Made by a program: the position numbers and the translations under genes | Notes under the pieces: generated by a model | The model's input: only the letters and a program-made list of their open reading frames with translations | Told to the model about the DNA's origin: nothing | Databases searched by the model: none | Source of the DNA: Thermoplasmatota archaeon | GTDB taxonomy: Archaea > Thermoplasmatota > E2 > DHVEG-1 | Length of the DNA: 47,968 nt | Assembly (NCBI GenBank): GCA_029762575.1 | Contig: JARVGL010000004.1 | Location: 1 to 47,968 of the forward strand | Direction: 5' to 3' | In this document: piece by piece, positions 1 to 47,968 of the stretch | How the letters are laid out: each line of letters begins with the position of its first letter | Numbering within the stretch: the first letter of the stretch is position 1

Positions 1-45
1 TGGGTTAAAGAGGAGGATCCATACCTCTTTAAGAAACACAATTGA
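1..45 (+). CDS. C-terminal end of a truncated gene (unknown)
   Basis: Frame 1 is open from the window edge and ends at a TGA at 43-45, coding WVKEEDPYLFKKHN. The charged sequence looks like a natural C-terminus, and AT-rich non-coding sequence with a TATA-like element follows. Fourteen residues are too few to assign a family, and the frame could be open by chance. Confidence 0.35.
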   Translation, partial: WVKEEDPYLFKKHN

Positions 46-156
46 CCTATGGGATTATTCCCTCTGAAATTAAATAAGTAAATTTTCAATAAATTCTTAT
101 CTATACATTATTGTCTCTGTTTTTTAGCCAATTTTATAACTAATGTTTTCATAAGA

Positions 157-165
157 TTTAAATAA
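157..165 (+). promoter_or_regulatory. TATA box of the 30-aa membrane miniprotein
   Basis: TTTAAATAA lies 41-49 nt before the ATG at 206. This leaves room for a start site near 190 and the GGAGGT ribosome site at 195-200. It is the best archaeal TATA match in the gap. Confidence 0.45.
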
Positions 166-205
166 TAATGGATAATCTATTGTTTATAAAAGGTGGAGGT
201 GTTCC

Positions 206-298
206 ATGAAAAAGTGGGAAATGGGTACTGTAAGCCTAGTCATCATAGGAATATGGATTGCAGGATACATTCTAAGTAAAGTAATGGGTATGGGGTAA
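206..298 (+). CDS. 30-residue single-span membrane miniprotein
   Basis: An ATG at 206 is preceded by a textbook AGGTGGAGGT ribosome site (191-200) with 5-nt spacing, and the frame ends with TAA at 296-298. The product has a charged start (MKKWEMG), one hydrophobic helix (about residues 8-24, rich in V, I, L, W and G) and a short tail with K and three G. It therefore looks like a single-span membrane peptide. No family is recognised. The strong ribosome site and upstream TATA box are the main reasons to believe it is translated. It could be a subunit of a membrane complex or a regulatory peptide, but nothing nearby decides this. Confidence 0.6.
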   Translation: MKKWEMGTVSLVIIGIWIAGYILSKVMGMG

Positions 299-379
299 CG
301 ATATCAAATAATATTGGTACAGTACCTAGCACTTTGCTAAAAAAAGTATTTCAATGACCCTTTCCATTATCTCTTTGAT

Positions 380-565
380 ATGAACTGTTGGGAATATATG
401 AAATGTCCCAGGTCAAAAAAACAACAATGCGACGTATTCATCTACGGGCATGGTAAAGAATGCTGGGCGGTACCAAAGGAGGGGATAAAGATCCATACTC
501 CTTCCAAACATACTTGTTTGAACTGTCAATGGTACATTAAAAATTACAGAGCCGGTAAGATATAA
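380..565 (+). CDS. Small Cys-rich 'two-CW' type protein
   Basis: The 61-residue basic protein carries two Cys-Trp pairs: NCWEYMKC at residues 2-8 and ECWAV near residue 27. Further Cys residues lie at about 17 and in a C-terminal CLNCQW. The spacing of CWEYxxC, a middle Cys and ECW matches small proteins known as two-CW domain proteins, which occur alone or attached to signalling proteins. Seven Cys suggest binding of a metal or cofactor (inference). There is no clear ribosome site before the ATG at 380, so the message may have a very short leader. It stands alone between two small membrane-protein genes. Family assignment is from pattern memory only. Confidence 0.55.
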   Translation: MNCWEYMKCPRSKKQQCDVFIYGHGKECWAVPKEGIKIHTPSKHTCLNCQWYIKNYRAGKI

Positions 566-712
566 ACAAACAAAAGAATGTCAAGGAAACATGGAGTAAA
601 AGACATAAAAGAATCAATAGACCCTGCTTATGACGTTTTTACCAAAAAAACCTAAAAGGTATTTAACCCCCGTTGGTATCCTTTTTCTAATTCGTTAGGG
701 AGTGATCGAGAA

Positions 713-892
713 ATGAAAAATCAAACGTATTCAAATATCTCTCTTCTCCTTGCAGTGTTTGGTTTTATGCTTATCATTGCGACAGGTACCGATTTCCTAT
801 TAGATAAGAACTCAATTCCCATGATGGTCTCGATCATTGGACTATCATTCATAATTATCGCAATGATGATTAAAAGAAAAATTAATACATAG
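713..892 (+). CDS. 59-aa two-span membrane protein
   Basis: The ATG at 713 follows GTGATCGAG (702-710), a weak ribosome site, and a TATTTAA element at 660-666. The product MKNQTYSN... has two hydrophobic helices, at about residues 9-24 and 36-53, separated by a loop containing DFLLDKN. It ends in a positively charged tail (KRKINT), so both ends are probably cytoplasmic. No domain is recognised. A longer reading frame on the opposite strand here has no plausible start signals and is regarded as its shadow. Confidence 0.55.
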   Translation: MKNQTYSNISLLLAVFGFMLIIATGTDFLLDKNSIPMMVSIIGLSFIIIAMMIKRKINT

Positions 893-978
893 CCCTCTAG
901 CATAAAATATCAGAAGAAATAAAAATGAAATTTGTTAAGATGGCAAGTGAGAAAAGGTATTTAAAAAGATTATTATTT

Positions 979-1122
979 TTAGGTGATGCCTGGATCAATA
1001 TAATCCTTGTCGGGAATATACCTCTCGGAGGATTCCTCTCCTCTTTTACATCTTTTACAGATCCCATCTTCATACTCTTGCTCTTCTAATTCATCACCAC
1101 ATATCTCGCAATATTGGGTCAT
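979..1122 (-). CDS. 47-aa zinc-ribbon protein
   Basis: The protein begins MTQYCEICG and has paired CxxC knuckles, CEIC at about residues 5-8 and CKRC at about 22-25. This is the usual layout of a very small zinc ribbon, followed by an acidic tail. The start at 1122 is preferred over an upstream in-frame ATG at 1200: GGTG lies about 8 nt upstream, and a TATA element (1165-1174 on this strand) falls between the two candidate starts. The gene stands alone. Archaeal zinc ribbons of this size often serve in transcription or translation, but no specific role can be given. Confidence 0.6.
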   Translation of the reverse strand: MTQYCEICGDELEEQEYEDGICKRCKRGEESSERYIPDKDYIDPGIT

Positions 1123-1400
1123 AGGTTTTTCACCAACACGTATACAGTTAGTAATATCATGTGGTATATAAAAATCATGTAGAAACCAAAACGGTTTCAC
1201 TTTTCAATATATTGATTGAAAGATGTCCTGGATAGCTTTCGATATTTATTTTGACTCTATCTGATCGTTAAACGATAATTATAATCACTTTTTAAATAAA
1301 ATAAAAAGAAATTGAGAACATCTCTTGATTTAAGGTCGTATCGCTCTCTCTTTGTTGTGATCTCTCTTTGTTATAGCTAGATTTGCATGAATAAGTAAGT

Positions 1401-1502
1401 CTACTGTTTCATTATGAATTCTTTTATTATAGGATTCTCATCTAGAGATGTTTTCAGTCGATCTATCATCAATTGCCGCTCATCTTCGGTTATTTCTATC
1501 AT
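1401..1502 (-). CDS. Possible 33-aa acidic protein
   Basis: A short frame starting at 1502 codes MIEITEDERQ...FIMKQ, an amphipathic helical peptide with protein-like charge distribution. A CTTTATTAA element about 30 nt upstream could drive a leaderless message. There is no ribosome site and no recognised family, so this may be a chance frame. The surrounding stretch from 1123 to 1593 otherwise shows only AT-rich sequence, a TTTTTAAATAAA element near 1290 and a short imperfect tandem repeat (CTCTCTTTGTTGTGAT / CTCTCTTTGTTATAG, 1345-1375). Confidence 0.35.
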   Translation of the reverse strand: MIEITEDERQLMIDRLKTSLDENPIIKEFIMKQ

Positions 1503-1593
1503 AAGGTAACGTTTTTCCAATCATCGTTAATAAAGGATGACTGTTTTTCTGTCAAAATGATAAAATATGCTATTCTCTGTCATACTCTGACTG

Positions 1594-3630
1594 TTACTTC
1601 TTGCTATAGATCTCCCTAAGGGGGATGTAGAAAACAAGAAGAGCGATGAATAACCAGAATAACAACCCCGGTAAACTAGGAGGATGATCAAACAATGTAA
1701 TATTGAGCCCAGAGATAATAATGAAGGCAACGATAACTCCGGTCAACGCTTCCCCTGCGATAAGTCCTGCAGTAAAAAGGAGACCTGTTCTAACGATCTT
1801 CTCCTTTGGTTTAACCTCTGTTTGTTTGATGGCAAGTTCCCATTCACTTGCCTGTTCACCATCTGTGGACCCATAATGTTTCTCAATTATCTTGTTTGTG
1901 ATATGACGGATGACCCCGCCACAAAAGATAGGGGTTGCTAACGTAAAGGGGAGGTAGATGCCAATGGCAACAGGTAGTACCGGTAGATCGATCAAGATAA
2001 GGACAAATGCTAATACCATGCCGGCTAGAACAAAAGGCCATACCATCTCTCCACCCAGAACACCTTTTACCACACCACTCATAAGAAATGCTTGTGGCGC
2101 TGGAAGATTTGGGCTACCTATAGTATACGCCTTATCTAATGCGGATACAACAAGAGCTAACACAGGTGCTGCGGCAAGGATACCGATTAGTTCAGCGATC
2201 TGCTGCTTATATGGTGTCGCTCCGATCATTTGACCTGCGGTCATTGACTGCAAGACATCTCCAGAGATAGCTGCACAACAGGCGATAACTGCAGCGATGA
2301 GAAGAGCAACCCCATAGGCGCCAACATCGCCAGAAAGACCAAACCCTAAGAGTATCAAAGAGGTAATAAGCAATACAGAGACGGTGACTCCAGAAGTAGG
2401 GTTATTTGAGGAACCAAGAAGACCCGCCATATACCCGGCTATAGCACTTGCGATAAACGCAAAAAGAATGGCAAAAACGGCCATGATACCAGATATTGCC
2501 CACTCGTTTGAGATATATGCATACAGTAAGAATACAGGTATCGTAAGTAGACCGATGAGCAAAAAGACATATTTGAAATTCAGATCTTGATCTGTTCGTT
2601 TTTTTGTAGAATCCTGACCGCTTTTAATACCTGCTATCGCCTCACGGATACCATCTGCTAGATTATGTCTGAGTCTGAATATGGTATAAAGACCACCAAC
2701 GACCATGGAACCAACACCGATATAACGGATATAGTCTCGCCATATCTCATAGAACCCCCATATGTATCTACCAACTTCAAAATTTCCACCAGCCATCGCC
2801 ATCGCCTCAGTGATCTCCGAAGCCGTAGTAGGGGAGGGGATACCAACTGCAAGAGCAATGAGCGGGGCAAGTATCACCCAACCAAGTAGACCGCCAACAA
2901 ACACAAAGGACGCGATTTTCGGACCAATTATCCATCCCACTCCAAGAAGAGCGGGTGATGAAGCAAGACCTCCATAGAAAAGACCATCATGATTTCCTCC
3001 GCCAATATCGTAACGACCGATGTTAACGATTCCTTGTATCGTCCCATGAAATGCTTTGAGTCCAACCTGACCAAATTTCAACAATGCCCCTAATATTCCG
3101 CCAATAAGTAACCATATACCACTCACCGCTGAATCAGTTTTTAGTTTTTCTGAACCATCTCCAACCGTTGTAGTAAGGACTGCTGCTACCGCAACACCTT
3201 CAGGGAACGGTAGATCTGTCTTGAGAATCAACGCTCGTCTCAGAGGAATCATCCAAAGAACTCCGAGTATACCACCTAGAGCTGCAACAATAGTTGTTTC
3301 AAGATATTGTATCTCCGTCCAAGTTCCCAATAGTACCATTGCAGGTATCGTGAAGATGACACCTGCAGCAAGAGCAGTACCTGCTGCGGCGCCCATCATA
3401 CCAATATTGATCTCAAGTATGGTGCCTTTTAATGGTTTCAACAATGCAAAGGCCATGACTGCTCCAGGTATCGCAGCAGATACTGTCATACCAGCGTAAA
3501 GCCCAAAATACGCATTTGCAGACCCAAGGACGATGGCAAGGAATGCACCGACGAGTACTGCTTTAACCGTGATCTCAGGGATATTGTTCTCAGCTGGGAT
3601 GAATGATTGGAAGTTCTCTCTAGATGACAT
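1594..3630 (-). CDS. OPT-family oligopeptide/metal-chelate transporter
   Basis: The 678-residue, very hydrophobic protein has about 14-16 predicted membrane helices. It opens with IPEITVKAVLVGAFLAIVLG and ANAYFGLYAGMTVSAAIPGAV, the conserved start of prokaryotic OPT transporters, and carries the later conserved FPEGVA segment near residue 144. Members import oligopeptides or metal chelates with protons. Length and order fit a full-length transporter. The ATG at 3630 is preceded by a TATA-like stretch (3657-3666) and a perfect 20-bp palindrome, and the message may be leaderless. It has no co-directional operon partner. The substrate is unknown; the operator-like palindrome makes iron control conceivable (inference). 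Confidence 0.9.
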   Translation of the reverse strand: MSSRENFQSFIPAENNIPEITVKAVLVGAFLAIVLGSANAYFGLYAGMTVSAAIPGAVMAFALLKPLKGTILEINIGMMGAAAGTALAAGVIFTIPAMVLLGTWTEIQYLETTIVAALGGILGVLWMIPLRRALILKTDLPFPEGVAVAAVLTTTVGDGSEKLKTDSAVSGIWLLIGGILGALLKFGQVGLKAFHGTIQGIVNIGRYDIGGGNHDGLFYGGLASSPALLGVGWIIGPKIASFVFVGGLLGWVILAPLIALAVGIPSPTTASEITEAMAMAGGNFEVGRYIWGFYEIWRDYIRYIGVGSMVVGGLYTIFRLRHNLADGIREAIAGIKSGQDSTKKRTDQDLNFKYVFLLIGLLTIPVFLLYAYISNEWAISGIMAVFAILFAFIASAIAGYMAGLLGSSNNPTSGVTVSVLLITSLILLGFGLSGDVGAYGVALLIAAVIACCAAISGDVLQSMTAGQMIGATPYKQQIAELIGILAAAPVLALVVSALDKAYTIGSPNLPAPQAFLMSGVVKGVLGGEMVWPFVLAGMVLAFVLILIDLPVLPVAIGIYLPFTLATPIFCGGVIRHITNKIIEKHYGSTDGEQASEWELAIKQTEVKPKEKIVRTGLLFTAGLIAGEALTGVIVAFIIISGLNITLFDHPPSLPGLLFWLFIALLVFYIPLREIYSKK

Positions 3631-3638
3631 GATTCAAT

Positions 3639-3658
3639 AATTATAATATATTATAATT
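3639..3658. promoter_or_regulatory. 20-bp perfect palindrome at the OPT transporter promoter
   Basis: AATTATAATATATTATAATT is its own reverse complement. It starts 9 nt before the transporter ATG and abuts the TATA-like TTTAAATAA on the minus strand, so it covers the expected transcription start. It contains TTATAAT and ATTATAA half-sites like those of Fur/PerR boxes, but with a 2-nt rather than 1-nt centre. Simple AT richness could also produce it. Confidence 0.4.
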
Positions 3659-3752
3659 TATTTAAAATGATTGCATGAACAGCACGTTTCAGGGAAAGGA
3701 ACGAGTACGGTAATAGTCCAATATCTCTTGGATGTTTCTCTGTATCTCTTTA

Positions 3753-4529
3753 CTATCTTCTTTTCCATTTTGGTTTTCTCTTCTCTAAAAAAGCCTTCAT
3801 TCCTTCTTGTGCATCCTCTAGGAGACAATTCTCTGTCATAATCTCTATCCCATGTTCATATGCGAGTTCCTGGTCTTCATCGAGTTGATGATAGAATGCT
3901 CGTTTCCCAAGTTCTAGTATTGATGGACTATATCTTTTTATATTTGAGGCAAGTTTTTTTGTTGTTTCTTCTAGTAATTCTGGTGAGACAACTTCATTGA
4001 TAAGCCCAATATCCTTAGCAGTCTGAGCAGAGAGAGATCGTCCTGTAAAAAGCATCTCCATAGTTCTTTTTCTCCCAATTGTTCTACTTAAAGGCACCAT
4101 TGGGGTTGAACAGAATAACCCAATTTTTACACCAGGGGTTGAAAACACGGTGTTCGTATCTGCAATTGCTAGATCGCATTCACAGACGAGTTGACATCCT
4201 GCTGCAAGAGCAGCACCATGGACCTGTGCGATGACAGGTTGAGGGAGTTTTTGAAGTGTTTGCATTAACAGGGAACACGAAGCGAAGATCTTTCGATAAT
4301 ACTCTGAATCATGTTCCTCTCCGATGAGTTCAGTGATATCATGACCTGAACAAAAAACGGGTCCATTACCTTTGATGATCACAACTTGCACTGATTCATC
4401 CTTAGCGATCTCGTACAGGGTCCTTTGGAATTCATCCATTAGTTCGATGGAGAGTGCATTCCGTTGTTTTGGTCGGTTGAGAATGATTGAGCCGATTTCA
4501 TCCTTTTTTTGGAGGAGAACAGATCTCAT
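3753..4529 (-). CDS. Enoyl-CoA hydratase/isomerase-family protein (ECHDC3-like)
   Basis: The 258-residue protein has a crotonase fold. It shows the LNRPKQRNALS start, the oxyanion-hole segments GPVFCSGHDITEL (about 57-69) and VHGAALAAGCQLVCECD (about 104-120), and the C-terminal AFLEKRKPKW typical of the family. The two Glu residues used by true enoyl-CoA hydratases appear replaced: AAGCQL has Gln, and FSTPGVKIG has Gly where PE or SE is usual. The pattern with GLFCSTPMVPLSR resembles ECHDC3-type proteins of uncertain function. It stands alone with a TATA box (ATTTTTTATAG, about 4553-4563) roughly 30 nt upstream, so the message is probably leaderless. The reaction is unknown. Confidence 0.85.
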   Translation of the reverse strand: MRSVLLQKKDEIGSIILNRPKQRNALSIELMDEFQRTLYEIAKDESVQVVIIKGNGPVFCSGHDITELIGEEHDSEYYRKIFASCSLLMQTLQKLPQPVIAQVHGAALAAGCQLVCECDLAIADTNTVFSTPGVKIGLFCSTPMVPLSRTIGRKRTMEMLFTGRSLSAQTAKDIGLINEVVSPELLEETTKKLASNIKRYSPSILELGKRAFYHQLDEDQELAYEHGIEIMTENCLLEDAQEGMKAFLEKRKPKWKRR

Positions 4530-4585
4530 TTGATATGTGTTATCTCTTCAATCTATAAAAAATAATTTGATGCCATATATGTTGT

Positions 4586-6652
4586 CTATGTCATAACGAT
4601 GATACTATACTCTCTTTGAAATGGTACAGTGATATTAATGGTATCGTCAGATGAGATAAAGGGTAGGTTAATAGATTGTGATGTTGGCGTAAGTAATGTT
4701 ACATTTTGAATGTGAAACCCTGGTTTTCTGAGCGTTATATTAATATTTGACAGGGGCCAGGTGAAATCAAAAAAACCGATATGATCATAATTGACAAGAT
4801 GAAGAACCAACCTGCTATTGTTTTCTTGTAAATAGGGGGTGATGATCAGTTTTCTTCCATCTTTATTCACAGATAGAATCCGTGACGTATACTGATTAAC
4901 ACAATCCGTTATACTCTTACTGTACGTCTCCATGTATGTTTTGAAATAGAGTTTACCGTAATCCTCTTCGAAAACATAGAATTGCCCCTCACCATAGGGG
5001 AGGGGGCCGGCAATATCTTGAAATCCCAGTTCATCTCCATCGAATATCAAAGCTATCCCTCCTTCTGCTACGTATTCTTTGATAACGTTTTTCTGATCCT
5101 CCGATACTGATAGAAGTGAGGGAACGATGATGAGGGGAAACTCTTGTATATCCCTTAGACAAAGATCGGATTTTAGATAGAATCCATCACCATCAAAAAC
5201 CACCTCGAAAGGTATTTGTGATTCAGCAAGTGCCTGAGCACAACCTAGATAGGTATCTGTATGATTTCTCATACCATCCCCAAACAGAAAGACGATGCCA
5301 ACATTACCATACACAGAAGAGGAATAATCATAATACTTACTGTTCTTCATTACGAAATCCTGTATCGTTTCAACCTTGTTCCAGTTCCTCTCTTTAAATA
5401 TCAACGGAATATGATAATTCACAAACGATGCTTTGTTAGCATATGCTTCAGCGCAGAGAACCCCTAACGAATTTGAAAAGCCAAACAAGGGAAAAACTCT
5501 CTCGTTTATAGCTTTTAACGTTGATGTATCAATAAGTATTGCTCCTGGAGCCTTTGTTGCAGCATAGGCAAGTCGCTCCCAGGCAAGCCATTTCGTCCGA
5601 TAGAACTTAGGTATAGGTTGATCAGCGATTGCTGTATACGTGTTCTCAAACGTAAAGAAATCTATGAGATCGGCAAAGATCAAGCCCTTTGACCAGAATC
5701 CAAATGCTTGATTGGTCCCAAGGGTATATGAGTTAGCAGATATTACGATATCCTTGTTCTGTTGGATGGCATAGTCTCTTAATGAACGTATCAAGTGTTT
5801 CTTAGCCTCGAAATTTGATGTTATCAAGAAATGATGATAATCCTCTATCAGAGGATCACTCCGTATCCTTTCGTCATACACTAGGGTCATTGTTTGAGCG
5901 ATACGATCCTTTAGATCCACAGTTTCAATATCTTCGATTAGAAATCGTTCCCATAATTCCTGGAATGAATATGTGCTTTTCAAATAATCTCTAAATCCAT
6001 TAATTGTTATATCGCTAAACCCTGGAGCTGGATTACCAGTATATTGCGATGCCCATTGCATCAAGGTAACCAAACCATTTCCCTCGATCTCATCAAGGAC
6101 GATGATATCGGCTCCTGCATCGATTGCCTTTTTTCCATGTTGGATGCACCAGTCGATGAAACCAGGATGTAATGAGTTCATCCAATAGGAATCTGCTTCA
6201 ACATCCCAGGGACATAGTTCACCATCTATGCTTCTACTTGCGAATTCATCAAACATCCCTTCTTGAAAAGATCTGTGACCTTGTATCGTTAAGATGGTTG
6301 ATGGGACCATTAAGCCTTGCTCATGATGTGCATCTACGAATTCCTTATCTGATTGATAGATGCGTCCAGAGGTTATCGATTCGATAAGCCGACCAAATGC
6401 AAAAGGAGACGAGAGATTATCACCAATGAAACCATTCCATAATCCATTGATGCTGATATGATACTGTTGTGCATCATCTGGGGAAAAAGCAACCATATTA
6501 TACACTTGTGGCTGGTGGAACCATTTGTATTGAGATGTACGATACTCAGTCATCTCAGTGTGATCGAACGGTTGATCTGCTACTGTATAGGAGCTGCCTG
6601 ACAATAAAAGAAAAACGATGATGGATAAGATGGTAAGATTTGCTAGTTTCAT
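4586..6652 (-). CDS. Secreted glycoside-hydrolase-like protein
   Basis: The 688-residue protein starts with a signal peptide (MKLANLTILSIIVFLLLSG..., likely cut near residue 25). A TIM-barrel-like region follows (about 45-440), with ADIIVLDEIEG at 181-191 offering acidic D187/E188 and DFFTFENTY offering E336 as candidate catalytic residues. A flavodoxin-like domain resembling the beta-galactosidase trimerisation domain comes next (about 455-560, NVGIVFLFGDG... FPLIIVPSLLSVS), then a C-terminal beta-sandwich (about 600-688). This order is that of GH42-like and related clan A enzymes, but no exact family is recognised. It presumably acts on external polysaccharide. A TATA box (6683-6696) gives it its own promoter. 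Confidence 0.7.
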   Translation of the reverse strand: MKLANLTILSIIVFLLLSGSSYTVADQPFDHTEMTEYRTSQYKWFHQPQVYNMVAFSPDDAQQYHISINGLWNGFIGDNLSSPFAFGRLIESITSGRIYQSDKEFVDAHHEQGLMVPSTILTIQGHRSFQEGMFDEFASRSIDGELCPWDVEADSYWMNSLHPGFIDWCIQHGKKAIDAGADIIVLDEIEGNGLVTLMQWASQYTGNPAPGFSDITINGFRDYLKSTYSFQELWERFLIEDIETVDLKDRIAQTMTLVYDERIRSDPLIEDYHHFLITSNFEAKKHLIRSLRDYAIQQNKDIVISANSYTLGTNQAFGFWSKGLIFADLIDFFTFENTYTAIADQPIPKFYRTKWLAWERLAYAATKAPGAILIDTSTLKAINERVFPLFGFSNSLGVLCAEAYANKASFVNYHIPLIFKERNWNKVETIQDFVMKNSKYYDYSSSVYGNVGIVFLFGDGMRNHTDTYLGCAQALAESQIPFEVVFDGDGFYLKSDLCLRDIQEFPLIIVPSLLSVSEDQKNVIKEYVAEGGIALIFDGDELGFQDIAGPLPYGEGQFYVFEEDYGKLYFKTYMETYSKSITDCVNQYTSRILSVNKDGRKLIITPYLQENNSRLVLHLVNYDHIGFFDFTWPLSNINITLRKPGFHIQNVTLLTPTSQSINLPFISSDDTINITVPFQREYSIIVMT

Positions 6653-6682
6653 AGTGAATCTACTATAAATAAAAAATGTTTG

Positions 6683-6696
6683 CTATAAAAATATAT
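6683..6696 (-). promoter_or_regulatory. TATA element of the secreted glycosidase gene
   Basis: On the minus strand ATATATTTTTATAG lies 31-44 nt before the ATG at 6652, the distance expected for an archaeal TATA box with a short or absent leader. Confidence 0.4.
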
Positions 6697-6797
6697 CTTA
6701 TGATTAATTGATCTGTGTTTTCATAGAGCTATCTTACAATGCCCTGATCTTACCATATTTAATTTATAGGTCCTCTAAGAGGATTCGAAGTTAAGGA

Positions 6798-8618
6798 TTA
6801 TTGATAGACATCTTTGGGTAATGAAAATGGTATGGTGAATTTGAATGTGGATCCTTTTCCGTGTCCCTTGCTTTCTGCCCAGATTCTCCCGCCATGCTTT
6901 TCAACAATTCGCTTAACAATGGACAGACCAAGACCGCTACTGTCAAAATCATGTCTGCTACCATCTGCCTTGTAGAATTCATCGAAGATACGATCCAATT
7001 GATTTTTGGTCATACCCATCCCATTATCATGAAGTGAAATAGTGACACCTGATGGATCTTTACTTGCAGTGATGCCGATTGTCCCTTTAGTCGGACTGAA
7101 TTTGATAGCATTATTCAAGAGATTGATGAATAATTCATGCATCCATAATCTATCTGCAGTGATTTTGAGATCAGTTGGAATGTCTTTTTCTATATTGATG
7201 TTCTTCTCATTTATAAATAGAGTATTGTCTTGAAACACTTCATCGATTAATTCATCTAGTTTGATTTCTTCAGCTTTTAGCTTCAAATTTGGGGAATTCA
7301 ATTGTGCAAGAGCAATGGTTTTGACAACAAGATTCCTAATATAATTGACGTTACGGATCAATGTATCGATTATTTCTTTATCATTTTCCGTTGTAGCATG
7401 GTTTTTTAGAATAGGTAACAAACTGATAAGTGGACCAAGTGGGTTCTTCAGATCATGACCTAGTTGATTGATGAACTCATCTTTATGTTTCAATAAGGAA
7501 TTTACTTCCGCGGTCCTCTCTTTCACCTGTTCCTCTAGTGTTTCATTAAGCTCTGATAGTTTAGTACGATTGATATCAAGTTCATGTAATGTTTCATTGA
7601 TGCTCTGTGCAAGAATTCCTATCTCATCATGTCCTTTCATTTTGACCTTATGGGGTCCTAGGCGCTCTATTCTAATCGATCTCATCTGTTGTGTAAGCTT
7701 TGTTAATCGAGATATAATGGTACTATATAACACAATTATTAAAATTGAACCAACAAATACTCCTAGTAACCCGGTTGTCAATTGCAAGGAGGCTATGGTT
7801 CTCTTTCCTTGTTGATATATAGACCTATTGGTTGATATCTTAAGGATGAAACTTGGTTCACCACTGATATCATGAACCACTGCATACCCTTCAATGATAT
7901 GATCTGAGGGTGTATTGAAGATGAAAGACGACTCGTTCAGATAAAAAGAAGAATCAAATTGTGTCCCTTCTAAGATTGTGTCATCATCTGGGTTGAAAAT
8001 CGAAGCATTGAGATCCGTGAGATATCTAAGGTATTCAACCTCTCTTTCATTTAGAAATCTACCCATTAATAGGATACCATGACTTGGGCCAGCGTATTCA
8101 CTGGTAATTATCGGAGCTGAAGAGAAGAGCAATGGTGATTCTGCTAGTGTGATGATGCCATGATTGTTACTTTCTAAGGTATTGTGATCGAAAATAATTT
8201 CTCCATATGAGAGAATCTCAGTTATCGAGTCCTCTGATAGAGTTATTAGCTCTCCAGTTTGCAAATCCACAGACCTAGCATAAAATATATCTTGGGATGA
8301 ATTCAAGAAAACCATAAAATTTATCCTTAAATTAATGAACGCATCAAGAACTAAATTGCTTGAGATATACTCTGGTTTTTCCCCTACTGTGAATTCATAC
8401 GTATCATCCCAACGAGCCCAGTCATTAACAATGGATACAAGATTATCTATCTCAACTTCTATTCCTTTTCGAAAGCGAATGATCTGGGATGAAACCAAAT
8501 CATTTTCCAACTCTCGATAGTTACTTAAGAGCATAGTATCAGAAATTAAGGAGATTACAAAGACTCCTGAAAAGCAAAAAACAGTGATAATTAACAGGAC
8601 CTTTGTAAGAATCTTCAT
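6798..8618 (-). CDS. Membrane sensor histidine kinase with CHASE4 domain
   Basis: The 606-residue kinase has TM1 at about 6-28 and an extracellular CHASE4-like sensor at about 45-260 containing the hallmark WARWDDTY (67-74). TM2 is at about 274-300, followed by HAMP at about 301-352 and a short coiled coil. HisKA has its phosphorylatable H388 in GHDLKNPLG. The HATPase domain shows the N box NLLNNAIKFSP (499-509), DNGMG (531-535), the F box FDEFYKADGS and GLGLS (562-566). All catalytic motifs are intact. The start at 8618 has GGAGAAAGAG upstream. No response regulator is adjacent, so it is an orphan kinase. It is transcribed divergently from the ABC exporter module, which might be its target (inference). 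Confidence 0.95.
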   Translation of the reverse strand: MKILTKVLLIITVFCFSGVFVISLISDTMLLSNYRELENDLVSSQIIRFRKGIEVEIDNLVSIVNDWARWDDTYEFTVGEKPEYISSNLVLDAFINLRINFMVFLNSSQDIFYARSVDLQTGELITLSEDSITEILSYGEIIFDHNTLESNNHGIITLAESPLLFSSAPIITSEYAGPSHGILLMGRFLNEREVEYLRYLTDLNASIFNPDDDTILEGTQFDSSFYLNESSFIFNTPSDHIIEGYAVVHDISGEPSFILKISTNRSIYQQGKRTIASLQLTTGLLGVFVGSILIIVLYSTIISRLTKLTQQMRSIRIERLGPHKVKMKGHDEIGILAQSINETLHELDINRTKLSELNETLEEQVKERTAEVNSLLKHKDEFINQLGHDLKNPLGPLISLLPILKNHATTENDKEIIDTLIRNVNYIRNLVVKTIALAQLNSPNLKLKAEEIKLDELIDEVFQDNTLFINEKNINIEKDIPTDLKITADRLWMHELFINLLNNAIKFSPTKGTIGITASKDPSGVTISLHDNGMGMTKNQLDRIFDEFYKADGSRHDFDSSGLGLSIVKRIVEKHGGRIWAESKGHGKGSTFKFTIPFSLPKDVYQ

Positions 8619-8801
8619 ATCTCTCTTTCTCCATCCACCTTTTATTAAGTTTCAGACCTGCTCAATCCATCATCTTATGCTGGTATCAACCTTTTTCCCA
8701 TTACTCATGAACTAGAAGAACTTTTCGAAATAAAATAAAATAATGGTTCATGTTGATTTGCTACTGAAACAGGATAATCCTTAACATGAAAACATACCAT
8801 G

Positions 8802-8812
8802 AACTATAAATA
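8802..8812 (+). promoter_or_regulatory. TATA box of the ABC exporter operon
   Basis: CTATAAATATC is about 50 nt before the ATG at 8861, leaving a short leader that includes the GAGGAGA ribosome site at 8844-8850. The 242-bp gap to the histidine kinase must hold both divergent promoters. Confidence 0.5.
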
Positions 8813-8860
8813 TCAAATAAGAAATGTGCTGTGATGGATGATTGAGGAGAATCGTGTGAA

Positions 8861-10087
8861 ATGAGATTGATTCCGAAACTAGTTATTGCTTTTGGTCTAG
8901 TACTGTTGATAAGTCCCATAGGTCTTGCAGATCCCGCTTTAATGGTAACTTCGTATACTCTAACTCCAGATGTTCTCATGCCAGGGGATACTGCTGAGCT
9001 ACAGGTCGTTATTACTAATTTGGAGTTGACCTCGACCACAACAGTATATGAATTCAAAACGAGTACTACAACTCCGGAGATAACCACTATTACAACAAAT
9101 GCAGCAACCATCCAGAATATCTGGCTCGTCCCTGATGGAGATGGAGCTAATACCATCAAAGCTCAGGGGAATATACCTAACATCGGTGATCTAGCACCTG
9201 GTGCAAGTGTGACCGTTAGTTTTCGTCTCTCTGCTCATGAGAATATCACACCTGGACTCTATTTTCCGGTGCTTAATGTCGATGTCAAATCATATCAAAA
9301 TGTTAAATATCCGATCCCCATCCGTATAAGCTCTATTCCTGCATCAATTATTGAAAAAAATGTTCCTCAAACGATATCGCAGAGTGGATCCACCCCTATT
9401 ACAATTACTGCGGTCAATAAACGTGAGACCGCTATTGAAGATGTAATGATATCAGTAGAGACCAATGAAAACCTCTCTATCACTCCTCAAACCGTATATA
9501 TTGGTACGATGAATTCAGAAACATCACAGGACCTTACGTTCTCTGTTCAACCAAGCCAGATGAGCAAGTATAATATTTCTTTTATCATGACGTATAGGAA
9601 TGGGGAAAACGCTCATTCCTCTACCTTACAGGTACCATTAGAAGTTGTATCATATAGCGATGTTTCGCCAGTACTCTACTCGATTCCAAAAACAATACCG
9701 CTAGGCTCTTCAGATAGAATAAAACTAGAGGTCTATAACGCTAAAACTGAAGCTATAACCGGAGTTATTGTGATTCCTGAATCGAATTTAACGATTTTTC
9801 CATCCCAGTTCTTCATCGGCGCTATGGACCCAGATGATGTTTTCTCAGCATCTTTTGATATAGATACCTCCGATGCGAGCCTTGGAAATCATTCCATAAG
9901 TTTCAAGGTAATATTCAAACAAGATACGACCTATTTCGAATCCCCTAGTATCACACGATCGATACAGGTCATTACACCACCTCCCACAGAACATGATTAT
10001 TCACCCTTTATACTAGCGATATCAGTTCTCATTCTTTTTGTTGTCATCATCTTGTTCTACATACTGAGAAAACGACGTCGTCGGTGA
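8861..10087 (+). CDS. Secreted, membrane-anchored COG1361-type protein of an ABC exporter module
   Basis: The 408-residue protein has an N-terminal signal peptide (MRLIPKLVIAFGLVLLISPIGLA). Three repeated beta-sandwich (NEW3/CARDB-like) domains fill most of the exterior; one begins with ALMVTSYTLTPDVLMPGDTAELQVVI. A C-terminal helix (about 380-400) followed by RKRRRR anchors it in the membrane. Such COG1361 proteins often precede a MacB-type ATPase and permease in archaea, as here, and are thought to be the extracellular partner in place of MacA. Its TGA overlaps the GTG start of the ATPase gene, which implies translational coupling. The substrate is unknown. Confidence 0.8.
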   Translation: MRLIPKLVIAFGLVLLISPIGLADPALMVTSYTLTPDVLMPGDTAELQVVITNLELTSTTTVYEFKTSTTTPEITTITTNAATIQNIWLVPDGDGANTIKAQGNIPNIGDLAPGASVTVSFRLSAHENITPGLYFPVLNVDVKSYQNVKYPIPIRISSIPASIIEKNVPQTISQSGSTPITITAVNKRETAIEDVMISVETNENLSITPQTVYIGTMNSETSQDLTFSVQPSQMSKYNISFIMTYRNGENAHSSTLQVPLEVVSYSDVSPVLYSIPKTIPLGSSDRIKLEVYNAKTEAITGVIVIPESNLTIFPSQFFIGAMDPDDVFSASFDIDTSDASLGNHSISFKVIFKQDTTYFESPSITRSIQVITPPPTEHDYSPFILAISVLILFVVIILFYILRKRRRR

Positions 10088-10764
10088 TACATATATCAGC
10101 AGTGATAGTCACAAAAGATATTTGTAAGGTCTATGGTAGCGGCTCTATTAAGGTTGAAGCTCTTAAGAAGGTGAATATTGTCATCGACAAGGGAGATTAT
10201 ATTTCACTCATTGGTCCTTCAGGATCAGGAAAATCAACGCTGATGAACGTTCTAGGTTGTTTAGATACACCGACATCTGGTCATCTCTATATTGATGACA
10301 TAGATGTTTCAACATTGAAGGAAAACCAATTAGCAAGGATACGCCGGGAAAAGATAGGATTCATCTTTCAAAAATATAATCTCATACCCACGCTCACTGC
10401 TCTTGAGAATGTTGCCTTGGTCATGGGTTTTGCAGGTGTTGAAAACAAGAAAAGGATCATACGGGCAAAGGATCTCTTAGGCCAAGTCGGTCTTTCACAT
10501 CGTATCCATCATAAACCTTCTGAGATGAGTGGAGGAGAACAGCAGAGGGTTGCAATTGCTCGATCATTAGCAAACAACCCATCGATCATATTAGGAGATG
10601 AACCAACAGGAAATGTTGATACAAAATCTGGGATAGCTATCCTGAAGATACTAGAGAACATCAATGAACTTGGAAACACTGTTATCATCGTTACCCATAA
10701 TCTTGATCTAGCAAAAAGAGCGAAACGAATGATCAGCATACAAGATGGAATTGTAAGTGAATAA
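10084..10764 (+). CDS. MacB/LolD-type ABC transporter ATP-binding protein
   Basis: The 226-residue ATPase has Walker A GPSGSGKST (about 43-51), the Q-loop FIFQKYNLIPTLTALENV, the signature MSGGEQQR (about 144-151), Walker B SIILGDEPTGN and the switch His in IIVTHN. The LNVLGCLDTPTSG and FQKYNL features place it in the MacB/LolD subfamily, which powers mechanotransmission-type export rather than import. It starts with GTG inside a GTGA overlap with the upstream gene and is followed immediately by its permease. Confidence 0.95.
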   Translation: MIHISAVIVTKDICKVYGSGSIKVEALKKVNIVIDKGDYISLIGPSGSGKSTLMNVLGCLDTPTSGHLYIDDIDVSTLKENQLARIRREKIGFIFQKYNLIPTLTALENVALVMGFAGVENKKRIIRAKDLLGQVGLSHRIHHKPSEMSGGEQQRVAIARSLANNPSIILGDEPTGNVDTKSGIAILKILENINELGNTVIIVTHNLDLAKRAKRMISIQDGIVSE

Positions 10765-11980
10765 CATGTTTAAGGATAATTTTAATCTTGCATTCAAGAA
10801 CATCAGAGCTCGTCTCTCTCGATCATTACTTACTCTGTTAGGTATTGCGATTGGCATCATGGCGATTATATCTCTCATGGGTATAGGAGAAGGTATGAAT
10901 GTTGCGGTTACGGGAGAACTAAATTCACTTTCCGATACGATTCTTGTTAATGTTGGTGAGGGTTTTTCAATTTTCAGTAGAGGTTCCATTGATTCCACGG
11001 ATGAATATCTTACAGAGCGAGACATATCCGATATCGAACGGATAATCGGTATCAAAGAGGTGACAACACAACTAGTTGGTGGAGGTATACTTCGATTTAA
11101 TGGCGAGGATAAAGCCGTGACCCTCACTGGTATTGATTCTGATATCATGCAAATTCAATATTCTTATGAGAACCTTGAAGAAGGTACATTGTTACAAGCA
11201 AATGATCAGAACAAGATAGTCATTGGATATAAGGTAGCCTATGATTACTTTGATAGAGAGATATCAGTTGATGGGAAGGTATTGATCAATGGAAAAAAGT
11301 TCTTTGTTTCTGGTATTTTTGGTAAACAAGGGATGGGTGGTATAACATCTACCGATGATATCATACTTCTTTCCCCAAGGGATTTTGAAAAGGTTACGGG
11401 AGAAAGCAATATCTATTCAGCAACAGTAACCGTTTATGATGTAGCAAATGTTGAAAACATCGCTTTAGAAATAGAGAGAGTAATTAATGAGAACCATGGT
11501 GATGATGATTTTGCTAGTGCAACAACGATGTCATCGATTCTTGCAAGCATCCAGATGGTTCTTGGCATCATTCAAACGGTGCTTGTGGCTATAGCATCCA
11601 TAGCATTAGTGGTCGCATCTATTGGTATCATGAATACCATGCTCACATCTGTAATGGAGCGTACGAGGGAAATTGGGATTATGAAAGCAATTGGCGCAAC
11701 AAACAAAGATATCATGGTGACCTTTATCATGGAGGGTATGTTACTGAGTATCACGGGGGGACTCATTGGAATTCTCCTAGGGGTTTTCGGATCAAAAGGT
11801 GTCACAGCGGTCCTTGGAAATATCGGTCCATCTGGTAGTGCTAACCTTGAACCAGTTATTTCCCTCTTTGCAGTTGTATTAGCTGTAGGTGTATCAATGG
11901 TGGTTGGAGTGTTCTCAAGTCTGTATCCCGCATGGAAAGCAGCAAAAATGAGCCCTATTGAAGCTGTTAGATATGAATGA
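10757..11980 (+). CDS. MacB-like FtsX-domain ABC transporter permease
   Basis: The protein of about 405 residues begins NLAFKNIRARLSRSLLTLLGIAIGIMAIISLM, the MacB_PCD start with TM1. A periplasmic-type domain with DS(D)I, TERDI and LTGID segments follows. Three C-terminal helices form the FtsX core (from about 255), with MLTSVMERTREIGIMKAIGAT and the end SSLYPAWKAAKMSPIEAVRYE. Both GTG at 10757, overlapping the ATPase stop, and ATG at 10766, two bases after it, are possible starts. With the two genes upstream it forms a complete exporter. The cargo cannot be inferred. Confidence 0.92.
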   Translation: MNNMFKDNFNLAFKNIRARLSRSLLTLLGIAIGIMAIISLMGIGEGMNVAVTGELNSLSDTILVNVGEGFSIFSRGSIDSTDEYLTERDISDIERIIGIKEVTTQLVGGGILRFNGEDKAVTLTGIDSDIMQIQYSYENLEEGTLLQANDQNKIVIGYKVAYDYFDREISVDGKVLINGKKFFVSGIFGKQGMGGITSTDDIILLSPRDFEKVTGESNIYSATVTVYDVANVENIALEIERVINENHGDDDFASATTMSSILASIQMVLGIIQTVLVAIASIALVVASIGIMNTMLTSVMERTREIGIMKAIGATNKDIMVTFIMEGMLLSITGGLIGILLGVFGSKGVTAVLGNIGPSGSANLEPVISLFAVVLAVGVSMVVGVFSSLYPAWKAAKMSPIEAVRYE

Positions 11981-12057
11981 TCACTAAAGATGAAATAAGT
12001 AGAATTCACATCGTTTTCTTTTTTTATCACGGTTTTTAGCATGAAAATTTCATTACA

Positions 12058-12066
12058 TTTATATAT
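12058..12066 (+). promoter_or_regulatory. TATA box implying a leaderless zinc-ribbon mRNA
   Basis: TTTATATAT lies about 30 nt before the ATG at 12092, so transcription should begin at or next to that codon. This rules out the in-frame ATG at 12041, which lies upstream of the TATA box. Confidence 0.5.
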
Positions 12067-12091
12067 GGCTTCCAATAACATATATCGTTCA

Positions 12092-12310
12092 ATGGTAACA
12101 GTATGGACCTGCCCTAACTGTGGGGCAGACATGAAAAAGATCGATGATTTAGAACCACCCTGTTATGTATGCTCTAACTGTGGATGTTCTATGGAAGCGG
12201 AAGAACAGAATTTCCATAATGGGGAGGTCTGTCCAAACTGTCACAAGCTCTTCAGCGAATCAAATGAATGCCCTCATTGCGGTTATGACCTAGGGTCTGA
12301 TTTTGATTAA
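12092..12310 (+). CDS. 72-aa protein with two zinc ribbons
   Basis: MVTVWTCPNCGADM opens the first ribbon (CPNC ... CSNC). The second follows from about residue 48 (CPNC ... CPHCGYDLG). The eight Cys are evenly paired as CxxC, as in small double-zinc-ribbon proteins common in archaea. The start at 12092 is chosen because the TATA box sits between it and the longer in-frame start. No operon partner is present; the gene follows the ABC permease after 111 bp with its own promoter. The molecular role is unknown. Confidence 0.7.
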   Translation: MVTVWTCPNCGADMKKIDDLEPPCYVCSNCGCSMEAEEQNFHNGEVCPNCHKLFSESNECPHCGYDLGSDFD

Positions 12311-12590
12311 TATCCTCTTGTGACCGTATTATATCAAAATGAATCTTTCCAAAATATAAAGCGATACTTTTGAAATAAGATATTTGTCTGGAATTATTTC
12401 TCAATGTCTGTTGATACAAAATATTGGTCAGGCTCTCACTTTTTTAATACGTTTCTTTATTCAATAAGCAATATGTATGAACTATGATGTTGTCATGATC
12501 TTATAGAATGTAATAAAGATAGGAAAAATTTAAACATATATTCTGTTATGTTAACTATCTAAAAAATATGTAAAAGGAACGGTCTTTGTA

Positions 12591-13193
12591 ATGGATGCCA
12601 CAATTTTTTCACAGATGGATCTATATCAGTTTGTCCTTCTTCCCTTGATGATTTTCTTTGCTAGAGTATGCGATGTAAGTCTTGGAACGATCCGTATCAT
12701 TTTCATCTCAAAAGGTATTAGGTACTTAGCACCTCTTGTTGGTTTTTTTGAGGTGATCATTTGGCTTCTAGCAATTGGTCAGATCATGCAGAATCTTAGT
12801 AATGCATATTATTATCTCTTTTATGCTGCAGGGTTTGCAACAGGTAACTATGTTGGGATTTTTATCGAAGAAAAACTTTCTATTGGGACAGTTGGGATCC
12901 GTATTATTACAAAACGAGATGCAAAAAAACTTGTGGATGTACTCAAAAAGCACAAATTCTCTGTTTCAGTTGTGGATGGGGACGGAGCTACTGGACCTAT
13001 CAAGATAATCTTTGCAGTAACACCTCGACAAAACATCTCCAAAATCATTAAGATAGTCAAAGCAAACAACCCTAATGCGTTTTATTCGATTGAGGATATT
13101 AGATTTGTTAATGAAACATTAGAATCTAACTCGGCATCATTCTGGAAAAGAAAATACCAGATTTTCAATAGACGTTTTAGAAAAGGTAAGTGA
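12591..13193 (+). CDS. UPF0316 membrane protein (DUF5698 + DUF2179)
   Basis: The 200-residue protein has three N-terminal helices (about 12-33, 42-63, 66-88), including FFARVCDVSLGTIRIIFISKG, the conserved DUF5698 signature. A soluble alpha-beta domain follows, beginning GIRIITKRDAKKLVDVLKKH and ending in IKAVKAN-like and YSIEDIRFVN segments (DUF2179). This is the usual UPF0316 order and length. Function in the family is unestablished; the C-terminal domain resembles ligand-binding regulatory modules. AAAAGGAACGG (about 12572-12582) precedes the ATG and an AATTTAAACATATA TATA box lies at 12527-12540. The gene is solitary. The 280-bp gap before it holds only the promoter and AT-rich sequence. 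Confidence 0.85.
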   Translation: MDATIFSQMDLYQFVLLPLMIFFARVCDVSLGTIRIIFISKGIRYLAPLVGFFEVIIWLLAIGQIMQNLSNAYYYLFYAAGFATGNYVGIFIEEKLSIGTVGIRIITKRDAKKLVDVLKKHKFSVSVVDGDGATGPIKIIFAVTPRQNISKIIKIVKANNPNAFYSIEDIRFVNETLESNSASFWKRKYQIFNRRFRKGK

Positions 13194-13212
13194 TAGAATG
13201 AAATAATAAAAC

Positions 13213-13227
13213 GTCTTTTCGAAAGAC
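13213..13227. terminator. Hairpin between convergent genes
   Basis: GTCTTT-TCG-AAAGAC forms a perfect 6-bp stem with a 3-nt loop. It lies directly after the stop of the minus-strand Cys-cluster gene and 20 nt after the UPF0316 gene. Location favours a shared terminator, but there is no strong U tract. Confidence 0.35.
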
Positions 13228-13782
13228 TCAATTTCTATCAAGGTCTTTAATAATATTTCTAGTTCCATAATATCTTTGTTGTGATCCCATATCCTTAAGT
13301 AATGAAAAAATTTGTGTCTTGACCTTCCGTACATCCTCTGCACTCATAAGAGATTTGGTATTATGACTACATAAAAGTTCTTGAGTGACACCTTGTAAGC
13401 GGCAAACAATAGGACGAACTGGATAAATGAGACATCCATTCTTTGAGAGATATGGGCAATGCATTCCATTCTTTTCGAATTCTTCGTGAGTCAATTGTAT
13501 ATAATCCAGATGATGTTCTTTTAAATATGATCTGATCAGAATCTCTTCAGGTTCAAACCAAAAAATTGGGCCACAGCAGCTATGACAATGAGAGCAATTC
13601 ATCGTTGGAATCAAAGAATAAATATTGAAGAGTCTATCAATTATTTCGTTCTGTTTTAACAAGGATCGCACACACCTCTTTGATGATGGTATGGAATAGA
13701 ATGGAGTGTATTCATTGTGGTTTTCCTCCTTATACCGGTATACAAAAAGATTCCTGCATAAGCCAATTGAGTTGAAAATCAC
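13228..13782 (-). CDS. YkgJ-family Cys-cluster protein
   Basis: The 184-residue protein contains CSHCHSCCG near residue 59, then CPYL, GCLIY and RPIVCRLQG (about 109-131). This is the conserved Cys arrangement of the YkgJ/CxxCxxCC family, thought to bind zinc or iron. The C-terminal third is helical and charged. The first 55 residues are not recognisable, and the ATG at 13782 has no good ribosome site, so the true start may lie further in. It is convergent with the UPF0316 gene. Function is unknown beyond probable metal binding. Confidence 0.75.
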   Translation of the reverse strand: MIFNSIGLCRNLFVYRYKEENHNEYTPFYSIPSSKRCVRSLLKQNEIIDRLFNIYSLIPTMNCSHCHSCCGPIFWFEPEEILIRSYLKEHHLDYIQLTHEEFEKNGMHCPYLSKNGCLIYPVRPIVCRLQGVTQELLCSHNTKSLMSAEDVRKVKTQIFSLLKDMGSQQRYYGTRNIIKDLDRN

Positions 13783-13868
13783 TCATTCGTTTCATAATAA
13801 TATACGGATAAGGAATCTATATGTATAAAAAAACATTTGGTAACGCTAAAATGTTTTTACATTGATGT

Positions 13869-14051
13869 ATGTATTCTATTTCGATAGTACTGTTCCTTAG
13901 TATCTTATCATCTTTTTTTGCTGTCTTCTTAATTTTTTTATTGAGGTATCTATGGAACTTTGAACAAATGATCATAGATACAATCTATTTACTTTTTAAG
14001 GTTCATTCTAGTGAATCTGAATTCGTTATATGTGAAAAAAAAGAAAAATGA
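13869..14051 (+). CDS. Possible 60-aa single-span membrane protein
   Basis: The frame begins MYSISIVLFLSILSSFFAVFLIFLLRYLW, one long hydrophobic helix, and ends in a charged tail (CEKKEK). A GTATAAAAA element (13823-13831) lies about 40 nt upstream. No ribosome site and no family match are seen. The AT-rich composition could generate such a hydrophobic frame by chance, so this is tentative. Confidence 0.35.
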   Translation: MYSISIVLFLSILSSFFAVFLIFLLRYLWNFEQMIIDTIYLLFKVHSSESEFVICEKKEK

Positions 14052-14109
14052 TGTAGAAAAACATATAAAAAATATGATGTTGTAAGACAATGTATCAGGA
14101 TGTGAAGAT

Positions 14110-14550
14110 ATGGTAGATAACAAAAAAATACTTTATTTGATGGTTCAAGAACATAAGAAGGTCGAAGACCTTATTGATTTATTTGAACAAAGTATCGATT
14201 CTGAATATGAAGAAATGAGACAAGCATTCACTAAAATGGAATGGAAACTAGAAAAACATCTCTTCATGGAAGAAAAAGCAATATTTACGATGTACGAACC
14301 CCAAGACGTCAAACAAGGATACGATATGCTTCCTACAGTGACAACACATCATAATGAGATACTTAACCGACTAAGTATGATGCGTCGTGCGATACAAAAC
14401 GGTCAAACACCAACAGAGGTCCATGCGTTCAAAACATTTCTTGTTAGACATAGAGACTTTGAGGAAAGGGATCTGTATCCAAGATTGGAAGATGTTCTTA
14501 CCCAAGATCAAAAAGATCAGATCATAGAAAGGATACATGAACTTATATAA
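14110..14550 (+). CDS. Hemerythrin-like (HHE domain) protein
   Basis: The 146-residue helical protein carries diiron-ligand segments: EHKKVEDLID near the start, KLEKHLFMEEKAIF at about 48-61, TTHHNEIL at about 77-84 and VRHRDFEERDLYPRLE at about 115-130. These are the ordered H/HxxxE/H/HxxxE elements of the hemerythrin HHE family. Members bind O2 or NO or repair iron centres. It has a TATA element (ACATATAAAAAATA near 14057-14070) and AGGATGTGAAGAT before the ATG. It is followed after about 15 nt by a small zinc-ribbon gene and converges on the redox operon, so an oxygen- or NO-related role is likely. Confidence 0.9.
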   Translation: MVDNKKILYLMVQEHKKVEDLIDLFEQSIDSEYEEMRQAFTKMEWKLEKHLFMEEKAIFTMYEPQDVKQGYDMLPTVTTHHNEILNRLSMMRRAIQNGQTPTEVHAFKTFLVRHRDFEERDLYPRLEDVLTQDQKDQIIERIHELI

Positions 14551-14565
14551 GGTGGTTTATTGAAA

Positions 14566-14757
14566 ATGAGTGAAAAAAAAGGATATAAATGTAATACCTG
14601 TGGAAAAACGATTATAACAGAAAACGATTCAAATCCATATTGTTGTGATGCTCCAATGACTCAAGTCCCATTGGATATCTGTTTGCAACCAGCACATGCA
14701 GAGCATGCACGCCCTATGAATGATGAAGATGCATGTGATGATTTCAGATCAGGTTGA
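14566..14757 (+). CDS. Small zinc/iron-ribbon protein with CC-x-PM motif
   Basis: The 63-residue protein MSEKKGYKCNTCGKTI ... NPYCCDAPMTQ has the CxxC and CC arrangement of desulforedoxin-type iron sites, as in the N-terminal domain of the desulfoferrodoxin encoded at 17944. A conserved-looking tail (PAHAEHARPMNDEDACDD) follows. The ATG at 14566 is preferred over a TTG at 14560 because AGGTGG (about 14550-14555) sits at proper distance. It is probably cotranscribed with the hemerythrin gene, which suggests a role in redox or metal handling. The specific function is unknown. Confidence 0.7.
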   Translation: MSEKKGYKCNTCGKTIITENDSNPYCCDAPMTQVPLDICLQPAHAEHARPMNDEDACDDFRSG

Positions 14758-14776
14758 ACTAAGCATTGATGTAAAC

Positions 14777-14790
14777 GATACATTCGTATC
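14777..14790. terminator. Weak hairpin between convergent genes
   Basis: GATAC-ATTC-GTATC forms a 5-bp stem in the 31-bp gap between the zinc-ribbon gene and the last gene of the redox operon. It overlaps the latter's stop codon. Position suggests termination, but the stem is short and no U tract follows. Confidence 0.25.
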
Positions 14791-15316
14791 AAGCGAATCT
14801 TTCAAATCGATCCTTTTCAGCTTTACAAATAGGACAACGTTCTGGCGGTTTATCCCGTGCGCAAAGATATCCACACACACGACATCGCCAGATAGTAAAC
14901 CCTTGTTTCAACGGTTCTTGTAAAAGAGTGTGGTGTTGACGTTGTTTCAAGTTAGATCTTCGTTCATGATCTTTAGGTCTACGCTCCGGGATCGATGTTA
15001 TCTGTTTTTCTCCTTTTACAACATCTTCTGAGACATAGAGACCACAAAAACATGAACCATACTCTTCTAGATCTATATCACGGTAATCACAAGGACAGAT
15101 GATATCAAGGTCTTCCTTTTTCTCTCCTGATGCAAGACGGCAGGGGCATGCAGGATATCCATAACGTTTCTCGTTTACACAGAGCCCGTGTACTAGATCC
15201 CTTGTGAATTCTTCATCAGGATTCAAATGATAGCTTGATGCCTCGGCCTCTTGATCAAGTCGCTCATAGAGCCGTGAAACATCTGATTCTGTAACTTCAT
15301 TGTTTCGTGTTGTCAT
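14789..15316 (-). CDS. Ferredoxin:thioredoxin reductase catalytic domain fused to rubredoxin-like domain
   Basis: The N-terminal part of this 175-residue protein has the three Cys pairs of the ferredoxin:thioredoxin reductase catalytic subunit: ACPCR (about 56-60), ICPCD (about 73-77) and SCFCGLY (about 87-93). These supply a [4Fe-4S] cluster and the redox disulfide. A linker of about 45 residues leads to a C-terminal rubredoxin-like iron site (WRCRVCGY ... ERCPICKAEKDRFE), the short type seen in rubrerythrins. It probably passes ferredoxin or rubredoxin electrons to thioredoxin- or glutaredoxin-like proteins. Its start overlaps the end of the glutaredoxin gene (ATGA type), making that protein the likely partner. 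Confidence 0.9.
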   Translation of the reverse strand: MTTRNNEVTESDVSRLYERLDQEAEASSYHLNPDEEFTRDLVHGLCVNEKRYGYPACPCRLASGEKKEDLDIICPCDYRDIDLEEYGSCFCGLYVSEDVVKGEKQITSIPERRPKDHERRSNLKQRQHHTLLQEPLKQGFTIWRCRVCGYLCARDKPPERCPICKAEKDRFERFA

Positions 15317-15594
15317 TCCAATGCTTCCCGAATTCTTTCTTCCTTAAAACCAATGATACAGTCCTTTCCATTAAGAACAATGGTTGGAAATGAACAATCT
15401 GGATTCCATCTTTCAAGTTGCTTTACGATCGCCTCTTTTCTCTCCGCCTCAAGTAAATCAACATAGACATAATCATATGAAACACCTAGATCGTCTAGAA
15501 GCTTGCGGGTCCTTCTACACCATACACACGTACTTAATGCAAAGAGTTGTATATCGGCCTTTTCTTTACCACTGACATGGGTGAATTCATCCAT
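15313..15594 (-). CDS. Glutaredoxin-like protein
   Basis: The 93-residue protein has a thioredoxin-fold start, IQLFALSTCVWCRRTRKLLDDLGV, with active site CVWC, then the cis-Pro segment CSFPTIVLNG and GFKEERIREALE. These are all standard for glutaredoxin/NrdH-like proteins. The start at 15594 (MDEFTH...) is chosen because GTGAGGAAG lies upstream and the ATG overlaps the nitroreductase stop by 8 nt. A longer frame to 15630 has no signal. It is cotranscribed with the ferredoxin:thioredoxin reductase fusion, which could reduce it in place of glutathione. Confidence 0.9.
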   Translation of the reverse strand: MDEFTHVSGKEKADIQLFALSTCVWCRRTRKLLDDLGVSYDYVYVDLLEAERKEAIVKQLERWNPDCSFPTIVLNGKDCIIGFKEERIREALE

Positions 15595-16159
15595 TGTGTT
15601 CTTCCTCACTGTATGTATTATAATGGACAAACAAGCTATATTGTTTTCTCAAAGGCCTTTTTAATTCCTGCTGCTGTTGTTTCTCGGATAAAATGGGTTT
15701 GATCATCGTAGCATGTTTGCCGACAACGATAATTGAGATTACTTTAAGGTCTTCTGGTATATTGAGAATATCCCTTGTTTTCTTGGGGCTATAACCCGCT
15801 ATTGGATGGGCAACAAGACCTAGTTCAGTTGCTCTTAGTATAAGAAAACCTGTTGATATGCCAGTGTCGAATAAGTAATATTCACGGTCATAAATCACAC
15901 AATCATCTGTTTTTCGAGCGCATACTATGATATATAATGATGCATCTTTTGCCCATTCATTACCCTTTGAAAGGGCTTCATGCATCTCTTTAAGTTTTAC
16001 CTTAGAAAAGACAAAGATATATCGCCAGGGTTGATTATTAAAACATGAAGGAGACAGTTGTGCTGCTGAAATTAGTTGATGTATTACCTCTTCTGTCACC
16101 TCTATATGATCAAGTGATCGATATGCTCTTCTTGTTCCAATCGTCTCTTTCACAGTCAT
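15587..16159 (-). CDS. Nitroreductase-family flavoprotein
   Basis: The 190-residue protein begins ETIGTRRAYRSLDHIEVT, the FMN-phosphate-binding RRxxR element. It continues with QLSPSCFNNQPWRYIFV (about 34-50) and the C-terminal GLVAHPIAGYSPKKTRDILNIPEDL, the nitroreductase pattern. Members are FMN enzymes that transfer electrons from NAD(P)H or other donors to quinones, nitro compounds or metals. It is 27 nt downstream of the SufBD gene and overlaps the glutaredoxin gene, so it belongs to the long redox operon. The physiological substrate cannot be told. Confidence 0.9.
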   Translation of the reverse strand: MTVKETIGTRRAYRSLDHIEVTEEVIHQLISAAQLSPSCFNNQPWRYIFVFSKVKLKEMHEALSKGNEWAKDASLYIIVCARKTDDCVIYDREYYLFDTGISTGFLILRATELGLVAHPIAGYSPKKTRDILNIPEDLKVISIIVVGKHATMIKPILSEKQQQQELKRPLRKQYSLFVHYNTYSEEEHNG

Positions 16160-16185
16160 AGGTCAGCACATCATAAAAATAACCG

Positions 16186-17124
16186 TTATCGTAATAATCC
16201 TTGGATGATAAGATCAGTTGCTTTTTCCTCATCAAGACCTCGTGCCATCAATGTTTGAAGTTGTTTAGAATCAACACTTCCAAGAGATGCCTCATGGGTG
16301 ATATGGGCCTTTGGATGATTCACCTTAACAATGGGAACAGCGCTTACAACTCCATTATCTTGTACGATCTCTTTACAGTCAACATGTCCTCTTGCATAAG
16401 CTGCCGACGCCGTTAATTCACTATACACTTCAGCTGTTGCATCATCACGTACCGCAACCCTTGACAATAATACACCATGGGCATGTTCACCGTTCAAATG
16501 ACCTTTTTCTTTTATATGTACGATATCAGTATGGGTCGCATTCACTTTAGCATTCATCTCAAGAACACTATATGGTCCGCAGAATGTCTCATAATCGATG
16601 TCAATTCGCCCAACCCTTCCCTTCAACAACTCAAAATCGGTCTTATATCGTGCATGATCCTGTAAATGTATCGTTGCCTTTGGAACAACGGTGATTCCAC
16701 CACTTTCTCCATGGATATGACGTTCAATATATGAGTACGATGCATGTTTTCCAATATTGATAGTTGCATTCATCAGATGCTGTATCTTTTCTGCAATAGG
16801 AAAGGTACAATGAGCCAGTACCTGTATCGATGAACGATCTTCAATGGTAATATCCATGTTTATCCGTTGTATCCCTTCTTTATGCATCAAACCAAAACAC
16901 ATATGGACAGGGTTTGCCACCACCGTGTTTTTCTTAAGTCGTATCTGTAGATCGATACCATCTGGGATTTCCCTTGGTTCGATGATCAATCCAGGGACTC
17001 CCTGAAGGGAAACGACCTTGTCATGATGGATGAACAGATGTGCGACATCCTTATTAGCAAAGATGTCCTGGGTGATACCTGAAGCCCTGGATAACGATTT
17101 TTTTATTGATTCATCAGAGTTCAT
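16186..17124 (-). CDS. SufB/SufD-family Fe-S assembly scaffold
   Basis: The 312-residue protein has the right-handed beta-helix SufBD core, with YSYIERHIHG, GPYSVLEMNAKVNA and ELTASAAYARGHVDCKEIVQ. It also has the conserved end VNHPKAHITHEASLGSVDSKQLQTLMARGLDEEKA. The Cys in GHVDCKE and HEAS fit the scaffold's cluster-assembly residues. It is shorter than bacterial SufB (about 480) and matches the short archaeal form. It overlaps sufC by 4 nt, and no second SufB/SufD, SufS or SufU is present, so this is a minimal SufC-SufBD pair. Confidence 0.92.
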   Translation of the reverse strand: MNSDESIKKSLSRASGITQDIFANKDVAHLFIHHDKVVSLQGVPGLIIEPREIPDGIDLQIRLKKNTVVANPVHMCFGLMHKEGIQRINMDITIEDRSSIQVLAHCTFPIAEKIQHLMNATINIGKHASYSYIERHIHGESGGITVVPKATIHLQDHARYKTDFELLKGRVGRIDIDYETFCGPYSVLEMNAKVNATHTDIVHIKEKGHLNGEHAHGVLLSRVAVRDDATAEVYSELTASAAYARGHVDCKEIVQDNGVVSAVPIVKVNHPKAHITHEASLGSVDSKQLQTLMARGLDEEKATDLIIQGLLR

Positions 17125-17867
17125 AGAGCACCCACCTTATTAGGCATATTCTTATGGCTGCAGGGGATACAGTTTTTCTCAAAATAAGGGATGATCTTTG
17201 AAGCAGCAGCCTTTTCAATGATCTGCCCATCGCACATAAGAAACGCATGATCGGCCTGTCGTAACACAGCAAGACTATGAGTAATAAGAAGAATAGTGGT
17301 TCCGTTTCTTTTTAACTTTTTAATGACCTCGTTCATCTTTTCTAACGTCCCAACATCTATACCTGAATCCGGTTCATCAAGCATGATGAATGGGGGATCC
17401 ATTGCGATGATAGATGCTAATTCTATCTTTTTTCGTTCCCCTCCGCTTAATGTCTGATCAACAGATCGATACAGATATTCCTCTGGTTGAAGACCTAATT
17501 GTATCAGTGCATCTTTTGTTATGGTCTCTTTGTCATCTTGTTTACCTGATGAAATTCCTGCAGAGACGAAATCAAAGATACTCACTCCTTCAAATCGTGC
17601 AGGTTCCTGCCATCCAAAAGTGATACCTTTTCTTGCGCGTTCATCGATTGATAATGTATTTATGTTCTCTCCGCGAAACAGAATATCCCCAGTTACTTCC
17701 CGATATCCTTCTAGACCCATGATGGTTGAAGCAAGAGTTGATTTCCCCGCTCCGTTGGTACCGACCAATGCATGGATGTGACCATCCCATATGTCTAGGG
17801 AGACATTTTTAAGGATTTGCACACCATTGAGGGTAAGACTCAGATCTCTTATCTCGATAATTCCCAT
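17121..17867 (-). CDS. sufC: SufC Fe-S assembly ATPase
   Basis: The 248-residue ABC-type ATPase has Walker A GTNGAGKST (about 36-44), the SufC-specific AGITFGWQEPARFEGVS (Q-loop region), signature LSGGERKK (about 140-147), and Walker B FIMLDEPDSGIDV. The switch His is in LLITHS. SufC forms a complex with the SufBD scaffold and powers cluster assembly. Four-base overlap with the next gene indicates coupling. The last 25 residues contain a CIPCSHKN segment not typical of SufC. The 76-bp gap to the upstream desulfoferrodoxin gene holds a T-rich stretch but no clear TATA box. Confidence 0.95.
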   Translation of the reverse strand: MGIIEIRDLSLTLNGVQILKNVSLDIWDGHIHALVGTNGAGKSTLASTIMGLEGYREVTGDILFRGENINTLSIDERARKGITFGWQEPARFEGVSIFDFVSAGISSGKQDDKETITKDALIQLGLQPEEYLYRSVDQTLSGGERKKIELASIIAMDPPFIMLDEPDSGIDVGTLEKMNEVIKKLKRNGTTILLITHSLAVLRQADHAFLMCDGQIIEKAAASKIIPYFEKNCIPCSHKNMPNKVGAL

Positions 17868-17943
17868 ATGCTATCATCTTTGTATCAACAAGTTTTTTTT
17901 CTGATCATCGTCATTCTCAAAACAAGAAAATAGAAAAGAAGGA

Positions 17944-18327
17944 TTATGAAGAATTCTTCCATAATCCATGGATGTTACAGTATTCCCTTGCTTGAACCGA
18001 TGTCGCGGTTATCTCAAAAATCGCCTCAGGTTTTTCACCAGGTTTTAAGAATCTTCGATGACTTGTTCCATCAGCGATGATCTGTATCCATTCGATGTAA
18101 TGTTTCTCTTCCATTGGATGATCCTGATTCTGTCCAACTTTTACGATAAACCCTTTATCGGTTTTTTCTATATACGGGACATGCTTCTCGGTGGAAGCAT
18201 CTTGAGTTTTTTCGTCTTGTTTCTCCATTGGTTTGCCACAGCATACCAATTGACCTTGTGCTGCGTGAAGGACTTCAACGATATTTCCACATATCATACA
18301 TTTATATATTTCTTGGACCTTTGTCAT
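17944..18327 (-). CDS. dfx: Desulfoferrodoxin (superoxide reductase)
   Basis: The 127-residue protein has the two-domain layout. An N-terminal desulforedoxin-type iron site (YKCMICG ... LVCCGKPM, about 9-35) is followed by the superoxide reductase domain with ligands EKHVPYIE (His, about 49), [11 protein letters not shown] (two His) and CNIHGLW near the C-terminus (Cys and His). It reduces superoxide to peroxide using rubredoxin electrons. A strong GGGAGG ribosome site precedes the ATG at 18327. It is 24 nt after the rubrerythrin gene, and the rubredoxin donor is encoded at the head of the same gene series. Confidence 0.95.
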
Positions 18328-18350
18328 GTGATTTCATTCCTCCCTATTCT

Positions 18351-18926
18351 TCAATAGGTTTCTACAAATATCTCATAATAGCTTTGTGGATGTTGACAAG
18401 CGGGACATTGTTGAGGTGGTTCAATTCCTTCGTGTATATAGCCACAGTTACGACATTTCCATCGAACCTTTTGCTCCCGTTTGAATACCTTATCTTTTTC
18501 CATATTATCTAGCAATGTTCGATATCGTTTTTCGTGAGATGCCTCTACTTTAGCGATATAGCAGTAACTTCGTGCTATCTCCGGGAATCCTTCTTCTTCA
18601 GCTGTCTTTTGAAAATCTGGATATAACGTCCCCCATTCCATTTTCTCGCCTTCTGCTGCATCTCGGAGATTCTCTTTTGTCGATCCAATAACTCCTGCAG
18701 GGTAGTATGCTGTTATCTGAACCTCGCCGCCTTGTAAATGTTTGAAGAACACTTTTGCATGTTCTTTTTCGTTCTCCGCGGTCTCTTCAAATATTGCAGC
18801 GATTTGTTCATATCCTTCTTTTCGTGCTTTCGATGCGTAATAACTATATCTATTTCGAGCTTGTGATTCCCCTGCAAATGATTTAAGGAGATTCTGCTCC
18901 GTTTTCGTTCCTTTTAATGATGACAT
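18351..18926 (-). CDS. rbr: Rubrerythrin
   Basis: The 191-residue protein has a four-helix diiron domain: FAGESQARNRYSYYA (about 15-29), FEETAENEKEHAKVF (about 46-60) and VEASHEKRY (about 127-135), the usual Glu/His ligands. A C-terminal rubredoxin domain follows (VRWKCRNCGY ... QQCPACQHPQSYYEIF). It reduces hydrogen peroxide to water with electrons from rubredoxin or FprA/Hrb-type partners. AAAGGTGAAAAAAA before the ATG is the leader type repeated through this gene series. The length is normal, with no missing ligand. Confidence 0.97.
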   Translation of the reverse strand: MSSLKGTKTEQNLLKSFAGESQARNRYSYYASKARKEGYEQIAAIFEETAENEKEHAKVFFKHLQGGEVQITAYYPAGVIGSTKENLRDAAEGEKMEWGTLYPDFQKTAEEEGFPEIARSYCYIAKVEASHEKRYRTLLDNMEKDKVFKREQKVRWKCRNCGYIHEGIEPPQQCPACQHPQSYYEIFVETY

Positions 18927-18947
18927 TTTTTTTCACCTTTCTCTTAT

Positions 18948-19442
18948 TTAAGGTCCCGCGTGGACCATTTCCCAATAGACATCAGCTTGTTCAAAACGTT
19001 CAATGCTTTCCTTCTCTGTTTGAAGGATGCGATAATGTCCTAGTTCCATATCTGCAAAGTATTGTAACATCTGGGATGTTTCAATGTCCTTGAATCTCTT
19101 TGAAAGCATGGAATAGAAATCATGTGCTGCCTGTTCAGCGTTCATCGCCTGTACAAGAATAGTACTAAGTGGAACATCTTCATCGATTGGTACTGTTATC
19201 TCTGGGAGAGGTACAATGGATACTTTCGGTATGACCAGTGATTCTTTAGGATAGTTCTTTTTAAAAATCGATTCGAGATATTCTTTGTGTTTTGTCTCTT
19301 CAGCGGCAAGAAAATGGAATTTATCCTTCATCAATCCATTCTGTATCCTGTTAGCAAGTGTTGAATACACATTATTGCTATCAATCTCACTTTTTATTGC
19401 AGTAAGAATGAGGTCTTTAAGTGAATGTTCTGTTTCTATCAT
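18948..19442 (-). CDS. Rubrerythrin-like ferritin-fold protein without rubredoxin domain
   Basis: The 164-residue helical protein has two repeated half-bundles: AIKSEIDSNNVYSTLANR ... AAEETKHKEYLES, and MNAEQAAHDFYSMLSKR ... FADMELGHYRILQ. Glu and ExxH residues sit where rubrerythrin diiron ligands fall. It lacks the rubredoxin domain and ends in VYWEMVHAGP. Such erythrin-type proteins may act as peroxidases or in iron oxidation with a separate electron carrier. It lies 22 nt before the rubrerythrin gene in the redox series. Confidence 0.85.
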   Translation of the reverse strand: MIETEHSLKDLILTAIKSEIDSNNVYSTLANRIQNGLMKDKFHFLAAEETKHKEYLESIFKKNYPKESLVIPKVSIVPLPEITVPIDEDVPLSTILVQAMNAEQAAHDFYSMLSKRFKDIETSQMLQYFADMELGHYRILQTEKESIERFEQADVYWEMVHAGP

Positions 19443-19456
19443 CGTATCACCTTAAT

Positions 19457-19861
19457 TTAATCGATTAATCGTTGCTGACCAGTGAGTTGCTGTATCTCTG
19501 TGATATCCTGGGATGCTTCTAAACAGCCGATGTACTCTCCTGATGTATCTCTGAGAGCATAATACTCTATCATCACCTTTCGCAAGCTTTTATGCTCGCC
19601 GTACGCTAGATCAATCCAAAACCGTGCTTTCTCTCTTTTCCCTTCTTTCATTTCTTTAAGTATCTGCTCTACTTTATCAAGGCTATTTTTTGGATGGCAA
19701 TTCATCACATTTCGTCCAACGACAGATTCAGGACGTTTAAAGATCCTTGTTTCATGTCTATTCCACGCTACAACCGTGTCATGCTTATCCAGTATCGATA
19801 TCTCTAGAGGAATCGTTTCAAGGACGGCATCTACTAATTCTGAAGATAGTTTTCCTATCAT
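19457..19861 (-). CDS. Stand-alone PAS-domain sensor protein
   Basis: The 134-residue protein is one PAS domain: a start like AVLETIPLEISILDKHDTVVAWNRHE, the RNVMNCHPKNSLDKVEQILKEMKEGKRE segment, and the YYALRDTSGEYIGCLEASQDITEIQQL end. The NCHP motif and following helix resemble the PAS unit at the C-terminus of DUF438 proteins. No output domain is attached, so it must sense (perhaps a heme or flavin redox state, inference) and act through a partner. It lies between the ferritin and the rubrerythrin-like gene with 15-28 nt gaps and has its own AGAAGGAGAAAAG ribosome site, so it is an integral member of the series. Confidence 0.85.
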   Translation of the reverse strand: MIGKLSSELVDAVLETIPLEISILDKHDTVVAWNRHETRIFKRPESVVGRNVMNCHPKNSLDKVEQILKEMKEGKREKARFWIDLAYGEHKSLRKVMIEYYALRDTSGEYIGCLEASQDITEIQQLTGQQRLID

Positions 19862-19888
19862 TTTTCTTTTCTCCTTCTATTCTCCTGA

Positions 19889-20401
19889 TTATTTGGACGG
19901 TAACTCTGATGTGAACGTCCTCTGTGAAAGTTCCTTATCTATCATGAACATCCCATTTCCTTTATCACCGACCAGTCTTAGTTTTCCAATTATCTCGTTG
20001 TCATTAGCTTCTTCTTCGATCTGTTCGGTGACGAACCATTGTAAGAATATCTGTGTCGCATGGTCTTTTTCTTTGATTGCTAGATCCATGAGGTCGTTGA
20101 TGGATTTCGTGATGAATTTCTCATGTTCTAACGTTTTTTGGAACATATCCATAGGGTCTTTGAACGTTGAAAGAGGTTCATCTATTTTTTTTAATTGAAC
20201 CTTGCTACCTTGATCTTGAAGATAACTGTATAATCTCATTGCATGTTCCATCTCCTCTTTGTATTGGACCATGAACCAGTTAGCAAACCCATCCAAACCG
20301 CTATGGGTTGAATGAGCGGACATGGAGAGGTAAAGATATGCAGAGTACATCTCTTTGTTTATTTGCTCATTGAGAGCTTTTTCCATTGTATTACTGATCA
20401 T
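19889..20401 (-). CDS. ftn: Ferritin
   Basis: The 170-residue protein begins MISNTMEKALNEQINKEMYSAYLYLSM, with the ferroxidase Glu in NKEMYSAY. It contains YKEEMEHAMRLYSYL (about 48-62, EExxH), EHEKFITKSINDL and WFVTEQIEEEAND, the order of prokaryotic non-heme ferritins (FtnA type). It stores iron as ferric mineral and withholds Fe(II) from peroxide. AAAAAGGTGATAAAAAT precedes the start. Its place between peroxiredoxin and the PAS protein fits joint control of iron and peroxide. Confidence 0.95.
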   Translation of the reverse strand: MISNTMEKALNEQINKEMYSAYLYLSMSAHSTHSGLDGFANWFMVQYKEEMEHAMRLYSYLQDQGSKVQLKKIDEPLSTFKDPMDMFQKTLEHEKFITKSINDLMDLAIKEKDHATQIFLQWFVTEQIEEEANDNEIIGKLRLVGDKGNGMFMIDKELSQRTFTSELPSK

Positions 20402-20428
20402 ATTTTTATCACCTTTTTACTGTTAACT

Positions 20429-21070
20429 TTATATTTTTTTATGGCAGAACCACCAGTCATAGCACGTATATTCCTTTTGTCGTTTCTTTGCTGTTTTTAC
20501 ATCGGAGGCTGGTGGGATGATGACACCATCTTTGACTAGTTCATTGTTCGGCCAGTTAGCGGGGATTGCTACACCATGGGCCTCTGAGGTTTGGAATCCT
20601 TTGATCATGCGAAGGATCTCATCCATGTTACGTCCTAGTTCTTGAGGATAATACAGCATCGCTCGGATGATGCCTTTCGGGTCGACGATAAAGACAGCCC
20701 GTACTGTGTTTGTTCCTTTGTTAGGATGGATAAGTCCTAATATATTCGCTATTTTTCCCGTGTCTGCTATGATTGGAAATGTAATCTCAAGTTTTAGGTG
20801 GTCTTGTATCCATTCGATCCATTTGATATGGCTGAAGACTTGATCTACACTAAGCCCGATGAGTTCACAGTTATGTTTTTTGAATTCATCATATCGTTTT
20901 TGGAACGCATAGAATTCTGTGGTGCATACCGGTGTGAAGTCTGCAGGGTGGCTGAATAGTATGAACCATTTCCCTTTGTATTCGTCAGGTAGTTTCTTTA
21001 TTCCGTGGGTTGTTTGTACGGTAACCTTTGGAAATTCATCTCCAATCAGTGGCATTTTTATTTCTTCCAT
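20429..21070 (-). CDS. Archaeal-type peroxiredoxin (Prx6-like)
   Basis: The 213-residue protein has the active-site segment [12 protein letters not shown] with peroxidatic Cys49. The long C-terminal extension contains [18 protein letters not shown] and ends [12 protein letters not shown], whose two Cys match the resolving positions of archaeal Prx6-type thioredoxin peroxidases. It reduces peroxides using thioredoxin- or glutaredoxin-like donors, and both such systems are encoded downstream in the series. AAAGGTGAAAAAAA sets the start at 21070. The 76-bp leader is unusually purine-rich on the coding strand, with no clear TATA box. Confidence 0.95.
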
Positions 21071-21146
21071 TTTTTTTCACCTTTCTTTTCCTTTTTCTAT
21101 TCTTTTTTCATTTTTTAGTATCATTTCTTATGTTTTTCCCTTACAT

Positions 21147-21305
21147 TCATTTTGTTCGTTTCATAGGTACGCCACAACAATATGGTTTGTTGTTTGGTAC
21201 TTCGTCGAACCCAATAATTGAGTCGCAGTTGCAATCTTCATCGTTGCAATCGCATTTGTATTGTACTGGCTTATCATCTGCCTCACATCCACAACTATTA
21301 CACAT
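21147..21305 (-). CDS. 52-aa protein with nine cysteines
   Basis: The ATG at 21305 follows GGGAGGTG, so this start is chosen over an upstream in-frame ATG. The protein begins MCNSCGCE, continues with KCDCNDEDCNCD and ends PYCCGVPMKR. The C-terminal CCGxPM is the same motif as in the desulfoferrodoxin N-terminal iron domain (17944) and resembles YCCDAPM in the ribbon protein at 14566. The CxC-rich first half looks metallothionein-like. It is probably a metal-binding or desulforedoxin-like miniprotein serving in iron or electron handling (inference). It lies between the FprA gene and peroxiredoxin. No named family is recognised. Confidence 0.7.
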   Translation of the reverse strand: MCNSCGCEADDKPVQYKCDCNDEDCNCDSIIGFDEVPNNKPYCCGVPMKRTK

Positions 21306-21342
21306 TTTTATAACACCTCCCGGGTTATTTATCACTTATAGC

Positions 21343-22521
21343 TCATTTTCTTATATATTTTGCTAATTGAATTCCTATATCTTTCATTTTTTTCAAATCA
21401 TTTTCTGAGGGTATATAATTGATGTTCACACTGGATAATGGTCTGTCCCATCCAAGTCCTTCCACTATCTTCTCTATCTCGCCGACCGCTTGGCCGCCCC
21501 AACCAAAGGAACCAAAGATGAATCCGACCCGGTTCAAGGGCTTTAGTCCTTTTAGATATGTTAGAAAACTACCCACAGTTGGTAGCATTCCATTATTTAG
21601 GGTTGGTGAGCCCAACAATACGAGTTTTGATTCAAGAATATCTTTCATTATATCAGAAATGTGATTATTCTGAAGATGTTTTACAGAGACGGATATACCT
21701 TCTGATCGTAGTCCTTCAAGTAGTGCGAAGGCCAACTTTTGTGTGGATCCCCACATGGTATCGTAGATGATGACCGCTTTAGGATCGGTTGTGTTTGTAG
21801 ACCATTTCTTGTATAACTTGATTACCTCATCGCAATGGCTTCTCCAAATGATCCCGTGACTTGGAGCGATCATATCAAAGTCTAGCGCATTCAGTCCTTC
21901 CAAGGCTTTTTGGACTTGCCCGCCAAACGGGAAAACGATGTTCGCATAATATTTTGCTGCCTCCTCCTGAAGAATTCCTAAGGGGAGTTGATCATCGAAC
22001 CGTTCAGATGTTGCAAGGTGTTGACCAAATGCGTCATTAGGAAATAACAGCCTATCGTTTTTACTATATGTTACCATTGAATCCGGCCAATGGACCATTG
22101 GTATATGGACAAAGGAAAGTGTTCTTTTACCAATTGATAGTTTTTCACCTGATTTTACAACCTTTGTATTCCATTGGTGATTGTAATGTTTTAATAGTCC
22201 TTTTTCTCCACGAGTTGATGTTATAACGGTTGCATCAGGAATTAGATTAAGCAATTGTGGGAGGCTTCCCGAATGGTCCATCTCGACATGATTTGATATC
22301 ACATATGAGATATCCTTAGGGTCTATTACTGTTTTGATTCTCTCAAGCATCTCTTCAAATAGATAGTGTTTTACAGTATCTATCAATGTAATTTTTTCGT
22401 CAACGATAAGATACGAGTTGTAGGTTGATCCTCTAGGGGTTTGATATCCATGGAAGTTACGGAGGTTCCAATCGATACCTCCTACCCAATAGACATCAGG
22501 TTTTATGTTGATTGCTTCCAT
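21343..22521 (-). CDS. fprA: FprA-type diiron flavoprotein (O2/NO reductase)
   Basis: The 392-residue protein has an N-terminal metallo-beta-lactamase-like domain with full diiron ligands: NHVEMDHSGSLP (HxExDH, about 77-88), VHWPDSM, FPNDAFGQH and APSHGIIWR. A C-terminal flavodoxin domain follows (AVIIYDTMWGSTQKLAFAL, then GSPTLNNGMLPTVGSFLTYL and SFGWGGQAV), which binds FMN. It reduces O2 to water, or NO to N2O, using electrons from rubredoxin or F420H2. Its start overlaps the end of the high-molecular-weight rubredoxin gene, the known partner arrangement of Moorella hrb-fprA. Confidence 0.95.
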   Translation of the reverse strand: MEAINIKPDVYWVGGIDWNLRNFHGYQTPRGSTYNSYLIVDEKITLIDTVKHYLFEEMLERIKTVIDPKDISYVISNHVEMDHSGSLPQLLNLIPDATVITSTRGEKGLLKHYNHQWNTKVVKSGEKLSIGKRTLSFVHIPMVHWPDSMVTYSKNDRLLFPNDAFGQHLATSERFDDQLPLGILQEEAAKYYANIVFPFGGQVQKALEGLNALDFDMIAPSHGIIWRSHCDEVIKLYKKWSTNTTDPKAVIIYDTMWGSTQKLAFALLEGLRSEGISVSVKHLQNNHISDIMKDILESKLVLLGSPTLNNGMLPTVGSFLTYLKGLKPLNRVGFIFGSFGWGGQAVGEIEKIVEGLGWDRPLSSVNINYIPSENDLKKMKDIGIQLAKYIRK

Positions 22522-22526
22522 GATAA

Positions 22527-22685
22527 TCACTGCAGTTCAAATGCTTCTTTACCGGCACCGCATACAGGACATACCCAGTCATCAGGGATCTCATCGAATG
22601 GTGTGCCTGGTGCGATACCACCATCAGGATCTCCTTTTACTGGGTCATACACATACCCACATACGGTACATACATATTTTTCCAT
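22527..22685 (-). CDS. Possible separately translated rubredoxin (internal start)
   Basis: An in-frame ATG at 22685 inside the Hrb gene would give a 52-residue rubredoxin starting [11 protein letters not shown], exactly where free rubredoxins start. It has both CxxC knuckles and the [13 protein letters not shown] and F residues. AAGGAGGAAA precedes it with 8-nt spacing, one of the best ribosome sites in the window. A free rubredoxin could feed desulfoferrodoxin and rubrerythrin. Expression is an inference. Confidence 0.45.
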
Positions 22686-23231
22686 ATTTCTTTCCTCCTT
22701 CTGAATTTTTTTTCCTTTTACTTCTTCCTCTTTATTATAAGTTGGTGCTGTTTTTGGTGAAAAACCACCTTTAATAGTATGATAATACTCATATGTCAAA
22801 GGGTCCTCATCGCTTAACATCTGAGCATCAATGACATCGCCAACAAAGATCGTATGGGTGCCAACATCCAAGTTTTTAGTGACCTTTATTTCGATATATG
22901 CGATGGAATGATCGGTTATAATTGGGATATCGTTTTGTGAGATAACACAATTAACTCCATCCATCTTATCGATGTCCCTTCCGCATTTGAATCCAAAGGT
23001 ACCGACAAAGGTCATTGGGGTTTGTTTATCGAGTATAGAAAGAGTAAAGGCTTTGCTTTTTGTGATGAGTTCGTGGGTGAGATTACTTCGGTTGATACTG
23101 ATAGCAAGGGTTGGGGGTTCTGATGTTACCTGAAAGACAGAATTTGCGATTTGCCCGTTCTCCTTTCCATTATATTTTGAACAAACGACATAGAGACCAT
23201 AACTAATCTTTTGAAGAACATTTTTATCCAT
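22527..23231 (-). CDS. hrb: High-molecular-weight rubredoxin (flavin reductase-rubredoxin fusion)
   Basis: Residues 1-160 form a flavin-reductase split-barrel FMN domain ([27 protein letters not shown], then a [14 protein letters not shown] segment). A charged linker at about 165-181 leads to a complete rubredoxin ([12 protein letters not shown] ... [14 protein letters not shown]). The order is that of Hrb, which passes NAD(P)H or related electrons to FprA. It overlaps the regulator gene by 8 nt and the FprA gene slightly. The linker codes for a strong internal ribosome site followed by an ATG, so free rubredoxin may also be made from the same message. Confidence 0.95.
22691..22700 (-). promoter_or_regulatory. 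Strong internal ribosome binding site in hrb
   Basis: On the minus strand AAGGAGGAAA codes part of the Hrb linker (KEER) and lies 8 nt before the in-frame ATG at 22685. It matches the 3' end of archaeal 16S rRNA far better than most true starts nearby. Confidence 0.5.
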
Positions 23232-23658
23232 TTTTAACTCCCTCTTTATTTAAACAATCCTTGCATTTCCCTCTGAAATAACCATGTACTTCCTCTATCC
23301 GGTGTCCATCCTTAAGGATGTCTTTTTCGATGGTTTCAACATTGGGGCATGTAAAATGAATGTCAAAGATCTTCCCGCATTGTTTACAGATGAAGTGGTG
23401 ATGCATATCATGGTTAAAATCATATCGATGTTCTGTTGGACAGATGGTCAATCTTTGAATGATCCCTGCATTTGTAAGTGTTTCAAGGGTGTTGTATATC
23501 GTTGTCTTTGAAAGCGAAGGATATTTCTTTGTTAAAGATTGGAATATCTCGTCAGCAGTTGGATGGGTTAGGTGAGATTCAACATATCTGAGTATCTCAA
23601 GTCTTTGTTGTGTTACCTTGAGATTATGGGTTTTTAATAGCTCAACAAATGTCTCCAT
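23224..23658 (-). CDS. perR: PerR/Fur-family peroxide or iron regulator
   Basis: The 144-residue protein has a winged-helix DNA-binding domain ([27 protein letters not shown], then the recognition helix in [13 protein letters not shown]) and a dimer domain with regulatory residues. The structural zinc Cys are CKQC and CKDC. PerR-type metal ligands appear present: His in HPTADE, Asp in [12 protein letters not shown], and Asp in CGKIFDI. This supports PerR rather than Fur. The ATG at 23658 has AGGTGAG just upstream, and a GTG at 23667 is less likely. It heads the redox series and has a PerR-box-like palindrome at its own promoter, so it probably controls itself and the series. Confidence 0.9.
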
Positions 23659-23692
23659 TGTACTCACCTAGTAGTATGAAATGGTTTTTAAG

Positions 23693-23707
23693 TTGTAACC
23701 ATTACAA
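23693..23707. promoter_or_regulatory. PerR-box-like operator
   Basis: TTGTAACCATTACAA has perfect TTGTAA/TTACAA arms, and with one mismatch extends to a 23-bp palindrome (23689-23711). Against the known bacterial PerR box TTATAAT-N-ATTATAA it matches 11 of 14 defined bases by my count. It lies between the regulator's TATA box (about 23732-23738) and ATG, at the expected transcription start, where repressor binding would block initiation. Confidence 0.55.
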
Positions 23708-23731
23708 TTTAACAATGAATACAATAAATAG

Positions 23732-23738
23732 TATTTAA
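23732..23738 (-). promoter_or_regulatory. TATA box of the redox operon
   Basis: TTAAATA on the minus strand places transcription start near 23709, inside the palindromic operator, and is the only good candidate in the 111-bp gap before the regulator gene. Confidence 0.45.
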
Positions 23739-23756
23739 GGGTTATGCAATAATTAT

Positions 23757-23774
23757 AAAAAGGAGAAGAAGAAG
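23757..23774 (-). terminator. Pyrimidine/T-rich terminator after ferredoxin gene
   Basis: On the minus strand the sequence just after the ferredoxin stop is GCTTCTTCTTCTCCTTTT, the kind of T-rich run at which archaeal RNA polymerase ends transcripts. It would separate the ferredoxin gene from the redox operon. Confidence 0.4.
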
Positions 23775-23777
23775 CAA

Positions 23778-23990
23778 TTAGCAGGAACTATGCTCTATTG
23801 CATCATTAGGACAGGCACTAACACAAGCACAGCATTCAATGCATTCTGATACATTGTTTGCAACAGCTTTTCCTTCAATCAGTTCAAAGATGTCGACGGG
23901 ACAAGCAGTGACACATTCCCCGGCACCAGTACATTTCTCATAATCGATTACTATCTTGATATCTCCATCTTCAAATTCTTTTTTCACCAT
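23778..23990 (-). CDS. 2[4Fe-4S] ferredoxin
   Basis: The 70-residue protein has two cluster motifs. The first is CTGAGECVTACP (about 20-31). The second, CIECCACVSACP (about 51-62), carries one extra Cys (CxxCCxC). A short acidic N-terminal extension precedes them. It is a low-potential electron carrier, suitable for the ferredoxin:thioredoxin reductase, hydrogenase/Hdr or oxidoreductases encoded here. A TATA element (24032-24038 on this strand) and a GGAGGT ribosome site before the ATG show its own transcription unit upstream of the regulator. Confidence 0.95.
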   Translation of the reverse strand: MVKKEFEDGDIKIVIDYEKCTGAGECVTACPVDIFELIEGKAVANNVSECIECCACVSACPNDAIEHSSC

Positions 23991-24185
23991 AGAATGATAC
24001 CTCCATGATAAGAATAGGAAAATGAATGACGATATAAATGGGTTTCTATCAGTGTTTGGTTCTTTTCTGGGTTTCAGAAGAAGACCTGTATAATTCGCAA
24101 CATTTATGTAAAATGAAGTCTATTGTGCATATTAAAATGTGATAATATGGATAAATAATATACATATTAGATGTCTTTTCGTCTA

Positions 24186-24206
24186 AATTTGTTATATAAT
24201 TTGTTA
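24186..24206. repeat. 9-bp tandem direct repeat upstream of the racemase operon
   Basis: AATTTGTTA occurs at 24186-24194 and 24198-24206, a 12-bp period, close to one helical turn. It lies 60-80 bp before the operon start. The rest of the 270-bp gap is AT-rich promoter-like sequence. Confidence 0.5.
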
Positions 24207-24211
24207 GCATT

Positions 24212-24285
24212 TGGTAATACAAATAACGAAAAAAATACTAAATAAGAAAATGTGTTTTTTTCATAATGTGTGTGGTAATACAAAT
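24212..24285. repeat. 13-bp direct repeat flanking the racemase operon promoter
   Basis: TGGTAATACAAAT occurs at 24212-24224 and again, identically, at 24273-24285. The second copy overlaps the ATG at 24284. The copies flank the ACTAAATAA TATA-like element (about 24237-24245), so binding of a protein to both could loop or block the promoter. Confidence 0.5.
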
Positions 24286-24733
24286 GGTTTCAATAGAAAA
24301 AATCGAAACAAATGATGGATTCCCAAACCATCTCACTGAAGAAAAAATCATAGACTTTCTCTACAACCATCTTGATAAATATAAAGACAGCAGACAGGCT
24401 ATAAAAAAGGCAATAACCTACGCTTTTTCAAAAGAACCTGGGAAAGGAGGATTTCTATTAGCTGCCTTAAAGGATGAAACGCTTGTAGGGGTTGTTGTTG
24501 TTAATAATACCGGAATGGGCGAATACATTCCTCACCATATACTCGTCTATATAGCTGTTAATAGAACAAGACGAGGACAAGGTATTGGTAAAAAACTCAT
24601 GAGAGAGGTTAAACGACAATGTTCTGGGGACATCGCTCTTCACGTGGAATATGACAATCCTGCGAAACGATTGTACGAACGATGCGGGTTTTCATCAAAA
24701 TATGCTGAAATGAGATATGAACAGGAAACGTAG
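24284..24733 (+). CDS. GNAT-family N-acetyltransferase
   Basis: From the preferred ATG at 24284 the protein has 149 residues (an in-frame ATG at 24266 would add six). The GNAT core is clear: LAALKDETLVGVVVVNN, VYIAVNRTRRGQGIGKKLMREV with the acetyl-CoA-binding RGQGIG loop (about 105-110), and the C-terminal VEYDNPAKRLYERCGFSS. It heads a four-gene operon with two racemases and an amidohydrolase and ends 10 nt before the next gene. Acetylation of an amino acid or amine in the same pathway is plausible (inference). Confidence 0.85.
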   Translation: MVSIEKIETNDGFPNHLTEEKIIDFLYNHLDKYKDSRQAIKKAITYAFSKEPGKGGFLLAALKDETLVGVVVVNNTGMGEYIPHHILVYIAVNRTRRGQGIGKKLMREVKRQCSGDIALHVEYDNPAKRLYERCGFSSKYAEMRYEQET

Positions 24734-24742
24734 GGTTTTACG

Positions 24743-25831
24743 ATGGCTGAACTAATAGTTCATCATAAGAGAATAATTCGAAATATCGAAAAAATGAATT
24801 CGTTCCTCTCGGAAAAAGGAAAAGAATGGTCACTTGTAACAAAAGTTCTTAATGGTCATAGACCAACACTTGAAAAGATCCTTTCGTCAGACGCTGTTAA
24901 AGAAACACATTCAATCGCAGATTCACGGATATCAAGTCTCAAGACAATCAAAGATATACGAAAAGACATTGTAACAATGTATCTTAAACCTCCTGCAAAA
25001 TCATCCGTAAAGAACATCATACGATATGCTGATATCTCATTAAATAGTGATTTCCAAACGATTAATCTCTTGAATGAAGAGGCAAAAAGACAAGACGTCA
25101 ACCATCGCATCATGATCATGATAGAATTAGGGGAACTGCGCGAAGGAGTGGTCCGAGAAGGATTCCTTGATTTTTATGAACGGGTGTTCGATCTATCAAA
25201 CATCACTGTGATAGGTTTAGGAACTAATCTTGGATGTATGTATGGGATAGAGCCAACGTTTGACAAATTGATACAACTCTGTCTTTATGAACAACTTATT
25301 GAGACTAGATTCAATCAGAATCTAGAACTTGTATCAGGCGGAAGCAGTATTACGTTACCCTTACTAAAAAGAAAAAAGGTTCCCAAAGGAATCAATCACC
25401 TTCGAATAGGGGAAGCAATATTTCTTGGTACCTCCCCACTTGAACAAAAAAAATTCATGAATCTATCAACAAATGCTTTTGAATTCAAAGGTAACATCGT
25501 GGAACTTCAAAAAAAGCAGACTCAACCTGACGGGATCATAGGAAATGGAAATGTTGGTCATGTGGAGACTTTTTCAGAGGCTGGTTCATTGAAGGAAGAA
25601 TACAAAGCCTTACTAGATTTCGGTGTCATAGATGTAGATAGCGACAATCTTACACCAAAAAACAAAAAAGCACAATTCCTAGGAACAACTTCCGATCTCA
25701 CCGTCTATAGTCTTGGTCAAGATATCAGCAAATACCAGAGAGAAAAGATAATGCATTTCCAACCTAATTATATGGCCGTTGCTCGATTGATGAACTCAAA
25801 ATTCGTAAAAAAAGAGATTGATTCGTTATAG
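24743..25831 (+). CDS. Ornithine/alanine racemase-family PLP enzyme
   Basis: The 362-residue protein has an alanine-racemase N-terminal barrel. The putative PLP Lys lies in WSLVTKVLNG (about 33). Later segments are IADSRISSLK, YADISLNSDFQTINLLN, IMIMIELGELREGV, LVSGGSSITLP and NHLRIGEAIFLGTSPLEQ. This segment order matches ornithine racemase of amino-acid-fermenting clostridia and related YhfX-like proteins rather than classical Alr. It likely interconverts L- and D-forms of an amino acid such as ornithine, Ala or Lys; specificity cannot be read. A classical alanine racemase lies two genes downstream, so the operon has two distinct racemases. Confidence 0.85.
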   Translation: MAELIVHHKRIIRNIEKMNSFLSEKGKEWSLVTKVLNGHRPTLEKILSSDAVKETHSIADSRISSLKTIKDIRKDIVTMYLKPPAKSSVKNIIRYADISLNSDFQTINLLNEEAKRQDVNHRIMIMIELGELREGVVREGFLDFYERVFDLSNITVIGLGTNLGCMYGIEPTFDKLIQLCLYEQLIETRFNQNLELVSGGSSITLPLLKRKKVPKGINHLRIGEAIFLGTSPLEQKKFMNLSTNAFEFKGNIVELQKKQTQPDGIIGNGNVGHVETFSEAGSLKEEYKALLDFGVIDVDSDNLTPKNKKAQFLGTTSDLTVYSLGQDISKYQREKIMHFQPNYMAVARLMNSKFVKKEIDSL

Positions 25832-25891
25832 AATATGTAAGTGATATGAACCGGTGAGACCTAAAGTGATGGATTACTAGGAGTATACTTT

Positions 25892-27046
25892 ATGAAGCTG
25901 GACGAACTGATTAAGCTACGGCGCCTACTCCACAGATATGCGGAATTATCTGGAAACGAGAAGCATACATCAGAGATAATTACCGCTCAACTTGTAAAAA
26001 ATGATCCAACCGATATCATTACAAATCTAGCGGGAGGGTATGGTGTAGCAGCAGTCTTTGACTCAGGGACATCTGGTCCTACTCTTATGATCCGTGCAGA
26101 ACTTGATGCATTACCAATAGAGGAACGATTGCCTAAGCCGTACAAAAGCATAACACAAAATGTAAGTCATGTATGCGGCCATGATGGACATATGGCGATT
26201 CTTATTGGTGTTTCTGAAAAACTAACAACCAATAGAGATCGATACAACGGAAAAGTAATAGTTCTCTTTCAACCAGCAGAAGAGACTGCAGCAGGGGCAA
26301 AGCAGCTTATGAACGATACAAGATTCCAGGCTTTTAGACCTGACCTCATCATTGGATTTCATAATATCCCTGGTTTCTCTCTTGGGGAAGTTTTAATCAA
26401 AAACAAAGTATTTTCTGTAGCATCCAAAGGTCTTATCATTAGGTTACATGGTGAAACAACACATGCGGGAACCCCTGAAAAGGGAAAGAATCCAACCAAT
26501 GCACTAATAGAAGTACTTCAGATAATTCAACATATATCAGAGGAGTATCAACAAAAGGATACTCGATCCTTTATCACTGTTATCCATGTAAATCTTGGAG
26601 AAGTAGCTTTTGGCACAAGCCCTGGTGATGCTGTCGTAATGGCTACGCTCCGAAGTCCCGAAGATAGCCGTATGGAACAAATGAGTTCAGAGATACTTAC
26701 TAAGACCCAAGGGATTGTTTCAACATATGAGCTCAAATGGGAACATGAATGGGTTGAGGTTTTCCCCGCAGTTAAAAATGATGAACAAGGAAACCAAGAG
26801 ATCATCAAAGCATCTACAGAGATAGGAGTGCCCATAACATATCTATCAGAACCATTTCGTTGGTCAGAGGATTTTTCTTATTATCAAGAACAATATAGAA
26901 GTGTGTTCTTTGGGATCGGTTCAGGCATTCACCAACCATCATTGCATACCGAAATTTATGATTTCCCTGATGAACTCATTCCTCTAGCAACAGACCTATG
27001 TTTTCAGATACTCTGTAATTGTTCGAAACGATGGCGGAGAACATAG
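25892..27046 (+). CDS. M20-family amidohydrolase (N-acyl-amino-acid hydrolase type)
   Basis: The 384-residue metallopeptidase-like protein has RAELDALPIEE (about 70-80), the metal-binding VCGHDGHMAILIG (about 91-103), QPAEETAAGAKQLM (about 130-143), GFHNIPG and a late SLHTEIYDF. This is the pattern of aminoacylase and IAA-amino-acid hydrolase relatives. The dimerisation domain sits at about 185-295. It would release free amino acids from N-acyl or peptide-like substrates. A TAGGAG site precedes the ATG. The alanine racemase gene begins at its stop, so the two are probably coupled. It may act in opposition to the GNAT enzyme or supply D-amino acids for racemisation (inference). Confidence 0.9.
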   Translation: MKLDELIKLRRLLHRYAELSGNEKHTSEIITAQLVKNDPTDIITNLAGGYGVAAVFDSGTSGPTLMIRAELDALPIEERLPKPYKSITQNVSHVCGHDGHMAILIGVSEKLTTNRDRYNGKVIVLFQPAEETAAGAKQLMNDTRFQAFRPDLIIGFHNIPGFSLGEVLIKNKVFSVASKGLIIRLHGETTHAGTPEKGKNPTNALIEVLQIIQHISEEYQQKDTRSFITVIHVNLGEVAFGTSPGDAVVMATLRSPEDSRMEQMSSEILTKTQGIVSTYELKWEHEWVEVFPAVKNDEQGNQEIIKASTEIGVPITYLSEPFRWSEDFSYYQEQYRSVFFGIGSGIHQPSLHTEIYDFPDELIPLATDLCFQILCNCSKRWRRT

Positions 27047-27048
27047 AA

Positions 27049-28206
27049 ATGAGATATAATTCATATATTGAACTAAGTCAAAAATCGTTAGCAAAAAATA
27101 TTAACTATCTAAAGCAGATAATTGGTCCTAATGTCACGTTTGTATCAGTAATAAAAGGTAATGCATATGGTCATGGAATAACGGAGTTTGTCCCTCTCGC
27201 AGAAAAGTGCGGAATCGATTTCTTCGCAGTTTTTGATGTTTTTGAAGCTCAACAAGCATACAGTGTCAAAAGAGAAGGGACACATGTTATGATAATGGGT
27301 ATGATACATGGTGAGGACCTACCATGGGTCCTATCGAACAACTGTTCATTCTTTGTTAGCGATCTCAATACATTACAAAACGTTGTTTCAATTGCTCAAG
27401 AACTAAAGAAAAGGGCGTTCATACATATTGAGCTCGAGACAGGATTACATAGGACAGGGTTTGAGGAAGATGAATTACCGTCTCTTGTTGAAATTATCAA
27501 TCGAAATAGTGATAATATCTCTGTTGAGGGTTTATGCACTCATCTAGCAGGTGCTGAAAGCATTTCAAATTATGTTAGAATACATAGTCAGATGGGTATC
27601 TATGAAAGAGTTAAAGAATGGATGAAAAAGCAAGGGATACTACCAACATATTTCCATGTAGCTTGCTCAGCAGCAGCGTTGATGTATCCGGAATCTCGAA
27701 TGAACATGGTCAGGATCGGTATTGCCCAATATGGGTATTGGCCAAGCAAAGAGACCAAGATACACAAACTATTATCTGATACCTCTCAATATAAACGAAA
27801 TCATTTGCATAGTATGTTAGCGTGGAAAAGCACTGTTTCAGGGGTAAAATATGTATCCCCCGGTGAATTCATAGGCTATGGCAATATGTTCCAGACAACA
27901 AAACAAACAAAGATCGCTACGATACCTGTTGGTTATTATCATGGGTACCGACGGAGCTTAAGTAATGTTGGTCATGTATTGATTAGAGGTAAAAAAGCAC
28001 CTATTATCGGATTAGTGAATATGAGCATCATGATCACAGATGTTACTGCTATCCCGGAAGTTACAAGAGGAGATGAGGTCGTTCTCATTGGAAAACAAGG
28101 AACACAAAAGATAAGTGTTTCGTCGTTTTCGGAGCAACTTAATCTAGTAAATTATGAACTTCTCAGCCGGCTACCTATGCAGATACCTCGATACGTCACT
28201 CATTAA
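27049..28206 (+). CDS. alr: Alanine racemase
   Basis: From ATG 27049, two bases after the preceding stop and with GGAG at 27035-27038, the protein has 385 residues. PLP Lys lies in VIKGNAYGHG (about 32-41). ETGLHRTGF, VEGLCTHLAGAE, HVACSAAAL and NMVRIGIAQYGYWP follow through the barrel. The C-terminal domain has GYGNMFQTTKQTKIATIPVGYYHGY and LVNMSIMITDVT in the positions of the catalytic Tyr and substrate-binding loops. The domains are those of classical Alr. Without a bacterial wall, D-alanine here would serve catabolism of bacterial debris, osmolytes or an unknown polymer (inference). ATG 27031 is an alternative start. Confidence 0.92.
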   Translation: MRYNSYIELSQKSLAKNINYLKQIIGPNVTFVSVIKGNAYGHGITEFVPLAEKCGIDFFAVFDVFEAQQAYSVKREGTHVMIMGMIHGEDLPWVLSNNCSFFVSDLNTLQNVVSIAQELKKRAFIHIELETGLHRTGFEEDELPSLVEIINRNSDNISVEGLCTHLAGAESISNYVRIHSQMGIYERVKEWMKKQGILPTYFHVACSAAALMYPESRMNMVRIGIAQYGYWPSKETKIHKLLSDTSQYKRNHLHSMLAWKSTVSGVKYVSPGEFIGYGNMFQTTKQTKIATIPVGYYHGYRRSLSNVGHVLIRGKKAPIIGLVNMSIMITDVTAIPEVTRGDEVVLIGKQGTQKISVSSFSEQLNLVNYELLSRLPMQIPRYVTH

Positions 28207-28388
28207 GTGCTATTGGTGTATACAAATGTCTTTACAATCTTGTATTTCAAACATATTAATTATATTGCACGATTATGACACTGAAGTTTCAAGAGAATAT
28301 AGTATCAGTCAAAATTCCATAGCGTTTTGTTTTGTACGCATGTATTATTATAATGCTTGATACTGTTAGAATTATGAATGATCTTTCT

Positions 28389-28808
28389 CTATAACCGTAT
28401 ACCCATACTGATACGATCCTCAACCGCAAAACCTACCTTTGCATAGAAAGAAACAATACCTATGTTTTCTTTATCGACCTGTAAATTCACTTTTAGGCAC
28501 CCCACCTTCTTCAGTTCGCTCAGTGCCTTTTTCATTAACAGGGACCCAATCCCTTTTTTCCGATGGCCTTCTTTTACAGCTAAAGAATAGATCCATCCTC
28601 TGTGTCCATCGAATCCAACAAGAACAGTTCCAACGATACCCCCCGGGTCAGCTACTGCTACATAGAATAGGCCATCACCATGTCTCATCTTCATATCAAT
28701 ATTGATCTCTGGGTCATTGTGAATATACGAGCTATGAAAAACACTCTTCCAAAGCTCGATAACAGTTGCTTTATCACTAGCTTTAAATCTTCTAATACGA
28801 ACACTCAT
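28389..28808 (-). CDS. GNAT-family acetyltransferase in the hydrogenase operon
   Basis: The 139-residue protein begins MSVRIRRFKASDKATVIELWKSVF and has YVAVADPGGIVGTVLVG, VKEGHRKKGIGSLLMKKAL (acetyl-CoA loop, about 80-98) and FYAKVGFAVEDRISMGIRL, a complete GNAT fold similar to YpeA/RimI-like enzymes. It starts 4 nt after the mvhD stop, so it is almost surely cotranscribed with the hydrogenase genes. Its substrate is unknown; acetylation of a hydrogenase-associated protein or a small molecule is possible. The 180-bp gap to the convergent alr gene is AT-rich and holds no gene. Confidence 0.88.
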   Translation of the reverse strand: MSVRIRRFKASDKATVIELWKSVFHSSYIHNDPEINIDMKMRHGDGLFYVAVADPGGIVGTVLVGFDGHRGWIYSLAVKEGHRKKGIGSLLMKKALSELKKVGCLKVNLQVDKENIGIVSFYAKVGFAVEDRISMGIRL

Positions 28809-28812
28809 TCTA

Positions 28813-29229
28813 TCAAATAATCTTTTTCAGTGGATTTGGTCCTAATCTTTTGATTTCCTCAGTCATCTCCAAGATAAGATCTGCATATTTCTTTCCCTCT
28901 GATGCGGATACATATTCGAATCGAACCCGTTCTGGTTCCAATCCGAGTTCAACAAGCATCGTCTTTAAGAGTTTCATCCTTCGATTAGCCTTATAGTTCC
29001 CTGATTGATAATGACAATCTCCCGGGTGGCATCCTGCAACAAGGACACCATCTGCACCTTTCTTTAACGCTTCAAGAATATATACAGGGTCAACTCGTCC
29101 TGAGCACATGACCCGTATCGTCTTGATATTAGCTGGATATTTCATTCGACTAGTACCTGCTAGATCAGCTCCTGCATACGAACACCAATTGCATAAGAAA
29201 CCGATTATATTTGGCTCAAATTCACTCAT
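28813..29229 (-). CDS. mvhD: MvhD: hydrogenase [2Fe-2S] electron-transfer subunit
   Basis: The 138-residue protein has IIGFLCNWCSYAGADLAG (about 8-25), VMCSGRVDP and VAGCHPGDCHYQSGNYKA, the conserved Cys pattern of the methyl-viologen-reducing hydrogenase delta subunit. It carries a [2Fe-2S] cluster and links the hydrogenase to HdrA, delivering electrons to the bifurcating flavin. It is stand-alone here rather than fused to HdrA. It lies 31 nt after the maturation protease gene. Confidence 0.95.
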   Translation of the reverse strand: MSEFEPNIIGFLCNWCSYAGADLAGTSRMKYPANIKTIRVMCSGRVDPVYILEALKKGADGVLVAGCHPGDCHYQSGNYKANRRMKLLKTMLVELGLEPERVRFEYVSASEGKKYADLILEMTEEIKRLGPNPLKKII

Positions 29230-29260
29230 AGCTGTTTCACCTTACATTGATTATAGAGAT

Positions 29261-29752
29261 TTACTTTCCATCAGTACTATTATTAGTATTCATATCCTTT
29301 AACTCAGAGATAACCATCTGTACAACCTCAGGGATGACCTTTTGGATCTCTGGGCTTATACACTCGCTAAATTCAGTTGGGATCTGTCTAAGATTGATAC
29401 CAATGATCATAATAGTCCTTGGAATAGTATCATCACCGATCGTTCTTGATAGATCGATAGCTTCCTTTAGCGATAGATCATGAGGATTACATGAATGAAC
29501 TGTTTCCATTTCATGTACATCAAATCGTTCAATCTGCCCATGGGCCATATCATTCAAGCAGACAGCATCAATGAGTATCGCTTTGTCATACCCACGAATA
29601 CTATCAAGAAGATTCATACCTCCGGTCTGTGCCTCATCGATGAATATATCAGACGACGGATCAATGTCTGTTCGAAGTGTTCTAGCGATATGAATACCTA
29701 TTCCATCATCACCGAGAATAGGATTACCGATTCCAATAATGATTATCTTCAT
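29261..29752 (-). CDS. Hydrogenase maturation endopeptidase (HycI/FrcD type)
   Basis: The 163-residue protein begins MKIIIIGIGNPILGDDGIG, the diagnostic Ni-binding start of hydrogenase maturation proteases (GxGNxxxxDDG). It continues with the DEAQTGGMNLLD and VHSCNPHDLSLKEAI segments. It trims the C-terminus of the large subunit after nickel insertion. It sits 15 nt after mvhA, whose product retains a 25-residue tail beyond the DPCxxCxxH motif that would be the target. Confidence 0.93.
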   Translation of the reverse strand: MKIIIIGIGNPILGDDGIGIHIARTLRTDIDPSSDIFIDEAQTGGMNLLDSIRGYDKAILIDAVCLNDMAHGQIERFDVHEMETVHSCNPHDLSLKEAIDLSRTIGDDTIPRTIMIIGINLRQIPTEFSECISPEIQKVIPEVVQMVISELKDMNTNNSTDGK

Positions 29753-29767
29753 ATCCTTACCATTTGA

Positions 29768-31222
29768 TTATTGTGTATATGTTTTTAACAATTGTCGGTT
29801 AGCATCATAGATATCTATCTGCATAGGCATCCCACCTGGTAATGAATGGGTTGCACAAGCAAAACAGGGATCATAAGCGCGAAACGCCATTTCAACCTTA
29901 TTAAGAATACCATCACTTATCTTACCATTTGAGATAAGTCCTTTCGCAGCATCGCGCACGCTCATAGTGATAGCTCCAGCATTGTTTGTGGTTGCAACGA
30001 TAAGATTAGCTTTTTCAACAAGTCCTTTTTTATCAAGCTTATAATGATGTATCAATGTTCCTCTTGCCGCCTCGGTCACTCCAAAACCTTCCCCTGGTTT
30101 TCCAACGGGATTCCTGATATCCTGAGATGTTATCTCAGGGTCATTGATGAGTTCAATGCTTCGTTCTGTTGCATAGAGTAATTCGATTAATCTAGCCCAA
30201 TGATATGCAAGGGTCGAGTTCACTGGTTTTCCACCAAGTGTCTCAAACAATGATGTATATTCTTTCTGTGCAAGAGGTGTTGCCATACCCTCAGATGCAT
30301 TTAAACGACCTAGTGGACCAACCCTGTAGATGCCGCTTTTCTCTCCGTCAGTGAAACCATTCCAACCGATATCCTTCAAATAAGGATATTTCATATAACT
30401 CCATTCCTCAACACGCTCAGCGACCACTTTGCTATAGTCTTTGACATCGAATTTCACGTGTTCCTTTCCCTTTTGGTTGGTGACCCGAATTCGTCCATCA
30501 TAGAAATTGACCTTGTTATTTTCATCAACAAGACCCATGTTATAGGTATTAAGCTGATAGGGATCACTTGTGATAAGAGTCACATAGTCTTTGTTTCCTA
30601 ATACGACATCATGAAAGAGTTTAAGGGAGAATTGTGCAAAGTCGACACATGATTCTGCCATTTCCTTTATATCCTTTACTTCGTCCTCATTTAATCCTTT
30701 TGAAACTCCTCCAGGAAGACCACAGACAGGGTGAGTTGCTTTACCTCCAAGGATGCCTGTGATCTTTTGACCATACGCCCGATGTTTTATGACTTCTTTA
30801 CCTATTTCAACACCTGCTTTTTCAATGACTCCCAAAATATTACGCTTTGATGCTGGTGCCTCAGGACCAACGACGAAATCAGGTCCCCCTAGATAATAGA
30901 AGTGAAGGATGTGATCATAGATGAAATATCCACAATACATGAGTTCTCGAAGTTTCTTAGCTGCGCTTGTTGGTTCAACATTGAATGCATCATCAAGTGC
31001 TTTTGTACTAGCAAAATGATGAGCAACAGGACATACGCCACAGATACGACTTGTTATTTGGGGCATATCTTCTGCTCGTCGACCTTGAGCGAATCGTTCA
31101 AACCCTCTAAGCTCAGGTATCTGTAGATACGCGTTTTCAACAGTTCCTTTATCGTTTAAGAAGATACTGATCTTGCCATGGCCTTCAAGACGGGTTATTG
31201 GATCAATTGTTATCGTTTTCAT
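29768..31222 (-). CDS. mvhA: [NiFe] hydrogenase large subunit (MvhA type, group 3)
   Basis: The 484-residue protein begins ITIDPITRLEGHGKISI. It has the proximal Ni-Fe ligand motif RICGVCPVAHH (about 59-69) and the distal DPCFACATHS near residue 453, so all four Cys ligands are present. Segments such as RGFERFAQGRRAEDMP and GLPGGVSKGL fit F420-non-reducing (Mvh) and related group 3 enzymes. No signal is present, so it is cytoplasmic. It overlaps mvhG by 4 nt. The tail after ATH should be cleaved by the adjacent protease. Confidence 0.96.
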   Translation of the reverse strand: MKTITIDPITRLEGHGKISIFLNDKGTVENAYLQIPELRGFERFAQGRRAEDMPQITSRICGVCPVAHHFASTKALDDAFNVEPTSAAKKLRELMYCGYFIYDHILHFYYLGGPDFVVGPEAPASKRNILGVIEKAGVEIGKEVIKHRAYGQKITGILGGKATHPVCGLPGGVSKGLNEDEVKDIKEMAESCVDFAQFSLKLFHDVVLGNKDYVTLITSDPYQLNTYNMGLVDENNKVNFYDGRIRVTNQKGKEHVKFDVKDYSKVVAERVEEWSYMKYPYLKDIGWNGFTDGEKSGIYRVGPLGRLNASEGMATPLAQKEYTSLFETLGGKPVNSTLAYHWARLIELLYATERSIELINDPEITSQDIRNPVGKPGEGFGVTEAARGTLIHHYKLDKKGLVEKANLIVATTNNAGAITMSVRDAAKGLISNGKISDGILNKVEMAFRAYDPCFACATHSLPGGMPMQIDIYDANRQLLKTYTQ

Positions 31223-32220
31223 TCCTTCATCACTTTCCTGTTGATGATCGAAGTAGGTAATGTGTATTTATAGAAGGTTCCAAGTGGGTCGACTATTTCA
31301 CGGATGAGTGTATCGACCTCTTCATCGCTCATCGCTTCCTCACCTTCAACTCCAAGGATACTTGCGAGACTTGAGATCATCTTGCCTCCTTGATCAAGAC
31401 TATTGGGTGTAGGTCCGCCACAACCAGTACATGGCATATTTGCATCAAGACATCGTGCATTACAACCACCGCGGGTAGCCGGCCCCATACAGATGATACC
31501 TTGTTCAAGAAGACATTTCTCTTCTATTTTATCGACCTCATAGACCCTTCGTATCTTTTGTATCTTCTTTGTTGTTTTTTCGAAACGACATTCATCACAA
31601 ACCGACTTCAAAGGACCTATCACGCTACCCTTTGGAGGAAGTCTATCTTCAACGATTGCATTGAACGCAGTCATTATCTGATCAGCGGTCGGAGGACAGC
31701 CATGCAGATAATAATCGACCTCAACGGTCTGGTCAAGACTTTTCACCGTATCAAAGAATTCAGGGAGCGTCAATTCGCCTTCCTTAACCTTGCTCTTTGT
31801 CTTAGGGACGATTTTATCCTTGTTATCAGTAGATGGATTATCAATATATGCGACATCAAACACTTCTTTCTTGTTAGCAACATTAGCTAAACCAGGGATA
31901 CCCCCATGAACAGCACAAGCGCCAAATGCAACAAGGATCTTAGATTTCTTCCTGAGAAGAAAAGCCATTTCCTCCTGTTCTTCTGTACGTATCGCTCCAT
32001 TGAAGAAACAAACATCGATATACTTATCGCTCATTTCCTCGACATCTTTATATTTCGTGTCAATTGCAACTGGCCAAAAAAGTATATCTGCGATTGCTAC
32101 AACATCAAGGATTTTTTCATCGATGTCAAGCACTGCTATCTCACAACCACCACAACTTGCAGCCCAATAGAAAGAAATTCTCATTTTTTCCTTTTGAATA
32201 GATGAATCCTTTTTCGGCAT
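31219..32220 (-). CDS. mvhG: [NiFe] hydrogenase small subunit (MvhG type)
   Basis: The protein of about 333 residues begins MPKKDSSI, then MRISFYWAASCGGCEIAVLDID with the proximal-cluster Cys. It continues with CFFNGAIRTEEQEEMAFLLR, VAFGACAVHGGIPGL, YYLHGCPPTADQIMTAF, and CDECRFEK ... CLLEQGIICMGPATRGGCNARC for further Fe-S clusters. The start at 32220 is chosen because GGAGGC lies 6 nt upstream and a TATA element (32257-32266) precedes it. A longer upstream frame begins before the TATA box. It heads the hydrogenase operon and is divergent from the hydratase gene at 32399. Confidence 0.95.
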   Translation of the reverse strand: MPKKDSSIQKEKMRISFYWAASCGGCEIAVLDIDEKILDVVAIADILFWPVAIDTKYKDVEEMSDKYIDVCFFNGAIRTEEQEEMAFLLRKKSKILVAFGACAVHGGIPGLANVANKKEVFDVAYIDNPSTDNKDKIVPKTKSKVKEGELTLPEFFDTVKSLDQTVEVDYYLHGCPPTADQIMTAFNAIVEDRLPPKGSVIGPLKSVCDECRFEKTTKKIQKIRRVYEVDKIEEKCLLEQGIICMGPATRGGCNARCLDANMPCTGCGGPTPNSLDQGGKMISSLASILGVEGEEAMSDEEVDTLIREIVDPLGTFYKYTLPTSIINRKVMKE

Positions 32221-32256
32221 AAAAACGCCTCCAATGCCAATATGAAATAAAAAGTG

Positions 32257-32266
32257 TTTTATAATA
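32257..32266 (-). promoter_or_regulatory. TATA box of the hydrogenase operon
   Basis: ATATTATAAA on the minus strand is 37-46 nt before the chosen mvhG start, giving a short leader that includes the GGAGGC ribosome site. It supports the shorter start. Confidence 0.45.
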
Positions 32267-32363
32267 TCTTCCCTACATGCTCTCAATCTCTCTGGATCAT
32301 ACGATCTATGCATAGTTCGTTGAAATGATCCGGTGTTCTTTGCTTGTCGTAAACGCTAATGTT

Positions 32364-32382
32364 TAAATGTGAATGACATTTA
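32364..32382. promoter_or_regulatory. Palindromic operator candidate overlapping the hydratase TATA box
   Basis: TAAATGT-GAATG-ACATTTA has perfect 7-bp arms with a 5-bp centre. It overlaps the TTTAAATG TATA element (32362-32369) and lies 17-35 nt before the ATG at 32399. A dimeric regulator binding here would compete with TBP. It lies in the intergenic region shared with the hydrogenase operon, 144 bp from mvhG. Confidence 0.45.
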
Positions 32383-32398
32383 CGCTCGATAGATTGTT

Positions 32399-33181
32399 AT
32401 GGATTATGAAACAGTGACCATGAAACGTGATAAAGACTGTATGTATATAACTCTCAGTCGTCCAGAGAGACTCAATGCATTTGACTTACAACTCGGTAGA
32501 GAACTCTACGAGGTCCTTCAAAAAACTTCTAAAGATGACAGAATAAAAGTAGTTGTTCTAAAGGGGACTGGTAAAGGGTTTTGCGGTGGAGGTGACGTTA
32601 AAGAGATGCACAAAGCAACAGATAAACCAGGTTTTCTTAGAGAGCTTACAAAGATCATTCACGCATGTGTTCTTGAAATGAGAACAATGGAAAAACCAAT
32701 CATTGCAGCAGTAAACGGTGCTTCTTTTGGAGCTGGGTTCTCACTAGCTCTTTCAGCAGATATCATCATTGCTTCACATCATGCCTCATTTGGTACAGCA
32801 TTCATTGGTATTGGTCTAGCACCTGGGTGCGGAACACAATTGGTCAGCCGGCTTATAGGGTATCATAAAGCCTGTGAATATATCCTTACAGCAAAGGTTT
32901 TTTCAGCTGAAGAGGCAAAGAACCTAGGGTTGATAAATGAAGTAGTATCAGACGATGAGTTGGAGTCACATGTCCAACGATATGTCGATCTTTTCAGTTC
33001 GTTTCCCACAATTGCGGTGGGTAAAGCAAAGATGCTTATCAATAAAAGCTTAGATAACAATTTCATAAACCATCTTGAACTTGAAAGTATCACTGCAGCC
33101 TATACTGCAGGAACAAAAGATTTTTCAGAGGGCGTCAAAGCATTTGTAGAGAAGCGGTCCCCTCGCTTCACAGGAACCTGA
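32399..33181 (+). CDS. Enoyl-CoA hydratase/isomerase-family protein (PaaG-like)
   Basis: The 260-residue crotonase-fold protein has LSRPERLNAFDLQLGREL, GKGFCGGGDVKEM (oxyanion hole, about 59-71), AAVNGASFGAGFSLALSADI (about 102-121) and FGTAFIGIGLAPGCG, and ends AFVEKRSPRF. Neither hydratase catalytic Glu is at its usual place (SFGAGFSLA and AFIGIG instead). The AF-x-GLAP pattern recalls PaaG-type isomerases. It is near-leaderless behind a TATA box. It precedes the methylglutaconyl-CoA hydratase gene by about 110 bp and may serve the same acyl-CoA degradation, but its exact reaction is open. Confidence 0.88.
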   Translation: MDYETVTMKRDKDCMYITLSRPERLNAFDLQLGRELYEVLQKTSKDDRIKVVVLKGTGKGFCGGGDVKEMHKATDKPGFLRELTKIIHACVLEMRTMEKPIIAAVNGASFGAGFSLALSADIIIASHHASFGTAFIGIGLAPGCGTQLVSRLIGYHKACEYILTAKVFSAEEAKNLGLINEVVSDDELESHVQRYVDLFSSFPTIAVGKAKMLINKSLDNNFINHLELESITAAYTAGTKDFSEGVKAFVEKRSPRFTGT

Positions 33182-33292
33182 ATATTTCGACAATTCCAGT
33201 AAACATCTTAAGAAACATTTATGTATTTTACCTAACATGGACTGGAAATATCATAGTATAGATAATACATGAAACATAACTGGTGAACAAAC

Positions 33293-34078
33293 ATGAAATA
33301 CACCACTATTGAGGTCCAAAGACAGAAAGATATCGTCACCGTTTCATTAGATAGACCTGATGTGCATAATGCAATGAATGAACCTATGATGAAGGAGCTT
33401 ACGCATTTTTTTAGATCATTTTCTACAGATGATACAGTACGAGTTATTGTCATAACAGGCAAGGGTAAATCCTTTTGTGCTGGAGCAGATCTTCATTGGA
33501 TGAAAAGCATGGTCAAGTATTCAAAGGAAGAAAACATAAAGGATAGTCGCCTTCTTCAAGACCTCTATGAATCTATAAATGACTCGCTAAAGATAACGAT
33601 AGCAAAGGTTAACGGAGCAGCGTTTGGAGGGGGCCTTGGTCTCTTTGCTGCCTGTGACATCGCTTTAGCTGTACCTGGATGTACTTTTTCATTTAGTGAA
33701 GTAAAACTTGGTATCATACCATCGGTCATTTCTACCTACATACTTCGCCGAATATGTTCCCCTTCTCATGTAAAACGGTTATTCATAACTGGAGAACGCT
33801 TTTCTTCTGAATATGCTGAAAAAATCGGTCTTATAGACACTGTAATCCCTGAGGTTGAACTAGATGAGTATATCCAAAAATATTTTTCGATCATACGGTC
33901 TTCAGGGCCTAAGGCGGTTTCTGAGGTCAAAAACCTTCTTGCTACTTATGAAAAGCTACCAATTGATACATACAAAGAGTACACAGTCACAAAGATTTCT
34001 GAGTTACGAGTATCAGATGAAGGTCAGGAAGGGATTACTGCGTTCTTAGAAAAAAGAAAAGCAAGATGGAGCGAATAA
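33293..34078 (+). CDS. liuC: Methylglutaconyl-CoA hydratase-like enoyl-CoA hydratase
   Basis: The 261-residue crotonase has GKSFCAGADLHWMKSM (about 60-75) and VNGAAFGGGLGLFAACDIALA, with FSFSEVKLGIIPSVISTYILRR carrying the catalytic Glu. These features are typical of 3-methylglutaconyl-CoA hydratase (LiuC/AUH) of leucine degradation. The next genes encode methylcrotonyl-CoA carboxylase, whose product is this enzyme's substrate, so the hydratase would make HMG-CoA. The biotin carboxylase gene begins 3 nt after its stop. A GGTGA ribosome site precedes the ATG. Confidence 0.88.
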   Translation: MKYTTIEVQRQKDIVTVSLDRPDVHNAMNEPMMKELTHFFRSFSTDDTVRVIVITGKGKSFCAGADLHWMKSMVKYSKEENIKDSRLLQDLYESINDSLKITIAKVNGAAFGGGLGLFAACDIALAVPGCTFSFSEVKLGIIPSVISTYILRRICSPSHVKRLFITGERFSSEYAEKIGLIDTVIPEVELDEYIQKYFSIIRSSGPKAVSEVKNLLATYEKLPIDTYKEYTVTKISELRVSDEGQEGITAFLEKRKARWSE

Positions 34079-34081
34079 AAC

Positions 34082-35584
34082 ATGTTCAAAAAAGTATTGA
34101 TTGCAAACAGAGGGGAGATTGCTGTTAGAATTATCAAAGCGTGCCAGGAACTCGGGATACATACCGTTGCTATCTATTCAGATGCTGATCTAAATGCTCC
34201 TCACGTCCTCCTTGCAGATGAAGCAGTAAATCTTGGAGACCCAACACCTATTGAAAGTTATCTAAATATCCCAAAGATCATTAAAATAGCTCAAGAAAAA
34301 AAAGCAGATGCAATTCATCCTGGATATGGTTTTCTTGCTGAGAACCCTGACTTTGCTGAAACATGTAATAAAGCTGGAATCAAATTCATCGGTCCTTCAC
34401 CAGAGGTTATTAGTCTCATGGGTGATAAGATTGCTGCAAAAAAGGCAATGGAAGCCGCAGGGGTTCCTGTTATACCTGGATATCATGGAACAGATCAAGA
34501 CAACGAGTCCCTTGTGAAACATGGGAAAAAAATTGGTTTTCCCCTCCTAGTGAAAGCGGCAGCGGGTGGAGGAGGAAAAGGAATGAGGATTGTAAAAACA
34601 GAGAGTCAACTCCTTGAATCCATCGAGAGTGCAAAACGGGAATCAAAATCATCATTTGGTAACGATACCGTGTTCCTAGAGAAATATCTAGAAAAACCCA
34701 GACATATTGAATTTCAGATACTTGCTGATGAATATGGTAACGTCATTCATCTCTTTGAACGGGAATGTTCCATTCAGAGGCGTCATCAGAAGATCATTGA
34801 AGAATCACCTTCACCGGTGATGACTCCTGAACTTAGAGAACAAATGGGACGTGCTGCGGTGACCGCAGCTCAAAAGGTTGGGTATACCAATGCAGGTACC
34901 GTTGAATTCATGGTGGATGGTTTTCTTAATTATTATTTCATGGAAATGAATACTCGTCTACAGGTCGAACACCCTATAACAGAGATGACGACAGGGGTAG
35001 ATCTAGCAAAATGGCAATTACGAATAGCAAGTGGAGAACAGCTCACTTTGAAGCAAGAGGATATCTTTCAAAGAGGGCATGCAATGGAATGTAGGATATA
35101 TGCTGAGGACCCAAAGAATGGATTTCTCCCAAGTGTTGGAACCATACTAAAATTAGAAGAACCTACAGGTCCTAACATCCGTGTTGACTCAGGGATTTTG
35201 GCAGATAACCATGTGTCTCCGTATTATGATCCCATGTTATCAAAACTCATAACGTATGCTGAAAACAGAACCGAATGTATCAACAAGATGACCTGGGCGC
35301 TCTCCCATTATGTCATCCTTGGTGTCACATCCAATATAACCTTCCTAAAAGAGGTTTTTAATAATCATGAATTTGAAAAGGGAAACACAACCACTCATTT
35401 CATTGACAATTATTTTAAAGAATGGACAATAACAAAAAAGACTCTCCCAGTTGATGCACTGATCTCCCTAGCAGTCTATGATTCGTTACATTCAAAAAAG
35501 GAAGAGATCGTCCGATATAAAGAAGCGGACCCACATTCTCCCTGGAAACATGTTGGTCGATGGCGAGTGAGTGGAGGTGAATAA
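34082..35584 (+). CDS. Biotin carboxylase subunit of an acyl-CoA carboxylase
   Basis: The 500-residue protein has the biotin carboxylase order: MFKKVLIANRGEIAVRIIKAC, the IHPGYGFLAEN segment, the ATP-grasp Gly-rich loop KAAAGGGGKGMRIV (about 158-171), FLEKYLEKPRHIEFQ, ERECSIQRRHQKIIEE, and FMEMNTRLQVEHPITEMTTG. It lacks a fused biotin carrier domain; the carrier is the next gene, 2 nt downstream. It carboxylates biotin with ATP and bicarbonate. With the MCC-type carboxyltransferase it should form methylcrotonyl-CoA carboxylase, although it might also serve another acyl-CoA carboxylase. Confidence 0.96.
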   Translation: MFKKVLIANRGEIAVRIIKACQELGIHTVAIYSDADLNAPHVLLADEAVNLGDPTPIESYLNIPKIIKIAQEKKADAIHPGYGFLAENPDFAETCNKAGIKFIGPSPEVISLMGDKIAAKKAMEAAGVPVIPGYHGTDQDNESLVKHGKKIGFPLLVKAAAGGGGKGMRIVKTESQLLESIESAKRESKSSFGNDTVFLEKYLEKPRHIEFQILADEYGNVIHLFERECSIQRRHQKIIEESPSPVMTPELREQMGRAAVTAAQKVGYTNAGTVEFMVDGFLNYYFMEMNTRLQVEHPITEMTTGVDLAKWQLRIASGEQLTLKQEDIFQRGHAMECRIYAEDPKNGFLPSVGTILKLEEPTGPNIRVDSGILADNHVSPYYDPMLSKLITYAENRTECINKMTWALSHYVILGVTSNITFLKEVFNNHEFEKGNTTTHFIDNYFKEWTITKKTLPVDALISLAVYDSLHSKKEEIVRYKEADPHSPWKHVGRWRVSGGE

Positions 35585-35586
35585 AG

Positions 35587-36081
35587 ATGTTTATCAATTA
35601 CGAACATGAGAATCATGTCTATAAAGTCACAATCGAAAGAAGGCAAGAGAATTTCTTTGTAACCTATGATAACACAGAATATCGGGTCTCAGTCGATGAG
35701 ATACAACAGGGTCATTTAAAGATAACAATTGGTGATAGGATAATAAAATCAATAGTAACCGAAGGAGATAAAGAGAAATTTGTCTTTATAGATGGTAGCG
35801 TGTTCAAAGTAAAACCTGTTGAACTCACCGGTAGAACGAAAAAACGGAAGAAAGAAGCAGGTGAACATGACCTCGACTCACCGATATCTGGGAAAGTTAT
35901 ACAGGTCAAAGTCAAGAAAGGTGATAAGGTGAAAACTGGCGATATCATCTTAGTCATAGAGGCAATGAAGATGGAATATCTGATAAGAGCACCATTCAAT
36001 GGTCTCATTACAAAGGTCAATTTCAAAGAAAAAGATCAAATAGAGATCGGTCAGAAAACCGTTGAGATTTCAAAAAAATAA
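35587..36081 (+). CDS. Biotin carboxyl carrier protein subunit
   Basis: The 164-residue protein has a C-terminal biotinyl domain ([39 protein letters not shown]...) with the biotin Lys in EAMKM at about residue 122. A separate N-terminal region of about 85 residues rich in beta strands ([10 protein letters not shown]..., [20 protein letters not shown]) is probably the interface domain found inside fused MCC/PCC alpha subunits. A lysine-rich linker ([13 protein letters not shown]) joins them. It is the mobile carrier between the biotin carboxylase and carboxyltransferase encoded on either side. Confidence 0.94.
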
Positions 36082-36094
36082 AGGAGCAAAAATC

Positions 36095-37702
36095 ATGGAT
36101 ATAATTGAAAGTTCAATAGATGTCACAGGAAAAGAATTCAAGGAAAATCATGCTCATTATGAAAAAATAGTGAAACAATTAAAAGCAGATATCAGTAAAG
36201 CACAGAAAGGAGGCGGTGAGGAAAAGATAAAAATCCATAAAAGTAGAAACAAGATGCTTGCACGAGAACGTATTGATGCACTCATCGACCCAGATACACC
36301 TTTCATGGAATTCAACCCTCTTGCAGCCTATGGCATGTATGATGACAATGCACCCAGCGCAGGTATCGTCACAGGTATCGGTCTAATCCATGGACGAGAA
36401 GCAGTCATCGTAGCAAATGACGCTACAGTAACAGGTGGAACATATTATCCGATGACGGTTAAAAAACATCTTCGAGCTCAAGACATTGCTCTAGAGAACA
36501 ATATACCCTGTATCTATCTTGTTGATTCTGGTGGAGCGTTTCTGCCTATGCAGGATGAAGTATTCCCCGACCGAGAACATTTTGGAAGGATCTTTTATAA
36601 TCAAGCTATCATGTCATCAAGGAATATACCTCAGATCTCTTCAGTGATGGGTTCTTGTACTGCAGGGGGTGCGTATGTCCCTGCGATGAGCGATGAGACC
36701 ATTATAGTCAAAGGAACAGGGACTATCTTTCTAGGTGGACCACCACTTGTCAAAGCAGCAACAGGTGAAGAAGTATCTGCTGAGGACTTAGGAGGTGCAG
36801 ATGTACATTGTAAAGAAAGTGGTGTCTCAGATCATTATGCCCATGATGATACAGAGGCTATAGTAATGGTGCGTAACATCGTAGAGAACCTGAACCGTCC
36901 TTTAAAGACCCATCTTGATATTCATGAACCTGAGGAACCAGCATATGATATACGGGAGATCTATGGTATCATTCAGAAAGACCCTCGTAAACCTTTTGAG
37001 GTACGAGAGATCATCGCACGGATCGTCGATGGATCAAAGTTCCATGAGTTCAAAACACTTTATGGGACAACGATAGTCTGTGGATTTGCTCGAATCATGG
37101 GTTATCCTGTTGGAATATTAGCGAACAACGGTGTTCTCTTCTCCGAATCAGCTTTGAAAGGAACCCATTTCATTGAAATGTGTTGTCAGCGAAAGATACC
37201 CCTCGTGTTCCTCCAGAATATCACGGGATTCATGGTGGGAAGAAAATATGAGGCAGGAGGTATTGCAAAGGATGGTGCAAAGATGGTAAGTGCTGTTGCC
37301 ACCGCCAACGTTCCAAAATATACAGTCATCATTGGAGGATCATTTGGAGCAGGGAACTATGGTATGTGTGGTCGCGCCTATGAACCCAGGCAACTCTGGA
37401 TGTGGCCAAATGCAAGGATCTCTGTCATGGGTGGTGAACAAGCAGCAAATGTTCTACTTACAGTAAAACGAGATCAACTCTGGCGAAAAGGTATTGAGCT
37501 TTCAAAAGAAGAAGAAAAGAAGATCACTGATCCCATATACAAAAAATATGAACTTGAAGGACACCCCTATTACAGTTCAGCAAGGATATGGGATGATGGC
37601 ATCATCGACCCTGCAGATACACGCCTTGTGCTTGGTTTAGGTATCTCAGCAGCCTTAAATGCGTCCATCCCTGATTGGAAACCTGGAATATTCAGGATGT
37701 AG
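36095..37702 (+). CDS. liuB: Methylcrotonyl-CoA carboxylase carboxyltransferase subunit
   Basis: From ATG 36095, with AAGGAGC just upstream, the protein has 535 residues. It contains two crotonase-like halves with MCC-beta signatures: [52 protein letters not shown] (seen in parts), [45 protein letters not shown], then [23 protein letters not shown] and [32 protein letters not shown]. These are far closer to methylcrotonyl-CoA than propionyl-CoA carboxylase. It transfers CO2 from biotin to 3-methylcrotonyl-CoA in leucine breakdown. Confidence 0.95.
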
Positions 37703-37737
37703 ACACCTTTCCCAATAATCAACCTGGAACATAGCAG

Positions 37738-37748
37738 ATTTTATAAAG
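37738..37748 (+). promoter_or_regulatory. TATA box of the hdrCBA operon
   Basis: GATTTTATAAA, about 95 nt before the HdrC start, predicts transcription start near 37770. It gives hdrCBA a promoter distinct from the carboxylase operon. Confidence 0.4.
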
Positions 37749-37772
37749 GGAACTTCAATAAGAAATGTACAC

Positions 37773-37796
37773 TGTGCCATAGGGGTTATTGGCACA
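37773..37796. promoter_or_regulatory. Inverted repeat in the hdrCBA leader
   Basis: TGTGCCA-N10-TGGCACA is a perfect 7-bp inverted repeat located at the expected transcription start, downstream of the TATA box. It is either an operator or an RNA hairpin. It is GC-richer than its surroundings, which makes a chance origin less likely. Confidence 0.45.
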
Positions 37797-37840
37797 AGAA
37801 AGAACACCTGATAATGAATAATTTGTATACGTGATAGCCT

Positions 37841-38368
37841 ATGAGCATTATTGATCTAACCTCGATGGGAGAACCCCAGACGGATATGAAAGATGAAATA
37901 AATAAACGCCTTTTAACACTTAAAGATGAATTCTCAGAGTATTGTTATCAATGTGGTAAATGTACTTCAGGATGTGAGGCACATAAGCTCCTTGAGTTGG
38001 AACCACATAAGATCATTGCTTTATTGAAACGAGGTCTTATTGATGAGCTGGTTAACTCTGATATCATCTGGACATGTATGAGCTGTTTTAAATGCCGTGA
38101 GCGATGTCCTCAGAAGATAGCACCGGTTGAGGTGCTTTTTGCTTTGAAGAACATGGTTGTAGCAAGTGGTAAACAGATTCCTGGTAATTATTCGATGTAT
38201 CTTCAAATGGTCCTTTCAAAAGGGTTGTTACAGGATGAAAAAGAGATATCGACAAGAGATAATAAAACATTGAAACGAGCGGATCTTGGTCTTCCAGAGA
38301 TATCAAAACCTGTTGATATGGCAAAGTTCATGGGTATGCTTTCTAAACTTGCCATGGAGAAGGTATAA
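37841..38368 (+). CDS. hdrC: HdrC-like heterodisulfide reductase subunit
   Basis: The 175-residue protein has two [4Fe-4S] motifs, CYQCGKCTSGC (about 35-45) and CMSCFKCRERCPQ (about 76-88), followed by a helical tail, the HdrC pattern. It hands electrons from HdrA to HdrB. It lies 17 nt before hdrB. No methanogenesis gene is in the window, so the HdrB substrate may be a disulfide other than CoM-S-S-CoB (inference). Confidence 0.94.
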   Translation: MSIIDLTSMGEPQTDMKDEINKRLLTLKDEFSEYCYQCGKCTSGCEAHKLLELEPHKIIALLKRGLIDELVNSDIIWTCMSCFKCRERCPQKIAPVEVLFALKNMVVASGKQIPGNYSMYLQMVLSKGLLQDEKEISTRDNKTLKRADLGLPEISKPVDMAKFMGMLSKLAMEKV

Positions 38369-38384
38369 CAGGAGGAATTAAAGT

Positions 38385-39257
38385 ATGAAGAAATTCGTTT
38401 TTTATCCAGGTTGTGTGATGCAAACAGAGCAATATGCACTTGATTTGTCACTTCGTGAGATTCTCCCAAAATTTGATGTTGAACTTGTCGATGTTCAAGG
38501 TTTTTCCTGCTGTGGTGAACCGTTAAAGAGTGTCAATCAAATGCTTTCAGTATCTCTAGCTGCTCGAAACATTGCTCTTGCTGAGAGAGAAGGTCTTGAT
38601 ATGTTTGTTCCCTGCCCCATGTGCCATCTTGCCATGAGCGAATGTAAAAGGATACTTGATTCAGATGAAGAAATGAAGCAACGGGTTAACACGTTTCTAA
38701 AAGATGATGCTCTGACATATACAGGGAAAGCAACACTAGTTAGCATTCTAGATATGTTCCATGAGGTCATTGGTCTGGAAAAGATGAAAAAAAAGGTAAC
38801 ACAACCGTTAGATTCATTGAAAGTCGCCTCTCATTATGGATGTCATCTTATCAGGCCGTCTGAGATCGGTCGTCCCGATGATGCAGAGAACCCTCAAAAG
38901 ATGGAACAGATCCTTTCAACCATCGGTGCAAAACCAGAGGATTACCCAGAGAAACTTGATTGCTGTGGGGCATTGTTGAATGCGAATCTTCCTGAGACCG
39001 CGCTTACTAAGACCGGGCAGAAACTACAGAAGATCGAGGAATATGGTTTCAATGCATTGGTCGATGTATGTCCCTGGTGTCATCGTCAGTTCGATGCAAG
39101 GCAGAAGAAAGCGGGTGAGACTGTTGCTGCAAAGCTCAATGTCCCTGTTGTATATCTTACTCAGTTGATCGGTCTTTCAATTGGTATCAGTGAGGAAAGA
39201 CTTGGTTTGAACTTGAATTTGAGTCCTGTTGAAGCTTTGCAGAACGGAGGGAACTAA
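38385..39257 (+). CDS. hdrB: HdrB-like heterodisulfide reductase catalytic subunit
   Basis: The 290-residue protein has two complete CCG domains. The first is YPGCVMQ ... GFSCCGEPLK ... PCPMCHLAMSEC (about 7-85); the second is HYGCHLIRP ... LDCCGALLN ... DVCPWCHRQFD (about 148-235). These bind the two noncubane clusters that cleave disulfides in methanogen HdrB. All Cys are present, so disulfide reductase activity is plausible. GGAGG precedes the start, and hdrA begins directly after its stop. Confidence 0.94.
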   Translation: MKKFVFYPGCVMQTEQYALDLSLREILPKFDVELVDVQGFSCCGEPLKSVNQMLSVSLAARNIALAEREGLDMFVPCPMCHLAMSECKRILDSDEEMKQRVNTFLKDDALTYTGKATLVSILDMFHEVIGLEKMKKKVTQPLDSLKVASHYGCHLIRPSEIGRPDDAENPQKMEQILSTIGAKPEDYPEKLDCCGALLNANLPETALTKTGQKLQKIEEYGFNALVDVCPWCHRQFDARQKKAGETVAAKLNVPVVYLTQLIGLSIGISEERLGLNLNLSPVEALQNGGN

Positions 39258-39258
39258 G

Positions 39259-41226
39259 ATGACCAATAAGATAGGTGTGTTTGTCTGTCATTGCGGTATC
39301 AATATCTCTCAGACCGTTGATGTAAAAGCACTTACAACATATGCGAAAGGGCTTAAGGATGTCGTTGTGAGCGAGGCATACAAATATATGTGTTCGGACT
39401 CAGGTGCTAATCTAATCAAAGAGTCCATTAGGAAACATAAGCTTGATAGTGTTGTCATCGCATGTTGTTCCCCTCGAATGCATGAACATACCTTTAGAAA
39501 TGTAGTTGAAAGTGGTGGTGTAAACGCATTCAATCTTGAGATCGCTAATATCCGTGAGCAATGCTCATGGGTCCATAATGATAAAGAGAAGGCAACAGAG
39601 AAAGCAAAAGCATTGGTACGAGGTGCAGTTGCAAAGGCACGGTTCCTTGAACCATTGGAACCATCAAAGGTCAATGTCACCCCTGAAGCATTGGTCATCG
39701 GTGGAGGTATAGCTGGTATTCAGACAGCGTTAGAAATCGCTGATAAGGGTTACAAGGTCCATCTTGTTGAAAAGACCCCTAGTATCGGTGGTCGGATGGC
39801 TCAGCTTGATAAAACGTTTCCAACACTTGATTGTTCAGGTTGTATCCTGACCCCTAAGATGAGTGAGGTGGCCAATCATCCTAATATCGATTTGCTTACC
39901 TATGCAGAGGTCAAAGAGGTCGAGGGGAGTATTGGTAATTTCACAGTAACGGTTACAAAAAAGGCCCGGTATGTGGACCTTGATACTTGTACTGGTTGTG
40001 GGGATTGCGTTCAGGCCTGTCGGTTGAAGGGTCGAATCAGTAGTGAATTCGATGAACATATGGGAAAGCGAAGTGCTATCTATATGCCGTTTCCTCAGGC
40101 CGTTCCATTGAAATGTACCATTGATGTATCTACCTGTTTGATGCTTACAAAGGGGAAATGTGGAGCGGGGCCTCTCTGTGTGGAAGCATGTGAGCCAGGT
40201 GCAATCGACTTTGATCAAAAGGATGAAGATATCGCCCTTAATGTTGGAGCAATCGTTGCTGCAACTGGTTTTGATCTTATTGATGAGGATATTGTCTACG
40301 AGTATGGGTATTCTCGTTCAAAGGATGTTATCACATCTCTTGAGATGGAACGACTAATCAATTCCTCAGGTCCTACAGGCGGTGAGATCCTTCTCCCCAG
40401 TACTAATGAGAAACCAAAAAGCATCACCTATCTCCTCTGTATTGGCTCACGGGATGAGAATGCCTGTAGTTGGTGTTGTCGCATTGGCTGTATGAGCGCG
40501 TTGAAACAATTGTATCTTCTTAGAGAAAAACTTCCTGATGTGGAACTAAATCTATGTTATATGGATATCAGAAGCTATGGGAAGAAATATGAGGAGTTCT
40601 ATCGAACGGTCCGTGGCATCAACAGTAATGTCTTTCGTGGCAGACCTTCTGAGGTCCGAAAGAATGGGGAAAAACTTGTTGTCGATGTCTTTGATACCAC
40701 AACGGGTAAACTCTTTGAGATATCTTCAGATATGGTCGTATTGGTCCCAGCGATCGTTCCTAGAGATGATGCAGGAGATGTTGCTCGTATGCTTCGTATC
40801 TCTCAAAGCAATGATGGTTTCTTTTTAGAGGCTCATCCAAAGCTACGACCAATGGATACAGCCACAGGTGGTATCTTCTTATCTGGATCCTGTCAAGGAC
40901 CTAAGGATATCCAGGATACTGTTGCCCAGGCAAGTGGTGCTGCATCCCGGGTTGTCACTATTCTATCAAATGATACCCTTGAGGTCGAACCATTGATAGC
41001 CTGTGTTGATGAGGATCTATGTTCTGGATGTGGGACCTGTATAAGCGTCTGTCCGTATCAAGCAATTGATCTTATGAAAATGGATGATGGAAAATCTTCT
41101 GCAAAGGTCAACGAGGCGTTATGTATGGGTTGTGGAGCATGTGCTGCATCGTGTCCATCTGGTGCGATGCAACAGAAAGGATTCAAAGATACACAGATGA
41201 TACCTATCATCGATGAGATGATATAA
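39259..41226 (+). CDS. hdrA: HdrA-like flavin-containing bifurcating subunit
   Basis: From ATG 39259, preceded by CGGAGGG, the protein has 655 residues. The N-terminal part has VFVCHCGINIS and VIACCSPRMHE. The FAD site is ALVIGGGIAGIQTALEIADKGY followed by GGRMAQLDKTFPTLDCSGCILTPKM. An inserted ferredoxin-like motif CTGCGDCVQAC lies near 248. The C-terminal ferredoxin domain has CSGCGTCISVCPYQAID and CMGCGACAASCPSGAMQQKG. MvhD is not fused, and the separate mvhD at 28813 would complete the contact with the hydrogenase. It bifurcates hydrogenase or other electrons to ferredoxin and HdrB. Confidence 0.95.
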   Translation: MTNKIGVFVCHCGINISQTVDVKALTTYAKGLKDVVVSEAYKYMCSDSGANLIKESIRKHKLDSVVIACCSPRMHEHTFRNVVESGGVNAFNLEIANIREQCSWVHNDKEKATEKAKALVRGAVAKARFLEPLEPSKVNVTPEALVIGGGIAGIQTALEIADKGYKVHLVEKTPSIGGRMAQLDKTFPTLDCSGCILTPKMSEVANHPNIDLLTYAEVKEVEGSIGNFTVTVTKKARYVDLDTCTGCGDCVQACRLKGRISSEFDEHMGKRSAIYMPFPQAVPLKCTIDVSTCLMLTKGKCGAGPLCVEACEPGAIDFDQKDEDIALNVGAIVAATGFDLIDEDIVYEYGYSRSKDVITSLEMERLINSSGPTGGEILLPSTNEKPKSITYLLCIGSRDENACSWCCRIGCMSALKQLYLLREKLPDVELNLCYMDIRSYGKKYEEFYRTVRGINSNVFRGRPSEVRKNGEKLVVDVFDTTTGKLFEISSDMVVLVPAIVPRDDAGDVARMLRISQSNDGFFLEAHPKLRPMDTATGGIFLSGSCQGPKDIQDTVAQASGAASRVVTILSNDTLEVEPLIACVDEDLCSGCGTCISVCPYQAIDLMKMDDGKSSAKVNEALCMGCGACAASCPSGAMQQKGFKDTQMIPIIDEMI

Positions 41227-41266
41227 AAAAAATGAAGAAGTGATGCATACATCATGCATGCATCGC
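41225..41266 (-). terminator. Terminator hairpin with U tract between hdrA and the acyl-CoA operon
   Basis: GTGATGCAT and ATGCATCGC (41240-41248 and 41258-41266) form a 9-bp stem with one G-T pair and a 9-nt loop. On the minus strand it follows the last gene of the acyl-CoA operon and is succeeded by eight T residues (41232-41225). It can also slow plus-strand transcripts from hdrA, which are followed by a T-rich stretch. Confidence 0.55.
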
Positions 41267-42724
41267 TTATTTCTTCTTTTGTTCAACAATTATCTCTTCA
41301 TCAATGTTTGCTAATCTTTTCGCTAACTCGATATAATGGTTAACATCTGATCTCGCGTTGATCAAAAGCTTTGCACCATCAGGTGATCCACCACCATGCA
41401 TACAACCAGGAACCCCCGCGCCGATCGTCAACCATTCGATGAAACGAGCGATCTTAGCCCTTGTCTCACCAGAACAATTTGCTTTTAGATATTTCTTAAG
41501 AAGTTCTCCATATCGTGGATCATTGAGGTCTTGACAGGATGGTATACATCCGGTCTCAGCGATCCCTCCAGCAATATCTTGAGCGATACGTTTTGTCTCA
41601 TAAGGAAGTGTAGCAACATGGACCTTGTTGACATTTGAAAGAAGGGTATCTGGCATCCACACCCCGCTTGGATGTTTTTTCCCTAACGCACTCGCTGCTA
41701 TACCCATGCCAAAGGTCGTCTCATTATTGATCATCATCTGTATCATTTTCTCCCTGAAGACCTTCTCTGAAAGGCCATTGGCTCGTGCCATCAGTGCTGA
41801 TGCACCAATCATGACATCACCTTGACCAGCGACACATCCACCAATAGCGGCTCTATATGGTGCGACAAAGTTCATCACAGCCTTTATAGCATAGGAGTAT
41901 TCCTTACACATGAATACCCGTTCATTTGGGATGAACACATCATCAAAGAGAAGATAGGCTTGGGTGATACCACCAATGTCAACGGGGATATCAAATCCTT
42001 CCTCTGTCTCTCGGGTATCTGATGGCCGACGGGTCTCGATGATCGTAAGATTCTTTATATCTCTAGGAATAGCAAATGATACTGCATACTCCTTATCTTC
42101 TTCTCGATAGCTTGTCCCCGGCATGATGAATAGCTCATTAGCAGCAGCAACACCACAGATCATTACCTTAGCCCCTCGAACCGTTATCCCTTTATCATCC
42201 GTTTTTACGATATGCAGGCTCATATCAGGATCAGCTTGCTGAGACGGAGATTTTGTCCGATCACCTTTTGGATCCGTGAGTGCTCCAGAAAGTGCTATAT
42301 CATGTTCTTGAGCCTGTTTCAACCAGTTTTTCAGACGAGTATGATACGAGGTACCATATTCATTATCCATGTCAAAGGTTGCAGCATACATAGCATTTAA
42401 CGCGTTGAACCCTGCGCATCGACCACCAGTACAGGTACCTGTAAGGTTGAACATCAGACGTTTCATCCGAACATTAGCTATCATATCTTCAGCGTTCTGA
42501 AGGATGGATAGATATCGGACGACCGGTTTATTTGTTAGATGAGATATTGTGGTAAGAATATCCGCATATTCCTTTTTTTGTGCAGCAGCATAGATCTGAG
42601 CATGTCCTTCAACGGTTCGTTTTGTGGCAGGATGAGTGGTCACATCTTTGATAAGTTCACCAAATTTGTAGATATTTGGTTTCATCTTTTGAAGGGATTT
42701 TTTATATTCTTCAGGTGTTTTCAT
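41267..42724 (-). CDS. 4-Hydroxybutyryl-CoA dehydratase / 4-HPA 3-hydroxylase-family protein, divergent
   Basis: The 485-residue protein has the family's acyl-CoA-dehydrogenase-like fold, with TGTCTGGRCAGFNALNAMYAATFDMDNEYG (C98, C103), an FDDVFIPNERVF segment and APYRAAIGGCVAG (C297). In 4-hydroxybutyryl-CoA dehydratase the Fe-S/FAD site uses C99, C103, H292 and C299, and catalysis uses Y296 and K300 (family knowledge). Here the equivalent positions appear to be C98, C103, Y290, C297, I294 and V298. The cluster Cys are kept, but His, Tyr and Lys are lost. It is likely a related flavoprotein acting on a CoA ester or aromatic compound. It ends a six-gene operon after the Etf genes. Confidence 0.85.
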   Translation of the reverse strand: MKTPEEYKKSLQKMKPNIYKFGELIKDVTTHPATKRTVEGHAQIYAAAQKKEYADILTTISHLTNKPVVRYLSILQNAEDMIANVRMKRLMFNLTGTCTGGRCAGFNALNAMYAATFDMDNEYGTSYHTRLKNWLKQAQEHDIALSGALTDPKGDRTKSPSQQADPDMSLHIVKTDDKGITVRGAKVMICGVAAANELFIMPGTSYREEDKEYAVSFAIPRDIKNLTIIETRRPSDTRETEEGFDIPVDIGGITQAYLLFDDVFIPNERVFMCKEYSYAIKAVMNFVAPYRAAIGGCVAGQGDVMIGASALMARANGLSEKVFREKMIQMMINNETTFGMGIAASALGKKHPSGVWMPDTLLSNVNKVHVATLPYETKRIAQDIAGGIAETGCIPSCQDLNDPRYGELLKKYLKANCSGETRAKIARFIEWLTIGAGVPGCMHGGGSPDGAKLLINARSDVNHYIELAKRLANIDEEIIVEQKKK

Positions 42725-42727
42725 TTT

Positions 42728-43258
42728 TCATTCCTCTTTTAAATAAAACTCCCATTCACACCAGAGGTCCTCCGGATGATCATCTGGGGGGCAGATGTTA
42801 CAGTTCACCTTGATATCTTTGTTGAATTCTTTTGCAAATGCTTTGAGAAAACCCCAGCGGACCGGTTTACAACCAAATTCCCCTAGTCCTTTCTGTATCC
42901 GTGTGTTCTGTACACGACATTTCACATTACGAAGAATCGCTTTATCCTTTTCTATATCAATTTCCTTATCTTCTAAGTCCAATGCCCAGCCTGAGTATTG
43001 TAACGCCTTCATCATTGATCTAATATCTGATCCTTTTATATCAAAGAGCTCTTTGATACGGCGGGCCTCAATTTTTCCCATGATCTCCCAGACGAATCTA
43101 TCGATTTCTGTGGCTTCATCGGTCCCAAATTTCTTTTCGATACCCATATAATACAATCCATCTACAGCCCACATATCCCGTAGATGCATTAAGACAAAAT
43201 CCGCAAGTTTCTCTTTTGGAATGGATTCGATTATCTTTCTATCATGTTCTCGAGTCAT
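42728..43258 (-). CDS. DUF6125-like cytosolic protein
   Basis: The 176-residue protein has LADFVLMHLRDMWAVDGLYYMGIEKKFGTDEATEIDRFVWEIMGKIEARRIKELF (in parts), resembling proteins labelled DUF6125. Conserved-looking Cys and charged residues follow in NVKCRVQNTRIQKG, FGCKPVRWGFLKAFAKEFN and VNCNICPPDDHPEDLWCEWEFYL. Five Cys suggest a metal or cluster. It lies 59 nt after etfA and 3 nt before the dehydratase-family gene, so it probably assists that enzyme. Its molecular function is unknown and the family name is from pattern memory. Confidence 0.7.
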   Translation of the reverse strand: MTREHDRKIIESIPKEKLADFVLMHLRDMWAVDGLYYMGIEKKFGTDEATEIDRFVWEIMGKIEARRIKELFDIKGSDIRSMMKALQYSGWALDLEDKEIDIEKDKAILRNVKCRVQNTRIQKGLGEFGCKPVRWGFLKAFAKEFNKDIKVNCNICPPDDHPEDLWCEWEFYLKEE

Positions 43259-43317
43259 AGTATGTCACCATAAGAAAAGGAAGAAGGGTGTGTAAGCGAT
43301 TTAAATGCAATCATGGG

Positions 43318-44274
43318 TTATCCCATCTTTGCTTTGATCGCCTCAGTGAGTTTAGGTAGAACCTTATAGAGATCACCGACGATACCATAATCTGCAGATT
43401 TGAATATCAATGCATCTGCATCCTTATTGATTGCGACAACTACCCCGGAATCACGCATACCGGCGATATGTTGGATCTGCCCTGATATACCTGCTGCTAT
43501 GTACAGCTTAGGTTTAACTTTATGGCCGGATAGGCCGATCCAATGTTCCTCCGGGAGCCATTTAAGATCAGCAGCGATCGGGCGGCTACAGCCTATGGTT
43601 TTTCCTTTAAGCACTTCTGCAAGGTCGTTGACAAGTTTTAGATCCTCTTTGTTCTTCATTCCTCGGCCGCAGGAGACAATGATCTCTGCATCTTCAACAT
43701 TGACCCCGCCACTTTGCAGTTCAGCGACATTTGCAACAATAGATGCTGATTTTTCAAAGGATGCCTTTACTTTTTCAATATCACCTTTACGTTTGTCATC
43801 CTTTGGTGATGGATCAAAAACCTTTGAGGGAACTGTTATGACCGACGGAGCTGAATTGAATTGTTCAACGGATATCGCATTACCACTATAGACCACTCGT
43901 TCAGCAGTTACTTTTCCATCCTTTATATATACATTTGTTGCATCAATGATACATCCTATATCAAGTCTACCAGCGAGTCGGGATGCTAGTTCCTTTCCAT
44001 TCTTATCTGATCCAATGAGAACGACCTGTGTTTTTGTATCCTTTATGATATGATCAAGGATATCAGCGTATTCCTCTGCCTTATATTGTTCAAGGTTTGA
44101 TTCAACTTGTAGGACCTTATCAGCACCATACGCTATGTATTCTTGTGCAAGTGAGTCATCATCTTTGCCGATGATGATCGCTATTGTTTTTGTTTTAAGT
44201 TCTTTAGCAAGATCTGTAGCTTTATGTAAGAGTTCAATGGTAAGATTCTTTGATTCTGAATAGACAAGTATCAT
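43318..44274 (-). CDS. etfA: Electron transfer flavoprotein alpha subunit
   Basis: The 318-residue protein has an N-terminal adenine-nucleotide-like domain (TKTIAIIIGKDDDSLAQEYIAYGADKVL). The C-terminal FAD-binding domain contains VSCGRGMKNKEDLKLVNDLAEVLKG, SRPIAADLKWLPEEHWIGLSGHKVKPKLYIAAGISGQIQHIAG (in parts), and ADYGIVGDLYKVLPKL. It receives electrons from the acyl-CoA dehydrogenase of the same operon. No N-terminal ferredoxin domain is fused. Whether this Etf bifurcates cannot be judged without careful alignment. Confidence 0.95.
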   Translation of the reverse strand: MILVYSESKNLTIELLHKATDLAKELKTKTIAIIIGKDDDSLAQEYIAYGADKVLQVESNLEQYKAEEYADILDHIIKDTKTQVVLIGSDKNGKELASRLAGRLDIGCIIDATNVYIKDGKVTAERVVYSGNAISVEQFNSAPSVITVPSKVFDPSPKDDKRKGDIEKVKASFEKSASIVANVAELQSGGVNVEDAEIIVSCGRGMKNKEDLKLVNDLAEVLKGKTIGCSRPIAADLKWLPEEHWIGLSGHKVKPKLYIAAGISGQIQHIAGMRDSGVVVAINKDADALIFKSADYGIVGDLYKVLPKLTEAIKAKMG

Positions 44275-44278
44275 AATA

Positions 44279-45040
44279 TCACCTCAATACTCCATCCTTT
44301 GCAAGATTATCAACGAGTTTCTGTATGTTATCCTCACTATCATCCTTATATATGATGTTCTTACGATCAGTGGATACACCTTGTAGATCGATCGTCTTTA
44401 CCTTTGATTCCACGATAACGTCTAGTGATTCAATGGTCCAGTCCTGTATTGGTTTACTTGCAGATGATAGGATCTGCATGAGACTTGGGAGTCGTGGTTC
44501 ATTGATCTCTTTAGTTACAGATACAAGAACAGGGTATGGTGATTCCATTGTTACAACCATATCGCCTAGATTTCTCTCAGCGTTGATCTTATCCTTTTCA
44601 ACTGTTATCTTTTGTGCATAAGTTATCTGTGGGAGATCTAGTATCCCTGCGATCCTAGGGCCAACCTGACCAGAGAACATATCAGTTGACGCCTCTCCGC
44701 AGATAATAAGATCAAAACCATCAATTTTTCTTATAGCTCCCGCAAGTATATTTGTTAACATAGCGTAATCCATGTTTTCAGGAGGGTTTATAAGAATTCC
44801 TTCATCTGCACCCATCGCAAGAAGCTCTTTCATTCTCTCTTTCGCATCGGCCTCACCAACGGTAAGCACCGTTATCTTTCCACCGTTTGCATCCTTGATC
44901 TTAATTGCCTCTTCAACAGCGTTTTTATCGATCTCGTTTACTTTCTTATTTAGACCTGAAAGAATTGGTTTATTTGTTGAATTGTCGATCTTCATCTCTG
45001 AGATGTCGACCACCTGTTTTGCACATACGATTATATTCAT
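44279..45040 (-). CDS. etfB: Electron transfer flavoprotein beta subunit
   Basis: The 253-residue protein begins MNIIVCAKQVVD and has NEIDKNAVEEAIKIKDANGGKITVLTVG, MGADEGILI, DLIICGEASTDMFSGQVGPRIAGIL and a signature-like EINEPRLPSLMQIL. The nucleotide (AMP or bifurcating FAD/NAD) site lies in the first 130 residues. It overlaps the acyl-CoA synthetase stop by 4 nt and precedes etfA by 4 nt, so the pair is tightly coupled. Confidence 0.95.
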   Translation of the reverse strand: MNIIVCAKQVVDISEMKIDNSTNKPILSGLNKKVNEIDKNAVEEAIKIKDANGGKITVLTVGEADAKERMKELLAMGADEGILINPPENMDYAMLTNILAGAIRKIDGFDLIICGEASTDMFSGQVGPRIAGILDLPQITYAQKITVEKDKINAERNLGDMVVTMESPYPVLVSVTKEINEPRLPSLMQILSSASKPIQDWTIESLDVIVESKVKTIDLQGVSTDRKNIIYKDDSEDNIQKLVDNLAKDGVLR

Positions 45041-46671
45041 AGGTTTCTATCTCCCAATTTCTTCTCTTTTTCTTGTTCTCTAAGAACCTTTCTTTTGATT
45101 TTGCCACTCTGAGTCTTTGGAAGCTCCTCTACAAACTCTATCTCCCGAGGATATTTATAGGGTGCTGAGACCTTTCTAGTGTGATCCTGTAATATCTTAA
45201 CCATCTCTTCAGTAGCGTTGGTCCTATCATGTAGGATAACAAATGCTTTGACGATGACACCGCGTATCTCATCAGGGCTAGCAACAACTGCTGCCTCAAG
45301 CACATCTGGATGAGACACCAAGGCTGATTCCACCTCAAAAGGTGATATACGATATCCCGCAGCCATTATAAGGTCATCATCTCTACCGCTGAACCAGAAA
45401 TATCCATCATCATCCTTATAGAGTACATCACCGGTTAGGAACCAATCTCCTTTGAAACTTGCCTTTGTTTTATCAGGCTTGTTCCAATATTCCTTGAGAA
45501 GCCCTGGATCTGACTTATGAACAGCTAGCATCCCAGGTTTTCCCGGTGGAAGTGGTTTTCCATCCTTATCGATGACGTCGCAGTGTTTTCCTGGTTGCGG
45601 TCGACCACAGGACCCTGGTTTTATCGGCATACCTTTTAAATTGGATAGATAGACCATGACCTCAGTCATCCCAATTCCATCATAGATGTCAAGGTTGAAC
45701 CGTTGTTTCCATTCTTTGATGACCTCAGGGTTTAATGGTTCACCCGCAGAGATACAATGACGCAGGCTTGAAAGATCAAATGTGTTCTCAGCATCCTTTA
45801 TGGTTACAAACAATCGATAACATGTTGGAACACTTGCTAGATTTGTTATCTTATATTTTTCAATAAAATGATACCATTTTTCAGGGTTAAACCGTCCATC
45901 ATAGACAAAGGTGGTTATCCCATGCCTCCATACATACAGAAATCCGTTTCCCAGGGGAAATATCCATGAGAGATCCCCTGTATGACCAATGATGTCATCT
46001 TTTTTACCATCCTGCCAGTACAGAACACTAGGGTCATTACCAATCACCCATCGATGAAGATGCACAGCTCCTTTAGGATTGCCGGTTGTACCAGATGTGT
46101 AACAGAAGAAAGCCATATCGTCCTTCTTTGTTTTCTCAAGAATTAGATCTTCTGATGCCTCAGCCATCTTATCTGTATATGAGATGTCATCTTTCCCTGG
46201 GTCATCAACAATGATGACATGTTTCAGACTTGGACAGTTTCCCCGTATCTTTCGTACCTCATCAGCGAATCGAGCGGTGGTGATAACTGCTTTTGACTTA
46301 CTATCATTGATCCGGTATTCTATCTCATGACCACGGAACATGACGCTGGATGGAATTGGTACAGCACCGATCTTCACACCACCAATGAAACTGATCTGAA
46401 ACGCAGGGATATTAGGGAGTCTAATGAGAAAACGATCACCTTTTGTAAGGCCAAGGTCTCGAAGGATATTTCCAAACTTGTTTGATAATCTCTTCATCTC
46501 AGAAAAAGTGTAGGTTTCAGTATCGCCTTTTTCATTCTCCCAGAGAAGAGCGATTTTATCCTTATCTTTTCCCTCCGCATGTTTATCTACACAATCGTAT
46601 CCTATGTTATAGTATTCAGGGATATCCCATTTCCAATTACCTGCCTCTTTCTCATATCTAAACGCCCCCAT
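45037..46671 (-). CDS. AMP-forming acyl-CoA synthetase
   Basis: From ATG 46671, with AGGTGAGG just upstream, the ligase has 544 residues; a GTG at 46680 is also possible. It has the P-loop FCYTSGTTGNPKGAVHLHR (about 190-208), IYDGIGMTEVMVYLSNL, the hinge WFLTGDVLYKDDDGYFWFSGRDDDLI and C-terminal PKTQSGKIKRKVLRE with the catalytic Lys. It resembles medium-chain or aromatic acyl-CoA ligases (MACS/benzoate type). It activates a carboxylic acid for the acyl-CoA dehydrogenase in this operon. The chain or ring specificity cannot be read. Confidence 0.94.
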   Translation of the reverse strand: MGAFRYEKEAGNWKWDIPEYYNIGYDCVDKHAEGKDKDKIALLWENEKGDTETYTFSEMKRLSNKFGNILRDLGLTKGDRFLIRLPNIPAFQISFIGGVKIGAVPIPSSVMFRGHEIEYRINDSKSKAVITTARFADEVRKIRGNCPSLKHVIIVDDPGKDDISYTDKMAEASEDLILEKTKKDDMAFFCYTSGTTGNPKGAVHLHRWVIGNDPSVLYWQDGKKDDIIGHTGDLSWIFPLGNGFLYVWRHGITTFVYDGRFNPEKWYHFIEKYKITNLASVPTCYRLFVTIKDAENTFDLSSLRHCISAGEPLNPEVIKEWKQRFNLDIYDGIGMTEVMVYLSNLKGMPIKPGSCGRPQPGKHCDVIDKDGKPLPPGKPGMLAVHKSDPGLLKEYWNKPDKTKASFKGDWFLTGDVLYKDDDGYFWFSGRDDDLIMAAGYRISPFEVESALVSHPDVLEAAVVASPDEIRGVIVKAFVILHDRTNATEEMVKILQDHTRKVSAPYKYPREIEFVEELPKTQSGKIKRKVLREQEKEKKLGDRNL

Positions 46672-46710
46672 ATGCCTCACCTAAATTAATGAAAGAGAGA
46701 TGAAGGTGAT

Positions 46711-47850
46711 TTACCGTAGAAGACTACCGGCAATGACCATCTTCTGAACTTCAGATGTTCCTTCATATATCTCTGTAATCTTAGCATCACGGAACAATCG
46801 CTCGATGGTATATTCCTTTGTATAACCATACCCACCGTGGATCTGCACTCCTTTGATGACACACTCCATCGCGGTCTCTGATGCAAAGAGTTTTGCCATC
46901 GCGGCTTCTTTTCCATATCGTTCACCGATATCTTTCTTATACGCTGCATTTAATGTTAAGAATCGAGATGCCTCTATCCGTGTCGCCATCTCTGCTATCA
47001 TCCACTGGATAGCTTGAAATTTAGCTATTGGTTTACCAAATTGCTGTCGTTGTTTTGAATATTCAATACTTTCATCAAGTGCAGCTTGTGCGATGCCCAC
47101 TGCTTGACATGCGATACCGATTCGGCCGCCATCAAGGGTACTTAAAGCGATTTTGAAACCGTCTCCTTCCTTTCCAAGGAGGTTTTCCTTTGGTACTTCC
47201 ATTTCTTCAAAGATGAGTTCACTTGTCTTAGACGCATTGATACCGAGTTTTTCAAAGATGCTACCTACTTTGTATCCTTTGAAGTCACTTTCAACGATGA
47301 ATGCACTTATACCTTTCGCACCAGCTTCTTTATCGGTCACGGCAAAGACGATGATAATACCTGCTTCAGGTCCACTGGTGATGAATGTCTTATCACCATT
47401 TATAATGTATTTATTGCCTTTGAGAACAGCTGTAGTCTGCATGGCTCCAAGATCTGAACCTGCATTTGGTTCGGTACCGGCAAATGCCCCTATCTTTTCT
47501 CCTTTTGCAAGGATTGGTAGATATTTCTTTTTTTGGTCATCTGTCCCATATTTAATAATTGGCCATGCTGTAAGTGAATTATGAACAGAGGATACCACAC
47601 CTGTTGATGCGCATTTCCGTGAGATCTCTTCTATTGCAATAGCATAACTGATAGTGTCAAGGCCAGCTCCTCCATATTCAGTTGGTATGATGATGCCAAG
47701 GAGCCCGAGTTTTGCCATTTTTTGTAGTGTCTTTGTTGGATATTCTGCTTTTTCATCAAGTTCAGCTGCGATTGGCGCAATCTCTTTTTCAGCGAATTCT
47801 CGAACCATTTTTTGTATCATTTTTTGTTGATCATTAAGTTCCAGTTTCAT
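46711..47850 (-). CDS. Short-chain-type acyl-CoA dehydrogenase
   Basis: From ATG 47850 (MKLELNDQQKMIQ, the usual family start) the protein has 379 residues. It has GIIIPTEYGGAG, FAGTEPNAGSDLGAMQTTA, INGDKTFITSG, the GRIGIACQAVGIAQAALD signature, IQIHGGYGYTKEY-type sequence, and the catalytic Glu in ITEIYEGTSEVQKMVIA near residue 361. The Glu position fits short-chain or butyryl-CoA dehydrogenases rather than isovaleryl-CoA dehydrogenase, whose Glu is elsewhere. It heads the six-gene operon and donates electrons to EtfAB. AT-rich TATA-like sequence lies at about 47890-47925. A longer start at 47877 cannot be excluded. Confidence 0.94.
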   Translation of the reverse strand: MKLELNDQQKMIQKMVREFAEKEIAPIAAELDEKAEYPTKTLQKMAKLGLLGIIIPTEYGGAGLDTISYAIAIEEISRKCASTGVVSSVHNSLTAWPIIKYGTDDQKKKYLPILAKGEKIGAFAGTEPNAGSDLGAMQTTAVLKGNKYIINGDKTFITSGPEAGIIIVFAVTDKEAGAKGISAFIVESDFKGYKVGSIFEKLGINASKTSELIFEEMEVPKENLLGKEGDGFKIALSTLDGGRIGIACQAVGIAQAALDESIEYSKQRQQFGKPIAKFQAIQWMIAEMATRIEASRFLTLNAAYKKDIGERYGKEAAMAKLFASETAMECVIKGVQIHGGYGYTKEYTIERLFRDAKITEIYEGTSEVQKMVIAGSLLR

Positions 47851-47968
47851 GGAGGTTCGAATAAAGTTTTTGAACATAAAGCTTTCTATGATATATTCGA
47901 CGATTTAAGGAAAGAAATATAATAAACGAGCTGTTTCATAGGTGCAGGAGATTTCTTTGAAAAAAGGA

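Follow-up and report, generated by a model that had tools for sequence, protein, structure and literature searches.

The operon at positions 24266 to 28206 on the forward strand of the window, the 47,968-nucleotide stretch of Thermoplasmatota DNA analysed here, is a transporter-less, stripped-down version of a gene cluster of Bacteroidota and not an archaeal invention. Its most likely use is the handling of D-amino acids, and the explanation that best fits its context, with a probability of about 0.45, is a salvage module for dibasic and alanine-like D-amino acids with an acetylation/deacetylation branch. The Bacteroidota cluster is apparently undescribed in the literature searched; a search for operons joining a racemase to an N-acetyltransferase, with most subscription journals outside its scope, returned nothing relevant. 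The operon ties two archaeal racemases to a conserved, testable bacterial cluster with likely uptake and downstream partners, and it would be a case of a gene set crossing domains as a unit.

Four packed genes and their products

The window is the whole of one contig (C106) of a 1.58 Mb genome in 161 contigs, estimated to be 94% complete. The sequence-only reading had recognized an operon of four enzyme families, and it was correct on both counts: all four open reading frames lie on the + strand in the order GNAT, Orr-like, M20, Alr and match their family profiles. The start it gave, 24186, precedes the first GNAT codon by about 80 nt. The GNAT-family N-acetyltransferase gene (24266–24733, +; 155 aa; PF00583, 55 bits) is followed after 9 nt by the gene for an Orr-like fold-type-III PLP amino-acid racemase (24743–25831, +; 362 aa) and, after a further 60 nt, by that for an M20-family amidohydrolase/deacylase (25892–27046, +; 384 aa). 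The Alr-type racemase gene ends at 28206 (+) and begins either at ATG 27049 (385 aa), leaving a 2-nt gap, or at ATG 27031 (391 aa), overlapping the M20 gene by 16 nt. An Rfam search gave no match, and promoter and terminator scans gave signals at or near chance level. Just downstream, on the − strand, lies a second, unrelated GNAT gene (28389–28808; PRK03624-like, 146.7 bits against a cut-off of 124). On the other side, positions 16186–23667 hold what we take, partly from sequence only, to be an oxidative-stress and iron island with SufC/SufD-like Fe-S assembly, ferritin-like, peroxiredoxin-like, FprA-like, rubredoxin and PerR/Fur-family genes.

The AlphaFold model of the GNAT protein (mean pLDDT 93.0) has the GNAT fold, and its nearest structures are aminoglycoside, spermidine and protein N-terminal acetyltransferases, none of which points to a substrate. 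One row from a plasmid record was left out of the structure-prediction alignment. The M20 protein scores 203.5 bits with TIGR01891 against a cut-off of 153.75, the usual metal motifs are intact in its translation (VCGHDGH, PAEETAAGA, HNIPG and LHTEI), and its nearest solved structures are YxeP and the N-alpha-acyl-glutamine aminoacylase 6slf; overall it is acylase-like. A part in ectoine degradation as a DoeB2 enzyme was rejected, the protein reaching 188 of the 550 bits required.

The Orr-like protein aligns over its full length with the ornithine racemase profile NF040742, at 272.1 bits in the window and 281.9 bits in a related archaeon (G023), both under the curated cut-off of 480; PF01168 gives 44 bits. 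Its model (mean pLDDT 92.8) is closest in the PDB to alanine, serine, lysine and broad-specificity racemases, at TM scores of about 0.7–0.77, and resembles the structures of Alr, VanT, lysine racemase and Bsr. The residue predicted to form the PLP Schiff base, K34, is invariant in 36 sequences, and together with the model match it places the protein among the fold-type-III PLP barrels with a Schiff-base lysine. Falling short of the curated cut-off, the protein is best described as ornithine-racemase-like. The Orr tree joins the three archaeal sequences in one clade (100/100), nested in a 17-row clade (100/99) whose remainder is Bacteroidota and which stands apart from classical-type Orr.

The Alr-type protein scores 267.6 bits with TIGR00492, against a cut-off of 168, and has both the N- and the C-terminal domain (PF01168 and PF00842). 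The catalytic residues K46, R145, H175, R232, Y287 and Y379 (numbered from a TTG-start reading frame) are kept. The MDQ motif is MSI in the window protein and begins with MN or MS across its clade, so that Asp is replaced by Ser or Asn. Its tree unites the two archaeal sequences (99/100) within a 27-row clade that a branch of 1.92 separates from 13 further copies, Alr or MurF-Alr, in the same bacteria. This long branch from wall-synthesis Alr, with the catalytic residues retained, argues for a dedicated second, non-housekeeping enzyme. The two racemase trees set both proteins apart, from classical-type Orr and from wall-synthesis Alr, respectively. A role in wall or polymer synthesis was rejected, since the operon is without a ligase or Mur gene and its Alr falls outside the wall-synthesis clade; the surface polymer suggested earlier finds no support, with neither ligase nor polymerase linked. 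Elsewhere in the archaeal family (G007), a D-Ala-D-Ala-ligase-like ATP-grasp gene adjoins an Orr-family racemase gene.

A gene set shared by archaea and Bacteroidota

The complete gene order recurs in G023, a member of another archaeal genus, with identities of 56, 71, 47 and 60% for GNAT, Orr-like, M20 and Alr, respectively. A third genus (G017) has GNAT-Orr-M20, cut off within the M20 gene by the end of the contig and preceded upstream by a gene with an AsnC-type HTH. The order is therefore shared by relatives, a prediction on which the sequence-only reading had staked its proposal. The set is found in three of the 23 genera of the archaeal family and is sporadic there: of 45 family genomes, 2 have the Alr and 3 the close Orr-like form. 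Elsewhere in the phylum the only Orr proteins are of the classical type (28–35% identity), and their neighbors are a PALP-GNAT fusion and M20, or DUF1611, lysine transaminase (LAT), D-Ala-D-Ala-ligase-like or saccharopine-dehydrogenase-like genes. The fusion, which joins a threonine-synthase-like PALP part to a GNAT domain, accompanies classical-type Orr at seven loci (L016, L018, L019, L022, L026, L029 and L033), several of them with an ArgE/DapE-type M20 gene. A DUF1611 (DgcN-like) gene directly adjoins an Orr-family racemase gene at five others (L017, L023, L143, L071 and L072), in archaea, Bacteroidota and Vibrio plasmids.

Such a scattered distribution, with the G023 and G017 copies on short contigs, might be expected of chance neighbors or of bacterial contamination of the assembly. 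This explanation is extremely improbable and contamination was rejected. The copies in the three archaeal genomes are 65–71% identical and form one clade, and the gene order is conserved across phyla. The TATA-binding protein is present in the window's genome and in G023 and G017, and among 14 control genomes it occurs only in the 4 archaea, so the host genome is archaeal. The 48-kb contig also bears the family's own Mvh hydrogenase operon, conserved in relatives; because its MvhA is 75–84% identical to its counterparts in about 27 genomes of the family, the contig belongs to the archaeal genome. Relatives that share the Mvh operon carry different adjacent genes, and the comparison gave no clean empty site.

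The bacterial search covered 396 genomes of the phylum around a Parabacteroides MAG and found about 60 strong Orr-like homologues. Their cluster comprises genes for an SSF-type Na+/solute symporter, GNAT, the Orr-like racemase, a cytosolic M23 peptidase-like protein, M20 and the dedicated Alr, and rearranged or shortened forms occur. The M23 proteins keep the HxxxD, YGHLS and HLH motifs and by inspection have no evident signal peptide. Of 59 loci, three archaeal and the rest from Bacteroidota, 58 have the GNAT gene next to the Orr-like gene. Among the 49 loci read at length, SSF occurs in 33, M20 in 26, Alr in 23 and M23 in 19, and the GNAT-Orr pair is often without M20, Alr or SSF. Where no Alr gene is linked, a dedicated Alr can sit elsewhere in the genome, once as an M20-Alr pair (G728). 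A Persicobacter plasmid has the order SSF-GNAT-M20-Alr-Orr. Four bacterial loci (L082, L133, L138 and L140), whose Orr-like proteins are 57–60% identical to the archaeal one, have GNAT-Orr-SSF-M20-Alr, which is the archaeal order with the symporter added.

The archaeal operon unites homologues of GNAT, Orr-like, M20 and Alr from this cluster, and the dedicated SSF and M23 genes are absent from it. Nor do the archaeal genomes hold the cluster's own SSF elsewhere (best match 28–30% identity) or its M23, although a weakly similar M23 is encoded at another site. Quick trees unite the archaeal copies of M20 (SH-aLRT 99) and GNAT (SH-aLRT 95) as well, and in the Orr and GNAT trees the archaeal genes are placed next to Bacteroidota. 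Since the archaeal copies make up a single clade in each of the four trees, one transfer probably brought in the whole set, with loss of the transporter. This agreement among the trees is compatible with movement as a unit and then descent, or renewed exchange, inside the archaeal family, and we infer the direction, from Bacteroidota to archaea, from the breadth and diversity of the bacterial clusters. What had been taken for an archaeal pathway is instead an import, of a conserved cluster that in Bacteroidota has two extra genes, for the SSF symporter and the M23 protein.

Proposed salvage of D-amino acids and its alternatives

Of the three roles proposed from the sequence, salvage has the best contextual fit, with an uptake symporter, a peptidase and transaminases as neighbors. 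Within the full cluster the Na+ symporter would import amino acids or short peptides, and the M23 and M20 hydrolases would release amino acids by cleaving small peptides or N-acylated derivatives. The Orr-like enzyme would then convert dibasic amino acids of the ornithine/lysine type from D to L and Alr would do the same for alanine- and serine-like residues, substrates and a direction that we infer from the company the genes keep. L-Ornithine and L-lysine would pass to ornithine or lysine transaminase. The case for uptake and D-to-L conversion lies in the presence together of the symporter, two hydrolases, two racemases and linked transaminases: ornithine transaminase (OAT) stands beside the cluster in ten related bacterial loci, five of which also have LAT, and within the cluster at L154. 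The archaeon would rely on oligopeptide and other permeases in place of the SSF transporter and would feed on the D-amino acids of bacterial debris. An OPT oligopeptide transporter is encoded in the same window, and the host genome encodes a lysine 6-transaminase homologue that shares 56% identity with the one beside the bacterial cluster. This homologue adjoins a probable peptidase with C10/streptopain-like motifs.

The weak point of salvage is the GNAT enzyme, the racemase's most constant partner and one not needed for simple racemization or salvage. The best guess is a protective or trapping N-acetylation that M20 undoes: GNAT would convert an amino acid into an N-acetyl form, protected or non-toxic, from which M20 would later release it. 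Other Orr-family genes likewise stand beside N-acetyltransferase genes (DUF1611/DgcN-like and PALP-GNAT) and M20 genes. To our knowledge, PLP racemases need a free alpha-amine and do not act on N-alpha-acylated amino acids; the acetyl branch would therefore lie outside the racemase step and could not precede racemization on the same nitrogen. Also against salvage, the GNAT-Orr pair is frequently found without M20, Alr or SSF, and its core function may therefore be acetylation and not salvage; the OAT/LAT linkage, confined to related bacteria, may reflect descent; and the archaeal genomes are without the cluster's SSF and M23.

The constancy of the GNAT-Orr core speaks for a biosynthetic use. 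The racemases would make D- from L-amino acids, GNAT would trap the product as an N-acetyl-D-amino acid serving as a compatible solute, signal or export form, and M20 would recycle it. Acetylation would drive the reversible racemization one way, and pairs of racemase and N-acetyltransferase recur in unrelated forms, as DUF1611 (DgcN-like) with Orr and as PALP-GNAT with M20 and Orr. This use is nonetheless rather unlikely, given a full cluster that includes an M23 peptidase and a PutP/SSF-type Na+ symporter, normally an importer, with neither exporter nor ligase linked. A bolder formulation, put forward tentatively and with a similarly modest probability, sees an undescribed cross-domain module in which racemase and N-acetyltransferase are fixed partners in making or consuming N-acetyl-D-(dibasic) amino acids and M20 serves for release. 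If true, this module would be a new D-amino-acid metabolism, for a solute, signal or food store, common to Bacteroidota and archaea.

The OAT and LAT neighbors also bear on a pathway that would handle ornithine, lysine or a derivative by way of N-acetyl-protected intermediates, like the acetyl-type lysine and arginine pathways. Racemization would be one step, catabolic or anabolic, on the way to OAT/LAT, and Alr would act on a dibasic amino acid and not on alanine. The M20 protein is similar to DoeB2-type N-acetyl-diaminobutyrate deacetylase, though far under its cut-off, the archaeon G266 has LAT beside classical-type Orr, and the lysine (dap) operon of Staphylococcus contains an M20 gene and alr2. 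Such a pathway is unlikely in view of an Alr that keeps alanine-racemase residues, Y379 included, clusters without other lysine-pathway genes, and a transaminase linkage found only in related bacteria.

The likeness of the GNAT profile and model to many amine and aminoglycoside acetyltransferases, with no clear preference, would also suit detoxification, in which GNAT and the racemases would serve no nutritional purpose and would neutralize D-amino acids, or some other amine, where bacteria are plentiful. A Na+ symporter would then bring in the toxic compound and M20 would reverse its acetylation, which makes this the least credible of the metabolic readings and a very unlikely one. Should the salvage reading be right, it would offer archaea a way to live on the remains of bacterial walls or on aged protein, materials in which D-amino acids and ornithine accumulate (PMC6752024). 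The enrichment of both in sediment organic matter (PMC6752024) matters here only if sediment is the host's habitat.

Comparison with known systems

Two racemases in an archaeon had been thought unexpected. They are less so in light of the literature: free D-amino acids and racemases are known from archaea, their purpose being described as unclear (PMC6047364), and the alanine racemase of Methanococcus maripaludis serves D-Ala catabolism, according to the passages of PMC6047364 and PMC6965332 that cite Moore and Leigh 2005. That racemase and its permease, as those passages present them, would share with the operon the use of an archaeal Alr for D-Ala catabolism.

Classical Alr of wall synthesis and the VanT serine racemase share with the window Alr a TIGR00492 score above cut-off, both domains and the catalytic residues. 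The window Alr differs from the wall-synthesis enzyme in its separate, distant clade, its change from MDQ to MN/MS and its operon partners, which are not wall-synthesis genes. For the M. maripaludis Alr, we know of no GNAT, M20 or Orr-like partner. The clostridial Orr of the D-ornithine (OraSE/OrtAB) pathway belongs to the same fold-III PLP family, and the window protein is 30% identical to the Orr-type protein of L144, whose neighbors look OraSE/Ort-like from their sequences. The window protein, in contrast, scores below the Orr cut-off, falls in its own clade (100/100) and has GNAT rather than OraSE as its neighbor.

Two further systems combine acylation with D-amino acids. In the DgcN/DgcA pathway of marine Proteobacteria and haloarchaea, DgcN is a D-glutamate N-acetyltransferase. 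The resemblance lies in acetylation during D-amino-acid catabolism and in the DgcN-like DUF1611 genes that adjoin Orr-family racemases; the DgcN acetyltransferase, however, is of another family, and no DgcA-like gene was noticed at the window operon. The N-succinylamino acid racemase (NSAR) pathway of Geobacillus, which Sakai et al. are said to have described in 2006, reportedly consists of a GNAT succinyltransferase, NSAR and an M20 desuccinylase. NSAR is an enolase-superfamily enzyme acting on N-acyl amino acids, whereas the window racemases are fold-III PLP proteins, which need a free alpha-amine; being of the wrong superfamily, they were rejected as members of an NSAR-type pathway. What the two share is the logic of a GNAT enzyme, a racemase and an M20 deacylase arranged for D-to-L conversion.
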